In this document: piece by piece, positions 1 through 64,000 of the stretch
Layout: every line of letters starts with the position of its first letter
How positions within the stretch are numbered: position 1 is the stretch's first letter
Assembly: GCA_002683135.1 (NCBI GenBank)
Contig: NYSS01000026.1
Coordinates: 1 to 64,000 of the forward strand
Length of the DNA: 64,000 nucleotides
Direction: 5' to 3'
DNA from: Planctomycetota bacterium
GTDB lineage: Bacteria > Planctomycetota > GCA-002687715
Notes under the pieces: model-generated
Database searches by the model: none
Seen by the model: the letters and a program-made list of their open reading frames with translations, nothing else
What the model was told of the DNA's origin: nothing
Translations under genes and position numbers: made by a program

Positions 1-12
1 ACCCTCGGCGGC

Positions 13-1332
13 ATGAAGGGCATCACCTGGACGCAGGTCGCCCAGTACTGGGTCATCATCACGGCGTTCCTCATCCCCGCCGTCGCCATCAGCATCAAGT
101 TGACCGGGCACGCCATGCCCCAGATAGGGATGGGGTCGGAGCTGCTGGGGGGGACAGCCACCCTGCTCGACAAGCTGGATCAGATCCAGTCCGACCTCGG
201 GTTCGGTTCGTATACGGAGCCGTTCATCGGCGCGATGTGGGACAAGACCAACGTCTTCTGTACGGCGCTGGCGTTGATGGCGGGTACGGCCGGGCTGCCC
301 CACGTCATCGTGCGCTTCTATACGGTGAAGAATGTGCGCGCCGCGCGTTGGAGTGCGTTCTGGGCGCTGCTGTTCATTTCGATCCTGTACCTGACGGCGC
401 CGGCGACGGCGGCGTTCGCCCGCTACTACATGATCGATAGCCTGGACGGCAAGTCGGCGCAGGAGCTCCCGGGCTGGTTCGAGGGCTGGGAGAAGACGAA
501 CCTGATCATCTGGCTCGACGATGGTGATGGCCGCGTGCAGTACCGCGGGGCCAATCCCAAGGACGGCCGCGAAAACGAGATCTTCCGCCGGGGCAAGCTG
601 GAGGGGGCGGAGGTCGCGGCGATTCGCGAGGGGCACAATGAGTGGCTCGCGAGCGGTGGTCCGGAGAACAGCCCGGCAGCCCAGGGCGCGGACGGGCGGG
701 CGGTCCTGAGGGACTTGAAGCTGTCCGGCCCCGATCGGGACATCATCGTCCTGGCCTCGCCGGAGATGGCCGAGCTGTCGACGTGGATTATCGCGCTGGT
801 GGCGGCGGGAGGTCTGGCGGCGGCCCTCTCGACGGCGAGCGGTCTGCTGCTGGTGATATCGTCCAGCGTCGCCCACGACGTCTACTACAAGGTCGTGAAC
901 CCGCAGGCTACGGAGCGGCAACGACTCAGAGTGGGGCGCATCGTCATCGGGTTCGCCGTTGTCATCGCCGGCTTGTTCGGCATCTTCCCGCCGGGCTTCG
1001 TCAGCCAGGTGGTGGCCTTCGCCTTCGGCCTCGCGGCGGCGAGCTTCTTTCCGGCGCTCGTCCTCGGCATCTTCAGCCGGCGGGTCGGTACGGTCCCGGC
1101 GGTGGCGGGGATGATCTGCGGTATCGGGTTCACGGCGAGTTACATCATCGGCAGCGTCTACGGCGGCATGGACGCGTGGTGCTTCGGGATCGGGGCGCAG
1201 GGGATCGGGGTGGTGGGGATGGTGATCAACTTCGCGGTCACGATCAGCCTGATGCCGTTCTGCCCCGCGCCACCCGCACGTGTTCAGGCCTTGCTGGACG
1301 ACATCCGAAGTCCGGAGGCGGAGGACGCGTGA
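13..1332 (+). CDS. sodium:solute symporter (SSF) family transporter, probably 5'-truncated by the window edge
   Basis: Long ORF with multiple hydrophobic segments; SSF-like sequence (AGGLAAALSTASGLLLVISSSVAHDVYYK); the true start is probably upstream of the window. Confidence 0.8.
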   Translation: MKGITWTQVAQYWVIITAFLIPAVAISIKLTGHAMPQIGMGSELLGGTATLLDKLDQIQSDLGFGSYTEPFIGAMWDKTNVFCTALALMAGTAGLPHVIVRFYTVKNVRAARWSAFWALLFISILYLTAPATAAFARYYMIDSLDGKSAQELPGWFEGWEKTNLIIWLDDGDGRVQYRGANPKDGRENEIFRRGKLEGAEVAAIREGHNEWLASGGPENSPAAQGADGRAVLRDLKLSGPDRDIIVLASPEMAELSTWIIALVAAGGLAAALSTASGLLLVISSSVAHDVYYKVVNPQATERQRLRVGRIVIGFAVVIAGLFGIFPPGFVSQVVAFAFGLAAASFFPALVLGIFSRRVGTVPAVAGMICGIGFTASYIIGSVYGGMDAWCFGIGAQGIGVVGMVINFAVTISLMPFCPAPPARVQALLDDIRSPEAEDA

Positions 1333-2777
1333 TGCCGATCGGTGTCCGGGTTCGGGATTTCCGCGTCGGGCTGGTGGATTGTCGGCTGCGCATCCCGTTC
1401 CGGTTCGGTGTCACCACCTTGACCGCGGCGCCTCACGCGACGGTGCGGGTCGAGATCGAGGACGAGCAAGGTGAGCGTGCGGTGGGCTTCTCCGGCGACC
1501 TGTTGGCCCCGAAGTGGTTCGACAAGGATCTCGGTAAGTCCAACGAGGAAAACTTCGAGGACCTCCTCGCTTCCACCGAGCGGGCGATGGTGGCGTTCGC
1601 CGAGCCCGCCGCCGGCCACGCGACGGTGTTTGAGCACTGGCGGCGGGTCTACGGAGCGTGCCACGGATCGGGGGGCGACGATCCGTCCGCGGCGCTCGTC
1701 CGCGGCTTCGGCGTCGCCTTGTGCGAGCGTGCGATTATCGACGCGGCCTGTCGCATGGTGGGGCTGTCCTTTGTCGCGGCGTTGCGTGAAGATCTGCTCG
1801 GTTTCCGCCCTGGTGTTGTCTGGCCGGAGCTGGAGGGGTGGGACCACGCTGCGGATCTCGGTGCGCCGCCGCAGGAGTCCATCATCGTCCGGCATACGGT
1901 AGGCATGGCGGATGCCCTGCGGCCCGCTGACGTGGGCCAGGGAGATCGGCTGGACGACGGGTTGCCGGAGTGCCTGGTGGACGACATCCAGCGCTACGGG
2001 CTGAACACCTTCAAGCTCAAGCTCTGCGGCGACAAGGACGAGGACCTGGGGCGGCTGCTGGCGTTCAGCGCCGTTGTCGGCGAGTACGTTCCCGAGGGAT
2101 TGTGTGTGACGGTCGACGCGAACGAACAGTTCGCGGAGGTCGCGGACGTGGTCCGCCTGTTCGAGGAGTTGGGTCGCAGGGAGGGCGGCCCCAGGGTGCT
2201 CGATGCCCTGCAGCTTGTCGAGCAACCGTTGGCCCGGCATGTCTCGTTCGACGCGGACCGGACCGCCGCCATGGGGGACCTGGCGGCCTTCGCGCCGTGC
2301 ATCATCGACGAGGCGGACGTGGCCGTCGACGCGTTCGATCGGGCGCTCGAATGTGGATATCGGGGCGTGTCCGTGAAGAACTGCAAGGGGGTCTTTCGCG
2401 CCCTGGTCAATCGCGGCCTGATCAGCGCGCGGTCCGAGGGCCCGTGTGACCTGTTCCAGTCCGGGGAGGACCTGACGAACCTCCCCGTGCTGTCGTTGCA
2501 GCAGGATCTTGTCACCCAGGCTGCGCTCGGGATGGCACACGTCGAACGTAACGGTCATCACTACTTCCGCGGGCTGCTGCACCTCCCCGACCCGGAGATC
2601 AGCCAGGCGCTGGCGGAGCATCCGGACCTCTACGAGGTGAGAGACGGACTCCCGCAGCTGCGCATCGTCGACGGGGTCCTCTCCATGGGGTCGCTGCACG
2701 GACCCGGCTACGGGCACGTCTCGGACGTCGACATGGACGCTCGGGTTCCGGTGGACGCCTGGAGGGGGCACAAGTGA
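1332..2777 (+). CDS. enolase-superfamily (mandelate racemase/muconate lactonizing-like) protein
   Basis: ATG at 1332 overlaps the TGA of the preceding gene; motifs TFKLKLCGD (KxK), VTVDANEQF, QLVEQPL, IIDEADVAVD...GVSVKNCKG; the 642..2777 ORF is an upstream extension in the same frame. Confidence 0.8.
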   Translation: MPIGVRVRDFRVGLVDCRLRIPFRFGVTTLTAAPHATVRVEIEDEQGERAVGFSGDLLAPKWFDKDLGKSNEENFEDLLASTERAMVAFAEPAAGHATVFEHWRRVYGACHGSGGDDPSAALVRGFGVALCERAIIDAACRMVGLSFVAALREDLLGFRPGVVWPELEGWDHAADLGAPPQESIIVRHTVGMADALRPADVGQGDRLDDGLPECLVDDIQRYGLNTFKLKLCGDKDEDLGRLLAFSAVVGEYVPEGLCVTVDANEQFAEVADVVRLFEELGRREGGPRVLDALQLVEQPLARHVSFDADRTAAMGDLAAFAPCIIDEADVAVDAFDRALECGYRGVSVKNCKGVFRALVNRGLISARSEGPCDLFQSGEDLTNLPVLSLQQDLVTQAALGMAHVERNGHHYFRGLLHLPDPEISQALAEHPDLYEVRDGLPQLRIVDGVLSMGSLHGPGYGHVSDVDMDARVPVDAWRGHK

Positions 2778-4222
2778 GCATCCGCTACACGCCACCCGGT
2801 CACGTCCGTGATGTGGAGGCGTTTCGCGCCCGGTGGCGCGCCACCGGACCAGGCCTTGATTGCGACGTCGCGCTCGAGGGCGCTGACGGGCCGCTCGGGA
2901 GCCCCATCGAGGCCTTTGGCAAGCGCCTCACGAACCGCTGGGCGGTACATCCTATGGAGGGGTGGGACGGGACGACGGATGGTCGTCCGACGGACAATAC
3001 GCTTCGGCGGTGGCGACGGTTCGGACGATCCGGCGCGGCGCTGGTCTGGGGCGGCGAGGCGTTCGCCGTCGAGGCGGGCGGGCGCGCCAATCCGAATCAA
3101 CTGTACGGGGATCCTGCGGTGGATGTCGCCGCGTCGCTGGCGTCTCTGCGGGACGAGGTGGTGGCGGGCCGCGCCGAGGTCGGCTACGGGGCCGAGCCGT
3201 TCGCCCTCGGCTTGCAGTTGACCCATTCGGGACGGTTCGCCCGCCCGACCGCTGCGGGGCCGCTGCCGCGCGTTGCGTATCGACATCCCGTGCTCGATGC
3301 CCGGTTCGGGGTCGCCTCGGACGACTTGGTGTTCACAGATATAGAGCTGGAGGCCATCGCCGAGCGGTTCGTTGACGTGGCGCGGATCGCGCACGAGGTG
3401 GGCTACGACTTCGTGGACGTTAAGTGCTGCCATGGCTACCTGCTGCACGAGTTGCTGGGCGCGCACACCCGTGACGGGCCGTACGGGGGCAGCTTCGAGA
3501 ACCGGACGCGCCTGTTCCGCGGCATCGTGGAGGGGGTCCGCGACGCCTGTCCAGGGCTGGAGATCGGATGTCGTGCATCCATCGTGGACACCCATCCGTT
3601 TGCTGCTGGAGACGCGGGGGTGGGCGCACCGGTCGGATGGGAGTCCCACCTGCCTTACCGCTACGGATTCGGCGTCGACGAAGACGACCCGCGCCGCCCC
3701 TCGTTTGAGGAGCCGCTCGCGTTTCTTCGGATGCTCCGGGGCATGGACATCCGCGTCGTCAACCTGAGCGTCGGCTCGCCGTACTACAACCCCCACATTC
3801 AGCGCCCGGCGACGTATCCGCCGAGCGACGGATACCTGCCGCCGGATGATCCGCTGGCCGGCGTCGCGTTCCACGTTGACGCTGTGCGACGTTGCAAGCA
3901 GGCGGTGCCCGAGTTGGTGGTGGTCGGTAGCGGCTACACTTACCTGCAGGAGTGGCTCCCGTACGTCGCCCAATTCGAGGTGAGGCATGGGCATGCGGAC
4001 TTCGTGGGCATCGGGCGTATGATGCTCTCTTACCCGGAGTTGCCCGCGGACGTGCTGGCAGGCCGGCCACTTCAGCGTAAGCGCGTGTGCCGCACGTTCA
4101 GCGACTGCACGACGGGGCCGCGGCACGGCATGCTCAGCGGGTGCTTCCCGCTCGATGACCATTACCGTTCGCTGCCGGAGGCCGGGCGCATCAAGCAGGT
4201 CAAGAAGGAGCTCGACCGATGA
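2774..4222 (+). CDS. NADH:flavin oxidoreductase / Old Yellow Enzyme family
   Basis: OYE motif VKCCHGYLLHELLGAHTRDGPYGGSFENRTRLF; overlaps the preceding gene by 4 nt. Confidence 0.8.
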   Translation: MSIRYTPPGHVRDVEAFRARWRATGPGLDCDVALEGADGPLGSPIEAFGKRLTNRWAVHPMEGWDGTTDGRPTDNTLRRWRRFGRSGAALVWGGEAFAVEAGGRANPNQLYGDPAVDVAASLASLRDEVVAGRAEVGYGAEPFALGLQLTHSGRFARPTAAGPLPRVAYRHPVLDARFGVASDDLVFTDIELEAIAERFVDVARIAHEVGYDFVDVKCCHGYLLHELLGAHTRDGPYGGSFENRTRLFRGIVEGVRDACPGLEIGCRASIVDTHPFAAGDAGVGAPVGWESHLPYRYGFGVDEDDPRRPSFEEPLAFLRMLRGMDIRVVNLSVGSPYYNPHIQRPATYPPSDGYLPPDDPLAGVAFHVDAVRRCKQAVPELVVVGSGYTYLQEWLPYVAQFEVRHGHADFVGIGRMMLSYPELPADVLAGRPLQRKRVCRTFSDCTTGPRHGMLSGCFPLDDHYRSLPEAGRIKQVKKELDR

Positions 4223-5820
4223 GCAACGAGGACCGCGTCGCATCCGAGAAGCAGCTGATCGAAGAGGCCCATGCCCGTGGGCGCGGCGCCACGCTCAAGG
4301 CATATGCGCGCCTGTCCGGACCCGGATGGCTGCAGAGCGCGATCACCCTGGGTGGGGGCTCACTGGCGTCGGCTCTCTACCTGGGAGTGCTGGCGGGCTA
4401 CGGTCTGCTTTGGGTGCAGCCCGTGGCGATGCTGTTGGGCATCATCATGCTCTCCGCCATCAGCTACGTGACGCTCAGCACGGGAAAGCGCCCCTTCCGT
4501 GCCATCTGCGAGCACGTCAACCCGGTGCTCGGGTGGGGCTGGATCCTGGCTGTCCTGCTCGCCAACCTCGTCTGGAGCCTGCCCCAGTTCAGCCTCGGGA
4601 CGGCGGCCATCACGCAGAACCTGCTCGGAGGGGGGGGAGGAGAGGGCGCGAAGATCGCCTCCAGCATCGGCCTTCTCGTGGTCGCCGCCGCGGTGATCTG
4701 GGCGTACGACAGCGGCGCCCGAGGCCTCCGCCTGTTCGAGCTGCTGCTCAAGGGAATGGTCGCGCTCGTCGTGGTGTGCTTCTTCGGAGTGGTCGTTGCC
4801 CTGAGCATCAACGGGAAGCTGGCGTGGGGAGAGATCCTGCGCGGCTTCAACCTGGACCTGTCCCTGATCTTCGAGCCGGCGCCGGTGTTCATGCCGTTCC
4901 TCGAGGCCGCAGGGTCGGCCCGCGAGTGGTGGACGAGCTACATCGTCGGGCAACAGCGCGACGTCATGATCGCGGCCGCGGCCACCGCGGTGGGGATCAA
5001 CATGACGTTCCTCCTTCCCTACTCCATGCTCAGGAAGGGGTGGGGCAAGAGCTTTCGTGGCCTCGCCACCTTCGATCTGTCGACGGGGCTGCTGATTCCT
5101 TTCTTTTTGGCGACGGGTTGCGTGGTCATCGCCGCTTCTTCTCAGTTCCATGGCAAGATCGATCAGCGATTGATCGCGGGCGAAGAGGCGGCCCCTCCGC
5201 GCCTTGTCAAGGCGTACGAGGGCACGCTCGCAAAACGCAACAACGCAGTCGATGCGCCCGTCGCCGCCGCCGATCGTTCCCTCGCCGCCATGCTGGTGAA
5301 GCGCGACGCGTTCGATCTCGCTGGCGCGCTCGAGCCGCTCACCGGGAAGGGAGTGGCGCGAGTGGTGTTCGGGGTCGGAGTCCTCGGGATGGCCCTGTCC
5401 ACCATCATCATCCTCATGCTGATCTCGGGATTCACGTTCTGCGAGATCTTCAACCGGCCGGCGACGGGTACGTTCCACAGGATGGGATGCCTCGCCGCTG
5501 GCGTCGGCGTCCTCGGGCCGTTCGTGTGGAAGGGGGATGCCGCGTTCTGGCTGGCGGTTCCCACGTCCGTGTTCGGCATGGTGCTGCTGCCGGTCGCCTA
5601 CTGGACGTTCATCCTGATGATGAACAACCGCTCGCTCCTGGGCGACGAGATGCCGAGGGGGCGCGCCCGCGTCGCCTCGAATGTGGCCATGCTGCTGGCC
5701 GCGGTCATCGTGACCCCCGCGAGCCTCTACATCGCGTACGCCAAGGCTGGCTACTTCGGCCTCGGGGGCATCGCGGCCTTCGTCGCCCTGGCCGTGATCG
5801 TGGGCATGCGCCGGCGGTAG
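4219..5820 (+). CDS. Nramp-like divalent-cation/organic-solute transporter
   Basis: N-terminal LSGPGWLQSAITLGGGSLASALYLG resembles Nramp TM1; many TM segments; 4-nt overlap with the upstream OYE gene. Confidence 0.65.
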   Translation: MSNEDRVASEKQLIEEAHARGRGATLKAYARLSGPGWLQSAITLGGGSLASALYLGVLAGYGLLWVQPVAMLLGIIMLSAISYVTLSTGKRPFRAICEHVNPVLGWGWILAVLLANLVWSLPQFSLGTAAITQNLLGGGGGEGAKIASSIGLLVVAAAVIWAYDSGARGLRLFELLLKGMVALVVVCFFGVVVALSINGKLAWGEILRGFNLDLSLIFEPAPVFMPFLEAAGSAREWWTSYIVGQQRDVMIAAAATAVGINMTFLLPYSMLRKGWGKSFRGLATFDLSTGLLIPFFLATGCVVIAASSQFHGKIDQRLIAGEEAAPPRLVKAYEGTLAKRNNAVDAPVAAADRSLAAMLVKRDAFDLAGALEPLTGKGVARVVFGVGVLGMALSTIIILMLISGFTFCEIFNRPATGTFHRMGCLAAGVGVLGPFVWKGDAAFWLAVPTSVFGMVLLPVAYWTFILMMNNRSLLGDEMPRGRARVASNVAMLLAAVIVTPASLYIAYAKAGYFGLGGIAAFVALAVIVGMRRR

Positions 5821-5949
5821 GCCGACCCATGGGCGAGCGCGGGCTGGAGTCCATTCCCTTCGGCTGGGACTGGCCCGCGTAGCCTCCTTCTGGGTGGTGG
5901 TTCCTGGCGGTTGCCGGGGGTTTGCCCAGGAATGTCTTGAATATTCGTC

Positions 5950-5969
5950 ATGTCATTCGATAATGACAT
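5950..5969. promoter_or_regulatory. perfect inverted repeat ATGTCATT-CGAT-AATGACAT, candidate operator
   Basis: 8-bp arms, 4-nt spacer, located at the start of the GbsR/MarR-like regulator gene. Confidence 0.6.
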
Positions 5970-6550
5970 TGATGACTATACAAGGCACAGCGAGCGACGC
6001 GCCGATGCGCGAGGTCGAGGACCGCTTCATCGAGGCGTGGGGCGCGATCTCCGAACTGTGGGGCGTGAATCGCAGCATCGGGCGCATCCAGGCGACCCTG
6101 TACCTGGCGGCGGAACCCATGGACGCGGCGGCTATTCGTGAGCGGCTGCAGATCAGCCACGGCAACGTCTCCATCAGCCTCCGTGACCTGCTCGCCTGGG
6201 GGGTGATCCGCAAGGTGCACCGCGCTGGGGAGCGGAAAGCCCGCTACGAGGCCGAGCAGGAGCCGTGGACCTGGTTTCACACCTGCATCGGAGAACGTCG
6301 CCGCAGGGAGGTGGTCCCCGTGCTGGACCAGCTCCACGCCATCGACCAGGACGCTCGGGGTGCGATCAAGGGTGCGCGAGGCGCGACCCGGGAGCGGCGG
6401 GAGCAGCTACAGGAACGCATCCACCGGTTCGCGGAGTTCAGCGACGAGTTCGTGGATCTGATCGATGTCTTCCTCGCTGTGGGCGCCGGCAAGATGGGCA
6501 AGGTGTTCCGCAGCGTGGCGAGGCTCATGCCCAAGGGGCGGGGCCGTTGA
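5963..6550 (+). CDS. GbsR/MarR-family transcriptional regulator
   Basis: Winged-helix pattern RIQATLYLAAEPMDAAAIRERLQISHGNVSISLRDLLAWGVIRKVHRAGERKARYEAE; start 5963 or 5972. Confidence 0.75.
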   Translation: MTLMTIQGTASDAPMREVEDRFIEAWGAISELWGVNRSIGRIQATLYLAAEPMDAAAIRERLQISHGNVSISLRDLLAWGVIRKVHRAGERKARYEAEQEPWTWFHTCIGERRRREVVPVLDQLHAIDQDARGAIKGARGATRERREQLQERIHRFAEFSDEFVDLIDVFLAVGAGKMGKVFRSVARLMPKGRGR

Positions 6551-6612
6551 CGACCCCAGCGTGAGTCCGGGACGGGACGAGTCGAGTCGTTTACTTGGAA
6601 GGAGGTGACATC

Positions 6613-7140
6613 ATGGAAATCGTCGCACGACGCAGAACACGCAGAGCACGGATCGCCCCCCGGCGGTCCGACGCCACAACGTTCGCCGTGATGTCCGTGG
6701 TCGGGGCGATCCCGCTGATGGCGCGGGCCCCCGATCTCTTGAAGATCACGGAGTTGCTGCCGCTCATGGCCATCTACGCCGTCCTGTACGCCCTGATCAC
6801 CGTGGTGTTTCCCGCGGGCCTGGCGCTGGTCATGATGCGAGCGCCAGAGTTGGCTGCGCGCCGATTGGCGCCCCTGCAGGTCCCGGCCGCCTTGCTGTGG
6901 TTCGCTGTGCTGACCCTGCCCGTGTGGGCGCTGCTGCTATGGCCGCTCAGCTTCCTCGCGTTCGCCGGCGCTGTCCTCATGGCCACCGTGATGGGCGCGT
7001 TCGTCGCGGACATCGGGGTCGAGTTCCTCGCTACCCATCGGAGGCACCTCCTCGACTGGGTCACCGGCCTGGCGCTGGTCCTGCCGGCGCTCGGTCTGGT
7101 CGTGGCGATCGGCGGGGCGGCGGTGGCGGTCTGGGGTTAG
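6613..7140 (+). CDS. integral membrane protein, unknown function
   Basis: ATG with upstream GGAGGTG; several hydrophobic segments. Confidence 0.6.
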   Translation: MEIVARRRTRRARIAPRRSDATTFAVMSVVGAIPLMARAPDLLKITELLPLMAIYAVLYALITVVFPAGLALVMMRAPELAARRLAPLQVPAALLWFAVLTLPVWALLLWPLSFLAFAGAVLMATVMGAFVADIGVEFLATHRRHLLDWVTGLALVLPALGLVVAIGGAAVAVWG

Positions 7141-7142
7141 CC

Positions 7143-8699
7143 GTGAAGATCGTGGTGCTCGGCGGAGCCGGCTTTTTGGGGCGCCTGGTGGTGCCGGCGC
7201 TACAGGGGGCGGGGCACGACGTGACGGTCGTCTCTCGGCGGGCTTCCCGGGGAGGCGCACACGTCGTCGGCAACGCCGCCACCGGTGATCTGCCGGCGGC
7301 CGCGTTCGCCGGACGCGACGCCATCGTCAACCTGGTGGGCATCAAGATGCCTACGCGGGAGCAGTCGTTCGAGGTGGCGCACGTGGACGCCACGGCCAAC
7401 CTCATCGATGCGGCGCGGCGCCATGGTATCGGTCGTTTCATTCACGTGAGTGTCGTGGTGAGCCGCTCCGATCCGGCCGAGCCCTACCGCGACAGCAAGT
7501 GGCGGGCGGAAGAGTTGGTGAAGGGCAGCGGGCTCGCGTGGACGATCTTGCGCCCGGGGGTCATCTGGGGACCCGGAGACGACCTGATCGGGCACCTGGT
7601 CAAGATGGTCCGCAGCGCCCCGGTGTTTCCCGTTGTCGGGCGAGGCGACAGCCCCATGCAGCCCGTGTACGGCGCCGACGTGGCGGACGCCATCGCCTCG
7701 GCGCTGGCGACAGAAGACAGCGCCGATCGTTCCTACGATCTGGTCGGACCTGAGACCCTGATGTTGCGGCAGATGGTGCGCCGAGTCGCGAAGGCTACGG
7801 GCCTCTCAACCTGGGTCCTGCCCACTCCCTTCGCGGTCCATCGCATATTCGTCGCGCTCATGGCGTTGACGCCCCATCCCCTGGCGACTGCCGCGCAGCT
7901 ACGCATGCTCCGCGATGGGATGGTGGGAGATCGGCAGCCCGCCGAACGTGACCTGGGTTTCTCTCCTCGCCCTTTCGCCGTGGACGAGATCCGGCCGCTG
8001 ACGCACGCCATCCCGCCGCTCCTGGGGATGAGCGTGCGCCCGGCCGGCGGCGCGGACCCGGTCGCCCTGGCGCCGCACGGGGACGGCATGCGCAACGCTC
8101 TGCTCCTGGCGCTGATCTCGGTCCCGTTGCTGCTGGGCATCCAGGCGGTCGTTGACCACGTCTGGTGGCAGATGCTGATCTGGGAAGCCCCGCTTGTCGG
8201 GGCTGGCCTCCTCGCCGTGGGATTGCCCTGGAGGCGCTTGCTGACGCCCACAGTGGGACGTGTCGCGAGGGGTGTCGCCGGCGCGGTCCTCCTCTACGCC
8301 ATCGCCTGGGGGGGATTCGAGGTGCTGGCCCGGCTGGTGCCCGATGTCTCTCGTCAGCGGGACTTCATGATGGGCTGGCGCGCGGGGCTGGCTCCGCTGG
8401 CGGCGGCTGTCATGTTGCCGCTCATCGTCGTGGGCGAGGAGCTTTTCTGGCGCGGCGCGGTGACGCTTCCGCTCGCGGGACGCCTCGGCCCGGGGGCCGG
8501 CATCCTCCTTGGTGGCTTCCTCTTCGCGGCTGCTCACGTGGCGGCCGGGCCGCCGCTGCTCTGGGTCGCGGCCCTGGTCGCCGGAATGTTCTGGGGCCGC
8601 ATGGCGGTGCGCTCTGATGAGCTGGTGTCACCGTTGGTGGCCCACCTGCTGTTCGACCTGAGCGTGGTGTTCTGGTGGCCGCTCGCCGCGGGGGGGTGA
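7143..8699 (+). CDS. fusion: atypical SDR (NAD(P)-binding, NDUFA9-like) + CPBP/CAAX-type intramembrane protease
   Basis: GTG start MKIVVLGGAGFLGRLVVPALQGAGHDVTVVSRR (Rossmann); C-terminal LIVVGEELFWRGAVTLPL ... GGFLFAAAHVAAG ... VAHLLFDLS CPBP motifs. Confidence 0.75.
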   Translation: MKIVVLGGAGFLGRLVVPALQGAGHDVTVVSRRASRGGAHVVGNAATGDLPAAAFAGRDAIVNLVGIKMPTREQSFEVAHVDATANLIDAARRHGIGRFIHVSVVVSRSDPAEPYRDSKWRAEELVKGSGLAWTILRPGVIWGPGDDLIGHLVKMVRSAPVFPVVGRGDSPMQPVYGADVADAIASALATEDSADRSYDLVGPETLMLRQMVRRVAKATGLSTWVLPTPFAVHRIFVALMALTPHPLATAAQLRMLRDGMVGDRQPAERDLGFSPRPFAVDEIRPLTHAIPPLLGMSVRPAGGADPVALAPHGDGMRNALLLALISVPLLLGIQAVVDHVWWQMLIWEAPLVGAGLLAVGLPWRRLLTPTVGRVARGVAGAVLLYAIAWGGFEVLARLVPDVSRQRDFMMGWRAGLAPLAAAVMLPLIVVGEELFWRGAVTLPLAGRLGPGAGILLGGFLFAAAHVAAGPPLLWVAALVAGMFWGRMAVRSDELVSPLVAHLLFDLSVVFWWPLAAGG

Positions 8700-8705
8700 G
8701 GTGGG

Positions 8706-9638
8706 TTAGCCGTCCGACGGTCGTGTCCGCGGTCGGCGCTGGTCGACGTCGAGGCGGAATAGATCTGCGCGGGCATAGTGCCCCGAGACATCGAGCGCCA
8801 GGGCTTCCCGGTCGAGCAGCGCCGGGTCCAGGTCGGCGGTGACGAGGGCCTCCACCCCGTGGACCGGTCCGGCGAGGAGAGACCCGTCCGGCCCGATGAT
8901 GGCGCTGCCGCCGTCGAGCAGGAGGCCATCGGTGGTCGCCATGTCTCCCGCGATGGCTGCCGATTCCGGCAGGTCATCAGGGCCGAGGATCATGCCGGCT
9001 GCGAGGACGAAGCAGCGCCCCTCGAAGGCGTAGTGCCGGCTGGCGATCATGTACATCTCGCGCAGCGTCGGCCACAGGGCGACGTGGATCTCCTCCCCGG
9101 CGTCATGCAGCACCTGGCGAGGCAGGGGCATCCAGTGCTCCCAGCAGATGAGGCCGCCGACCTTCGCGCCGCCGATGTCGGTGGCGACGAGGTCATGGGC
9201 GTCACCGGGTTTCCAGACCAGGCGTTCGCCGTGGGTGGGGACGAGCTTGCGGCGGTGTTGCACCAGACGTCCTTCGCGGTCGACGACGACGAACGCGTTG
9301 TAGAGGGTGCGCCCCACGCGTTCGTTGAGCCCGAGGACGACGGAGCAGCGATGGTCGCCTGCGGCGCGCACGACCCGATCGAGCAGAGGCGAAGGGACCT
9401 CCATGGACGCGTCGATCAATGCGGCGTGGGCCGTCTTGGCCGGATCGTGCTCCCATTGTCCGAATGCGCCGGCGTCACACCAAAGCGGGTAGACAGGCAC
9501 GAACGTCTCGGGGAACGCCAGCAACGTGACGCCGTCTTTCGCCGCCCGTTCGATGGCGGCGACGACGCGGTCCACGGTGCCCTCGGCGTCCAGGACGGCG
9601 GGTCGGAGTTGGGCGATGCCTGCGCGTAGTTCTCGCAT
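8706..9638 (-). CDS. nitrilase / carbon-nitrogen hydrolase
   Basis: Catalytic Glu (LLAFPETFVP), Lys (QHRRKLVPTHGE) and Cys (GGLICWEHWMPL). Confidence 0.85.
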   Translation of the reverse strand: MRELRAGIAQLRPAVLDAEGTVDRVVAAIERAAKDGVTLLAFPETFVPVYPLWCDAGAFGQWEHDPAKTAHAALIDASMEVPSPLLDRVVRAAGDHRCSVVLGLNERVGRTLYNAFVVVDREGRLVQHRRKLVPTHGERLVWKPGDAHDLVATDIGGAKVGGLICWEHWMPLPRQVLHDAGEEIHVALWPTLREMYMIASRHYAFEGRCFVLAAGMILGPDDLPESAAIAGDMATTDGLLLDGGSAIIGPDGSLLAGPVHGVEALVTADLDPALLDREALALDVSGHYARADLFRLDVDQRRPRTRPSDG

Positions 9639-9696
9639 GGCCCCATGTTAGAGCCAGCCAGCCAGTGCGGTCGAGAGCCGGTATGCTGCGAGCAGC

Positions 9697-10200
9697 GTGA
9701 AGGCCACCGTCATCGATTCGCCCATCGGGCCGCTGCTCTCCGTCGTCGATGCCAGGGGGCGTTTGCTGCGGCTCGACCTGCCGAAGGGACGTACGGCTGA
9801 CGTCATGTTGCGAGACGCCGGTGGCGTCGATCGCGACCAGGCAGCCGGGCGCCACGTCGCGCGGCAGCTGGACCAGTACTTCGCCGGGGAGCTGAGGCAG
9901 TTCGATCTGGAGACGGCTCCGGATGGCACGACCTTTCAGCGGTCGGTCTGGCGGTTGCTGGAGCGGGTCCCATACGGGGAGACGTGGAGCTATGGGGAGA
10001 TGGCGCGGCGGCTGGAAAAGCCGGGGGCAGCCCGTGCGGTCGGGCGCGCGAATGGCGTGAACCCGATCGCCATTATCATCCCGTGCCACCGCGTCATCGG
10101 GGCGAATGGGACGCTCACCGGGTACGGTGGCGGCCTCGTGGCCAAGCGGCGGCTCCTGGACCTGGAACGTGGGTTCGGGGATCCCGTGGTTCGTCTGTGA
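9697..10200 (+). CDS. ogt: methylated-DNA--[protein]-cysteine S-methyltransferase
   Basis: GTTFQRSVWRLLERVPYGETWSYGEMA ... NPIAIIIPCHRVIG active-site motif; GTG start. Confidence 0.9.
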   Translation: MKATVIDSPIGPLLSVVDARGRLLRLDLPKGRTADVMLRDAGGVDRDQAAGRHVARQLDQYFAGELRQFDLETAPDGTTFQRSVWRLLERVPYGETWSYGEMARRLEKPGAARAVGRANGVNPIAIIIPCHRVIGANGTLTGYGGGLVAKRRLLDLERGFGDPVVRL

Positions 10201-10220
10201 CCTAACCGGAGAGAGCGGGA

Positions 10221-11201
10221 ATGAGCGGATCTTCAGTGGTGCTTCTGGTTGTGCTGGCGGCGGTCGCCGGAGGCGTTGGGGCCTGGGTGTTTACGGTGGG
10301 GGACAATGATTCGGCGGGCGCGCCGTCTCCATCGGAAGCGGCGGGTTCTCAGCGTGACGTGGCTGCGAGGAGCCCGGCTTCGGAGACCACGCCGCCGCCC
10401 GCGCAGGCTTCTGTGATCGCGGCCCGTGACGACCGCATTCGTGACCTCGAGGCTCAACTGCGGGAGGCGCAAGGCAAGATCGAGGAGCTGGTCGCGCAGC
10501 AGGCGAGCCGTGACGCAGAAACGCGCGCGACGCTCGAGATGGTCATGGCCCGCATTGCTGCGTTGCGCAAGCAGGGCGTCGGGGCGTTGATAGACCAGGC
10601 CGCGGTGGCTGCGCTGGTCGCAGATCTGAGGAGCCTGGGCGAGGCTGGCTTCCAGGCCGTGGTGGGCCTGCTGGGTTCCGACGATGCTGACGAGCGCATG
10701 GTGGCGACCCAGTTGCTGAAAGGCCTCGGTGATCCGCGTGCCGTGCAGTTGCTGTGGGACGCGCTCTCGGATCCGGACGCGACAGTCCAGACACTGGCGA
10801 GCCACGCGCTCTGCTTCATGGATGGCGCGGGCGTCCTCGAGGCGTGTCGGGCGGGCCTGGACTCGAAGAACGACAGCGTGCGCGTCAACTCCATGTTCGG
10901 ACTTGTCCGCCAGGGAGATCAGAAGGGCGTGGATCTGACGCTGGCGATCTTGCGCGACGAGAGCTCTCCGTTTCGGGGCCCGATGATCCAGGGGGTCCTG
11001 CTCCTCGGCAGCGAATCGGCCGTTCCCCTGGTCGACGAGATGCAGGTGCTGTTCCGTTCGAACGCGGACGTGATGAAGGCCGCGGTGGATTTCTATCGTC
11101 GCGTCGGTACGGAGATGGCCAGATCGCGGTTGCAGAACATCGCTGGCGATCCGGAGCTGCCGCAGGCCATCCGCGACCTGGCGCTGGCTGCCCTCAACTG
11201 A
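10221..11201 (+). CDS. membrane-anchored HEAT-repeat-like protein
   Basis: N-terminal TM, coiled region (IRDLEAQLREAQGKIEELVAQQ), then LLGSDDADERMVATQLLKGLGDPRAVQLLWDAL HEAT-like repeats. Confidence 0.6.
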   Translation: MSGSSVVLLVVLAAVAGGVGAWVFTVGDNDSAGAPSPSEAAGSQRDVAARSPASETTPPPAQASVIAARDDRIRDLEAQLREAQGKIEELVAQQASRDAETRATLEMVMARIAALRKQGVGALIDQAAVAALVADLRSLGEAGFQAVVGLLGSDDADERMVATQLLKGLGDPRAVQLLWDALSDPDATVQTLASHALCFMDGAGVLEACRAGLDSKNDSVRVNSMFGLVRQGDQKGVDLTLAILRDESSPFRGPMIQGVLLLGSESAVPLVDEMQVLFRSNADVMKAAVDFYRRVGTEMARSRLQNIAGDPELPQAIRDLALAALN

Positions 11202-12489
11202 TCAGCTTCGCGTCGGCTACGAACAAGTTGCGCATGAAGGGGTCGCAGCGGACCAGGCGCCCGCTGAATCTGACGGGTGTGCCTTGTAGGTCGCCGAGCC
11301 TTTCGGCCATGTCTTCGGGGAATTGAGCCACGGCATGGATCATGCGCGACGCCAGGCCCTCTCCGTATTCTCCGAGCCCGAGCACCGCCTTGGTGCAGGG
11401 GTCGTTCCCGAAGACCAGGTCGAATGATGCGCGGTTGGCGCGCTGAAGTTCACCTGTCCACGTGACCGGCGCGTCTTCGAATCGCTGCTCGAATAACTGG
11501 CTGACCTGCAGGCTGCGAATGTCGGGCGCGAACAGGGTCGCGCAGACGACGTCGAAGGAGATGCTGTCGGTGTCGAGGTGGGGCTCGGCCGCAGGGCCTG
11601 GCTCGGGCGCAGATGCCACCAGGTCTTCCGGTAGCGGCGGGGGCGACTGTCCGGATGCTCGTGCCGCCGCCCGGTCGTGCCATGCGGCGGCCTCGGCGTC
11701 GGTGGGGTCCGCGTCACGAGCGATGGCGAACGCATCGGCGGCCTCTTCGTAGCGGGCGCCCGTGTACAGGATCTCCCCTTCGAGCACCTTGCGGTCGGGG
11801 AGCGCCTCGGGGGTATCCGTGGGCATGGCTCGAATAGACTGGAGGGCCTCATCCAGCGCGCCGCTGGATTGCTCTTCGATCGCTTGGGAGAGGGGCGGTG
11901 GGATGCTGTCCACGAGCTGGTCGGCGAGGGCGGCCATGGACTCTAGCACCCCATCCAAAGCCTCCTCGGTCTGGAGCCGGCCGCGCAGCTCGACGTGGAT
12001 GCCGCCGTCGTGAATGACGCGGCGGCCGCGGCGCATGAGGAAGCGTTGGCAGTGGAACCGCCGCGTCGGGGTGAGGAAGGCGCGCAGCGTCTCCGGGTCA
12101 TCGCCGTGAATGACCACCTGCTGGTCGAAGGCGTCGTCCCCGATTCGGACGTCTTGTTTGCCGAGCATGCTGAGGAATTCGCCGGCCATGCCCTGCCACT
12201 CGAGGTGGAGTCCGAGGTCCAGGGACTGCGGGAACGTCAGCTTGACGCTCGTGTGCGCTCGCATGCTGCGGTTGAAGACGCGAGAGGTGGCTTCGGCGGT
12301 GTATTCGTAGCCCTTGTATACACCGCTGAGGGTCGGAGACCCCAGGCCCTTCATGCGTCGTTTGGAGCGCAGGCCCCGGCGCCGGGCGACGGCGTCGAAG
12401 GTGTCGGCCACGGCGGAGTTCCTCTTGTGGGCCTTCACGACCAGGGACACGAACAGCCAGACGAGGAAGAAGAGGAAGAACCGCGTCAT
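11194..12489 (-). CDS. hypothetical protein with N-terminal TM and possible TPR segment
   Basis: MTRFFLFFLVWLFVSLVVKAHKRN; EEAADAFAIARDADPTDAEAAAWHDRAA; convergent with the preceding gene. Confidence 0.5.
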   Translation of the reverse strand: MTRFFLFFLVWLFVSLVVKAHKRNSAVADTFDAVARRRGLRSKRRMKGLGSPTLSGVYKGYEYTAEATSRVFNRSMRAHTSVKLTFPQSLDLGLHLEWQGMAGEFLSMLGKQDVRIGDDAFDQQVVIHGDDPETLRAFLTPTRRFHCQRFLMRRGRRVIHDGGIHVELRGRLQTEEALDGVLESMAALADQLVDSIPPPLSQAIEEQSSGALDEALQSIRAMPTDTPEALPDRKVLEGEILYTGARYEEAADAFAIARDADPTDAEAAAWHDRAAARASGQSPPPLPEDLVASAPEPGPAAEPHLDTDSISFDVVCATLFAPDIRSLQVSQLFEQRFEDAPVTWTGELQRANRASFDLVFGNDPCTKAVLGLGEYGEGLASRMIHAVAQFPEDMAERLGDLQGTPVRFSGRLVRCDPFMRNLFVADAKLIS

Positions 12490-12616
12490 TACAGCCGACC
12501 CCGTGCCGCTGCGGTTCTGCCGAGCCCTTCGCCGTGGTCGTTCGCTGCGGGGAACCGGGTTGACCGTGCGCTGGCGCAGTGGGGTCTTCGTAAGGTGCGT
12601 GGGTGGCCCGTCCTGG

Positions 12617-13114
12617 TCATTCGCCGTCTCGGACGTATTCGCGGAAGCTCAGGCTGAACGGGTTTTCCCCGTCCGCGGGTCGATCTATGCGGGAGACCTC
12701 CGTCCATTCCTCCGCCTCGAGCGCTGGGAAGCGCGCGTCACCACCGTCGACGAAGGTGTCGACGATCGTGAGGTGGATGCGGTTGGCGTGGGGGAGGAAG
12801 GCCGCGTAGACGGCTTCGCCGCCGATCACCATGACGCTGTCAGCGTCGCCGACGCTGGAGAGCGCGCTGTCGACGTCGGTCGCGAGCAGGCATCCGTCGG
12901 CGGGGGAATAGGCGTCGGATCGCGAGAGGACCACGTTGGCGCGCCCCGGGAGCGCGCGGCCGATGGAGTCGTGGGTCCGCCGACCCATGATGATCGGCTT
13001 CCCCATGGTCGTCCGTTTGAAGTGTGCCAGGTCTGCCGGGAGATGCCACGGGAGGTCGCCGTCCTTGCCGATGACCCCGGCTCGATCCGTGGCGACGATG
13101 AGTGCGATCTCCAT
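12617..13114 (-). CDS. folA: dihydrofolate reductase
   Basis: MEIALIVATDRAGVIGKDGDLPWHLPADLAHFKRTTMGKPIIMGRRTHDSIGRALPGR. Confidence 0.93.
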   Translation of the reverse strand: MEIALIVATDRAGVIGKDGDLPWHLPADLAHFKRTTMGKPIIMGRRTHDSIGRALPGRANVVLSRSDAYSPADGCLLATDVDSALSSVGDADSVMVIGGEAVYAAFLPHANRIHLTIVDTFVDGGDARFPALEAEEWTEVSRIDRPADGENPFSLSFREYVRDGE

Positions 13115-13116
13115 TG

Positions 13117-13911
13117 TCAGACGGAGATCGGGGCCTTGATCGGAGGGTGACTCTCGTAGCCGCGGACCTCGATGTCGGCGTAGGTGAAGGCGTCGAGATC
13201 CTCGATGGCCGGATTCAGCCACAGCTTGGGCAAGGGCAGGGGCTGGCGTTCGAGCTGTGTCTCTATCTGGGTGAGGTGGTTGGTGTAGATGTGTGCGTCA
13301 CCGATCGTGTGGACGAAGTCGCCGGGGGTGTTGCCCGTGACCTGCGCCACCATGCACGTCAGGATGGCGTAGGACGCGATATTGAAGGGCACGCCGAGGA
13401 ACAGGTCGGCGCTGCGTTGATAGAGCTGGCAGGAGAGGCGGCCGTCGGCGACGTAGAACTGAAACAGGGCGTGGCATGGCTGCAACGCCATGGCGTCGAG
13501 CTGGGCGACGTTCCACGCGCTGACGACCAGGCGCCGTGAATTCGGGTTGCTCCGGATCTCGTCGACGACGCGTGCGAGTTGATCGATGTGTCCGCCGTCT
13601 GGTGTCGGCCACGAGCGCCACTGGGCTCCGTAGACGGGGCCGAGATCGCCGCGTTCGTCCGCCCACTCGTTCCAGATCCGGACTCCGTTCTCTTGCAGGT
13701 AGGCGACATTGGTGCTGCCCTTCAAGAACCAGAGGAGTTCGTGGATGATGGAACGGAAATGAAGCTTCTTGGTGGTCACCGCGGGGAATCCGGCCGCGAG
13801 GTCGAAGCGCATCTGATAACCAAAGATGCTGCGTGTGCCGGTCCCCGTGCGGTCGCCCTTGTCGGTGCCGTGGTCGCGGACGTGGCTCAAAAGATCGAGA
13901 TACGCTTGCAC
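13117..13911 (-). CDS. thyA: thymidylate synthase
   Basis: [72 protein letters not shown]. Confidence 0.97.
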
Positions 13912-14015
13912 GAAGGCCCCCCTCTAGGGCGAGATCTTAGCGCCTCCCCGGCGCCTTCGCGGGAGGATCGATCCGGCCGTTGCGTCGCACGCTCTTTCCA
14001 TTGTAGAAACAGCCT

Positions 14016-14555
14016 ATGACCGAGGGGGAATCAAAGACTGGGGCCGGCCCTGCGGGGCGGGCCACGCGGCGGGGCGCATTCAGCGTCCGCGCCTTGCGCC
14101 GCCAAGACGACGCGGGCGTGGGGCGAGTCATCCAGGAGGTCATGACGGAGTACGGGGCCTCGGGGCCGGGCTTCTCGATCCACGACGAGGAGGTCGCGTG
14201 CATGTCCGCCGCGTACAGCGGTGAGCGGGCGTTCTTCCTTGTGGTCGCCGCTGGTGATGAGGTGGTCGGTGGCTCCGGAATCGCTCCGCTGGACGGCGGC
14301 CCGTCCGGGGTGTGCGAGCTCAAGAAGATGTACTTCTTGCCGGTTGCGCGAGGCCTCGGCCTCGGCCGGGAGCTGCTTCACCGCTGTCTGGATGCGGCCC
14401 GCGATCGGGGCTTTGAGCGTTGCTACATCGAGACCCATGAGCGCATGGTGGAGGCGCGTGGGTTGTACGAGAGCGCGGGGTTTGAGCCCCTCGATGGCCC
14501 GATGGGTGAGACGGGACACCACGGCTGCAATCGTTGGTACTTGCTCGACCTGTGA
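14016..14555 (+). CDS. GNAT-family N-acetyltransferase
   Basis: ELKKMYFLPVARGLGLGRELLHRCLDAARDRGFERCYIET. Confidence 0.85.
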   Translation: MTEGESKTGAGPAGRATRRGAFSVRALRRQDDAGVGRVIQEVMTEYGASGPGFSIHDEEVACMSAAYSGERAFFLVVAAGDEVVGGSGIAPLDGGPSGVCELKKMYFLPVARGLGLGRELLHRCLDAARDRGFERCYIETHERMVEARGLYESAGFEPLDGPMGETGHHGCNRWYLLDL

Positions 14556-14574
14556 ATTCCCGGACGGCGTCAGG

Positions 14575-15711
14575 TCACGCGAGCCAACGACCGATGGCGG
14601 TCCCCATGAAGGTGGCGATGGCGTAGCCCAGGGTGCCGCACAGCACCGCCGGCACGACGAGCCCGTCCCAGCGTCGCGACACAGCCATCGCCGCGGCGCT
14701 GGTCGGCCCACCCATATTGGCGTTTGACGCGACCACGAGCTCCCGAAGGTCAAGGCGCAGGAGCTTGCCGGCGATCAGCAGGAAGACCAGGTGGATGCCG
14801 AGGATGACGGCGGCAAAGACCAGCAGCATGGGCCCCTTTTCGATGACCAGCCAGATGCTGGCGCTCGCGCCGATCACGGCGAAGAAGGTCATCATCATGT
14901 AGGTGCCCACCGTGTCCGCCCCCTCGATCTTCCCGAGGTGCCGCGGGAACAGCGTCGCCGCGGCGACGACGAGCGCGGTGGTGAACAGGATCCCCGTGCC
15001 CGCATAGCCCGTTCGATCCTGCAACCATGTCCCGGCGAAGCAGGCGGTCGCCGCGATCGCCAGCGCGATGGCGAGGTCCATCAGGGCGACCTTGCGGCTC
15101 TCCCAGTATCCCTCCCCGTGCTGTGCGGTATCGGTGAGCGGGCGGTCGGGATATCCCCGGCGCAGCCAGGCGACGGAGGGCAGGGCGAACAGCAGCAGGA
15201 AGTAGGCGGTCATGGCGAGGTTGTCCGCTGCCATCCCGGCGGCGAAGTTGCTCGGCGATAACTCAAGGAGCTTCGCTGTCGCGCTGTAGTTCACGCCGCC
15301 GCCGACATAGGTGGCGCAGAACGTCCCGGCGAGGCCAGGCCCCTGCTCGCCGAGCGGGATCAGCCAGAAAGCGATCATCACCCCGATGACCGTGCCCAGG
15401 GCACCCAGCAAGAACGCGATCAGCGTGGGCCCCGCTTCACGGAAGATCTTGCGCAGGTCAGCCTTGAGGAGCAGCAGGGGGATGGCGAGTTGTAGGAGAT
15501 AGCCCGAGATGATGTCGTACAGGGGAGCGGCGGTGGGGATCACGGACAGATTCGACAGGGCGAATGTCGCGAGGATCGTGATCACTGCGCCCGAAATGCG
15601 CGAACCCCAGCGCGTCCGCTCACCCCATAGCCCGAGCGCGGCGGCGCCGAGCAAGACAGCGAGCAGAGGCCAGACGTGATCCGGACTGACGAGGGTGGTT
15701 TCGGCGATCAT
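14575..15711 (-). CDS. DUF819-family membrane protein
   Basis: Multiple TM segments; GGGVNYSATAKLL, NANMGGPTSAAAMA motifs. Confidence 0.75.
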   Translation of the reverse strand: MIAETTLVSPDHVWPLLAVLLGAAALGLWGERTRWGSRISGAVITILATFALSNLSVIPTAAPLYDIISGYLLQLAIPLLLLKADLRKIFREAGPTLIAFLLGALGTVIGVMIAFWLIPLGEQGPGLAGTFCATYVGGGVNYSATAKLLELSPSNFAAGMAADNLAMTAYFLLLFALPSVAWLRRGYPDRPLTDTAQHGEGYWESRKVALMDLAIALAIAATACFAGTWLQDRTGYAGTGILFTTALVVAAATLFPRHLGKIEGADTVGTYMMMTFFAVIGASASIWLVIEKGPMLLVFAAVILGIHLVFLLIAGKLLRLDLRELVVASNANMGGPTSAAAMAVSRRWDGLVVPAVLCGTLGYAIATFMGTAIGRWLA

Positions 15712-15789
15712 GGGGGGAGTCTACCGGGCTCCCTCGTCGTGGTGTTGCCGTCGCCGCGGTCCCGGCCGCCCACTCGTTCCAGATCCGGT

Positions 15790-16620
15790 TCAGGGCCCGT
15801 AGACCTCCAGAGGGCGGGCGCCAGGGCCAACGATCCCGGCGTCCGCCCCATGCTGGCTCAGGACGTCCAGCGCCGCGCGTCCCCGGCCGCCGAGCGCGAG
15901 CGTCCACTCGTTGACGTAGAGGTCGACGTGGGACCAGATCACGTCGTCGTCGAGCTCCTGGGCGTATCTCCGCATTGTGGTCAGGGCCTCGTCCCGGTTG
16001 GCGATCGCGTGTTGGATGGATGCGCGCACCGCGGATTGCACGCGCGAGAGGACGTCGCTGCCGAGGTCGCGGCGCGCGAGAATGCCACCGAGGGGCAAGG
16101 GCGCGCCGGTCTTGTCTTCCCATCGTTGGCCGAGATCTTCGACCAGGTGCAGCCCTCGCGCCGCGTATGTGAAACGGCCCTCGTGAATGCAGACGCCGAG
16201 ATCCGCCTCCCCCTGCTCGAGGGCGGGCATGATGTCGCTGAAGACCACGTGTCGGATGTCGCCGCCGTCGGGACGCAGGAGCGTGTACAGCAGGGCGGCC
16301 GTCGTGCCTTCGCCAGGGAGCAGGACACGGGGGTGGGCTGGCACGGTCGGCTCGGCTGACAACAGCACAGGCCCGACCCCAAAGCCGATCGCCGATCCGG
16401 ATGGCAGCACGACCCATTCGTCGGTCATGCGGAGGGCGGTGGCGAAGCTGGCCTTCGCCACGTCGAACGCGCCCGCTTTCAGGCCCCGGTTCAGCTCCTC
16501 GACGTCCATGAGCTGAACCTGCATGTCGAGCCCGTCGAGGTCGACGGCATGGTTGAGGATGCCGTGAAAGGCGAAGGTGTCGTTCGGGCAGGTGGAGATG
16601 CCTAGGCGGATCTGGGTCAC
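15790..16620 (-). CDS. mqnD: MqnD-like 1,4-dihydroxy-6-naphthoate synthase (futalosine pathway)
   Basis: IRLGISTCPNDTFAFHGIL ... VAKASFATALRM; GTG at 16620 overlaps the TGA of the adjacent mqnB-like gene. Confidence 0.85.
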   Translation of the reverse strand: MTQIRLGISTCPNDTFAFHGILNHAVDLDGLDMQVQLMDVEELNRGLKAGAFDVAKASFATALRMTDEWVVLPSGSAIGFGVGPVLLSAEPTVPAHPRVLLPGEGTTAALLYTLLRPDGGDIRHVVFSDIMPALEQGEADLGVCIHEGRFTYAARGLHLVEDLGQRWEDKTGAPLPLGGILARRDLGSDVLSRVQSAVRASIQHAIANRDEALTTMRRYAQELDDDVIWSHVDLYVNEWTLALGGRGRAALDVLSQHGADAGIVGPGARPLEVYGP

Positions 16621-17219
16621 GATTCCGGTTCCCATCGCCGCTTGACCAGAGCCCACGCGGCGGCCAGGGACTCATCGATGCGCCAATTACCGTGATGGCG
16701 GTCGCCGACGACGTTGGAGGCGCCACGGGCTACCTGGAGTGGGAGCTTGGCTAACGCGCAGGCGAACGCGACGCCCCAGGCCTCCATGTCCTCGCCGATG
16801 GTCGTGGGGTGCCGCCCCCGTCTGTCCTCCACGTCCTCGTGTCCATCGGACGGGTGGTGAACAGTGAGCAGCAGTGAGCCACCGACGCCGTGGGTCAGCG
16901 CGAGCGGTCCGTCCACGGCCGGGGTCTCCCCGTCACCGGGCCAGGCCGGGAGGTCCAGCGCAGGAGCGTCTATTGCGGTGGAGTCGAACGACATGGCGGA
17001 CGCAACGGGGAACGCCTCGACGTCGAAGGTCCCGGCGATGCCCACGAGGACGACGCTGGATGGGCGCGACGCCGCGATGAGACTGGCCGTGCGGGCGGCG
17101 GCGGCCACGGGCCCGAGGCCGCACAGGGTCGTATTGCGGGGGAGCGCGCCCGCGATGCGCTCGAGCCGGGCGCGCTCGAGCTGGGTGGGGATGAGGAGGA
17201 GCGGGGCGGGGTCCGTCAT
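16617..17219 (-). CDS. mqnB: MqnB-like futalosine hydrolase
   Basis: Nucleoside-phosphorylase-like fold (VVLVGIAGTF ... EDMEAWGVAFACA ... RGASNVVGDRHHGNWRIDESL); adjacent to mqnD. Confidence 0.8.
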   Translation of the reverse strand: MTDPAPLLLIPTQLERARLERIAGALPRNTTLCGLGPVAAAARTASLIAASRPSSVVLVGIAGTFDVEAFPVASAMSFDSTAIDAPALDLPAWPGDGETPAVDGPLALTHGVGGSLLLTVHHPSDGHEDVEDRRGRHPTTIGEDMEAWGVAFACALAKLPLQVARGASNVVGDRHHGNWRIDESLAAAWALVKRRWEPES

Positions 17220-17222
17220 GGC

Positions 17223-18428
17223 TTAAAGGGTATTGATGCCGACGGCGAGGATGTGCTCGGACGCGGCCCGGAGTTCTTTCAGCACGGATTCGTGGGGCGC
17301 GCGATCGAGCTGGATGCGAGCGCAGGCCGCGTCGCCACCCTTGAACAACACGTTCTCCATTTCCTGGACGTTGATGCCGGCCTCGCGCAATGTGCCCAGG
17401 ACGCTCGCGAGGACCCCCACTTCGTCTCGGTGACGCACGACGAGCAGGTGCGTGGCGTCTGCGTGGTCAGCGAGGTTCACGCAGTTGAGTACGCTGCCCT
17501 CGCTCAAGAACGTGGTCACGATGCGAACCACTTCCTCGGCGACCGCGGCCTGAGCCTGGGCCGTGGAGGCGCCGATGTGGTGCGTGCCTTGCACCCCCTC
17601 GCATGAAAAGACACCCGGGTCGAACTCGCCCGATCCAACCGTCGGTTCGTTAGCGAAGACATCGAGGCCAGCGCGTATCCGTCCTTGCTGGACGGCGGCT
17701 TGGAGCGCCGGCTGGTCAATGACGTCGCCCCGCGAGGTGTTGATGACGATGGCCCCATCTCGGAGGTCGGCCAGCAGCGCGGCGTCGACGAGCCCGCGGG
17801 TCTCCTCGTTGAGGGCGAGGTGGACGCTGAGGACGTCGCATTGTCGGGCGACGTCCGCGGGGGTCTGCCCATACGTGACGCCAAGCGCTTCCGCTCGCGA
17901 TGGGGTCAAGGAGCGGCTCCATGCGACGACGTCCATGCCGAACGCGTGTGCGCGCGGGATCATCTCCCGTCCGATTCCGCCGAGCCCGAGGAGCCCGAGG
18001 GTCCGCCCAAGTATCCCCTGCGCCTTCTGGTAGCCCTTCTTGTTCCAGATGCCGCTCCTCAGGTCGAGGGCCCCGTCAACGAGGCGGCGGTCGAGAGACA
18101 GGATGTGAGCGAACGCGAGTTCGGCGACCGCGACGGAGTTCTTTCCAGGGCAGTTCGCGACGTATACGCCGCGCGCGGACGCCTCCGCGACGTCGATCGT
18201 GTTGACGCCGGCTCCCGCGCGGATGATCAAGGCCAGCGTCGGCGCCGCGGCGAGGTGCATCGTTTGAACCTCGGTGCTGCGGACGATCAGTATGCTCGGC
18301 CGTTCGGCTGCCAGGGCCGCGGCGAGGGCTTCATCCTTGATGTCCGGTGCGCATGCCACCACGCAACCCGCGGCGGTCAATGCGTCGACCTCTGCGGCGG
18401 GGAACTTGTCGGCGACGAGGACCTTCAT
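17223..18428 (-). CDS. serA: D-3-phosphoglycerate dehydrogenase
   Basis: MKVLVADKFPAAEVDALTAAGC ... LGLLGLGGIGREMIPRAHAFGMDVVAWSRS ... INTSRGDVID; C-terminal ACT-like region. Confidence 0.88.
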   Translation of the reverse strand: MKVLVADKFPAAEVDALTAAGCVVACAPDIKDEALAAALAAERPSILIVRSTEVQTMHLAAAPTLALIIRAGAGVNTIDVAEASARGVYVANCPGKNSVAVAELAFAHILSLDRRLVDGALDLRSGIWNKKGYQKAQGILGRTLGLLGLGGIGREMIPRAHAFGMDVVAWSRSLTPSRAEALGVTYGQTPADVARQCDVLSVHLALNEETRGLVDAALLADLRDGAIVINTSRGDVIDQPALQAAVQQGRIRAGLDVFANEPTVGSGEFDPGVFSCEGVQGTHHIGASTAQAQAAVAEEVVRIVTTFLSEGSVLNCVNLADHADATHLLVVRHRDEVGVLASVLGTLREAGINVQEMENVLFKGGDAACARIQLDRAPHESVLKELRAASEHILAVGINTL

Positions 18429-18437
18429 GGCAGCTCC

Positions 18438-19664
18438 TTAGAACGTGTGCACGATCAACCCGGAGCGCAGCTTGGGCTCAAACCATGTGGACTTTGGCGG
18501 CAGCACGCGCCCCTCGTCGGCGACCGCCATGAGTTGGTCTGTGCCGAGGGGGAACAGGGAGAAAGCGCAGCCGTCACCGCGCTGGTCGACACGTTGTGCG
18601 AGCGCGGTCGTGCCGCGGATGCCGCCGACAAACGAGATGCGATTCGAGGTCCTCGGGTCGTCGATTCCGAGGATCGGAGCCAGGATGCTGTCTTGGAGGA
18701 TGGCGGCGTCAAGGGACGCGACCGGATCGTCCTGGAGGATCGATGATGTCGGGGCTTCAAGCCCGTACCAGCGGCCGCCCAGGTACATGGAGAAGCTGCC
18801 GCGGGTTGCCGGGGCGGGGCTCCGGTCGGGGGTGAGCGTCATCGCGCTGCCGACGCGGTCAAGGAACGCATCCGCGTCCATGCCGTTGAGGTCATGTATC
18901 ACCCGGTTGTAGGGGAGGATCCGTAGCTGGGCTTCGGGGAACAGCACGGCCAGGAACAGGTTGTAGTCCTCAGAGCCATCGTGTGCGTCGTTCCCGGCGC
19001 GCATCGCCTCCCGCGCGCGGCTGGCGGACGCGCTCCGGTGGTGTCCGTCCGCGACATAAGTGCAAGGCAGGTCCTCGAAGGCCAGCGTAAGGGCGGCGTG
19101 GTCAGTCACCCGCCACACGGTGTGCCCGACGCCGTCCGGGGCGGTGAAGTCGTACAGGGGGGGCGTCCCTGTGACGTCTGCAACCAGGGTGTCTATGGCG
19201 TCGGTCCCCCTGTAGGTGAGAAAGACGGGGCCTGCGTGGGCTCGCATGGTGACCAGGTGGCGCGTGCGGTCATCCTCCTTCTCGGGGCGGGTCTTCTCGT
19301 GTTTCTTGATCAGGTCGCGATCGTATTCGTCCACCGAGCATCGCCCGACGACCCCGACCTGATGATGCTCGCCCATCGTCTGTCGGTATATGTACAGCGC
19401 GAGCTCGGGATCCGCCGTGAGCGCGCCTTCTGTCTGGAGGCGTTCGAGCCCCATGCGACCCTGCTCATAGACCGACTCGGAGTACGGGTCGGTGCCTTCG
19501 GGGAGATCGATCTCAGGTCGGACGACGTGGAGGAAGCTCAACCGGTCGTCGCCGGCCAGCGCCCGTGCCTCAGCCGTGTCGACGACGTCGTAGGGGACGC
19601 TGGCGACTCTTGCGGCGAGGTCTGGTGGCGGGCGGAGAGCCTTGAGGGGTCGTAAGACTGCCAT
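18438..19664 (-). CDS. DUF1015-family protein
   Basis: MAVLRPLKALRPPPDLAARVASVPYDVVDTAEARALA ... YVADGHHRSASA; adjacent to serA. Confidence 0.85.
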   Translation of the reverse strand: MAVLRPLKALRPPPDLAARVASVPYDVVDTAEARALAGDDRLSFLHVVRPEIDLPEGTDPYSESVYEQGRMGLERLQTEGALTADPELALYIYRQTMGEHHQVGVVGRCSVDEYDRDLIKKHEKTRPEKEDDRTRHLVTMRAHAGPVFLTYRGTDAIDTLVADVTGTPPLYDFTAPDGVGHTVWRVTDHAALTLAFEDLPCTYVADGHHRSASASRAREAMRAGNDAHDGSEDYNLFLAVLFPEAQLRILPYNRVIHDLNGMDADAFLDRVGSAMTLTPDRSPAPATRGSFSMYLGGRWYGLEAPTSSILQDDPVASLDAAILQDSILAPILGIDDPRTSNRISFVGGIRGTTALAQRVDQRGDGCAFSLFPLGTDQLMAVADEGRVLPPKSTWFEPKLRSGLIVHTF

Positions 19665-19749
19665 GGGCAGATCATCCTATCCCGCGAAGAGTACAACGAA
19701 AGGCGGCGATGAACCGCGCGTGGGGCGGGCCGTGTGGCAGGATGAATCC

Positions 19750-20412
19750 ATGGACACGGAGACACTGGATTGCCTGAAGATCGGACCGGACGACGCGACG
19801 CACGTGTTCCTGTGGCTGCACGGGCTCGGCGATTCCGGCCATGGACACGCGGATGTCGTACGGATGCTGGAGTTTCCGGACGGGATCCGCGCCCAGTTCG
19901 TTCTGCCGCATGCGCCGCGACGTTCGGTGAGCGTCAACAACGGCGCCATCATGCCGGCGTGGTATGACATCCGGTCGATTGGGGGAGGGCAGCACGACAT
20001 CGGCGGGATCCGCGACGCGGCGGACCGCGTCAGCCTGTTCATCGATCGCGAGCTGGATCGCGGGGTCCCCGCTGAGCGCATCTTCTTGTGCGGGTTCTCC
20101 CAGGGCGGGTGTGTCGCGCTGCACATCGCGTTGCGCTATCCGGAGCGACTCGGATGCGCCGTCGGGCTCTCCACGTACATGGCTGACGTGGCGAGCCTCG
20201 ACGCCGAAGCGGCGCCAGAGAACGCCGACCTGCCGGTGTTTCTCGGCCATGGGCTGCGCGATCCCATGGTGCCGATCTCGGCCATGAGCCACGCGAAGGA
20301 CAAGCTGGAGAGCCTCGGGCACGAGGTCACGTGTGCGACCTATCCGATGGAGCACGCGATCTGCCCCGAAGAGGTGGCTGACCTGGGCCTTTGGCTCAGG
20401 CCTCGCTTATAG
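19750..20412 (+). CDS. alpha/beta-hydrolase, carboxylesterase/phospholipase type
   Basis: HVFLWLHGLGDSGHG ... FLCGFSQGGCVALHIAL ... VFLGHGLRDPMVP. Confidence 0.88.
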   Translation: MDTETLDCLKIGPDDATHVFLWLHGLGDSGHGHADVVRMLEFPDGIRAQFVLPHAPRRSVSVNNGAIMPAWYDIRSIGGGQHDIGGIRDAADRVSLFIDRELDRGVPAERIFLCGFSQGGCVALHIALRYPERLGCAVGLSTYMADVASLDAEAAPENADLPVFLGHGLRDPMVPISAMSHAKDKLESLGHEVTCATYPMEHAICPEEVADLGLWLRPRL

Positions 20413-20489
20413 GGCGGGCGGCAAAAAGGACGGGGAGGGTCCCCTCGCCGAGCGGGCTGATGCGAGGGTGTGGGTGTTAGCATGGCTGC

Positions 20490-22235
20490 GTGCCGGAAGA
20501 CGACAAGAACAGCTTTGGCAGCTTTGCCGATCTCGCCCGCAGTATGGGGGTCGAGCCCGACTCCGGTGGCGCCGACGGGACGTCGGAGGGGTCTTGCGAT
20601 GCGGAGTGGGAGGAGCGGCTTCAGGGGCTGCGTTCGCACACGCGCGAGGTGATCGAGTCTGCCGGGGAGGCCTTCGGCCCCATGGCGACGGGCCCGGATT
20701 GCTACCGCGACCCGGGCAGCGAGGAGATGGAGCTCCTGGCGTCCTTCCGTATTCGCACCGTGTTCCCCGAGCCGGTTGAGTCCGCTGCGGGGGCGTTGCC
20801 TGAGGACCCTGATGCGGATGACTTCGTGGGTCGCAAGGACCTGCGCGAGGAGCGGATCTTCACTGTCGACGGTGAGGACGCAAAGGACTTCGACGACGCG
20901 ATCCAGATCACGTCGCTGGATGATGGTCGGGTTCAGGTCGGGGTTCACATCGCCGACGTGGGGCACTACGTCCGCCCTGGCAACCCGTTGGATACGGAGG
21001 CGCTGGCCCGGGGCACGAGCGTCTATGTTCCAGACCAGGTCATTCCGATGCTCCCGGAGGCGCTGTCGAACCATCTCTGCTCCCTGGTCCCCGGCCGCGA
21101 TCGGCTCGCGTTCAGCGTCACGATGATCTTTGATGGGGAGGGGCATCGGGAGTCGTACGAGGTGCACAAGAGCGTCATCCGGAGCGCTCATCGTTGTACC
21201 TACAAGGTCGTGCAGCAGCTCCTTGACGGAGAGGACAACGAGGCCACGCGGGCGCTCTCGTCGATTGCCGACGACCTGCGGTTGTTCGAGAAGTGGACGC
21301 GGCGTCAGCAGCTCTTGCGGGACCGCAAGGGCAGCCTCCGCATGCAGAGCTCGGAGCGAAAATTCAAGTTCGACGCGCAGCATGAGGTCGAGAAGATCTA
21401 TCCGTCCGAGACCTATTTCTCGCAGACCCTGATCGAGGAGACTGCGCTGGCCGCAAATCAGGCGGTCGGCGATTTCTTCAAGCAGCGAGACCTCCCGACG
21501 ATCTACCGGGTCCACCCGCGCAAGGACCAGGAGGAGATCGATGCGGTGACCAAGATGCTCGGGCAGTTCGGCATTCGCGTCCCCAACAAGGACCGTTTGA
21601 CGGGCCGCGACGTCGGGCGGCTGATCCGGGAGTGCCGCCGTCGGCCGAACGCCGAGGCGATGATTGGTCGCGTCATGGGGCTGGTGGAGCGAGCCAGTTA
21701 CGAGGTCGCCCAGGCGGAGGACACGGCGGAGCACTGGGGCCTCGCGCGCGAACACTATCTGCACTTCACGTCCCCGATTCGCCGCTACCCCGACCTCGTC
21801 GTCCATCGTTGGCTACACGACGTGATCGCCCGGCGAGGCGAGGCCGAGTCCGAGCTCCAGGCGGCGCAGCAGATCCAAGATCTGACTGACGTGGCGGGGC
21901 ACTGCAGTGTTCAGTCGGACCTCGCTCGAATGGTCGAGGACGCGGTCGACGACCTGAAGATCTGCCAGTACATGGATCGCTACCGAGAGCAGGTGCTCAA
22001 GGCGGTGTTGAAGCGCGTTTCCCCCGCCGGGCTCGAGGTGTTCCTGGAAGAGCACTACGTGACGGGCTTTATTCCGGCTCGCCTGCTCCCCGGGCGCAGG
22101 AAGGTGGAGGGGCCTCGGATGACGGTCCAATCGCGTCAGGGCTCCCGCGTTTTTGAAGAAGGGTCGACGATCCAGATCCGGGTGACCGACATCGACTTCG
22201 TCCGTCTCCAGGTGCTCCTCGACGTCGTTCCCTGA
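20490..22235 (+). CDS. RNB-domain exoribonuclease (RNase R/II-like), N-terminally short
   Basis: ERIFTVDGEDAKDFDDAIQITSL, VGVHIADVGHYV, LHFTSPIRRYPDLVVHRWLH; C-terminal S1-like region; GTG start. Confidence 0.88.
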   Translation: MPEDDKNSFGSFADLARSMGVEPDSGGADGTSEGSCDAEWEERLQGLRSHTREVIESAGEAFGPMATGPDCYRDPGSEEMELLASFRIRTVFPEPVESAAGALPEDPDADDFVGRKDLREERIFTVDGEDAKDFDDAIQITSLDDGRVQVGVHIADVGHYVRPGNPLDTEALARGTSVYVPDQVIPMLPEALSNHLCSLVPGRDRLAFSVTMIFDGEGHRESYEVHKSVIRSAHRCTYKVVQQLLDGEDNEATRALSSIADDLRLFEKWTRRQQLLRDRKGSLRMQSSERKFKFDAQHEVEKIYPSETYFSQTLIEETALAANQAVGDFFKQRDLPTIYRVHPRKDQEEIDAVTKMLGQFGIRVPNKDRLTGRDVGRLIRECRRRPNAEAMIGRVMGLVERASYEVAQAEDTAEHWGLAREHYLHFTSPIRRYPDLVVHRWLHDVIARRGEAESELQAAQQIQDLTDVAGHCSVQSDLARMVEDAVDDLKICQYMDRYREQVLKAVLKRVSPAGLEVFLEEHYVTGFIPARLLPGRRKVEGPRMTVQSRQGSRVFEEGSTIQIRVTDIDFVRLQVLLDVVP

Positions 22236-23231
22236 TCAGCCGAGGGAGATCATGGCGACGCCGCCGGCGGCGACGCAGGTGCCGATCAGGGTCTGCCAGC
22301 GCATAGGTTCGCCCAGGACCAGGCGGGAGATCGGTACCGCGAATACGGGGGTGAGGGACAGCAGGGCTCCGGCGACCGCCTCGTGGGATGCGTCGATCGC
22401 AACCGTCATGCAGAGGACCCCGAGGAAGGTCCCGAAGAACACGGGGCCCAGCGCCCGTCGGCGGTCTCGTCGATCCGTCAGGAGGCCCATGAATGCGCCG
22501 ATCTGTCGCGTCCCTGCCGCGACGACGATGAGCCCGACGATCGCCCCCGTGAGCCGCACGGCGGACACAACGGCGGCGCTTTCGCAGGCGACCGTGGGGC
22601 CCTTCGAGATCTGGATGGCGACGGCCTGGGCGACGGCAGCGAGCAACCCGAGGATGATCCCGCCGCGGACCCGGCGGCTATCGGTGCCTGCGCTTCGGGT
22701 ACGGCGGCGCGTGACGTCCATGACGCCGATGACGACGAGCAAGATCCCTGTCACCTGGACCCCCCGGAGCGGTTGCCCTGCGCCGGCGAGGTTGAGGAAC
22801 AACAGCCAGAGGGGCGCCGTCGCGTGGAGGAGCGTGGCCTGACGAACGCCGACCCGGTCGATGGCGGCGAGCAGGCAGTAGTCGCCGAAGGCGAGCCCGA
22901 TCAAGCCCGACGCGATCAGCAGCCCGACCATTTCGGGGGTGCAACCGGCGAACACATCCGAGCCGGAGAGACTCAGGATTGCGGTCGTCAACCAGAAGAG
23001 GGCGGCGCCACCGATGGTCTTGAATAGATTGACGGCGAACGGCCCGTGATTCCTGATGAGGGGAGTGAACCGTGTGCTGGCCCACGCCCAAAGGGCCGAG
23101 GACAGCAGCGCTGCCCCAACGCCGAGGGCTTCGGGGGAAGGGAGGTTCAGCGGTTGCCCCCGATCTTCGTGGCCCGCTGAACGAGGTCCAGCAGGCGCCG
23201 CGCTCGTTCCCGTACGACCCCTTCGGGGCAC
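22236..23231 (-). CDS. EamA/DMT-family transporter
   Basis: About ten hydrophobic segments in two repeats; true start probably downstream of the ORF 5' end, which overlaps the upstream gene. Confidence 0.75.
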   Translation of the reverse strand: MPRRGRTGTSAAPAGPRSAGHEDRGQPLNLPSPEALGVGAALLSSALWAWASTRFTPLIRNHGPFAVNLFKTIGGAALFWLTTAILSLSGSDVFAGCTPEMVGLLIASGLIGLAFGDYCLLAAIDRVGVRQATLLHATAPLWLLFLNLAGAGQPLRGVQVTGILLVVIGVMDVTRRRTRSAGTDSRRVRGGIILGLLAAVAQAVAIQISKGPTVACESAAVVSAVRLTGAIVGLIVVAAGTRQIGAFMGLLTDRRDRRRALGPVFFGTFLGVLCMTVAIDASHEAVAGALLSLTPVFAVPISRLVLGEPMRWQTLIGTCVAAGGVAMISLG

Positions 23232-24154
23232 CGCGTCAGGAGGGACTGGAGTTGAGCCGCGTGACGCTCGCTCGGGCGCCCGGCGCGCACGGCTTGGAGC
23301 CAGCGCTCCAGGTGTCGTTCGAACTTCAGCTGGGCCTTTGCGCCCGGGTCGCGCAGCGGTCGAAGCGACTCGTAGGCCGCGTCCTCTCTCTGCTCCCAGC
23401 CCTTGACGTCGTCGATGAGCCGCGCTGCGCTGGCGTGCGCTCGGTGCAGGCGCCCGTCTTCCACGTCATGGCGGGTGCGGCGAAGGCGGCGCGCAAACAA
23501 GTCCTCCAGCTCGTCGAGGAGGAGGCGGCGCTCTTCTGAGTCGGGGCGCCGCATGAGCAGCGTGCGAGCACGGGCGAGATGTCCGTGGCCGTAGGCGAGC
23601 GCGCGGACTTGCTTCTGGAGTCGGGTCTCTCCCCAGCCGGCCCGGACTCCCTTGGCGCTGGTGATCCCGGGGGTGAGGAACCGATCGAGGGTGCCCTTGC
23701 CCTGGGTGCCCCGCTGGTTCATGCGACGGCCATGGAGCGTGCCGTCAACGAGCATCAGCCAGTATTGGGGCGCGGAGGTGAACGTGATCGGTCCCGCGAC
23801 GACCAGCCCCGTGAACCAGGGCGCGCGGGCGAAGACCCGAGCATCTCGGTCGTCTCTTGGGGACGCGCCGTTCAACCACAGGACGATGTCCAGCCCTCTA
23901 TCGCTGAGGTGCGACGCTCGGCGCAGCACCCGCTCCGCTTCGACCCAATGATCTATGTGGCTGTCGAGCGCGATGACGACGACGACCACGGATCGGCCGC
24001 GGAAGTCGGAGAGCAGCCCCTGCCCGGTGTCGTTGAGGACGACGTCAGGGAGCGCGATGTCGGGGGCCGGCTTGGATGCGAAGGCGGACCAGCCGTCCGC
24101 CTGGGCGCAGATCGCGCTCGCGAGCACGAGAATCAGCGGTGCGGCGCGGCCCAT
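23147..24154 (-). CDS. exported protein with thioredoxin-like (AhpC/TlpA-like) region lacking redox Cys
   Basis: Signal peptide MGRAAPLILVLASAICAQA; PAPDIALPDVVLNDTGQGLLSDFRGRSVVVVVIALDS. Confidence 0.5.
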   Translation of the reverse strand: MGRAAPLILVLASAICAQADGWSAFASKPAPDIALPDVVLNDTGQGLLSDFRGRSVVVVVIALDSHIDHWVEAERVLRRASHLSDRGLDIVLWLNGASPRDDRDARVFARAPWFTGLVVAGPITFTSAPQYWLMLVDGTLHGRRMNQRGTQGKGTLDRFLTPGITSAKGVRAGWGETRLQKQVRALAYGHGHLARARTLLMRRPDSEERRLLLDELEDLFARRLRRTRHDVEDGRLHRAHASAARLIDDVKGWEQREDAAYESLRPLRDPGAKAQLKFERHLERWLQAVRAGRPSERHAAQLQSLLTRCPEGVVRERARRLLDLVQRATKIGGNR

Positions 24155-24187
24155 GCTGGACGTTATACCCATTGGGGGCGCGGCGCG

Positions 24188-26035
24188 TCAGGCGCCATCC
24201 CGGTCGACGTCGAGGCCGGCGTCGCGCATGACACGCAAGGCGTTGGTCGATGGACACGGCCCTTCGCGTAGCCGGTAGTCGAACGTCATCTGTCCAGCCT
24301 CGACGGCGTCGCGAAAGTGTAGGACCCGTCCTCGATCAGGCACCTCATCGATGAGCTTTGCCAGCTCCAGATCGTGGGTCGCGACCATGGTCGCCGCCGG
24401 GGCGTTGATCATGCCTCGCAGGACCCCTTCGGTGCCGACGTGGCGTTCGAGTGAGTTGGTACCGGCGAGGATTTCGTCGAGCAGCACGAGCGTCCCGTCG
24501 CCGGATTGGGCGCGTTCGACGCAATCGGCCAACCGCTGGACCTCGGCATGAAAGAGGGAAGAGCCTCGAGCGAGGTCGTCCTGGATGCGCATACACGTGA
24601 CGACATGGAGCGGGCGTAGTCGGAATGAGCGGGCGGGTATGGGTAGCCCGCAGCGGGCCATCACGGTGGCGAGTCCAACGGCCCTCAGGAACGTGCTCTT
24701 GCCGCTCATGTTCGAGCCGGTGATCAGCAGGATGCCCCCGAGTCGGTCGAGGTGCAGGTCGTTGCCCACTCGTGTGCCGGATGGCAGCAGGGGGTGCGCG
24801 AGGTCCTCCGCAGCCAGCACCGCGTCGGTGCAGGTTTCCGGGAACACGTGGTCGGGGACCGCCGCGGCGTAACTCCCGAGCGCCGCGTGAGCCTCGACCT
24901 GCGCGGCGGCTTGGAGCCAGGTGTCGATGCGGTCGCCGAAGCGCCGCTTCCATGCATACAGGGCGCGCCGTGCGTGGAGGTCCCACAGCAGGGCGACATC
25001 GAAGGTCAGCGCCCAGAACATGTTCCCGCGCCACGCAAGCCGCTCGACCCGCCTGTCCAGATCGGCTACGGCGTCGGAGGCTCGGCGCCCTTCTATCTCG
25101 AGGGCTCGTCGCGCGTCCCGCAGGGGCGGGGCGGACGCGGGCAGCCCATCTTCGACGCAGCGGAGGATGCGGGACCAGCCGCCGAGGGTGTTGCGGACGG
25201 ACTCGAAGCGCTCGAGGACCTCATCCACGTCGCTCGCGCGGCCGAGGAAGACGTAGTTGAGCAGCCAGAAGGGGGCGAGGGCAGACCAGGGGAGGTGGCC
25301 GAGGATGGCTGCCGCCACTGCTCCGAGGAACAACGCCGCCAAGCCGAGATCCAATAGGACGCGCCATGTTGGGTCCGGATCCGGTGTGGGCTCGCGTCCC
25401 CAGCCGGACAGTGACCGTGTCTTGTCGTCGAGGATCTCCCTCGCCACGGGTCCATGGGCGACGTCGCCGAGGAACTCCTGAAGCTCCACATGGAGGGTTT
25501 CCCGCATGTCGGCCGCCGCCGCGATATCACGCACCGCTTCTTGGCGCGCCGCGGTGTCGTGCGCCTCGTCGGGGTCGGTTAGCAAGCGGGCGAGGGCGTC
25601 GCGTCCGAGGGTGGTCTGTGTGGTGTTGATCCGCGAGAAGAGGGAGTGGGGACCGAACAGATCGAGGTCGTTTGCGTATGGGTGATCCGGGTCCGAGTAC
25701 GCGGCGCCGTCATCCTGTGTGGCATCCGACCAGCGGTCTTCTGATCGTGCGAGGGCATGCTCCCAGAATTGCACCGCGTGGCCGAGTCGGCGCCGCGCGA
25801 CGGTGCATCGCTCGCGGCGCTGGATGGCGACGATCAGCGAGAGGACGCAGAGCCCGAGGGTCGCGGTCCAGTGCAACGGGAGGATGCCGTCGGCGCTCAT
25901 GGACAGGGCGGCGACGGCGAGCACCAGGACGACCAGCCCCGCGATCGCCGCGCGGCGCTCTTGGTGGCGGGCGGCGCGGTGATCCTGGCGGCGTGCGTCC
26001 AGGCGAGTGGATATGTCGGTGTTCAACGTGCTCAC
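24188..26035 (-). CDS. membrane-anchored MutS-like ATPase
   Basis: ILLITGSNMSGKSTFLRAVGLATVMARCGLPIPA Walker A, VLLDEILAGTNSLERH Walker B/signature; N-terminal hydrophobic segments; GTG overlaps the upstream TGA. Confidence 0.85.
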   Translation of the reverse strand: MSTLNTDISTRLDARRQDHRAARHQERRAAIAGLVVLVLAVAALSMSADGILPLHWTATLGLCVLSLIVAIQRRERCTVARRRLGHAVQFWEHALARSEDRWSDATQDDGAAYSDPDHPYANDLDLFGPHSLFSRINTTQTTLGRDALARLLTDPDEAHDTAARQEAVRDIAAAADMRETLHVELQEFLGDVAHGPVAREILDDKTRSLSGWGREPTPDPDPTWRVLLDLGLAALFLGAVAAAILGHLPWSALAPFWLLNYVFLGRASDVDEVLERFESVRNTLGGWSRILRCVEDGLPASAPPLRDARRALEIEGRRASDAVADLDRRVERLAWRGNMFWALTFDVALLWDLHARRALYAWKRRFGDRIDTWLQAAAQVEAHAALGSYAAAVPDHVFPETCTDAVLAAEDLAHPLLPSGTRVGNDLHLDRLGGILLITGSNMSGKSTFLRAVGLATVMARCGLPIPARSFRLRPLHVVTCMRIQDDLARGSSLFHAEVQRLADCVERAQSGDGTLVLLDEILAGTNSLERHVGTEGVLRGMINAPAATMVATHDLELAKLIDEVPDRGRVLHFRDAVEAGQMTFDYRLREGPCPSTNALRVMRDAGLDVDRDGA

Positions 26036-28290
26036 GTCGTCGGTGGTGGAGGGCGTCCGGCCAGGTACTGGGGCGGCCACCACTGGTCACGGTAGTCATA
26101 GTGGCTCGACGCAGACAGGGGGATGTATGGGTCGCGCAAGAACGGTCGAGCCATACAGACAAGGTCTGCGCGACCGGCGGCGAGGACCGTGTTCGCGTGA
26201 TCGGCCCCGAGGATAGCCCCGACCGCCATGACAGGGACGCCGACCTCGTGCTTGATTCGCTCGGCAAACGGGACTTGATACATGCGCCCATAGACGGGCT
26301 CGGAGCGGGGAGTATTCCCGCCGCTGGAGACGTCTACAGCGTCGCACCCGTTGTCGGCGAGCATGCCCGCGACGGCCACAGCGTCGTCGCCGGTGAGGCC
26401 GTCCTCGTCGTCGGGGAGCCAGTCGGTGGCGCTGATGCGGACGGTCAGCGGGCGCCCGGAAGGCCATCGATCGCGCACGGCTGACATGACTTCGAGGGGG
26501 TAGCGCATGCGATTCTCGAGCGTACCCCCGTACTCGTCGATGCGCCGGTTCGAGGCCGGGGAGATGAAGCTGGATAGGAGGTAGCCATGGGCCATGTGAA
26601 GCTCGAGCAGGTCGAACCCCGCTGCCTCCGCGCGGGCTGCGGCACGTACGAATTCGTCCCGGACCCGGTCCATGTCGACCCGATCCATCGCCTTCGGGGC
26701 CGGCCAGTCGGGCTCAAACGGGTCCGCGGACGGGCCCATGGTGGCCCAGCCGCCGGCGTCCAGTGGGACGTCCCGTCCGTCCCACGGGTGCGCACACGAT
26801 CCCTTGCGCCCCGCGTGCGCGATCTGCAGGCCGATGGCGGCAGGGGAGCGTTCATGAATGAAGGTCGTCACGCGGCGCCAGGCGTCGACATGGGCGTCGG
26901 TGTAGATGCCGGCGCAGCCCGGAGTGATGCGCCCATCCGCCGACACATTCGTCATTTCGGTCATGACGAGCCCGGCCCCGCCGACGGCGCGGCTGCCGAG
27001 GTGGACGAGGTGCCAGTCGTCGACGACGCCGTCCTTGGCGGAATACTGGCACATGGGGCTGACGACGATGCGATTCTTCAGGAGCAGATCGCCGAGGCGG
27101 AACGGCGTGAAGATGGGCGGTGGAGCCCCGCCGTTCGACGCCCGGGGGGCTTGCTCCGAGTCAGCGAATTGGTCGGTCACCCGGGTGACGAGCTCCGGGT
27201 CGCGCTCCTGTAGGTTGTCGTAGGTGATGCGCTTGGAGCGGGTCATCAGGTTGAACGCGAACCGAAGCGGGTGCTGGCCCATGTACCGGGGCGAATTTTC
27301 GAACCACTCGAGGCTGGTCTGGGCCGCCTTCTGGAGCTTCAGCACGTCTACGTGGCGGCTTTGTTGATAGGCGGCGAGCACCGCGGGGATGGGCGCGTCG
27401 GGATGGGAAGAGAACGCGTCGCGCAAGGCGATGGCGTCCTCCATCGCGAGCTTCGTCCCTGACCCGATGGAGAAGTGCGCGGTGTGCGCGGCGTCGCCGA
27501 TGAGGACCACGTTCTCGTGGTGCCATGTCTGACATCGCACGGTCGGGAAGGAGCGCCAGACCGAGCGATTGGCGAGCAGCCGGTGACCCTCGAGTTCATC
27601 GGCGAACAGCGCCTCGCAAAACGTGACCGTCTCCTCCTCGGTGGCGTCCTCTAGCCCCGCCTTGCGCCACACGTCTTCGTGGCACTCGACGATCCAGGTG
27701 GAGAGGCCGTCCTGGAACGGATACGCGTGGACCTGCCATACGCCGTGGCGGTCTTCTTTGAAGATGAACGTGAAGGCCGTCAGGGGCTTGGTGGTCCCGA
27801 GCCATGAGAACTTGCATCTGCGCCAGTCGACGGACGGCTCCACATGTTGGGCCAGCTGTTGGCGGCAGGTGCTGTTGACGCCGTCGGCGGCCAGGATCAG
27901 GTCGGCGTCCTGGACCGCAGTGAGGTCGTCGACCTCCGACTCGAAGTGCATCTCGACCCCGAGCTCTTGGCATCGGTCTTGGAGGATCTTGAGCAGGCGC
28001 TTGCGGGAGAGCCCGCTGAACCCATGCCCCGTGGAGCGGACGCACGTGCCTCCGTAGTAGGTTTCGATGTCGGTCCAGTGCACGAAACTGGCCTCGATGG
28101 CGGCAAACGTCTCAGGATCCGCCTGGGCGATGTTGTCCAGGGTCTCGTCCGAGAACACCACGCCCCACCCGAAGGTGTCGTCGGGCTTGTTGCGTTCGTG
28201 GACGGCGAAGGTGCACCCGGGGAACGCCCTCTTCATGAGGATGCCCGAATAGAGGCCCGCAGGGCCGCCGCCGATGCTGACGATACGCAT
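26032..28290 (-). CDS. bifunctional FAD monooxygenase-OYE, salicylyl-CoA 5-hydroxylase / 2-aminobenzoyl-CoA monooxygenase-reductase-like
   Basis: N-terminal MRIVSIGGGPAGLYSGILMKR and VLIGDAAHTAHFSIGSGTKLAMEDAIAL; C-terminal OYE FTPFRLGDLLLKNRIVVSPMCQYSA ... NRRIDEYGGTLENRMR. Confidence 0.85.
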   Translation of the reverse strand: MRIVSIGGGPAGLYSGILMKRAFPGCTFAVHERNKPDDTFGWGVVFSDETLDNIAQADPETFAAIEASFVHWTDIETYYGGTCVRSTGHGFSGLSRKRLLKILQDRCQELGVEMHFESEVDDLTAVQDADLILAADGVNSTCRQQLAQHVEPSVDWRRCKFSWLGTTKPLTAFTFIFKEDRHGVWQVHAYPFQDGLSTWIVECHEDVWRKAGLEDATEEETVTFCEALFADELEGHRLLANRSVWRSFPTVRCQTWHHENVVLIGDAAHTAHFSIGSGTKLAMEDAIALRDAFSSHPDAPIPAVLAAYQQSRHVDVLKLQKAAQTSLEWFENSPRYMGQHPLRFAFNLMTRSKRITYDNLQERDPELVTRVTDQFADSEQAPRASNGGAPPPIFTPFRLGDLLLKNRIVVSPMCQYSAKDGVVDDWHLVHLGSRAVGGAGLVMTEMTNVSADGRITPGCAGIYTDAHVDAWRRVTTFIHERSPAAIGLQIAHAGRKGSCAHPWDGRDVPLDAGGWATMGPSADPFEPDWPAPKAMDRVDMDRVRDEFVRAAARAEAAGFDLLELHMAHGYLLSSFISPASNRRIDEYGGTLENRMRYPLEVMSAVRDRWPSGRPLTVRISATDWLPDDEDGLTGDDAVAVAGMLADNGCDAVDVSSGGNTPRSEPVYGRMYQVPFAERIKHEVGVPVMAVGAILGADHANTVLAAGRADLVCMARPFLRDPYIPLSASSHYDYRDQWWPPQYLAGRPPPPTT

Positions 28291-28336
28291 GCCGCAGGAC
28301 GTTAGCAGAGGGGAGGGCGCGCTTGCACCCCGCCGA

Positions 28337-29056
28337 TCAGCGCCAGCGCAGGAGCATGGTGCGTGGATCGAAGTCTAGGTGGATGCCCTCGGGGGGCTTC
28401 CCGCTGGGCACCTTGACGAACCGAAGGGGGACGTGCCGGTCCTCGGGTTCGAGGGCGACCACGACCGACAGCAGATCCTCGATCCGCGCCAGGGAGTCCG
28501 GCATGTGGCGGTTGTCGTGGTGGGTGGTGCGTCGGGTGTGCGCGGTGAGCCACACCTCGAATTCGAAGTCCTTGGCCAGGGTCTTGAGTCCTTCAAGGTC
28601 TTCGCGGGTCACCGATTCGAAGTCCGGCCAATTGGAGATCTCGACGAGGTCCGGGCTGAAGTCTGCGTGTTTCTGGGCGAAGGTGAGGGTCTGGCGGAGC
28701 CGCTCGAGGGAGAACGTGCCCTTGCCGTAGGTGTGGATGCGGCTGTGTCGTTCCACGCGGGTGAGCATCTCGGCGCGATCGAAGATGTCGAGGCTCTTCT
28801 CGACCTCTCCGAGTATCTCGTCACGGTACGCGCGGATGTCTCCGACCGACTTCCCTAGCCCTACGTGGAGGGCGTGGTGCCCGTCCATGGCCTTGTCGAT
28901 TGCGATGAGGGTGAGGATGGCGACCTTGCCGGTCCCGTGCCGAGACGAGAGGACGCCGATGTTCCCAACCCCCAACCCGCCGCCGAGAACCTTCTCGAAG
29001 ACGCGTAAGGGGCGGTTGCTTCCTGCTTCGCTCGTCCTTGCTTCTTCTACGTTCAT
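28337..29056 (-). CDS. KaiC/RecA-superfamily-like protein with degenerate Walker A
   Basis: [38 protein letters not shown] overlap with the end of fusA. Confidence 0.6.
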
Positions 29057-31128
29057 TTTTTGGCCGCTCGTGCTTCCTGGTATTCCTTCACCAACTCGGC
29101 TTGTACCACGGATGGGGCAGACGCATATCGATGGAACTCCATGGAGAACTCCGCCTTGCCCTGTGTGGCTGACCGCAGCGCTGTCGCGTATCCGAACATC
29201 TCGGCGAGCGGGACCTCGGCTTCGATGCGTACGAAGCCGTCGTCATCCATGGTACCGACGAGGATACCTCGGCGCTGTAGTACGGTGGCGACCATCTCTC
29301 CCTGGAATTCACTCGGCCCCTCGAGCGCGACGTTCATGATCGGCTCGAGGACCTGGGGGGAACCCTTGGGATAATACTGACGGAAGCATCCCTCTGCCGC
29401 CGTTTGAAACGCCCGGTCCGAAGAGTCGACGGCATGGTGCTTGCCGTCCTGGAGTTGGACCTTGAGGGAGACTAGCGGAGCCCCGATCAGCGTGCCCTGC
29501 TCCAGTCGGCTCCGGAACCCCTTCTCCACAGAGGGGATGTACTCGCGCGGCACGTGACCTCCGGTCACCGAATCGACGAATTCGAGGCCGTCGTCTTCGC
29601 CCGGTCCGATGAGCCCGATGATCCGTCCGTACTGGCCCGATCCGCCGGTCTGTTTCTTGTGCGTGTAGTCGAAGCGGATCTCCTTCGTCATGCGCTCGCG
29701 ATAGGCGACCTGGGGTGCTCCCACTGTGACGTCCGCGTTGAACTCGCGCTTCATGCGCTCGATGTAGACGTCGAGGTGGAGCTCTCCCATGCCTGAGACG
29801 ATGGTCTCGCCGCTCTTCTCGGCGACGTGGACGCGGAAGGTCGGGTCCTCCTTGCAGAATCGCTGCAAGGCCTTGGACATGTTGGCCTCGGCCTTGCGGT
29901 CCTTGGCGGCGACCGCGAGGTGGATGACGGGCTCGGGGACGTGCATGGACGCGAGCACGAGCTCGCACCCGTTGGACCGGAACGTGTCCCCGGAGGCGCA
30001 GTCGATGCCGAACAGCGCGATGATGTCGCCGGCCTCGGCGGAGGCGATGTCCTCCAGTTTGTCGGAGTGCATGCGCACGAGGCGTCCGATCTTGACCTTG
30101 CGACCCGTGCGGCCGTTGAACACCGTGTCACCCTTGGACAGGCGCCCCTGATACAGGCGCACGTATGTGAGTTGTCCGTAGGGGCCGTCCTCGAGCTTGA
30201 AGGCGTAGGCCAACAGCGGGTCCTCGAGGTCGTGGGTTACGGGATGCTCGCTCTCGTCTCGGGGGTCCACCGCGTTGTTCTGCACGTCCGTGGGGCAGGG
30301 CAGGTATTGCGTCACCGCGTTCAGGAGGAGCTGTACGCCGCGGTTCTTGTAGGCGGAGCCGCAGAACACAGGGCAGAGCTCACGGGTGAGGACGCCATTG
30401 CGAACGGCCTGGTGGATCATCTCCTCGGTAGGGTTGCCCTCGAGGAGGGCTTCGAGGAGCTCGTCGCTGAAGTGGGACGCAGCGTCCAGCATGGCCTCGC
30501 GCCTCGCCTCGGATTCGACCTGGAGATGAGCCGGGATGGGTTCTTCTCGCAGGACCTGGCCGTTATCCCCGTCGAAGAAGATGGCCTTCATGGTGACCAG
30601 GTCAACGACCCCGTCGTGGTCATCGGCGAGGCCGATGGGGATCTGCATCATGACGGCGTTGAGGCGGAGCTTCTCGCGCAGCTGATCGCACACGCTGGCC
30701 GGGTTGGCGCCGGTGCGGTCGCACTTGTTGACGAAGGCCAGGCGCGGGACTTCGTAGCGCTTCATCTGCCGGTCCACGGTGATGGACTGGCTCTGGACGC
30801 CCGCCACGGCACACAGCACGAGGACCGCCCCATCCAGCACCCGAAGGGAGCGCTCGACCTCGATCGTGAAATCGACGTGCCCAGGGGTATCGATGATGTT
30901 GATGCGGTGGCCCTGCCACTCGACGTGGGTCGCCGCCGACGCGATGGTGATGCCCCGCTCGCGCTCGAGCTCCATGGAGTCCATGGTCGCGCCCACCCCG
31001 TCCTTCCCTCGGACCTCGTGCATGGAGTGGATCCGGTCGGTGTAGAAGAGGATTCGCTCTGTGAGCGTCGTCTTCCCCGAGTCGATATGGGCGCTGATTC
31101 CGATGTTGCGTAGCTGCGCGAGGTCCAT
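29053..31128 (-). CDS. fusA: translation elongation factor G
   Basis: [78 protein letters not shown]. Confidence 0.95.
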
Positions 31129-31263
31129 GGCAGAGGCCTCCCCGCCGGCACGTTGCCAACGGTGTGCGCCAATCAAAAGACCGACCTTCACGAAAAGGCG
31201 ACCCGACCGCCTGGGTCAGCGGGGCGTTTCGCGGGTCACTCCGGGGTGATGGGCCAGCCAGGC

Positions 31264-33084
31264 TTACCGAAAGCTGTCCATCATCCGCTCGAGCACCCAG
31301 GGGGCTGCCCCCGGGGCGCGATCGACGATCCGGGCTGCGATGGCAAGGGCGCTGGCGAAGCCGATGGTGCGACACTGGAAGACCAGGCCGTCTTTGTCGC
31401 TGTAGCCGACGCCGCCCAGGCTGCTCATGTGCGCGAGAAATGTCTTCGCCGGTGGCATCCGGGTGATGTCGATGGGCAAGGAGTCCGGGGTGATGCCGGG
31501 AAGGATGTCGTAGGCAGCTTCGTAGGCGAAGCCGAGCACCCTCTTGGTATCGATCCACCAGATGGCAGAGGACTTGTCCCAGGGCATTCCCTTGACGCAC
31601 GCACGGAAACTGGCTGACGCCGCGGCGATCCCCGGGCTCTGCTGGGCCACGTGGTCGAGCCGGTCGAGCGCCTCCTCGATGCCGCTGCGGGTCGGGGAAA
31701 CGAGCAGGCGGTCGGCGGTCAAGGTGTAGCAAGGGCTACCTGGGAAGTTCTGCCATCCACGGGGCGCCGCCATGTGGATGGTGTGGTCGCGGTGCTCGAT
31801 GGTCCGGAAATTCGCCGGGATCTGGGTCAGGAGCGCGCCGATGAGGGCGCTGGCCTTCTCGCGATCGCGCACCTCGATTGAAGCGACGATCTTGGGGACG
31901 CGGAGGTCCCGTGGCATCTCGGCGTAGATCGCGAACTCGTGGCCCAGGGCGGCCAGTATGTCGCCTCGGAGGCTGAAGCCGAGTTCTCTCTCGACCGCGG
32001 CGACCATGCCCTGGCCCTGGACCGCCATCTCCGGGCCGCCGAGGGAGGCGAAGCTGGTCCAGGCGGTGTCCCACGCCGTGGCGAAGTCGCAACGCAAGGC
32101 GACGAAGGCGAGGGCGTCGGGCGGGATCAGGTCGAGGGTCTTGGGGCTCAGGGGCCGGCCCCCATCGAGGGCCAGCATCCCGCTCCTAGGCGCTGGAGCG
32201 TCGAGGTAGATGGTGTCGAACGAGTCTCCGCCGTGGATCGCGCTCGCGAGGTAGAGCGCGTTTGCTCCTCCGAACCCCGACGCGTCGATTTGCTCCAGGA
32301 TGTCGTTCGGGATCAGCAACTTGAAGCGCCGCTTGATGGCGTCGATGCCAGCGTAGAACTCCACCAACGTATCGCCCTTGGATCGATTGCGGCAGCGCTG
32401 GAAGAGGGGACTGGTGGCGAGCGTCTTGGGGGATTCCCGCTTGGAGAAATTGATGCACTTGCGGATCGGGCCCTGGCCCACGCTCACCAGCAGCAGGTTC
32501 TCAAGGTAGGCGTAGCAGAAAGCGAAGTTCAGGCCACCGAAGTTGACCTTGTAGACGTGGACATCGACCTCTTTGAACGGCTTTACTTCGTGGGTGATGC
32601 CTTGCTGGTCCAGCATCGGCTGCATTTGATTCAGCGTCATTGCAACCAGGTCCCTGGTCGCGTTGGGGTTTGAACTGATGTCGAGCGCGACGACCGCAGA
32701 GGGCATCACGGGGATGGTGGAATCAGTGGCGATGCTCAGCCCCGTCAGGGCGAACGCCACGCGCCCGCTGAAGACGCCCTTGAGCATGTCCCACGGGCCC
32801 TGGAATTCGGCCGGGGTTTGTGCCGCGAGCTCGTTGTAGCGCCCGATGAGCTGGCTCAGGAATGCTTGGGTTTGAGGGTGAGCGAACAGGTCGTAGAGCC
32901 CCAGGCCCTCGGCGGCCTTGCTGCAGGCATCGATGCCTGCGAAGGAGGCGAAGGCCATGGTGTTGTGGGGCGAAATCGCCTCGAGGGCCAGGCGGCGGGG
33001 AGGCGTGGCGTCCTGGGCCGCGGCCGGCAATACGAGGACAGCCAGGACGATGGTGAGGAGCACGCGGTGCTTGGCGTGGGGCAT
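31264..33084 (-). CDS. exported hypothetical protein, possibly DUF3352-like
   Basis: Signal peptide (HRVLLTIVLAVLVLPAAAQDA); repeated A/G-rich ligand-binding-like fold; start 33084 or 33099. Confidence 0.45.
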   Translation of the reverse strand: MPHAKHRVLLTIVLAVLVLPAAAQDATPPRRLALEAISPHNTMAFASFAGIDACSKAAEGLGLYDLFAHPQTQAFLSQLIGRYNELAAQTPAEFQGPWDMLKGVFSGRVAFALTGLSIATDSTIPVMPSAVVALDISSNPNATRDLVAMTLNQMQPMLDQQGITHEVKPFKEVDVHVYKVNFGGLNFAFCYAYLENLLLVSVGQGPIRKCINFSKRESPKTLATSPLFQRCRNRSKGDTLVEFYAGIDAIKRRFKLLIPNDILEQIDASGFGGANALYLASAIHGGDSFDTIYLDAPAPRSGMLALDGGRPLSPKTLDLIPPDALAFVALRCDFATAWDTAWTSFASLGGPEMAVQGQGMVAAVERELGFSLRGDILAALGHEFAIYAEMPRDLRVPKIVASIEVRDREKASALIGALLTQIPANFRTIEHRDHTIHMAAPRGWQNFPGSPCYTLTADRLLVSPTRSGIEEALDRLDHVAQQSPGIAAASASFRACVKGMPWDKSSAIWWIDTKRVLGFAYEAAYDILPGITPDSLPIDITRMPPAKTFLAHMSSLGGVGYSDKDGLVFQCRTIGFASALAIAARIVDRAPGAAPWVLERMMDSFR

Positions 33085-33262
33085 TGTCAGGATTCCCATG
33101 AGGGGGGTCAGGATGCGTATCCCGTTGCAACCAATGAGGGTACCTTATCTTTGGTGACGCATCCGGCGAGCCGTTTGGCGTCGTGGGTGGCCTTTGGCGG
33201 GCCGCTCGACGGGCAGCTGGCAGCTGGCATACGGCGCCGCTTCGGATAGTTCGCCGACCGCC

Positions 33263-34645
33263 ATGATCTTCGCCAGCGGCATCTTCCTCTTCTGGTTTCT
33301 CCCGGCCCTGCTGTTGGTCTACTACGGGAGCCCTCGGGCGGTGCGGTCATTGGTGATCGCCGGCGCGAGCTACATCTTCTATGGGTGGTGGCGACCGGAC
33401 TTCGTCGCCCTCATGCTCATCTCGACGGTCGTCGACTACTGGTGCGGGCGGTCCATCGCCGCCGCGCGAGACAGGCAGCGCCCGTGCCGGTCTTGGCTGT
33501 TGCTTTCGGTGTGCGTCAACCTCGGTTTACTCGGGTACTTCAAGTACGCGAACTTCGGCGTCGACACCCTGAACGCGCTCCTCGCCGGCATGGGGATGGA
33601 GGCGATGACCTGGACGAAGGTCGTGCTCCCCATCGGGATCTCCTTCTACACGTTCCAGACCATGAGCTACACGATCGACGTCTATCGGGGCGCTGCGCCG
33701 CCGGTCGGACGGTTCCGTGACTTCATGTGCTACGTGGCGATGTTCCCTCAGCTCGTGGCGGGGCCCATCGTTCGCTATCGGGATGTCGCCGATCAACTCC
33801 GCGATCGCACCCACTCGTGGTCCCGCTTCTACCAGGGTGCGTTGCTGTTCGAGTGCGGTCTCGCGAAGAAGCTCCTCATCGCGGATGTCCTCGATCCCGT
33901 CGCATCCCTCGCGTTCGACGGCGCCGCCCCGGGGATGCTCGGCGCCTGGACAGGATTGGGCGCATTCACGCTGCAGATCTACTTTGATTTCTCCGGGTAT
34001 TCGGACATGGCGATCGGCCTCGGTTTGATGCTGGGGTTCCGCTTGCCCGTGAACTTCGACGCCCCGTATCGATCGCGGAGCATCACCGAGTTCTGGCGGC
34101 GTTGGCACATCAGCTTGTCGTCTTGGTTGCGCGACTACCTCTACGTGCCGCTGGGGGGCAACCGGAGGGGGCCGATTCGCACCTACGTGAACCTGGGCGT
34201 GACCATGCTCCTCGGAGGGCTGTGGCATGGAGCGAACTGGACGTTCATGGCGTGGGGAGCCTGGCAGGCGGCGTGGCTGATCGTCGAACGCCTGGGGGGC
34301 AGGGAGGCGGTCTGGCGCAGGGCCCCCGGCGTCTTGAGGCAGGCCGCTTGCTTCCTGGTCGTCATGCTGGGCTGGGTCTGGTTTCGGTCCGCTGACCTGG
34401 GCGCGGCCATGGATTACTTCGGGGCCCTGGCCGGCGCGGGTGCGGGGGGCCCTGTGCCAATAGCTCCCATTCACGTCGTGGCCCTCGTCGCCGGGGTCGT
34501 CATTACGTTCGCGTTGCCCACGAGTCAGCAGCTCGCTGCGCGGGATCGGCTCCTGTGGGTGATCGGCGTGCAACTGGCGTTCTTTATCGCGATCCTTCAA
34601 CTTCACGCGGAAGACCATGTCCCGTTCCTCTACTTCCAGTTCTGA
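33263..34645 (+). CDS. MBOAT-family O-acyltransferase (AlgI-like)
   Basis: MIFASGIFLFWFLPALLLVYY; PIGISFYTFQTMSYTIDVYRG; FWRRWHISLSSWLRDYLYVPLGGNRRG; LLGGLWHGANWTFMAWGAWQ. Confidence 0.92.
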   Translation: MIFASGIFLFWFLPALLLVYYGSPRAVRSLVIAGASYIFYGWWRPDFVALMLISTVVDYWCGRSIAAARDRQRPCRSWLLLSVCVNLGLLGYFKYANFGVDTLNALLAGMGMEAMTWTKVVLPIGISFYTFQTMSYTIDVYRGAAPPVGRFRDFMCYVAMFPQLVAGPIVRYRDVADQLRDRTHSWSRFYQGALLFECGLAKKLLIADVLDPVASLAFDGAAPGMLGAWTGLGAFTLQIYFDFSGYSDMAIGLGLMLGFRLPVNFDAPYRSRSITEFWRRWHISLSSWLRDYLYVPLGGNRRGPIRTYVNLGVTMLLGGLWHGANWTFMAWGAWQAAWLIVERLGGREAVWRRAPGVLRQAACFLVVMLGWVWFRSADLGAAMDYFGALAGAGAGGPVPIAPIHVVALVAGVVITFALPTSQQLAARDRLLWVIGVQLAFFIAILQLHAEDHVPFLYFQF

Positions 34646-36518
34646 CGGCCTGATCACCGAATCGTCGCCAGCGCGTACACGGACGTTGGTCGTCTCCGCG
34701 ATCTTCTGCTGTGTCTGCGGGGGGACCGGGTTGATCGATCTCGTGTCGCCGACCCACGTCCGGGTCGCCGGGCTCGAGGCGGAGGCGGAGGCGCGGCGCT
34801 GGGAGCAGGCGCGCTTCTGGGACGGCACCCTCGCCCGCCAGCTCGATCGCTCGCTGCGGAAGCGGTCGACGGTCCGCCGCGCTGTCCTGCCCCCTTGGAC
34901 AGCGGCGCTGTGGGGCGCCCTGGATGAGACGCGGGACGACGTCGTGAGCGGTGAGGACGGCTACCTATTCCGAGACGGGTTGCGCGGCTGGCGCTCGGAG
35001 GTGCGGGGGGATGTGCGAGGTGCGCCACCCCGCGTCGTGTCCTATGTGGCGCGGCGCCTGCGAGCTCGGGGTGTGCGCCTGGTCGTCTTTCCGGTACCCA
35101 GCAAGGCGGCCATGCACTCGGACCTCATGAGGCCCGCGGAGCGTCCGCCTCTCGGCGCGTATGAGGCCTGGATGAATGACCTGGATGCGCTCGGCGTTGA
35201 GGCTGTGGACGTCGCCGCGGTGTTCGCGGCCCATCCTGACGAGCAGTTGTATTCACGAACGGACACCCATTGGTCGAACGCCGGCGCCCGTTGGGCGGCC
35301 GAGGCGGCGGTGAGGGCCGCGGGTGTCCTCGTCCCCGAGTCAGCTCGGACCACCGTGGTCCGCTCCTCCGGCCTGGCTATCGACGCGGGCAACATCCTCG
35401 ACTGGATGGGGATCGACTCATCCGATGTCCGGGCCGGCGGCGCCACCGGTTCGATCCTGGATGCCCTGGGCTGCCTGCACACCATCGAGGCATTCGACGT
35501 CCGTGATCGTGATACGGGGGCGTCGGCGACCGGGCTCGCGCGGAATCCGGGTGCCCCCGTGGTGCTCGTCGGCACCAGCTTCACGGGCGCCGCGGGCTTC
35601 TTCCGATTCGTCGGGCACTACAGCGAGCGGCAGATCTACGCCGTCGCGCTGCCGGGCGGTGGCCCGGGGGGCGCCCTCGAGGAGGTGCTGCGGCGCGCCG
35701 CCGACGCGGATCTCGAGCGGTGGCCTGACGTCGTGGTGTGGGAGTTTCAGGCGCATAGCCCGCAGGTGACGCCGTTTCATTTCCTGGACCTGGCGCGGCT
35801 GGCGGGGTTGCTCCCGGGTGGCGGGTTCGAGCCGCTCCCTGGCGTCGTGCTTGAGCGGACCGGTCGTCTGATTGACGGTTCACACGAGTTGACCGAGCGG
35901 GGTGTGAGCGGGCGGTTGCGTTGGGATCAGTTGGCGCAGCCGGGTGATGGCCGGGTCGGCCTGCGGCTGGTCGGGCGGGCGGACGGGCCCATCGTTGTTC
36001 AGATTGGATTCCGTGGAGTTCACCCACCGTTGCGTGTGCGATGGATGCCTGACCGGGATGCGATCACGATCCCGATCCTGTGGGGAGACGTCACAGGGTT
36101 AAGCGTGCGCCTGCTCTCCGAGACTCCGGTGTCGGTGAGGCTCGAGAGCATGGAGCTCGTGTGGGATCTGGATACCGGGCGCGCCGTGACGGTGGACGTT
36201 GGAGTGCCTGAGGGCACGGGGGACGGATGGCGCTGTGAGGCGACGCTGCCCGCGGGCGTCCTCTCCGTCGCCGGGGCGTCCATCTTGATGCGTGACGCGG
36301 AGGACGCCTCACTCGACGGCGTCGAGGCGGTCCTCCTCGCAGACGGGGCGATCGTGAAGCGCTGGGCGATGGGCCCTGTCGCGTCCGGGACGCGGCTGCT
36401 GGCTCCTCCGCGGGTCGATGCTGGTGCGGCCATGACCCTCGAGTTGCGAGGCGAAGGCCCGGCCCCGCCGCGGGTGTCCACGAGCATCACCGTGGTGCCC
36501 CAACAACGAGGCGGTTGA
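34617..36518 (+). CDS. AlgJ/AlgX-like SGNH-type acetyltransferase partner
   Basis: SGEDGYLFRDGL; RLVVFPVPSKAAMHSD; LYSRTDTHWSNAGARWAAEAA; overlaps the MBOAT gene by 29 nt. Confidence 0.8.
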   Translation: MSRSSTSSSDGLITESSPARTRTLVVSAIFCCVCGGTGLIDLVSPTHVRVAGLEAEAEARRWEQARFWDGTLARQLDRSLRKRSTVRRAVLPPWTAALWGALDETRDDVVSGEDGYLFRDGLRGWRSEVRGDVRGAPPRVVSYVARRLRARGVRLVVFPVPSKAAMHSDLMRPAERPPLGAYEAWMNDLDALGVEAVDVAAVFAAHPDEQLYSRTDTHWSNAGARWAAEAAVRAAGVLVPESARTTVVRSSGLAIDAGNILDWMGIDSSDVRAGGATGSILDALGCLHTIEAFDVRDRDTGASATGLARNPGAPVVLVGTSFTGAAGFFRFVGHYSERQIYAVALPGGGPGGALEEVLRRAADADLERWPDVVVWEFQAHSPQVTPFHFLDLARLAGLLPGGGFEPLPGVVLERTGRLIDGSHELTERGVSGRLRWDQLAQPGDGRVGLRLVGRADGPIVVQIGFRGVHPPLRVRWMPDRDAITIPILWGDVTGLSVRLLSETPVSVRLESMELVWDLDTGRAVTVDVGVPEGTGDGWRCEATLPAGVLSVAGASILMRDAEDASLDGVEAVLLADGAIVKRWAMGPVASGTRLLAPPRVDAGAAMTLELRGEGPAPPRVSTSITVVPQQRGG

Positions 36519-36730
36519 GCCCGATTCGCGGTGGTTGGTGGGGCGGCGGCGTTACCCCGGGGTGCGGGCGGCGTCTCACTGTGGGGTGCGCGGGCGACGC
36601 GTCCGGACGGTTCGTCGGGGTTCCCGGGCGCGTCGACCGCGGGCCCCAGCATGATCAGCTCGGGGGTGCGCTGGCCAGCGCCAAGGGTGGGCCCCCCGGG
36701 GGCTCCGCTCCGCCGCGGTCTGTTGCAGCC

Positions 36731-38695
36731 CTACTCGGGTCCGTTGAGGATGGCCTCTCGAACGCCCCGGGCCTCGGGCGTCGCCTTGGGGTCGAGGGTC
36801 AATGCCCCACGCCACGTGACCCCCGCCGGGACCTTCACGGTGATCTGCCTGCGCCTTCCGTTGCGGATGATCGTGAGCGCTGCCTTGCTTCCCTTGATGC
36901 GGCCTGCCGACACCCGCACGTCCCGTTCTCGGCTGATGCGGGTGTTGTCGATCTTCAGGAGGGTGTCTCCGTTCGCGAGGCCCGCGTCACGGGCGGGCCC
37001 GGGGGGGAGGTTGCGTACCCTCATGTCATCGTCGAGCGGGATGCGAAGGCGATGCGCTGCGGACATGGTCACGCGGAAGCTGCGCTGTTTCGTGCCGCGC
37101 CGGACATCGATCCTCAGTTTCTGCCCAGGTCGCATGCGTCCGATCTGGCGATCGACGTCGAGGGGGGCCTTGGGCCGACGCTGATTCACGGCGAGGATCG
37201 TGTCGCCGATCCGGGCGCCGGCGGCGTACAGCGTGGATCTGCGCCGAAGGCGGGAGATGAGCACCTTCCCGTCGGTCGCGGTGCACCGCAGCGTTGGATC
37301 GGCGACGCGCCATTGGATCCACTCGAGGTGGAGCCCCGCGCGTTGAAACAGGTGATCCCAGGGGATCGGGTCGGTGGACTCCGTGTGCCGTGCGAAGAAC
37401 TGCTTGACCTCGGTGCCGCCGATGGCCGCGGCCGCGGCCGCGAGGTCGTCGGCTGTAAACCCGATCGCCGGGTCTGTGCGGAGGATGAGGTCGCGGACGA
37501 CGTCACTGAGGGATTTCTTGGCCTTCGTGGCGTCACGGATCGTCATGTCGAGGGCGGCACTCAGGACGTATCCAGCCAAGCTCGGGTCGAGTCCGCGCCA
37601 CGGCGCCGCGAGCGTCCGTGACGCTTCGGCTGGAGACAATCGGTCGGCCAGGGAGTGGTTGCGGTGGCGGAGAATCGCGTCGCAGAGGTCGTCGCACCAG
37701 GAGGTCGGGCGACCCTCCGCTCGGAGCAGCGCCAGGCGCCCAGCCCAGCGTGGCCATCCTCTCGTGAACCACAGGATCGAGGTCTTCGGGGACTTGAGCG
37801 GGTCGGCTTGGACAAGGGCCGCCGGCCGCGCGCCGCCGGCGACGCGGGTCGAAGCCATGGAGATCGAGGCCGCGAGGATGAGCTCGGGGATGTCGCCGCC
37901 GATGGCGCCCTCGTCAACGCCGATCGTGAGCGCGTTGCGATGATGTCGTTCTCCGTCGACGCCCTCCACCATCAGCAGCGTCCATTGCTTGTAGGGCGCT
38001 TCGCCGAGCATGGACTCGTGGGCCTTCGCCACCCCCTCGAGGGATCGAAGGAGGCGTTCGGCTGTTGGCTGGCCCTCCTTGCCTTGCCGATCGAGGACCA
38101 GCTCGTGGGGGACGCCCTTGAGGTCGAACTTCCAGCGCGACAGGTCGCCGAGCATGATCGGGGCGTCGACGAGGGCCGCGTAGTCGGTGGCTTTGAAGCG
38201 CTGAGGGGACCCGGCTTGGGGGAGCGGGCAGGCGATCTCCCAGCCCTCGGGGGCGTCGATCTGGATGGTGCAGGGGCGATCCGCGGCGCCGCCGACCAGG
38301 GGCAGGCTTCGGGTGCCGTCGAGGAGGGCGCCCTGGGTGGTGAAGTACTCTCTCACCCCGAGCGCCTGAATCGTTTGCCCGACCTGGATGGTGACGGTCA
38401 CGGGCGCGCGCCCGTTGATGAGCAAGACGTCGCCGTCGCGGGTGACTCCGATCGGGTTGCCGGATCCGTCCCGGGCCTTGGCGGTCTGGACGCGCTCGCC
38501 CCAGGAGGACGCGCGCCACGATCGCGGCGACCACGTGGGGAGCAAGAGCCGCAGGTCTCCGCTCACATCACGCGGGACGACGACGCTGACGGTAAAGGTG
38601 GAGAGCGTCTGCGGGTCAAGCGCGATCCGATAGGCGATGGGTGTCTGTGCACCGATCGTCGTGACGAGGATGAGCGCGGCCAGCGTGATGTGCAT
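36731..38695 (-). CDS. M61-like (glycyl aminopeptidase family) protein with PDZ-like repeats, apparently lacking HExxH
   Basis: Signal peptide; N-terminal M61-like beta domain (YRIALDPQTLSTFTVSVVVP), KSLSDVVRDL ... GIDFTADDL-like helical part, two C-terminal PDZ-like segments. Confidence 0.6.
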   Translation of the reverse strand: MHITLAALILVTTIGAQTPIAYRIALDPQTLSTFTVSVVVPRDVSGDLRLLLPTWSPRSWRASSWGERVQTAKARDGSGNPIGVTRDGDVLLINGRAPVTVTIQVGQTIQALGVREYFTTQGALLDGTRSLPLVGGAADRPCTIQIDAPEGWEIACPLPQAGSPQRFKATDYAALVDAPIMLGDLSRWKFDLKGVPHELVLDRQGKEGQPTAERLLRSLEGVAKAHESMLGEAPYKQWTLLMVEGVDGERHHRNALTIGVDEGAIGGDIPELILAASISMASTRVAGGARPAALVQADPLKSPKTSILWFTRGWPRWAGRLALLRAEGRPTSWCDDLCDAILRHRNHSLADRLSPAEASRTLAAPWRGLDPSLAGYVLSAALDMTIRDATKAKKSLSDVVRDLILRTDPAIGFTADDLAAAAAAIGGTEVKQFFARHTESTDPIPWDHLFQRAGLHLEWIQWRVADPTLRCTATDGKVLISRLRRRSTLYAAGARIGDTILAVNQRRPKAPLDVDRQIGRMRPGQKLRIDVRRGTKQRSFRVTMSAAHRLRIPLDDDMRVRNLPPGPARDAGLANGDTLLKIDNTRISRERDVRVSAGRIKGSKAALTIIRNGRRRQITVKVPAGVTWRGALTLDPKATPEARGVREAILNGPE

Positions 38696-38908
38696 GGTGG
38701 TCCAGATATACTGCGATGCAGCCGTAGGATACCCATTGGGGGGCGGGCGCGCGACGTTTCATCCCGGCCGTCGGTGGGCCTCCGTGGCGGCGCCCAGCGG
38801 GTGAACGGACGTGTCCGTGGGAGAGGGCCCGGCCCCGCGTGGTAGCCCCCTGCCGCGAGGGGTAGAATCCCGTCCCGATTGCGCACGTCCCACCTCGGAG
38901 ATCGTTCC

Positions 38909-41032
38909 ATGCTCAAGCCTCTCATCCTCGCTTTCCTTATGGTCCTCGCCGCTCCGGAGCGCACGCCGGACGAAGGCCAGTGGTTGCCGCAGCAGGTCCT
39001 CGCGATGGACTGGGCGAAGCTGAAGGCGCGGGGGATGGAGCTGACCAAGGACGAGTTCTGGCATCCCGATCGTGGGGGCGTCCTCTCCGCGGCCGTGCAG
39101 ATCAACGGATGCAGCGCCACGTTGGTGTCCGCTGATGGGCTGGTGGTGACCAATCACCACTGCGCCTTCCGGGCCATCCAGACCGCGAGCACAGTGGCGC
39201 GCAATTACGTGGAGAACGGCTTCGTCGCCCACGCGCGCAACGAGGAGATCCGGGCCCAGGGGATGCAGCTCCGGGTGGTGCGGCGCATCGAGGACGTCTC
39301 CAAGAAGATCCACGCCGCCGCGGATGGTGCCAAGACTGATCTGGATCGCCTGGAGAGGATCGAGGCGGCCCAAGCCCGGCTCATCGCCGAGGGCCAGGCG
39401 AGCGAGGCGGACACGGAATGCAGCATCGCGTCGTTCTTCAATGGGCGCTCTTATCACATGTACTACCGCACGCTGATCCGTGACATCCGGATCGTGTACG
39501 CGCCGGCGCGGGCCGTCGGCGAGTTCGGTGGGGACATCGATAACTGGGAGTGGCCGCGACACACGGGCGACTTCACCTTCCTGCGCGCCTATGTCGGGCA
39601 GGACGGGCGGCCGGCTGCGTATTCCCGCGACAACGTCCCGTACCGGCCGAAGCACTGGGTGAAGGTCTCGGGCAACGGCGTCGCCCCCGGTGACCTGGTG
39701 ATGATCCTCGGGTACCCGGGCAGCACAGATCGCTACCTCTCATCGGTGGCGGTCGAGGCGGTGCAGCGCCAGCTGTACCCCGCGCGTTATCGCTACTTCA
39801 CCGAGATCATCCGCACGCTCGAGGACTATTGCGGAGACGACGCGGCGCGGAAGCTCCGGTACTCCAGCTCGATCAAGAGCTTCGCCAACGGCCAGAAGAA
39901 CGCCCTTGGGATGGTGAAGGGCCTGGCGCGAAACCGGGTCGTCGCCCAGAAGCTGTCTGAGGAGGAGGCGTTCGGAGCCTGGATCGGGGCTGATGCGGAC
40001 CGGCGGGCGAACTACAACTCGGTGATCGAAGACGTGATGGAGATCGATCGAGAGGAGGCCGCCACTCTGCAGCGGGATTTCCTGCTGAAGTCTGTCACCG
40101 GCAACTGCCGCATGCTGTCGCAGTTGATGGCTCTCGTTAACGCCGTGGAGGCCCGGAAGAAGGACACTCCACAGGATGAGGTGGAGGCTGATGCGCTTCG
40201 TTTTTCTCGCGAAACCGGCGCCGCTGCCCGTTTGTGGCTTGAGCAGCCCATGGTGGCGTTCCTCGTGGACGAGTTGCGGCGGCTTCCGGACTCCCAGAAG
40301 CTCCCAGGCCAGAAGGCCGTCCTCGGGGATCTGTCGGGGGCGGACTGGGCCGCAGCCGCGCTGAGCGAGAACCCCTTGTTGCGCGGTGACGCGCGTCGCC
40401 GGCTGTTCCTGCAGGGCAAGGACGGCGTCGAACATCACTCCGACCCTCTGTTGCGCCTCGCTCGATTGGTGGGGCCGGAGCTCAGGGACATCGCGTTGCG
40501 TGATCGACTGAGGGAGGCGCGTCGTCTCGTTGATGGCCTGCGGTGGATCGAGGCGCAGCAGGCGTGGCGGGGCAAGGACTTCTACCCGAACGCGAACAGC
40601 ACGCTGCGGGTTTCTATCGCCTCGGTGAAAAGCTACGCCCCCCGTGACGGCGTGGTGCACGTGCCCCAGACGACCCTCTCCGGCGTGATCAGTAAAGAAA
40701 CGGGGGCAGATCCATTCGCGAGTCCCCAGCCGCTGCTCGCGGCCGCCGCTTCCGGTGACCTGGGCCGCTTCACTGACAAGGCCCTGGGCGATGTCCCGGT
40801 TTGCTTCCTTTCGGACGGGGACACCACGGGGGGGAACTCCGGATCCGGTGTCCTCAACGGGAAGGGGGAGCTGGTCGGCCTCAACTTCGATCGGGTCTTC
40901 GAGAACGTGGCGGGTGATTACGGGTGGAACGCGGATCGCTCCCGGAACATCTCGGTCGATATCCGCTACGTCCTGTGGAACCTTGAGAAGGTGGTGCCGG
41001 CGCCTGGGCTGTTGAAGGAGCTCGGGTTCTGA
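38909..41032 (+). CDS. S46-family dipeptidyl peptidase (DPP7/DPP11-like)
   Basis: GCSATLVSADGLVVTNHHCAFRAIQ; DGDTTGGNSGSGVLNGKGELVGLNFDRV. Confidence 0.93.
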   Translation: MLKPLILAFLMVLAAPERTPDEGQWLPQQVLAMDWAKLKARGMELTKDEFWHPDRGGVLSAAVQINGCSATLVSADGLVVTNHHCAFRAIQTASTVARNYVENGFVAHARNEEIRAQGMQLRVVRRIEDVSKKIHAAADGAKTDLDRLERIEAAQARLIAEGQASEADTECSIASFFNGRSYHMYYRTLIRDIRIVYAPARAVGEFGGDIDNWEWPRHTGDFTFLRAYVGQDGRPAAYSRDNVPYRPKHWVKVSGNGVAPGDLVMILGYPGSTDRYLSSVAVEAVQRQLYPARYRYFTEIIRTLEDYCGDDAARKLRYSSSIKSFANGQKNALGMVKGLARNRVVAQKLSEEEAFGAWIGADADRRANYNSVIEDVMEIDREEAATLQRDFLLKSVTGNCRMLSQLMALVNAVEARKKDTPQDEVEADALRFSRETGAAARLWLEQPMVAFLVDELRRLPDSQKLPGQKAVLGDLSGADWAAAALSENPLLRGDARRRLFLQGKDGVEHHSDPLLRLARLVGPELRDIALRDRLREARRLVDGLRWIEAQQAWRGKDFYPNANSTLRVSIASVKSYAPRDGVVHVPQTTLSGVISKETGADPFASPQPLLAAAASGDLGRFTDKALGDVPVCFLSDGDTTGGNSGSGVLNGKGELVGLNFDRVFENVAGDYGWNADRSRNISVDIRYVLWNLEKVVPAPGLLKELGF

Positions 41033-41053
41033 GCCGCCCTTAAGCTCCCGAGA

Positions 41054-42868
41054 TCAGTCGCAGCACGGCGGCGGGGGGCTGTCGGCGTGGTCGTGTCCGT
41101 GATCGTGCCCGTCCCGTGAGACGGCGACCCGTTCGATGAACGGGCGCGTTCCCTGGCGCAGGAGTGACACGAGGAAAACCAGCGCGAGCACGGAGAGGCA
41201 CCCGATCGCCAGGGTCGAGGCAGCGTGCCCAGCGTTCGTGACGGGGGCGATGTCCGGGGTCTCCAGTAGCCCGTCGACCGCGACGCCCAGGCCGATGGCG
41301 CCAACGATGATAAGGACGCCGAACGTGATCGCCGTCTTGCTGCCGTGGAGGTCGGAGAGGAGGCCGAAGGTCGTCACGTTGGTGGCGGGTCCGGTGAGGA
41401 GGAGCGCGATCGCCGCGCCGGGTGAGAGGCCGTATGCGACGAGGCTGGCTGCAAACGGGGTGGACCCGGACGCGCAGACGTAAAGCGGCAGCCCCAGCAG
41501 GGCGGCGCACGCGACCTGCAGAATCGGGGGAACCCCGATCAGCCAGTCCTTGTCCAGGTAGGGGCTGACGAGGGCAGCGATGCCGAGCCCGAGGAGGATC
41601 CAGGCGGCGGTGTGATCGACGGCCTCGCCGAATCCGAAGCGCAGGGCGTCCCTGAGGACGCCGGCGGGAGAGCGGCGGGTCCTCTGGGGTTCCGGCTCAG
41701 GTGCGCCTACATCCGCTGAGGCAACCGGTTTGACGGTGGCGGCTCTGCCGACAAGCCATCCCGCGAGGAGGGCGAGGACCGCCGCGGCGGCGATCCGGGC
41801 CACGGCAAACGGCGTCCCCATGAGCTGCATGGTGAGCAGGAAGGCAGCGATCTCGAGCTCCGGAGTCGCGATCAGGAACGCCATGGCGGCTGCGACGGGG
41901 GCCCCCTTCAGCACCAGCTCGCGATAGAGCGGGACGATGCCGCAGGAGCAGACCGGCAAGGGGAGCCCTGCGATGACGCCCCGTGCGGCTTGTCGCAGCG
42001 GGCCCCCTGTCCCACCTTCGAGCCGTTTCGCGGGCAAGAGCACATGGATGAACCCGACCACCAGGTAGGCCGCGAGCAGCGCTGGGGCGCTCTGGAGCGC
42101 GAACGCAAGAAAGACCGCGCCGGCTTGCGACACGACGGCCGAGGGGTGTGACGCGCTGACCGCGGCGAGGATCGCGATGGCAGCGATGGTCCCCATGGCC
42201 GACGCCAGCTCCCACGATCCGCTGCGCTCCCTCACGGGTAGGTGGCTGTGGAAGACGACGTGGAGAAGAGATCCGGCGAGGAGCGCTTGGAAGATGGCGA
42301 GGCCCTGGCTGCCCGCCGCTTCGTCGAGGGCCACGCCTCCGAGGGCAAATCCAAACACCGTGGACGCTGCGATCAGCACCAGGGTGCCGATCGCGACCCG
42401 TACGCCGAGGGTGCGCGGGATCAGCCACCAGATGGCGATGCCCACCGGTAGCCGATGAAGCAGGACGGCGAGGGCCAATAGGCCGGTGGGCTCGTGGTCA
42501 TGGGCGTGGTCATGCCCGTGATGGCTGGCGGCGTGGTCATGGCCAAGGGCGAGCCCGTCGATCATGGCGTGGGCCGCGAGGCCGGCGAGGGCCAGGCCGA
42601 TCACGATGCGGCCCGCGCCGGAGGTTGTCCCTGGCCGCAGGCCCCGCTCCGCCAGCAGGGGGCCGAACAACCCTGCGACGAGGGCGGCCAGGGCCGCCCA
42701 GCCACCTCGGTCCAGGCTCTCGGGGAGGATATGGATGAGGATGAGCCCGCCGATGGCCACGACCACGAACGCATCGAGCGCCACCGTGGCCGGCCTCAGG
42801 TTACGGACGCGCGCCACCAGGATCGGGCCGAGTGCGAGGACGAGCAGGCTGCCTGCGAGCATCAACAT
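41054..42868 (-). CDS. fusion: ZIP-like N-terminal domain with His-rich loop + SO_0444/DUF318 (UPF0718) permease, metal efflux
   Basis: HMIDGLALGHDHAASHHGHDHAHDHEPTG; GVIAGLPLPVCSCGIVPLYRELVLKGAP; VACAALLGLPLYVCASGSTPFAASLVAYGLSPGAAIALLLTGPATN; C-terminal DGHDHGHDHADSPPPPCCD; start 42868 or 42877. Confidence 0.8.
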   Translation of the reverse strand: MLMLAGSLLVLALGPILVARVRNLRPATVALDAFVVVAIGGLILIHILPESLDRGGWAALAALVAGLFGPLLAERGLRPGTTSGAGRIVIGLALAGLAAHAMIDGLALGHDHAASHHGHDHAHDHEPTGLLALAVLLHRLPVGIAIWWLIPRTLGVRVAIGTLVLIAASTVFGFALGGVALDEAAGSQGLAIFQALLAGSLLHVVFHSHLPVRERSGSWELASAMGTIAAIAILAAVSASHPSAVVSQAGAVFLAFALQSAPALLAAYLVVGFIHVLLPAKRLEGGTGGPLRQAARGVIAGLPLPVCSCGIVPLYRELVLKGAPVAAAMAFLIATPELEIAAFLLTMQLMGTPFAVARIAAAAVLALLAGWLVGRAATVKPVASADVGAPEPEPQRTRRSPAGVLRDALRFGFGEAVDHTAAWILLGLGIAALVSPYLDKDWLIGVPPILQVACAALLGLPLYVCASGSTPFAASLVAYGLSPGAAIALLLTGPATNVTTFGLLSDLHGSKTAITFGVLIIVGAIGLGVAVDGLLETPDIAPVTNAGHAASTLAIGCLSVLALVFLVSLLRQGTRPFIERVAVSRDGHDHGHDHADSPPPPCCD

Positions 42869-42929
42869 GCGGCGCATGATAGCGCGGGGTCGGTGGATCC
42901 CACGGGCCGAAGGTGACAGGATGCGCCAC

Positions 42930-44249
42930 ATGGCGACCTTTGATCTTCTCTTGCGCGGTGGCACGTGCGTGACGTCGAGGGGGACGCGGGTCGCCGATGT
43001 GGGGGTCCGTGACGGCCGCGTCGCGGAGATCGGTGATCTTGCCCAGGCCGACGCGGGGGAGGTCCTTGACGCCACCGACCTCCATGTCCTGCCCGGGTGC
43101 ATCGATCCGCAGGTGCATTTCCGCGAGCCTGGTTTCCCGGAAAAGGAAGACCTGGAGTCCGGCATGCGGGCGGCAGTGCTCGGCGGCGTGACGGCGATCC
43201 TGGAGATGCCGAACACCCAGCCGACGACGACGTCTCGGGAGCGAATGGAGGACAAGTTCCGTCGGGCCGCCGGTAGGGCGTGGTGCGACTATGGATTCTT
43301 CGTCGGCGCGTCGCCTGAGAACGCGCACGAGCTCGCCGAGCTGGAGCGCATCCCCGGGTGCCCCGGGGTCAAGATCTTCATGGGGAGTTCTACGGGATCA
43401 CTGCTCGTCGCGGACGACGCCGACCTCGCGCGCGTGCTCGCGAGCGGAACCCGCCGCTGCGCGGTTCACGCTGAAGACGAGGATCGGTTGAAGGCGCGCC
43501 GCACGATCGCAGAGGCTGCGGGGCACGTGCGCGCCCACCCCGAGTGGCGAGATGTCGAGTGCGCGTTCCTTGCCACGAGGCGCGTCGTCGCTCTGGCGCG
43601 GGCGGCGGGTCGTCCGCTGCACATTCTGCATGTGACCACCGCCGAGGAGATCGCCTTCCTCGCGGAGCAGAAGGACATCGCCACGTGCGAGGTCCCGCCG
43701 CAACACCTCACCTTCGTGGCGCCCGACTGCTACGAACGGCTCGGGACGCGGGTCCAGATGAACCCGCCCATTCGTGACCTTCGCCACCAGGAAGGGCTGT
43801 GGCGGGGGATCACGGAGCGCGCTGTCGACTGCGTCGCCTCCGACCACGCTCCCCACCTCCTTGAGGAGAAGGCTCGCGTCTACCCGGAGACGCCGTCCGG
43901 CATGCCAGGGGTTCAGACGATCATCCCGTTGATGTTGCATTACGTAAACGCGGGTCAGCTCTCCCTGGAGCACATGGTCGAGCTGACGAGCGCCGGCCCG
44001 GCGCGCATTTGGGGCATGGAGGGGAAGGGTCGACTGGAGGTGGGGGCAGACGCGGACATCACCGTCGTCGACCTGGCCTGCGCCCGCACGGTCACGGATG
44101 ACTGGATCGCGAGCAAGTGCGGGTGGACCCCGCTCGATGGCATGGAGCTGAGGGGCTGGCCAGTCGCCACCATCGTTCGGGGCAGCGTGGTGATGCGTGA
44201 CGGCGAACTGCTGGGCGCGCCCATAGGCCGCCCGGCCCGGTTCGTCTAA
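42930..44249 (+). CDS. pyrC: dihydroorotase
   Basis: GCIDPQVHFREPGFPEKEDLESGMRAAVLGGVTAILEMPNTQPTT; VASDHAPHLLEEK; start 42921 also possible. Confidence 0.9.
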   Translation: MATFDLLLRGGTCVTSRGTRVADVGVRDGRVAEIGDLAQADAGEVLDATDLHVLPGCIDPQVHFREPGFPEKEDLESGMRAAVLGGVTAILEMPNTQPTTTSRERMEDKFRRAAGRAWCDYGFFVGASPENAHELAELERIPGCPGVKIFMGSSTGSLLVADDADLARVLASGTRRCAVHAEDEDRLKARRTIAEAAGHVRAHPEWRDVECAFLATRRVVALARAAGRPLHILHVTTAEEIAFLAEQKDIATCEVPPQHLTFVAPDCYERLGTRVQMNPPIRDLRHQEGLWRGITERAVDCVASDHAPHLLEEKARVYPETPSGMPGVQTIIPLMLHYVNAGQLSLEHMVELTSAGPARIWGMEGKGRLEVGADADITVVDLACARTVTDDWIASKCGWTPLDGMELRGWPVATIVRGSVVMRDGELLGAPIGRPARFV

Positions 44250-44266
44250 CGCCCCGTCACGGGGCG
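44250..44266. terminator. hairpin between convergent pyrC and sppA
   Basis: CGCCCCG-TCA-CGGGGCG, 7-bp perfect stem immediately after the pyrC stop; no U-tract. Confidence 0.45.
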
Positions 44267-44281
44267 GTCGCCCTGCCCGGC

Positions 44282-46060
44282 TTACCGGATGCGGAGCTCG
44301 GCCGGGATCATCATCCAGGCGCGGTTCGCGCGCGGGTTGCGGAGGGCATCGAGGAGGATGCGCAGGGGGCCTTCCAACTTGAACCCGGCCTGCGACAGAA
44401 TCGTGAGGCGCGTCTCTGCGCTCCTGAGGTGGGCCCCCAGCAGGCTGCCCAGGGCGCCGAGGGGGTTGCTGTCCGGCTTCGGAAAGTGGACGACGGCGTG
44501 ACCAGCTCCGGCCTCGGGCTCAATGGTCGCCATCGCGGCTCCGAGTCCACCGAGGGCGTCCACCAGCCCTAGCTCCTTCGCTTGCGTGCCGGACCAGACC
44601 CGGCCGCCGGCGATCTTCAGCAGGTCTTCGCGGCTCATCTTGCGCGCCTCCAGGATGCGATCCTGGAACCGGGTGTAGACCCCGTCGACCATGTCCTGAA
44701 GCCGGTTGAGCTGCGTGTCGCTGAGCGGAGAGAAGAGGTCGTCCATGCCCGCGGCATCCGGGTCGAGGGTGACTAGTTCCTGGTGCACGCCAAGCGCGTC
44801 GGCGAGCTCCTTCACGTTGGGCCGCATCCCGAACACGCCGATGGAGCCGGTGATGGTTTCGGCCTCGGCGAACACCTTGCAGTCCTTCCCGATCATCGAG
44901 ATGTAGTAGCCGCCGGAGGCCGCCAGGTCGCCCATGGAGACGACGGTGGGCTTCGCCTTGGCCAGGTCTCGGAGCGCGAGCAGGATGGCCTCGCTGGCGG
45001 TGGCGCTGCCTCCGGGAGAATTGACCCGGACGACGACGCCCTTCACCTTCTTGTGCTCGGCGAGCTCTCGGATGAGCGCCACGGTGGGGCCGGACACCAT
45101 GGAGCCCGGGGACGCGGTCTTGCCGTCGGTGATCGTGCCGGAGAGCTGCAGGACGACCACTGAGTCCTTGCCGATCCGCATCTTGGACGCAGTGCTGCCG
45201 CCGGACAGCAGGGACATCAGGCTGATGCCCCCCTTCTTCTCCTTCTTGCCGACGTTCTTGAACGTCGTGTCGTCGTCGGTGGCGACGGAGAATCGTGCCC
45301 CTCGCCAGGGCACGATCTCGTCGACCAGGCCGGCGGCCTTCGCCGCCTCGGCGTCGAACATGCGCCGCTTCTGCAGCGCTCTCACCTTCTCCGCCGCGAG
45401 GCCGCGTCGGGCGGCGATGCTGTTGACGATGTGGTCGTTCATGGACGTCAGCATCTTTTCGTAGTGCAGCTTCAGGTGATCGCTCATGCGCTCGAGCAGG
45501 AATGGCTCGACGGCGCCCTTGAAGTCGCCACACCGCGTGACCTGCACCTCGACACCCAGGAGGTCCATCACGCCCTTGAAGAACATGGATCCCATCGCCG
45601 GGGATCGGAAGTCCAGCATGCCCATGTCGGCGAGGACGACCTTGTCGCACAGCATGGCGGCCCGGTAGTGGGCCATCGATGCGTTCTCGAGGTACGCGGT
45701 GGCGTGGACGCCGCGGTCGCGCAGCGCAGTGAAGGCGCGCTCCAGCTCCGTGAGCTGGGGGCCGTTGAGGCTCAGTCCGAGATCCGACAGGTCGACAAGG
45801 ATGGCCCCACCTTCCACCTTCGCGAGGTCGTCGACGAGTGTGTAGAAGGGCTTGGGTTTGCCGGTGGCCCCGAGTCCGACAAGTGAGGCGATGTCGAGCG
45901 CCGCACCCGGAAGATCCATGTACGCGCCGGACATCTTGAGCTCGTGGATGACCCGCCCCGCTTTCTTCGATCGAGGGGGCTTCGATGTCGTCGAGGCGGC
46001 GCCGTCGGACTGGGCGGGGGTCATGAGGGCGCAGAGCAGGAGCGTGGCGAGCGTGCGCAT
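44282..46060 (-). CDS. sppA: signal peptide peptidase SppA, 67K-type
   Basis: VKGVVVRVNSPGGSATASEAILLAL ... VVSMGDLAASGGYYISMIGKDCKVFAEAETITGSIGVFG; start 46060 or 46075. Confidence 0.9.
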   Translation of the reverse strand: MRTLATLLLCALMTPAQSDGAASTTSKPPRSKKAGRVIHELKMSGAYMDLPGAALDIASLVGLGATGKPKPFYTLVDDLAKVEGGAILVDLSDLGLSLNGPQLTELERAFTALRDRGVHATAYLENASMAHYRAAMLCDKVVLADMGMLDFRSPAMGSMFFKGVMDLLGVEVQVTRCGDFKGAVEPFLLERMSDHLKLHYEKMLTSMNDHIVNSIAARRGLAAEKVRALQKRRMFDAEAAKAAGLVDEIVPWRGARFSVATDDDTTFKNVGKKEKKGGISLMSLLSGGSTASKMRIGKDSVVVLQLSGTITDGKTASPGSMVSGPTVALIRELAEHKKVKGVVVRVNSPGGSATASEAILLALRDLAKAKPTVVSMGDLAASGGYYISMIGKDCKVFAEAETITGSIGVFGMRPNVKELADALGVHQELVTLDPDAAGMDDLFSPLSDTQLNRLQDMVDGVYTRFQDRILEARKMSREDLLKIAGGRVWSGTQAKELGLVDALGGLGAAMATIEPEAGAGHAVVHFPKPDSNPLGALGSLLGAHLRSAETRLTILSQAGFKLEGPLRILLDALRNPRANRAWMMIPAELRIR

Positions 46061-46172
46061 GGCGGTCGTCTCCATCGAGGTGCCTTACGGGACTGAAACC
46101 GTTCCCTCCATGATCGGTTACGGAGGGGGATGGAGGCAACCCCTCGGATCGAGGGTTTCGCTGCCTCCGGGG

Positions 46173-47033
46173 TCAGGAGCCCCGCCGCCTTCGCCGTCCG
46201 GGCGGGCGGCGGCCGCTTGCGTGGTCGCTGAGCCAGTCCTTGGAACTCCGACCCCAGACGCAGCAGATCGGGGCGACGAGGCAGACCAGCACCAGGATGA
46301 AGAGCTGGTGCGTCGCCTGGTTCGTGCCGACGAATGGTGGCGTCTCGGGGGCTTGGGCGAGCCTGATCAGGTACGGCACGGCGGCGAGCAGCGACAGGGC
46401 AGTCTGGGCGATCGGACCCCAGCCCCGCCGGCTGAGCAGGGCGAGGGCGACCGCGGCGAAGACACCGGCGATGATGAAGTCGACGACCGCGGCGTTCTCC
46501 ACGACGCTGGCGTTGGCCCAGTGGAGGTTCGTGATGTCCTGGTCGGTCTGCTCCCGTGCCAGGCGCCGGTACTGCTCGGCTTCGTTCAGGCTCATGAAGC
46601 CCAAGAAGGCTGTGAGTCCGCAGACGAGGAGGTCGCTGAGCGCCGCCGCGAGGATGGCTCCTGGCATGCCCGAGGTTCGACGTTCCCGTTTTCGTTCGGC
46701 GCGGTCCCGGGCCGTCGGTGCGGAGGCGGACGTCGACGCGGCAGGCGCTCCGGTTCGGTGGCCCAAGGCGCGGCCTGGGCGCCGCGAGGTGGGGCGCCCA
46801 CCGGTGCGGCGCGCTCCCCGCGGGCGATTGCCCGCGCCCCTGGTCCGGGGCGATCGCTGGGGCGTGAGCAGCCCCTGGATGGACTCGGCGGCCACCCAGT
46901 CCGGCATGCCTTCGCACCAGATCAGGTCCTCTGCGGAGACGTCGCCGGTGCGGGCGAGGTCCTGCAGGATCTGAAAGGGGACGGGACCGAATTGCTGGTC
47001 GCCGCGTATGTAGTGCCAGTCGTCGGTCGGCAT
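46173..47033 (-). CDS. GYF_2-domain membrane protein
   Basis: WHYIRGDQQFGPVPFQILQDLARTGDVSAEDLIWCEGMPDWVAAESI; C-terminal TM segments. Confidence 0.75.
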   Translation of the reverse strand: MPTDDWHYIRGDQQFGPVPFQILQDLARTGDVSAEDLIWCEGMPDWVAAESIQGLLTPQRSPRTRGAGNRPRGARRTGGRPTSRRPGRALGHRTGAPAASTSASAPTARDRAERKRERRTSGMPGAILAAALSDLLVCGLTAFLGFMSLNEAEQYRRLAREQTDQDITNLHWANASVVENAAVVDFIIAGVFAAVALALLSRRGWGPIAQTALSLLAAVPYLIRLAQAPETPPFVGTNQATHQLFILVLVCLVAPICCVWGRSSKDWLSDHASGRRPPGRRRRRGS

Positions 47034-47045
47034 GGGGTTGAGAGG

Positions 47046-47600
47046 TTAGCTGATGCTCGTCGGTGGCGGCTCGGGATCGTCTTCGAGGTTGACGCCCAGG
47101 CCATCTGCGACGCGGTTGACGAAGGCGTAGTAGCTGGCGACTTCGCAGACGTCGAGGATGTCGCGATCCGAGAGGCCTTGGTCGCGCAGGGCCTGAACGT
47201 CTGACTCGCGGACGTCCCACGGGGCGGTCGTCAGCTTGTCGACGTACGCGAGAATGGACGCGCGACGAGCATCGAGCCCGGAGCTTGTCCAGTCAGACTC
47301 GATCCGATCTAAGAGGTCGTCGTCATTGAGCAGGCGGCGCAGACCGCGCCGATGGTGCTCGATTCAGTAACGGCACCGGTTCAGTTGGCTGACGCGTAGG
47401 GCGATCAACTCACGGTCGATCTTGCGGAGGCTCACGGTCCCGCTCATGACAGCCTCGTAGAGGCGGAAGTGGGCGTTCAGCCCCTCCGGGTGAAGGGCGT
47501 GAATTCGGAGGATGTTGTCGACGCGGCCCGTGTCCGGGTCCTCCATGCCGGCGAAGAGCCGGCCCGGGTCGCCTTGAGGTTCGTCGTTGATCCACGCCAT
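47046..47600 (-). CDS. candidate selenoprotein: AhpD-like / peroxidase-related enzyme (TIGR01926-like), in-frame UGA = Sec
   Basis: Reading through TGA (47366..47364) gives ...LIALRVSQLNRCRYUIEHHRRGLRRLLNDDDLLDRIESDWTSSGLDARRASILAYVDKLTTAPWDVRESDVQALRDQGLSDRDILDVCEVASYYAYVNRVADGLGVNLEDDPEPPPTSIS*; same frame, SECIS-like hairpin downstream. Confidence 0.85.
47328..47360 (-). promoter_or_regulatory. bacterial SECIS-like stem-loop
   Basis: GAGCA CCAU CGGCGC[GGUCU]GCGCCG CC UGCUC; 6-bp upper stem, 5-bp lower stem; apical loop begins 19 nt after the UGA. Confidence 0.8.
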
Positions 47601-47687
47601 ACGGTCTTTGTACCCGCTCGACCTGCGTTGCGCTGGGTGGAAGCAGGCGCTTCCGGCGATAGCATGGGGTCTCGACAGGAGGCCGCG

Positions 47688-48125
47688 ATGGGGCAGTTAG
47701 ACAAGATCTGGGTGAAGCGCACGAAGCACGGCCCCATGGATGGCCGTGAGGCGGTCGACCTCGTGGTCGGAGAGGGAGTCGTGGGGAACGCGGACACGGG
47801 CGGTCGTCGCCAGGTGACGGTCCTCGATGCCGCGCGCTGGGCCGAGGCGTGCGGGCGGCTCGGCCGTGATGTCGACCCGTCGTCGCGTCGGGCTAATTTT
47901 CTGGTGTCCGGGGTCGACCTGGAAGGGACCACGGGCCGGCGGCTCGCCATCGGCTCGTGTGTGGTGCTCGTGAACGGTGAGACGGTTCCGTGCGAGCCCC
48001 TCGACGCGAGCGTTCCAGGCATCAAGGCGGCCCTCCAGCAAGATTGGGCCGGGGGTGTGTACGGTCAGGTCGTCGTGGGTGGAGCGATCGCGGTGGGCGA
48101 CCCGGTTGCCTTCGAAACAGGGTGA
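47688..48125 (+). CDS. MOSC-domain protein
   Basis: GNADTGGRRQVTVLDAARWAEACGRLGRDVDPSSRRANFLVSGVDL; ATG preceded by AGGAGG. Confidence 0.7.
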   Translation: MGQLDKIWVKRTKHGPMDGREAVDLVVGEGVVGNADTGGRRQVTVLDAARWAEACGRLGRDVDPSSRRANFLVSGVDLEGTTGRRLAIGSCVVLVNGETVPCEPLDASVPGIKAALQQDWAGGVYGQVVVGGAIAVGDPVAFETG

Positions 48126-49396
48126 GCGCCGGGGGCAGATCCATGCACAGTGATCGTTGGTTTCGGGAGATCCCCTATATGGGGGTCATCTGGGTTGTCT
48201 CCGAGGCGTGCAAGCTCGGCTTCGAGAACGGGCACCCGGATTGGTGCAACCTGGGGCAAGGGCAGCCGGAGGTGGGCCCCATGGACGGCGCCCCGGCTCG
48301 AATCAACTCCGTGCAGATGGAGCCCATCGATCACGGGTACGGGCCCATCGGCGGCACTGACGAGTTGAGGGAGGCGGTTGCGGCGCACTACAACCGCCTC
48401 TATCGCGTGGGCCGCAAGCCGTACACGGGGGATAACGTGAGCATCGCGTCCGGCGGGCGCCTCATGCTGTCCCGGACCTTTGCCGCCCTCGGCGCCATTC
48501 GTGTGGGCTACCAAGTGCCGGACTACACCGCGTACGAGGACATGTTCGACTATCACCGGCACCGGTTGGACCCGGTGTGCCTCGAGGCACGGGAGGCTGA
48601 CGGTTTCATGATTTCTCCGTCGCGCTTCGCCGACCTGGTCAAGGAGCATGCCCTCCGTGCCCATGTCTTCAGCAACCCGTGTAACCCGACGGGGCGCGTG
48701 GTGCGTGGCGATGATCTGGACGCTTATGTCGGCGTCGCGCGCGACCAGGGGTGCCTGCTGGTGAGTGACGAGTTCTACTCACACTTTGTGTACGACGGCC
48801 CCGGGCAGCCTGCGGCCGGGCCGGTGTCTTCGGCCGCGTTCGTGGAAGACCCGGAGGAGGACCCGGTCCTCATCATCGATGGATTGACCAAGAGCTTCCG
48901 GTATCCCGGCTGGCGCGTCGGTTGGGCGGTGGGTCCTCAGCCTCTCGTGGAGGCGCTCGGGCGCACCGCGTCGGCGATCGACGGCGGTCCGGGGCGGCCT
49001 ATCCAGCGCGCCGCCGTCCAGGTCTTGGGCGAGGGGCGGGCTCGCTCGGAGACCACGGCGGTACGCGACGTGTTCTGCAAGAAGCGTGATGTGATGGTCG
49101 CGCGCTTGCGAGAGATGGGGGTCCGGGTTCCGCATGACAGCGACGCGACGTTTTACGTGTGGGGCTGCCTTGACGACCTCCCCGAATCGCTGCGGGACGC
49201 CGACACGTTCTTTCATGAGGCGTTGGCGCACAAGGTCATGACCGTTCCGGGGCGGTTCTTCGACGTGAACCCTGGAGGTGAGCGCGAGGGGCCGTCTCCG
49301 TACCGGAGTTGGATGCGGTTCTCGTTCGGCCCCCCCATGGACAACCTGACCATGGGGCTGGACCGGCTGGAGCAGATGATCCGGGCGGTCGTGTAG
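48122..49396 (+). CDS. class I/II PLP-dependent aminotransferase
   Basis: WCNLGQGQPEVGP; VFSNPCNPTGRVV; IIDGLTKSFRYPGWRVGWAVGP; GTG at 48122 overlaps the upstream TGA, ATG 48143 is the alternative. Confidence 0.88.
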   Translation: MSAGGRSMHSDRWFREIPYMGVIWVVSEACKLGFENGHPDWCNLGQGQPEVGPMDGAPARINSVQMEPIDHGYGPIGGTDELREAVAAHYNRLYRVGRKPYTGDNVSIASGGRLMLSRTFAALGAIRVGYQVPDYTAYEDMFDYHRHRLDPVCLEAREADGFMISPSRFADLVKEHALRAHVFSNPCNPTGRVVRGDDLDAYVGVARDQGCLLVSDEFYSHFVYDGPGQPAAGPVSSAAFVEDPEEDPVLIIDGLTKSFRYPGWRVGWAVGPQPLVEALGRTASAIDGGPGRPIQRAAVQVLGEGRARSETTAVRDVFCKKRDVMVARLREMGVRVPHDSDATFYVWGCLDDLPESLRDADTFFHEALAHKVMTVPGRFFDVNPGGEREGPSPYRSWMRFSFGPPMDNLTMGLDRLEQMIRAVV

Positions 49397-49464
49397 CGGG
49401 TTCGAGCCTGCCGCCGTATCATCCGCGACTGCAATCGGGCGCGCACACCGCGCGTTCGCGAGCG

Positions 49465-49482
49465 GGAAGAGACGCCTCTTCC
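49465..49482. promoter_or_regulatory. inverted repeat GGAAGAG-ACGC-CTCTTCC just upstream of the RND operon RBS
   Basis: 7-bp perfect arms, directly followed by GGAGGAG and ATG at 49497. Confidence 0.4.
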
Positions 49483-49496
49483 GGAGGAGCGCTTCC

Positions 49497-52400
49497 ATGG
49501 GACTGGTGAAGAGGGCTCTCGCCAACCCGTACCTCGTCGTCGTGTTCGTGCTGGCGGTGATGGTGATTGGCGTGGTCTCAGCCGCGCGGCTGCCGTCCGA
49601 TTTGCTGCCGCTGTTCAAGACGCCTGCGGTGCAGGTGCTCACGCTCTACCCGGGCATGCCGCCGGAGGTGATGGAGCGGGATATCACGTCCCGGATCGAG
49701 CGTTGGACAGGGCAAGCCGTCGGCATCGAGCGTCAGGAGGCTCGGTCCTTGCTCGGCGTGAGCGTCGTGAAGGACTTCTTCCGCGAGGACATGGACCTCA
49801 ATACGGCGCTGTCCCAGGTGACATCTCTCGCGATGTCGGACACCTATTACCTGCCGCCGGGCACGGCGCCGCCCATGGTGATGCCGTTCGACCCGACGGC
49901 GTCGGTGCCGCTCTGTCTCGTCAGCGTCTCGTCGGAGACGATGACGGAGAAGCAGCTGTATGACGTGGCGTACTACGAGATGCGCAACCGGCTGCAGTCG
50001 ATCCAGGGGGTCATCGCGCCCGCGGTGTACGGCGGAGTGCCGCGCCGCATCTTCGCCTACCTGGACCGGGACCAGCTCGAAGCCCGAAACCTGTCGCCGC
50101 TCGATGTCAACCGGGCGATCCAGTCCGGCAACCCGTTCGTGCCCACCGGCTCGGTGCGCATCGGAGAGACGGAGTACTACCTGCGCGACAACGCGATGGT
50201 CGAATCCGTGCCCGAGCTCAACGATATCCCGGTCAAGTTCGAGAACGGCCAGCCCATCTACATACGCGACGTCGGGCTCGCCCAAGACACCAATCAGATC
50301 CAGAGCAACATCGTTCGGATCAACGGTCGTCGCCAGGTCTACATCCCGATCTATCGCCAGCCGGGGGCCAACACGCTCGAGATCGTCGATTCGGTGAAGG
50401 CCAAGTCGCAGCAGATCTTGCAGCGCATCCGACAGTTCAACCCGGAGGCGGAGGACCTGCGGCTCGACGTCGTCATGGACCAGTCGAAGTTCGTGAGGGC
50501 GTCCATAGACACGCTGCAGACGAGCGGCCTTATCGGCGCGGCCCTCGTGATGCTCGTGGTGCTGCTCTTCCTCGGCTCCATCCGGTCGACGCTGATCGTG
50601 TTGACGGCTATTCCGGTCGCCATCCTTGGTGCGTTCATCGGGCTCTTCTATACGGGCGACACGATCAACGCGATGACGCTCGGCGGTCTCTCTCTGGCCA
50701 TCGGGATCCTGGTCGATCAGGCCATCGTCGTCATGGAGAACATCCAGCGGCACCTGGCCATGGGCAAGAACCGGAGGCAGGCTGCGCTTGATGGGGCCGG
50801 CGAGGTGGCGATGCCTGTCCTCGTCAGCACGTTGACGTTCATCGTCGTCTTCTATCCGGTGGTGCTGCTCTCCGGGATGGCCAAGTTTCTCTTCACGCCG
50901 TTGGCCCTGGCGGTGACGTTCGCGACGCTCACTTCCTACATCATCGCGATGACGTTCATCCCGGTGGCTGCCGCCACCTTGCTGAAGACATCCGCTGGCG
51001 GGGGCCGCCTCGCGGGAGCGCTGTCCGGGGCATACGGGGCCCTGGCGGGCTGGACCCTCAAGCTACGCATCCCCGTGGTCCTGGCTGCCGTGGCCCTCAG
51101 CGTGGGGGCCGGGGCCGTGGTGCCCAGCCTCGGGACCGAGCTCTTCCCGCCGGTGGACGGAGGCCAGTTCACCATCTTGGTTCGCGGAGAGCTCGGCACC
51201 CGGATCGAACGGATGGAAGCGCTGGTGGCTGAGATCGAAGCGGCGGTGCAGGGCGAGGTCGGCGCGGCGGATCCGGAAGACACGGACGGCAGCTCGGACC
51301 TGTCGTTGCTGATCTCGAATATCGGCGTTCTCTACGACTGGCCGGCCGCGTATACGCCCAACACCGGCCCGATGGATGCGTTCTTGCTGCTGCAGCTCAA
51401 GGACGATCGTAAGCAGACGGCCCAGCAGCATGCGTCGCGATTGCGAGCGGTCCTGGCGAAGAAGTTCCCGCATGTGGAGTTCGCGTACGACACGGGTGGC
51501 ATGATGACGGCGGCGTTGAACTTCGGCCTGCCGTCACCAATCGACATTCAGGTGCAGGGCTCGAAGCTGGAGGTGCTCGACGAGATCGGTCGGGCGATTC
51601 GAGACGTGGCCTCCGAGGTCGAAGGCGCGGTGGATGCGCGTGTGGCGCAGCCGTTCGATTATCCAGCGCTGCGCATCAACGTGGATCGGGTGAAGGCCGG
51701 GCAATTCGGGCTCACCCAGGAGGACGTGATCAAGAACGTCGCCGCGGCGATCAACTCTTCGGTCAACTTCGCGCCGTCCTTCTGGATCGCCCCCAACGGC
51801 AATCACTATTTCATGGGGGTTCAGTACAAAGAGACCGAGATCGAGTCGCTGGACACGCTGTTGGATATCCCCATCACCGGTCCAGGGAGCAAGTCTGCGG
51901 TGTTGCTGCGGAGCGTGGCGACCCTGGAGGAGACGGTCACCCCGCCCATGGTCTCGCACGTGAACATCACGCGCACGGTCGATGTGTTCGTCAATGTGGA
52001 GGGTCGGGATGTGGGCTCGGTGGCGGCGGACATCAGGGAGCGCCTGGGGGAGTCCCCGTCGTTCACCGCCCTGATGGACGAGTACGAGGCCAAGGGCTAC
52101 GCGTGGAGCATCTCCGGCGAGGTGGAGAGCATGCAGAAGTCGTTTGGCCAGTTCGGCACCGGACTGATCATCGCCGCGATCCTCGTGTATCTGGTCATGG
52201 TGGCGCAGTTCCGCTCTTTCCTCGTCCCGTTCGTGATCCTCTTGACGGTCCCCCTCGGGGGGGTCGGCGTCATCGGCGCGTTGTTGGTGACGGGGACTCA
52301 CATGAGCATCCCAGCGTTCATGGGGCTCATCTTGATGGTAGGCATCGTCGTTCAGTATTCGATCCTGCTGGTTGAGTTCGCCGCCCGGCGTATCCGTGAG

Positions 52401-52661
52401 GGCGCCGAGGTGCGTGACGCGATCATCGAGGCCGCGAAGATGCGGGTGCGCCCGGTGCTCATGACTTCGCTCACCACGGTGCTGGCTTTGCTGCCGATGG
52501 CATTCGGCTTAGGCCACGGCTCGGAGGGCAACGTGCCCTTGGCGCGGGCCATCATCGGTGCGGTGATCGGCGGGGCGACCCTCGCGCTGATCGTCGTTCC
52601 ACCCCTGCTCAGCTTCGTCGGACCGCTGCTCAGGCCCAAGGTCGAGGAGGCCGTCGCATGA
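49497..52661 (+). CDS. RND (AcrB/HAE1-like) efflux permease
   Basis: LGGLSLAIGILVDQAIVVMENIQRHLAMG; 1054 aa; VYLVMVAQFRSFLVPFVILLTVPLGGVGVIGAL. Confidence 0.93.
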   Translation: MGLVKRALANPYLVVVFVLAVMVIGVVSAARLPSDLLPLFKTPAVQVLTLYPGMPPEVMERDITSRIERWTGQAVGIERQEARSLLGVSVVKDFFREDMDLNTALSQVTSLAMSDTYYLPPGTAPPMVMPFDPTASVPLCLVSVSSETMTEKQLYDVAYYEMRNRLQSIQGVIAPAVYGGVPRRIFAYLDRDQLEARNLSPLDVNRAIQSGNPFVPTGSVRIGETEYYLRDNAMVESVPELNDIPVKFENGQPIYIRDVGLAQDTNQIQSNIVRINGRRQVYIPIYRQPGANTLEIVDSVKAKSQQILQRIRQFNPEAEDLRLDVVMDQSKFVRASIDTLQTSGLIGAALVMLVVLLFLGSIRSTLIVLTAIPVAILGAFIGLFYTGDTINAMTLGGLSLAIGILVDQAIVVMENIQRHLAMGKNRRQAALDGAGEVAMPVLVSTLTFIVVFYPVVLLSGMAKFLFTPLALAVTFATLTSYIIAMTFIPVAAATLLKTSAGGGRLAGALSGAYGALAGWTLKLRIPVVLAAVALSVGAGAVVPSLGTELFPPVDGGQFTILVRGELGTRIERMEALVAEIEAAVQGEVGAADPEDTDGSSDLSLLISNIGVLYDWPAAYTPNTGPMDAFLLLQLKDDRKQTAQQHASRLRAVLAKKFPHVEFAYDTGGMMTAALNFGLPSPIDIQVQGSKLEVLDEIGRAIRDVASEVEGAVDARVAQPFDYPALRINVDRVKAGQFGLTQEDVIKNVAAAINSSVNFAPSFWIAPNGNHYFMGVQYKETEIESLDTLLDIPITGPGSKSAVLLRSVATLEETVTPPMVSHVNITRTVDVFVNVEGRDVGSVAADIRERLGESPSFTALMDEYEAKGYAWSISGEVESMQKSFGQFGTGLIIAAILVYLVMVAQFRSFLVPFVILLTVPLGGVGVIGALLVTGTHMSIPAFMGLILMVGIVVQYSILLVEFAARRIREGAEVRDAIIEAAKMRVRPVLMTSLTTVLALLPMAFGLGHGSEGNVPLARAIIGAVIGGATLALIVVPPLLSFVGPLLRPKVEEAVA

Positions 52662-53953
52662 TTCGCTCTCTGTTGAGGATTTGTCTTGTCGTGTCCGCTC
52701 TGGCTGTCGTGGCGTCTGCGCAGTTGCGTGTCTCGGTGATGGAACCCGAGCAGGTGACTGTCGTGCGGGAGCTGACCGTGAAGGGCGACGTCATGGCGTA
52801 CCAGACGGCGACGTTGCGAGCCCGCGTCACCGGCGTGTTGGCCCGACTCCCGTGGATGGAGGGCGACGTGGTTGCGGGTGGGCAGGAGGTCGCCGCGCTC
52901 CGGGTCCCCGACCTGGAGGCCGAGCTGAAGCAGGCTCGCGCTCGGGCGGCGGCTGTCGCAGCGGAAAAGGACGAGGCGTCGGCGATGCTGGAGGAGGTCG
53001 CCGGCGACATCGCCGCGGCGCAGGCGACGGTCCTCTATTACAAGGCCAAGGAGGGCGTCGTGGCGGCCCATCTCGCCATGAAGAAGATGATCGCCGCGCG
53101 GGCGAAGGGGTTGGCATCTGAGCGGGCGGGCCCCGCCTCCGCCGGAGAGGACGCGGCCGCTGCGGTCGCCCTGGTTGAGGCCGAGGCGCGTGCGGCGACG
53201 CAGGAGACGGCGAAGGCCGGCGCGGCGGTCAAGGCCGCTCAGTCCCGCCGGGCCGCGGCGGAAGCGCACATCAAGAGCGTCGCGGCGAAATACGAGGCGA
53301 GCGTCGCCGCGGCAGCGGTGGTGGAGGCGCGCATCGCCTTCGCGCGGTTGGTCTGCCCGTTCACCGAGGGCGTCGTCTCCGAGCGCCATGCGGACCCCGG
53401 GGCCCTCATCGAGGCTGATACGACTCCGGTAGTGACCCTGGTGGACGCCACCCGAGTGCGCATTCGTTTCGCTCTTACGGAGCGGGACGCGTGGCGCGTC
53501 AAGGTCGGGGACGACGTGTCGATGCGATTGCAGACCGATCCGCACGTCGTGCGGGTCGTTAAGGTCAAGCGCGTCGCGGGGACGCTCGATTTGCGGCGCA
53601 ATCGGTGGTTCGAGGTCGACCTGGACAATGACGGGTCGTACCTGCCGGGCTCATTCGCGTACTTCGAGCTGACGTTCCGGTCAGCCGCGGGCCGGCTCGC
53701 CATTCCGATCAGGTACGTCATCGCGGGGCGCGGTCAGCCGCAGGTGCTGGTGGCCGAGGGAAACCAGGTGGTGGCTCGGAATATCGTCCTGGGTATTACC
53801 GGCGTCCGGGAGGCGGATATGGGGAAGTCCAAGCGTGACGAGCGCGTCGAGATCGTGTCTGGCCTCGGCCCGGCCGATCAGGTCATCAAGAGCAACGTCG
53901 CTGGACTGAACGTCGGAGAGACGATCACCCCGGTCTTGGAGAAGGCGAAGTGA
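52658..53953 (+). CDS. RND periplasmic adaptor (membrane fusion) protein
   Basis: VKGDVMAYQTATLRARVTGVLARLPWMEGDVVAGGQEVAALRVPDLEAELKQARA lipoyl/coiled-coil pattern; 4-nt overlap with the RND gene. Confidence 0.88.
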   Translation: MIRSLLRICLVVSALAVVASAQLRVSVMEPEQVTVVRELTVKGDVMAYQTATLRARVTGVLARLPWMEGDVVAGGQEVAALRVPDLEAELKQARARAAAVAAEKDEASAMLEEVAGDIAAAQATVLYYKAKEGVVAAHLAMKKMIAARAKGLASERAGPASAGEDAAAAVALVEAEARAATQETAKAGAAVKAAQSRRAAAEAHIKSVAAKYEASVAAAAVVEARIAFARLVCPFTEGVVSERHADPGALIEADTTPVVTLVDATRVRIRFALTERDAWRVKVGDDVSMRLQTDPHVVRVVKVKRVAGTLDLRRNRWFEVDLDNDGSYLPGSFAYFELTFRSAAGRLAIPIRYVIAGRGQPQVLVAEGNQVVARNIVLGITGVREADMGKSKRDERVEIVSGLGPADQVIKSNVAGLNVGETITPVLEKAK

Positions 53954-55362
53954 GGGTGCGGCCGAAGGGAGCGCTTGCGCTGTGCGTGTTGGCTGCCGCT
54001 AGCGCCTGCACGAGCCCGTATCGTGGCCGCATTCGCGAGCCGGTCCCCGCGGGCGCGTGGGCGCCTTCCGATGCCGTTGGGGAGGGCCGGGGCGGCGAGG
54101 TTGTCAATGACAAGGTCGTGGTCCCTGTGGACACCGCCAAGGACGCGTTCCCTGTCGACCTCGCGACGGCCCTGCGCCTCGCGGGTGCCCAGGCGACGGT
54201 CGTCAGTATCGCCCGTGAGCGGGCCGCGGTCGCGGCGTCTCGCGAGGAGCTCGTGGCGAGCCAGTGGTTTCCGCGGGTCGGTCCGCAGCTCGGGTTCACT
54301 CGAATTGACGGACTGGTGCAGGGTACGGACGGCGCGTTCGTGGACGTCGGCAAGCAGAACTTGTTGATCGGCGGGGGCGCGGAGTGGCGGGTGAACCCGG
54401 CCGCCACGTGGTACGCGACGCTCGCGGCCCGTCGCCGTACCGAGGCGTCGACCTTCGGCATCACCGCCGCGGGGCACGACGTCCTGCGGGCCGCAGCCCA
54501 GGGGTACTACGATCTGGTGCAGGCGCACACCTCCATACAGATCGCGAATCGGACCCTCCGTGCGGCGCGGGAGCTTGTCGAAGTCACGAAGACGCAGGAG
54601 CGGCTTGGGGTCGGCCTCCCGATCGATGTGCTGCGGGCCGAAGCTCGGATGCGGCGGACCGAGGGGCAACTGGCGGTCGCGCAGCGGGATGCGGGGGTGG
54701 CGTCCGCGGGCTTGGGAGAACTCCTCATGCTCGATCCGGCGACCCGGCTGGTGCCGGGTGAGAAATCCGTCGGGACGGTCGGGTTCGTCGATCCGTTGGC
54801 GCCCCTGGCTTCGCTTTACTCTCGCGCGCAAGCGAACCGCCCCGATCTGGCGGCAGCACGGGTTCGGCTCGCGGGGGCGGAGGACGCTCAGCGTGGCGTC
54901 GATCGTGGATGGTGGTGGCCCGGTCTCGCTGCCCGAGGCGTCGTCGGAGCCTATGGACCGAATTTCGGGCGACTCGATGGTCAGGAGACCTTGTACTTCG
55001 GCCTCGAATGGAGATTTGGTGCCGGCATCCCGGCGATGCGGCGCGAGGCCGAGGCGCGGCGTCGACTGGCATCTCTCGCCGTGACGAAGACGGAGCGCCA
55101 GGCTCTGCGCGAGATCCAGGTGGCGCGGGAGACGATCCGGGCGACACGGGCGCGCCTGGTGGCCGCGCGTCATGAGCGCGCGGCGGCCCGGGATGGAGTG
55201 AAGTTGGCGCGTGCGCAGTTGAAGCGTGGAGAAGGCCTGCTGCTTTCCGTGTTGGATATGGAGGCGGCGCTCGTGCGAGCGGAGACCGCGCATGCGGCCG
55301 CCGTCCTGGATCTGAATCGCGCCCACTACGACCTGTTGCACGCGGTCGGCGGGCCGGAATAA
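53950..55362 (+). CDS. TolC-family outer membrane efflux protein
   Basis: Lipoprotein-like signal (LAAASACTS); paired helical OEP repeats; overlaps the adaptor gene. Confidence 0.85.
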   Translation: MRVRPKGALALCVLAAASACTSPYRGRIREPVPAGAWAPSDAVGEGRGGEVVNDKVVVPVDTAKDAFPVDLATALRLAGAQATVVSIARERAAVAASREELVASQWFPRVGPQLGFTRIDGLVQGTDGAFVDVGKQNLLIGGGAEWRVNPAATWYATLAARRRTEASTFGITAAGHDVLRAAAQGYYDLVQAHTSIQIANRTLRAARELVEVTKTQERLGVGLPIDVLRAEARMRRTEGQLAVAQRDAGVASAGLGELLMLDPATRLVPGEKSVGTVGFVDPLAPLASLYSRAQANRPDLAAARVRLAGAEDAQRGVDRGWWWPGLAARGVVGAYGPNFGRLDGQETLYFGLEWRFGAGIPAMRREAEARRRLASLAVTKTERQALREIQVARETIRATRARLVAARHERAAARDGVKLARAQLKRGEGLLLSVLDMEAALVRAETAHAAAVLDLNRAHYDLLHAVGGPE

Positions 55363-55390
55363 GGCGGAGGCGCTTTTCAGCGCAAAGCAC

Positions 55391-55420
55391 TTGACCGGGA
55401 TGGGCGGGGCCGCCTAGACT
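55391..55420 (+). promoter_or_regulatory. sigma70-like promoter, TTGACC-N18-TAGACT, for a leaderless transcript
   Basis: -35 55391..55396, -10 55415..55420, ATG at 55428 only 7 nt after the -10. Confidence 0.55.
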
Positions 55421-55427
55421 CCGAAGC

Positions 55428-56039
55428 ATGGATGTGGTTCACGGATTTCCGGGGTCGGCCAAGCAGGCGTCGGATGGGAACGCCTCCCGGGCATTGGAGG
55501 ACCTGCATTACATCCGGCGGTGCCTGGAGAACGCGGGGTCATTTACCGGTGTGCCCGGGCTCGGGGGCATGCTCGTCGGCTTGAGCGCGCTGGTCGCGAC
55601 GGGTGTGGCCTCAGTCCAGGGGTCGAACGACGCGTGGGTCCAGGTATGGATCGTTGAGGCCTTCGTCGCGCTGGTCATCGGGGTCGTGTTCATGATCCGG
55701 AAGGCGCGGTTCGCTGGGGTGTCTCTCGCCCGCGGGCCGGGGCTGCGGTTTGGCCTCAGCCTGGTGCCGCCCGCGCTCGCTGCGGTGGCCGTGACCATCG
55801 CCCTTGTGCAGATCGGGGCGTACGGAGTGCTCCCGGGGCTGTGGCTGCTGCTCTACGGGACCTCGGTCATCACCGGCGGTGCATTTTCGGTCCGCATCGT
55901 GTCGTTCATGGGGGCTTCATTCATGGCTCTGGGGACCGTGGCCTTGTTCTTCTCCATGCGTGACGTCTTCATGGGGGTTGGATTCGGGGGACTCCATATC
56001 GTCTTCGGGTGGATCATTCGGAGGCGCCACGGTGGTTAG
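55428..56039 (+). CDS. membrane protein, unknown function
   Basis: RALEDLHYIRRCLENAGSFTGVPGLGGMLVGLSALVATG; several TM segments; paired with a downstream winged-helix gene. Confidence 0.65.
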   Translation: MDVVHGFPGSAKQASDGNASRALEDLHYIRRCLENAGSFTGVPGLGGMLVGLSALVATGVASVQGSNDAWVQVWIVEAFVALVIGVVFMIRKARFAGVSLARGPGLRFGLSLVPPALAAVAVTIALVQIGAYGVLPGLWLLLYGTSVITGGAFSVRIVSFMGASFMALGTVALFFSMRDVFMGVGFGGLHIVFGWIIRRRHGG

Positions 56040-56049
56040 GGGGAGGGGC

Positions 56050-56427
56050 ATGACAAAGTCGGCAAGTGTCCGTCGGGGCGGACGTCGTGCGGTGAAGGTC
56101 AAGGGGGCCGTTCGGGTTCCCGGGCAGGAGGAGCCATCGGACGTCGATCGCCTGGTCCACGAGCCCATGCGCTTGGGGATCATGAGCACGTTGGTCGTCA
56201 ACGAGAGCCTGAGCTTCAATGATCTAAAGGGAATACTGAACGCGACCGACGGAAACCTGAGCGTCCATGCTCGCCGACTCGAAGAGGCTGGGTACGTTGC
56301 CTGCAGCAAGGGATTCGAGGGGCGGGTGCCCCGCACCGACTACAGGTTGACGGCGATCGGCCGTAAGGCGCTCGATCGATATCTGGACCACATGGAAGCG
56401 CTGATCAAGGCGACCCGCACCGGGTGA
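56050..56427 (+). CDS. winged-helix transcriptional regulator
   Basis: [72 protein letters not shown]. Confidence 0.8.
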
Positions 56428-56443
56428 CGAAGAAGATTGGCGG

Positions 56444-57190
56444 ATGACAGCCGATAGCTATCGGAGTACGGGTCAGTCAAGGAAGGTGAGAGTGTCGCCC
56501 TTGCACGTTGCGTTGATCATGGATGGAAATGGCCGATGGGCGCGAGCTCGCGGTCTCCCTCGGGTCGAGGGGCATCGCCGGGGGGCGGACGTCGTGCGTG
56601 AGCTCGTCGAGTCGGCTCCGGATCTCGGAGTTGGGACCCTATCCCTGTACGCGTTCTCCTCGGACAACTGGAAGCGGCCGGAGCGGGAGGTCGCGTTCCT
56701 GATGGCCCTGTTCCGCACATTCCTCTGCCGTGAGCGACGGCGCTGCGTCAAGGAGGGCGTGCGGGTCAGCGTGGTGGGGCGCCGGGATCGGTTGTCCGCT
56801 GGACTGGTGCGAGAGATCGAACGCACCGAGTCTGCCACCCGCGAGGGACGCGTCTTGAGCCTCCGCATTTGCGTCGACTATTCGGCGCGTGACCGCATCG
56901 TCGCCGCGGCCGACCTGATGGCCCGCGACGGCAAGTGCGGACGTGACGCATTCGCCCGTGCGCTTGGCCAATCGGGGCAAGAGAAGAGTCCGAGCCCGGA
57001 CGTGGACTTGCTGGTTCGGACGGGCGGAGAGCAGCGCCTCTCGGATTTCTTGCTTTGGGAGTGCGCGTACGCGGAGCTGCTGTTCGTCGAGCAAATGTGG
57101 CCTGAGTTCGGGAAGGACTCGCTGGGCCGCGCCATCGACGCATTCGGCGAGCGCGAACGTCGCTTCGGGACCGTGCCCGTCGTCTCCTGA
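56444..57190 (+). CDS. uppS: isoprenyl transferase (undecaprenyl diphosphate synthase family)
   Basis: [81 protein letters not shown]. Confidence 0.92.
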
Positions 57191-57337
57191 GCGATTTCCT
57201 ACAGCGACGCATCAGGATGGCTCATGGGCGTCCGCCGGGCCGCTGGTCGACCTGGGCGGTTGCGTGATCAGGTGAGGCGCGGCGCACCCCTGGTAGTGTA
57301 ACCCCCCCGGGGCGCGGATCCGTGGCCCCGGTGCCAT

Positions 57338-59164
57338 ATGAGTGGTTGGAAGAAGAGCCTGCAGGGGGCCGCGCTCGTCGCCCTCGCCTTGGTCGTTGGC
57401 CTGCCGGCGATCACGGGCGGTTTGATCCGCGACGACTACCTGTACACCACCCACGATCCGCACGTGACCGAGCCCGTCGGGTTCGCGACGTTGTTGTCTT
57501 CACCGCTGTGGCCGTACGAGGACGTCGGTCTCTACCGGCCGCTGACGACGGCGTCACTGCGCCTGGACTTTCTCCTCAGCCAGACGCTCGGCACGCCGAT
57601 CACCGGTGAGCGGGCCCTCGTTCCCCACGTTCACAACTTATTGCTCAACGGGATCGGTGCTGCGCTGCTCTTCCTGACGTTGCTGCGTCTCGGGGTGCCG
57701 GCGGCGGGGGCGTTCGTTGCGGCAGCGGTGTTCGCCGTGCATCCTGCGCGTTCAGAGGCGTTCCTGTGGATAAGCGGTCGAGCGGAATGCCTGATGACGG
57801 CCTTCGCGTTGGGGGCGGTGTTGATCGTCCTGGGTGGCACGTCGTGGTGGCGGCTCTTCGCAGCGGGGGCGTGCGCGTCGTGTGCTTTCCTGGCCAAGGA
57901 ACAGGGCGCGTGCTTGCTCGTCCTCGTGCCCCTGGCGCCTGCCCTGACCCGGAGGGACCGGGGCCGCGTGCTCGCGGTCATGGCCATGGCCATCGTCCCG
58001 TGGCTCGTGGTGCGCTACGGAGTGCTGGGCACCCTTGGCCCGACGGGTTCGCAACAGACCATGCTGGGTGCGGGGGGCGGCGCCATGCTCCTGCACGGCA
58101 TGGGTTGGCTTGGTCGCTACGCGCTGCTTCTCGTTTGGCCCGACCCCTTACTGCACGAATACGATGAGCCAGCGGCGGCGGACTGGCTGGGCATGGCGGT
58201 GGCGGGGTGCGTTGCCCTGGCGTCGGTGATCGCCTGGCGCCGCCGCGGGGCGCCAGGTTTCGCGTGCGCGTTGTTCGTGCTCCCGCTGCTGCCGGCGCTG
58301 AACCTGCTGCATCGAACGAGCGAACCATTCGCGGAGCGCTTCCTGGCTCTGCCAGCTGCCGGTGCCCTCGCCTGGTTCGCCGTGGTGTTCCCCTGGGAGC
58401 GCCTGCGGCGTCCCAGACTCCTCACCTATGCGGCGCTGGTCTTACTCTTGACCGCCGCCGTGCGGACAGGCATCCGGGCATCCGACTACAAGGACGAGGC
58501 AACCCTGTTCGCGGCCCAGATGCAGGTCGCTCCGGGAGAGGCCGCGTCTTGGGGCTTGTGGGGCCAGCTTGGGGTGCGCGGGGGTGATCTCGCTGCGGCG
58601 TGTTCACGCTTCGCTCGTGCGGTGGAGCTGGCTCCGGACGGTTACCGCTGGCGCATTGAGCGGGCCGACGCCCTCTTCAAACGCGCCAGCGCGATGGAGA
58701 CGCTGGATCAGGTGTCGCTCCGTGAAGCCGCGCGCGAATTGTCCGTCGTGGTGGAACGATGGCCGATGATCGGTCCGGCGTGGTCGCTCTTGGGATCAGT
58801 AGAGGCGACGGCCGGCAATGTGGCCGTCGCCGAGGCGGCGCTGCGGCGCGCGGCCGCGCTGGAGCCACGGGATTGGCGCGCTTCGTGGCGCCTGGCGAAT
58901 ATCTTGATGAGCAGTGGGCGGGCAGGCGAGGCGCGGAGCGTCGTGACGTCCCTTGTCGCGTCGTTGGACGACGCGGCCCGGCGTCGCCCCTGGGATTTTC
59001 AGCCGCTCGCCGCGGCGGGGCGTGTCCTCTTGGATTCGGCGCAGCCCCAGGCCGCGCTCATGCGCCTTCGTGGTGCCCGGCGCCGAGCGTTGCGCGCCCA
59101 GGACACGGCGCAGATCGACGAGTTGCTCCGTCGCGCGGCCGGCCAGCGGCCAGCGGTGAGGTAG
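57338..59164 (+). CDS. TMTC-like polytopic membrane protein with C-terminal TPRs
   Basis: GLIRDDYLYTTHD ... YRPLTTASLRLDFLL ... HVHNLLLNGIGAALLFLTLLRLGV ... FAVHPARSEAFLWISGRAECL; C-terminal TPR-like repeats. Confidence 0.8.
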   Translation: MSGWKKSLQGAALVALALVVGLPAITGGLIRDDYLYTTHDPHVTEPVGFATLLSSPLWPYEDVGLYRPLTTASLRLDFLLSQTLGTPITGERALVPHVHNLLLNGIGAALLFLTLLRLGVPAAGAFVAAAVFAVHPARSEAFLWISGRAECLMTAFALGAVLIVLGGTSWWRLFAAGACASCAFLAKEQGACLLVLVPLAPALTRRDRGRVLAVMAMAIVPWLVVRYGVLGTLGPTGSQQTMLGAGGGAMLLHGMGWLGRYALLLVWPDPLLHEYDEPAAADWLGMAVAGCVALASVIAWRRRGAPGFACALFVLPLLPALNLLHRTSEPFAERFLALPAAGALAWFAVVFPWERLRRPRLLTYAALVLLLTAAVRTGIRASDYKDEATLFAAQMQVAPGEAASWGLWGQLGVRGGDLAAACSRFARAVELAPDGYRWRIERADALFKRASAMETLDQVSLREAARELSVVVERWPMIGPAWSLLGSVEATAGNVAVAEAALRRAAALEPRDWRASWRLANILMSSGRAGEARSVVTSLVASLDDAARRRPWDFQPLAAAGRVLLDSAQPQAALMRLRGARRRALRAQDTAQIDELLRRAAGQRPAVR

Positions 59165-59174
59165 GATCGGCGCT

Positions 59175-60014
59175 ATGCGTTGCATGGTCATCCTCGTGTG
59201 CCTCCTGATCGTCACGGCGGCGTCGGCCCAGAACCCGGGTGTCCTCGGGGCGGTGCTCGGGAGCGATGGGCGCGACGTGGTGGTGCGCCGGGTGCTCGAT
59301 CGGAGCCCTGCTCGCGTTGCCGGGCTGCGGCCTGGTGACCGGTTGATGATGGTGGGCGAGGACCTCGTCCGTAACCCGCAGGACGCCCGGGCACGGTTGT
59401 ACCGGCTGGCGCCGGGGAGCATGGCTCGGCTGGCTGTGGTCCGCGGCGAGGAACGCCACGTCTTCGACGCGAAGATGACTGATTGGAAGACCGCGTCGTC
59501 GCTCGTGAAGTGGCGGGGCAAGGCGCTCGAAGCGGGAGTTGGGGCTCCCGCCTGGTGGGCTGAGCGTTGGGACCTGCCGGGTGGGGCCCGTGTCCCGCCG
59601 ACCCGGGAGTCCACCAAAGGCAAGGTCGTGTGCCTGTTCGTCTACCAGGCGTTGTGACCGCATTGCGAGAGACGGGGGTTCCCCGTCCACGTTGCGCAGG
59701 AAGCGGATTACCGCGATGACGCCGGGATCGTATTCGTGAACTTGCACGCGGTGGCGGAGGCCCACAATCGGAACACTTTTGATGTCGCGGTGAAGAAGGC
59801 TCGGGCAGCGGGCTCGAAGTCCGCCGTGCTCGAGGATGTCCGGATTGACGGGATGGGGCGTTCGGAGGCCTGGCGCCTTTACCGCATGCGATGGTCGCCG
59901 TGGACCATCGTGATCGGCAAGAAGGGCGAGCTTCTTTACAACGGGAACACGCCGGCGGAGTCGGCGCTTCGGGAAATCCTGCGCAAGGCCCTGGGCCGCA
60001 AGCGGCGCCGCTAG
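59175..60014 (+). CDS. candidate selenoprotein: exported PDZ + thioredoxin-like protein with U-P-H-C active site
   Basis: ORFs 59175..59657 and 59736..60014 are in one frame separated only by TGA 59655..59657; readthrough gives KGKVVCLFVYQALUPHCERRGFPVHVAQEADYRDDAGIVFVNLHAV...RWSPWTIVIGKKGELLYNG; SECIS-like hairpin downstream. Confidence 0.82.
59671..59687 (+). promoter_or_regulatory. bacterial SECIS-like stem-loop
   Basis: GACGGGG[GUU]CCCCGUC, 7-bp stem; apical loop begins 21 nt after the UGA; possible lower stem UGCG(59664..59667)/CGCA(59695..59698). Confidence 0.75.
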
Positions 60015-60079
60015 CGGACCGAAGCGCACCGTCGCAAACAGCGGGGCCGTCGCGGCCGGTTTCTGTAGGATCGGCCCCC

Positions 60080-60325
60080 GTGAATGTCATCACGCCACAG
60101 CAGGTCGGGCGCGTTTTGCAGGCCATCGACCAGATGGGGCTGCATCGAGAGGCCGTGCGGATCCCTCTGGAGACCGTGCCGGGAGGTGCTGTCGCGATTG
60201 AGGCAGGCGCCGCGGTGATCGAAGTCCCGTCGGATGTAGATCTCGAGGTGTGGCTCTCCGAGCTCCCGGCTCGGCTGCGCGCGATCCCGGGATCCGAAGG
60301 GCTGCGCGAGGCGGAAGAGCTCTAA
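60080..60325 (+). CDS. small hypothetical protein
   Basis: GTG start 8 nt after TAGGAT; VNVITPQQVGRVLQAIDQMGLHREAVRIPLETVPGG. Confidence 0.5.
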   Translation: MNVITPQQVGRVLQAIDQMGLHREAVRIPLETVPGGAVAIEAGAAVIEVPSDVDLEVWLSELPARLRAIPGSEGLREAEEL

Positions 60326-60569
60326 TCGGCATCTTCGCGTGGGTCGTCCTCGTGGGATGGGCCTGGCGCAGGCCGGTCCTCTCGGGATAGGACGACGAAC
60401 CTCCCCACGGGCGCATGGCGATTTCATCTCTCCTTGGCGATCTCAAGCCCACGGGACGGCTACCAGCGGACATCCCGGGGATCGGCAAGCGGGGCGATGG
60501 TCGGTAGACTCCATCCTGCGCGTGCTGCTGCGCGTTTTCACCTCCGCCCTTCTTTAGAAGAGAACCCCG

Positions 60570-61979
60570 ATGGACTCCTCCGCCGTCACCGCGCTCGTTG
60601 ACAAGACCTGGGACGATTCGATCCTCCCGGTGATCACTGAATACATCGCGATCCCCAACAAGTCGCCGCTGTTTGATCCTGACTGGAAGGCAAACGGGCA
60701 CATGGATCGAGCGGTCGAGTTGATCGCTGGCTGGTGCAGGGAGCAGCCGATCGAAGGGATGACGCTCGATGTCGTCGAGCTTGAAGGCCGCACCCCGCTG
60801 ATCTTCATGGATATCCCCGGCGAAGGTGATGACTGCGTGGTCCTGTACGGGCACCTGGACAAGCAGCCGGAGATGGAGGGATGGAACGAGGGGCTCGGCC
60901 CGTGGATCCCCGTGCGCGACGGCGACAAGCTGTACGGACGTGGGGGCGCCGATGACGGTTATTCGGCGTTCGCTTCACTGACCGCGATCCGGGCCCTGCG
61001 CGCAGCCGGCGGCAAACACGCTCGGTGCGTCGTGATCATCGAGGGTTGTGAGGAGTCGGGCAGCTACGACCTGCCGTATTACATCGACCATCTTCAAGAT
61101 CGGATCGGCAAGCCCAGCTTGGTGATCTGTCTCGACTCAGGGTGCGGCAACTACGACCAGCTTTGGTGCACGACCTCGCTGCGGGGCATCGTCTCGGGAG
61201 ACCTGGAGGTGCGGGTGCTCGGCGAGGGCGTCCACTCGGGGGACGCGTCAGGGATTGTTCCATCTTCCTTCCGTGTCTTGCGGGAGCTGCTTGATCGGGT
61301 CGACGACGTGGGCAGCGGCGAGGTCCTGATCGATGCCCTCAAGGTGGAGATCCCCGAGCAGCGGGCGGAGCAGGCAGACGTGGCCGCCCGGGTCCTCGGT
61401 GACGATGTGTTCGACAAGTTCCCCTGGGCAGAGGGGATGACCCCGGTCGCGACCGGTCGCGACGCGGTCCTCAATCGGACCTGGCGACCGTCGCTCTCGA
61501 TCACCGGCGTAGAGGGGATGCCCGCCCTGCAGGACGCGGGCAACGTGCTGCGGCCCCGGACGACCGTGAAGCTGTCGATGCGCATTCCACCGATGGTGGA
61601 CGCGGACGCGGCGACCCGGGCTTTGAAGGAGGCTCTGGAGAGCGACCCGCCTTACGGTGCCCAGGTGTCCTTTCACGCGGAGAAGGGCGCCGCGGGCTGG
61701 AACGCTCCGCCGCTCGCCCCGTGGCTCGAGGAGGCTGTGGAGTCCGCGTCGCAGACATACTTCGGCAGGGAGTCTGTCTGGATGGGTGAGGGCGGAACCA
61801 TCCCATTCATGGGGATGCTGGGGGAGAAGTTCCCCGAGGCGCAGTTCATGATCACCGGACTCCTCGGTCCCGGCTCCAATGCCCACGGTCCGAACGAGTT
61901 CCTGCACGTTCCGTGCGGCAAGAAGCTGACGGCCAGCGTCGCTCATGTACTGGGTGAGCACTTCAAGATCCGCGGCTGA
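60570..61979 (+). CDS. M20-family metallopeptidase / dipeptidase
   Basis: VVLYGHLDKQPEMEGWNEGLGPWIPVRDGDKLYGRGGADDGYSAFASLTAI; GCEESGSYDLP; GEGGTIPFM. Confidence 0.9.
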   Translation: MDSSAVTALVDKTWDDSILPVITEYIAIPNKSPLFDPDWKANGHMDRAVELIAGWCREQPIEGMTLDVVELEGRTPLIFMDIPGEGDDCVVLYGHLDKQPEMEGWNEGLGPWIPVRDGDKLYGRGGADDGYSAFASLTAIRALRAAGGKHARCVVIIEGCEESGSYDLPYYIDHLQDRIGKPSLVICLDSGCGNYDQLWCTTSLRGIVSGDLEVRVLGEGVHSGDASGIVPSSFRVLRELLDRVDDVGSGEVLIDALKVEIPEQRAEQADVAARVLGDDVFDKFPWAEGMTPVATGRDAVLNRTWRPSLSITGVEGMPALQDAGNVLRPRTTVKLSMRIPPMVDADAATRALKEALESDPPYGAQVSFHAEKGAAGWNAPPLAPWLEEAVESASQTYFGRESVWMGEGGTIPFMGMLGEKFPEAQFMITGLLGPGSNAHGPNEFLHVPCGKKLTASVAHVLGEHFKIRG

Positions 61980-62054
61980 TCCGCGGTATGGCTCTCATCC
62001 CGCGCCTCCCCGAGGGCTCAGCGGCTCCTCGGGTGCTGGCGTTCGAGGTTCCGG

Positions 62055-63029
62055 TTGCGTTGCTCGTGGTTGATCCCCGTCCGTGACGGAGGGCTGTGGC
62101 TCGCCGAGGCGGTGCAGTCCGCGCGGGAGCAGTGCTCGCCCGAGGACGAGGTCGTGGTTGTCGACGACGGGAGCACGGATGGGGCCGCTGATGCCTTGCC
62201 AACGGATGTGCGGCTGGTTCAGCAGGCGCCGCTGGGGATCGCCGTTGCGCTGGAGGCTGGTCGGCGGATGTGTCGTGGCCGCTATATCCTGCGACTCGAC
62301 GCGGATGATCGTGCGCTACCGGGTCGGTTGGAGCACCAGGTCGCCGCGCTTGACGGGGAGCCCGGGCTAGGGGCCGTCGGCGGTCGGGCCCGCCTATTCG
62401 TCGAGCATGGGGCGCCACCGGAAGGGATGGCTCGTTACGTGGAGTGGGTCAACGGCCTGCGGGACCCCCACCCGCAGCTCCTGGTCGAAAGCCCCCTGTT
62501 TCATCCGGCGGTCGCGATGCGTGCGAGCGCCGTGGAGGAGGTCGGTGGGTATCGGGACGAGGACCGGCCTGAAGACTATGACCTGTGGCTGCGCCTGGTC
62601 AGCGGGGGGTGGCGCCTCGCCAACCTGGAGCGGGAAGTCACCGCCATTCGGGACCATGACGGGCGCCTCACGCGCACGGACCCCCGCTATCGGCGGGAGG
62701 CGTTCGACAGGTGTCGGCGGGATCACCTGCGGGCGACCGCGCTGCGTCGTCCCCGGCGGGTGGTGCTGTGGGCGGGGAGCAAGGGGGGGCGTCCGTGGCT
62801 TCGCTGGCTGAAAGATGGGGGGCATGGCATCCCCGCGATCATCGACGTCGCCGACGGCGATGACCGCCAGGGCATCGCTGTGCGGAGACCGGAGGCCTTG
62901 CGTGACCTGGTCTTTGACGTCCTCCTCGTCGCCGTCGGCCGCCGGGGCGCTCGGGGACTCATCCGGCGCCGCATCGCCGAGCTGCGCCCCGACCTGGTGG
63001 AGGGGCGGGATTGGTGGGCCGTGCTATGA
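62055..63029 (+). CDS. GT2-family glycosyltransferase with C-terminal extra domain
   Basis: SWLIPVRDGGLWLAEAVQSAREQ ... EVVVVDDGSTDGAADALP ... RGRYILRLDADD; C-terminal RRVVLWAGSKGGRPWLRWLKDGG Rossmann-like; TTG start. Confidence 0.82.
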   Translation: MRCSWLIPVRDGGLWLAEAVQSAREQCSPEDEVVVVDDGSTDGAADALPTDVRLVQQAPLGIAVALEAGRRMCRGRYILRLDADDRALPGRLEHQVAALDGEPGLGAVGGRARLFVEHGAPPEGMARYVEWVNGLRDPHPQLLVESPLFHPAVAMRASAVEEVGGYRDEDRPEDYDLWLRLVSGGWRLANLEREVTAIRDHDGRLTRTDPRYRREAFDRCRRDHLRATALRRPRRVVLWAGSKGGRPWLRWLKDGGHGIPAIIDVADGDDRQGIAVRRPEALRDLVFDVLLVAVGRRGARGLIRRRIAELRPDLVEGRDWWAVL

Positions 63030-63053
63030 GTGCGATGGGCCGTCGGCCCGTTG

Positions 63054-63608
63054 TCATTGGCTGCGCAGATCGAGGACGTGGGAGAGCGCGGTGATGCAGA
63101 GGGCATGGCTGATTGCCCCCGAACGGATCGCCTCCATCACCTGCTCGGTGGACATGACCTCGACGGCGATGTCCTCTCCGGGGTCGAGGTCCTGATCACC
63201 GGCGGGGACCGCGCCTTCGGCGAGAAAATGCCAGCACCGATTGTCCTGGTAGGCGGGGTTAGGAGCGACCGAGCCAAGGGATGTCCATCGGGCCGCTGCG
63301 TAGCCGGTCTCCTCTTCGAGCTCTCGGACGGCCGAGCTCTCCGGCGTCTCGCCCGGGTCGATCAGCCCACCGGGGATCTCGAGCTCCACGCGCTCGGTGC
63401 CGAACCGGTACTGGCGGATCATGACCAGCTCACGCTCCGGGGTGAACGCGACGACGTTGACCCAGTCGGGGGTCTCGCAGACGACCCGTTCCATCTGCGC
63501 TCGGGTGCGGGGATTTTGAACCATGTCCCACCGCGGGCGGAAGACGTGGAGGTCTTCCCCGTGCCGGGACGCGATGCGAGGCCAGGGCTGGATCGTGGGC
63601 GCGGTCAT
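63054..63608 (-). CDS. NUDIX hydrolase (ADP-ribose pyrophosphatase-like)
   Basis: Nudix box GGLIDPGETPESSAVRELEEETGY. Confidence 0.92.
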   Translation of the reverse strand: MTAPTIQPWPRIASRHGEDLHVFRPRWDMVQNPRTRAQMERVVCETPDWVNVVAFTPERELVMIRQYRFGTERVELEIPGGLIDPGETPESSAVRELEEETGYAAARWTSLGSVAPNPAYQDNRCWHFLAEGAVPAGDQDLDPGEDIAVEVMSTEQVMEAIRSGAISHALCITALSHVLDLRSQ

Positions 63609-63650
63609 GTCTTTCCCCCGTGATGAGCGCTCTCTCATAACATGGGCGCC

Positions 63651-64000
63651 GTGACCATGACCCTGGAGGAACGACTCGCCGGGCTGCCGCGCCTGGGCGT
63701 CGGTATCAGCGGCGAATACAGTGTGCGGCCGTCCATCGATCCCATGGCGTTCGATGAGCAATGGCCTGGCCTCATCCATTTCATCGAATTCGGGACGGAT
63801 ACGGATCGTGGTCTGGATCCAGAGGTGCTCCGGTGGGTCGACCGGGGCGGCGCGGCGACCTACCACTTCCTTGACGTGAACTTCGAGGAGCTGGTCGACC
63901 TGGATGACGGGTGGATGGCTGAGACCAAGGGGTTCGCGGAGCGCCTGCGCTCGCCGTGGATCTGCGGTGACTCCGGGATGTGGCACTTCGGGCCCCGTGA
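63651..64000 (+). CDS. partial CDS, possible DUF692/MNIO-like TIM-barrel protein, truncated by the window end
   Basis: LGVGISGEYSVRPSIDPMAFDEQWPGLIHFIEFGTD...TYHFLDVNFEELVDLDDGWMAETKGFAERLRSPWICGDSGMWHFGPR; open to the last base. Confidence 0.45.
   Translation, partial: MTMTLEERLAGLPRLGVGISGEYSVRPSIDPMAFDEQWPGLIHFIEFGTDTDRGLDPEVLRWVDRGGAATYHFLDVNFEELVDLDDGWMAETKGFAERLRSPWICGDSGMWHFGPR

Follow-up and report, generated by a model that had tools for sequence, protein, structure and literature searches.

A predicted selenoprotein joining a PDZ domain to a thioredoxin fold across an in-frame TGA in a planctomycete

The locus at positions 59175-60014 raises the question of whether a TGA codon separates two short genes or is decoded as selenocysteine (Sec) within a single one. 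It lies in the window, the 64,000-nucleotide stretch of contig NYSS01000026.1 that was analysed here, from a Planctomycetota species represented by only one assembly (GCA_002683135.1; 5.07 Mb in 209 contigs, 91% complete, 5.2% estimated contamination). On the plus strand, a frame opens with ATG at 59175 and closes with TAG at 60012-60014, and its sole interruption is the TGA at 59655-59657; from 59658 onward the same frame is open as far as the TAG. This reading of the ORFs bears out a preliminary description of the locus, which had reported one frame split only by TGA. Readthrough yields a product of 279 residues that contains U161-P-H-C164, with Cys164 (59664-59666) as the presumptive resolving residue. 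The gene very probably encodes a selenoprotein with PDZ and thioredoxin-fold (redoxin/TlpA-like) domains in which UGA 59655 is decoded as Sec, and the coding sequence delimited in this way (59175-60014) is matched over its full length by uninterrupted homologues. Use of TGA as a general sense codon was ruled out, as TGA terminates 18 of the 30 longest ORFs in the window.

Continuity of the frame and exchange of Sec and Cys

The gene was found in two further genomes of the 12 in the class, G007 and G008, whose products are 58% (over full length) and 38% identical to the window protein, respectively. In both versions the PDZ-thioredoxin frame is uninterrupted, TGC stands in place of the TGA, and the site reads CPSC. 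Cys homologues in sister taxa had been called for in the preliminary description, and these two carry Cys precisely where it had aligned U with the first Cys of a thioredoxin CxxC motif. A homologue search with the single sequence returned no matches, and a search with an alignment returned only the two known sisters. A family profile built from the gene and the two sister proteins matched PDZ-thioredoxin proteins of other planctomycetes almost end to end, so the frame across the TGA is not a product of chance.

Substitution rates between the window gene and its G007 counterpart were estimated on both sides of the TGA. Upstream, dN was 0.43 and dS 1.45; downstream, dN was 0.29 and dS 1.01. The resulting dN/dS ratios (0.30 upstream and approximately 0.29 downstream) are alike, which indicates that the downstream part is constrained like the rest of the gene.

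A mechanical ORF finder lists the two halves separately, as would be expected if a PDZ protein terminated at the TGA and a second, small protein began at GTG 59736, the first start codon past the TGA. Such a pair of proteins is very improbable here, since the break would interrupt the thioredoxin domain right at the catalytic residue, the stretch between the TGA and GTG 59736 is conserved, and AlphaFold2 placed both domains in a single confident model. The close homologues are fused, single proteins, and not the separate pairs that the preliminary description had envisaged as a challenge to its reading. We take GTG 59736 to be an internal codon and not a gene boundary.

A profile search over 392 genomes of the phylum, after which the loci were re-translated, identified TGA at exactly the same codon in eight other planctomycete genomes and TGC or TGT in the remaining members. 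Together with the window gene, the nine TGA genes come from eight family-level groups. Seven of the other Sec forms have a UPGC site (G136, G037, G030, G023, G053, G055 and G202, the last with no PDZ domain seen) and one has UHVC (G028). Cys versions occur with CPEC in G211 and G071, and as PDZ-less proteins with CPGC in G066, G054, G353, G377, G321 and G344. The UPHC/PHC sequence was found solely in the window protein, all others having (U/C)PGC, CPSC, CPEC or UHVC, and Cys164 is invariant in the family alignment. An unrelated residue at U had been named beforehand as evidence against Sec; at this position, every full-length homologue carries either Cys or an in-frame TGA. More distant thioredoxin-fold matches in G373 and G088, which lack both Cys and Sec at the site, lie beyond the limits of the family as defined here. 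In G054, the Cys version (L039:940-2007, minus strand) is apparently followed in the same frame by a second, tandem thioredoxin-like domain containing WTRACPFC.

SelA was present in all nine genomes with Sec forms, and also in the Cys-form genomes G007, G008, G071, G054 and G353, so loss of the Sec machinery alone cannot account for the Cys forms. G007 evidently uses Sec elsewhere, as it has several genes of another selenoprotein family, NF041199, that contain TGA. A tree of the thioredoxin domain required six changes between Sec and Cys, at least three of which were forced by well-supported branches. Because Sec and Cys versions coexist in close relatives that retain the machinery, the family constitutes a natural experiment on keeping versus dropping selenium. 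It also adds a well-supported selenoprotein family, whose genes appear broken by the TGA when the standard code is applied to the nine planctomycete genomes concerned.

The downstream hairpin and the selenocysteine machinery

All nine TGA genes have a hairpin at the same place, with a 7-bp stem and a GUU loop 20 nt after the UGA. In the window gene, this putative bacterial SECIS element is GACGGGG-GUU-CCCCGUC (59671-59687, plus strand, loop at 59678-59680). In the alignment of the nine Sec genes, 98.4% of cells were paired, every varying pair (four of the seven) showed compensatory changes, and 13 cells were changed on both sides versus a shuffled mean of 3.0. The covariation score was 0.631 versus 0.149 after shuffling and was 0.167 or lower when the partner was slid by 1-3 columns. 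RNAalifold recovered the same structure unprompted. Eight of the Sec genes form all seven stem pairs, and G136 forms six. The hairpin is degraded in most Cys homologues, with five of seven pairs in G007, three in G008 and zero to six in the other Cys genes, the highest value being that of G211 and G071. Conserved Gly-Phe-Pro codons (GGN UUY CCN) partly produce the inner stem by themselves, so only the outer four pairs count as independent evidence.

Stretches of 41-66 nt from the window gene folded at -17 to -26 kcal/mol, and single-sequence folding was weakly significant (z -0.9 to -2.0); the SECIS argument therefore rests on the covariation. When both strands of the window were scanned, the exact geometry of the family (seven Watson-Crick pairs closing a 3-nt loop whose first base is G, 20 nt after the UGA) followed one of 1,554 TGA triplets, while any hairpin of at least seven Watson-Crick pairs fitting the spacing and loop rules followed 17 of the 1,554. 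The window hairpin fits the published bacterial SECIS model, which specifies a loop of 3-9 nt with G in the first two loop positions, a distance of 16-37 nt from the UGA and a minimum free energy of at most -7.5 kcal/mol (PMC13188914). There was no match to the Rfam SECIS families.

Absence of Sec machinery would have weighed against the preliminary description by its own account; the source genome encodes SelA (523 bits) and SelB (332 bits, with its neighbours), and has SelD matches and a tRNA-Sec with anticodon TCA. Contig C184 clusters SelA, SelD and tRNA-Sec. Two SelD matches were obtained, each with an in-frame TGA (motifs GGGUACK and CGGUAAK); they are two different genes, at L009 on contig C12 and L010 on contig C184, and the one on C12 may represent either a second gene or contamination. 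With these components, SelB carrying Sec-tRNA(UCA) would decode UGA 59655 under the direction of the hairpin at 59671-59687.

The TGA is one base from TGC and TGT, both of the nearest relatives have TGC, and the sequence comes from one assembly only, all of which would be consistent with a recent nonsense mutation or a sequencing or assembly error in a Cys gene. This explanation is nonetheless highly improbable, since the identical codon is TGA in eight other genomes, the hairpin has a perfect seven-pair match to the family geometry here and is broken in the Cys sister G007, Sec machinery is present in the genome, and selection is intact downstream of the TGA.

The preliminary description had listed this gene as a probable second selenoprotein, and another candidate is indeed present. 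A CMD/AhpD-like gene at approximately 47049-47597 on the minus strand (Pfam CMD, 56 bits) has a TGA at 47364-47366 within the motif CRYU, followed by a hairpin, and fits a known CxxU family. From these features it is a probable selenoprotein as well, and may be the first one implied by that description.

Domain architecture and relation to known families

The readthrough protein begins with a probable Sec-type signal peptide (residues 1-18, 59175-59228), read by eye from its hydrophobic core and an ASA|Q cleavage site; the N-termini of homologues are also hydrophobic. Residues 22-99 (59238-59471) form a PDZ domain of the HtrA/RseP type, which scored 38.4 bits against Pfam PDZ_2 (cut-off 27) and matched the PDZ domains of DegQ, DegS and RseP in Foldseek and profile searches. 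Its carboxylate loop, GVLGA, follows the pattern hydrophobic-L-G-hydrophobic, and a similar loop occurs in nearly all PDZ-bearing members. The second domain, a thioredoxin fold of the redoxin/TlpA-like type, spans approximately residues 120-275 (59532-59999).

AlphaFold2, run with a 17-row alignment, returned one confident two-domain model of the readthrough protein (mean pLDDT 92.2, pTM 0.87), with pLDDT mostly above 90 in the PDZ region. The PDZ and thioredoxin domains proposed earlier were thereby recovered by structure prediction. In the model, U161 directly precedes helix 162-178 and Pro242 (59898-59900) directly precedes beta strand 243-247, so that a CxxC-type site opens helix 1 and a Pro precedes the next central strand, as in the thioredoxin fold. 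The sequence SPWTIVI had been proposed as the cis-Pro loop, and the position of Pro242 agrees with this; [TS]PW is present in most PDZ-bearing members, and the cis state is presumed.

In Foldseek and profile searches, the second domain was nearest to 3EYT (SPOA0173) and 3LOR (Corynebacterium glutamicum), with TMt values of 0.85-0.87 and 0.79-0.81, followed by the structures of DipZ, DsbE and ResA. The two structures, together with the plasmid 'redoxin family protein' WP_034053978.1, are the closest relatives of the thioredoxin domain by profile and fold and share a CPxC site, but they contain Cys instead of Sec and are single-domain proteins that lack PDZ. Pfam Redoxin/AhpC-TSA matches were obtained for 16 of 17 family members. 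The window protein itself matched weakly, at 12.7 bits versus a Redoxin cut-off of 26.6, while singly scanned family members reached up to 40.3. The TlpA/ResA/DsbE reductases resemble the window protein in having an exported thioredoxin fold, and gave weak profile matches across the family; they differ in having Cys and no PDZ domain, and none of the curated cut-offs of their models was reached by the window protein.

The preliminary description had suggested that a selenoprotein combining PDZ and thioredoxin domains might be undescribed. As a pairing of domains it is on record: NF041199, a Trx7/PDZ selenoprotein family with CxxU, appears in PMC13188914 and PMC9312934, and includes the GOS 'MucD-like' protein (MCX6587993.1). 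NF041199 is nonetheless a different family, with an N-terminal Thioredoxin_7 domain followed by PDZ domains and a CxxU or UxxU motif, whereas the window protein has PDZ followed by redoxin with UxxC. Membership in NF041199 was rejected, as the window protein scored 25.5 bits against a cut-off of 300 and matched through its PDZ region alone. NF041199 exceeded its cut-off in 11 of 40 sampled Planctomycetota genomes, and most such matches contained TGA. Genes of this family are common in the phylum (L056, L058, L060 and others), several contain a pair of TGA codons (UxxU), and three copies in G007 score above the cut-off.

A redoxin family selenoprotein (PF08534, UxxC) is listed in the 2026 prokaryotic selenoprotein catalogue (PMC13188914), and is possibly the 'Prx-like 3' of PMC2398784. 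It shares with the window protein a redoxin-type thioredoxin fold with UxxC and differs in that its catalogue description mentions no PDZ domain; the thioredoxin part of the window protein is probably akin to it and may belong to that family. No PDZ-redoxin UxxC selenoprotein was found in literature searches or in the catalogue as searched by term (PMC13188914). The window gene belongs to a known fold class, with an architecture and family outside every model searched, and is best read as a member of a planctomycete family of PDZ-redoxin proteins with a (U/C)PxC site, described by no family model or literature searched.

Predicted function

Enzymes with a UxxC site use the selenolate to attack a disulfide or a similar oxidised group, and the Cys then resolves the intermediate. 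Based on its sequence features, we infer that the window protein is exported as one polypeptide consisting of a signal peptide, an HtrA-type PDZ domain and a redoxin/TlpA-type thioredoxin domain with Sec161 as the attacking residue. Outside the cytoplasm, the selenolate would most likely attack disulfides of substrate proteins or other oxidised sulphur, Cys164 would resolve the mixed selenide-sulphide, and a membrane donor of the DsbD type may re-reduce the enzyme; a candidate donor is the protein with a DsbD membrane domain encoded on contig C73 of the source genome. An exported disulfide reductase is thus a reasonably likely function, in which export, the reductive direction and the donor are each predicted.

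The protein might instead act on exported proteins as an oxidase or isomerase, like DsbA or DsbC. CPHC is the DsbA motif, as the preliminary description had noted in assigning the site to the DsbA type, and exported thioredoxin-fold proteins can work in either direction. That assignment did not stand, since the fold and profiles are redoxin/TlpA/ResA-like, a group composed mostly of reductases; there was no Pfam DSBA match, and no DsbA occurred among the 50 best structural matches. PHC is restricted to the window protein within a family that otherwise has (U/C)PGC, CPSC, CPEC or UHVC, and the low pKa of Sec in UxxC generally favours reduction. An oxidase or isomerase is accordingly unlikely.

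Within the preferred reading of an exported reductase, the PDZ domain probably selects substrates or partners, which it would capture via a C-terminal or exposed peptide. It is possible, though not probable, that it recognises exported proteins that are damaged or misfolded by their C-termini, in the manner of HtrA proteases, and delivers them to the Sec reductase for redox repair and not to a protease; the family would then be a distinct one of exported selenoenzymes targeted by peptides. The union of an HtrA-like PDZ domain and a Sec reductase suggests that PDZ-guided proteolysis may have a redox counterpart.

The gene neighbourhood was compared over 14 genomes, and no conserved partner was seen. 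An upstream gene for a TPR protein recurs only in G007, and an M20 peptidase gene only in G008. In G007 and G030 (L089 and L095), a repeat-protein gene of a shared family, prenyltransferase-like by eye, lies convergently beside the PDZ-thioredoxin gene, and the same repeat-protein family is also found near it in three other genomes.

A special case of the reductase reading is that the protein reduces an exported methionine sulfoxide reductase as part of oxidative protein repair. A Cys relative of its thioredoxin domain is encoded on a plasmid, within the operon msrA - redoxin - selO - msrB, msrA adjoins the redoxin gene in all plasmid matches listed, and MsrA is encoded in the source genome. 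This role is rather unlikely, because many genomes encode an MsrA at some other place and no conserved neighbour surrounds the window gene or its planctomycete relatives, which also means that no msr gene recurs near the PDZ-thioredoxin genes in the 14 genomes. The operon itself (L104:3493-7121) is located on a conjugative plasmid and can be read as a mobile protein-repair cassette; comparable pairings of redoxin with msrA are found on numerous plasmids from Klebsiella and elsewhere.
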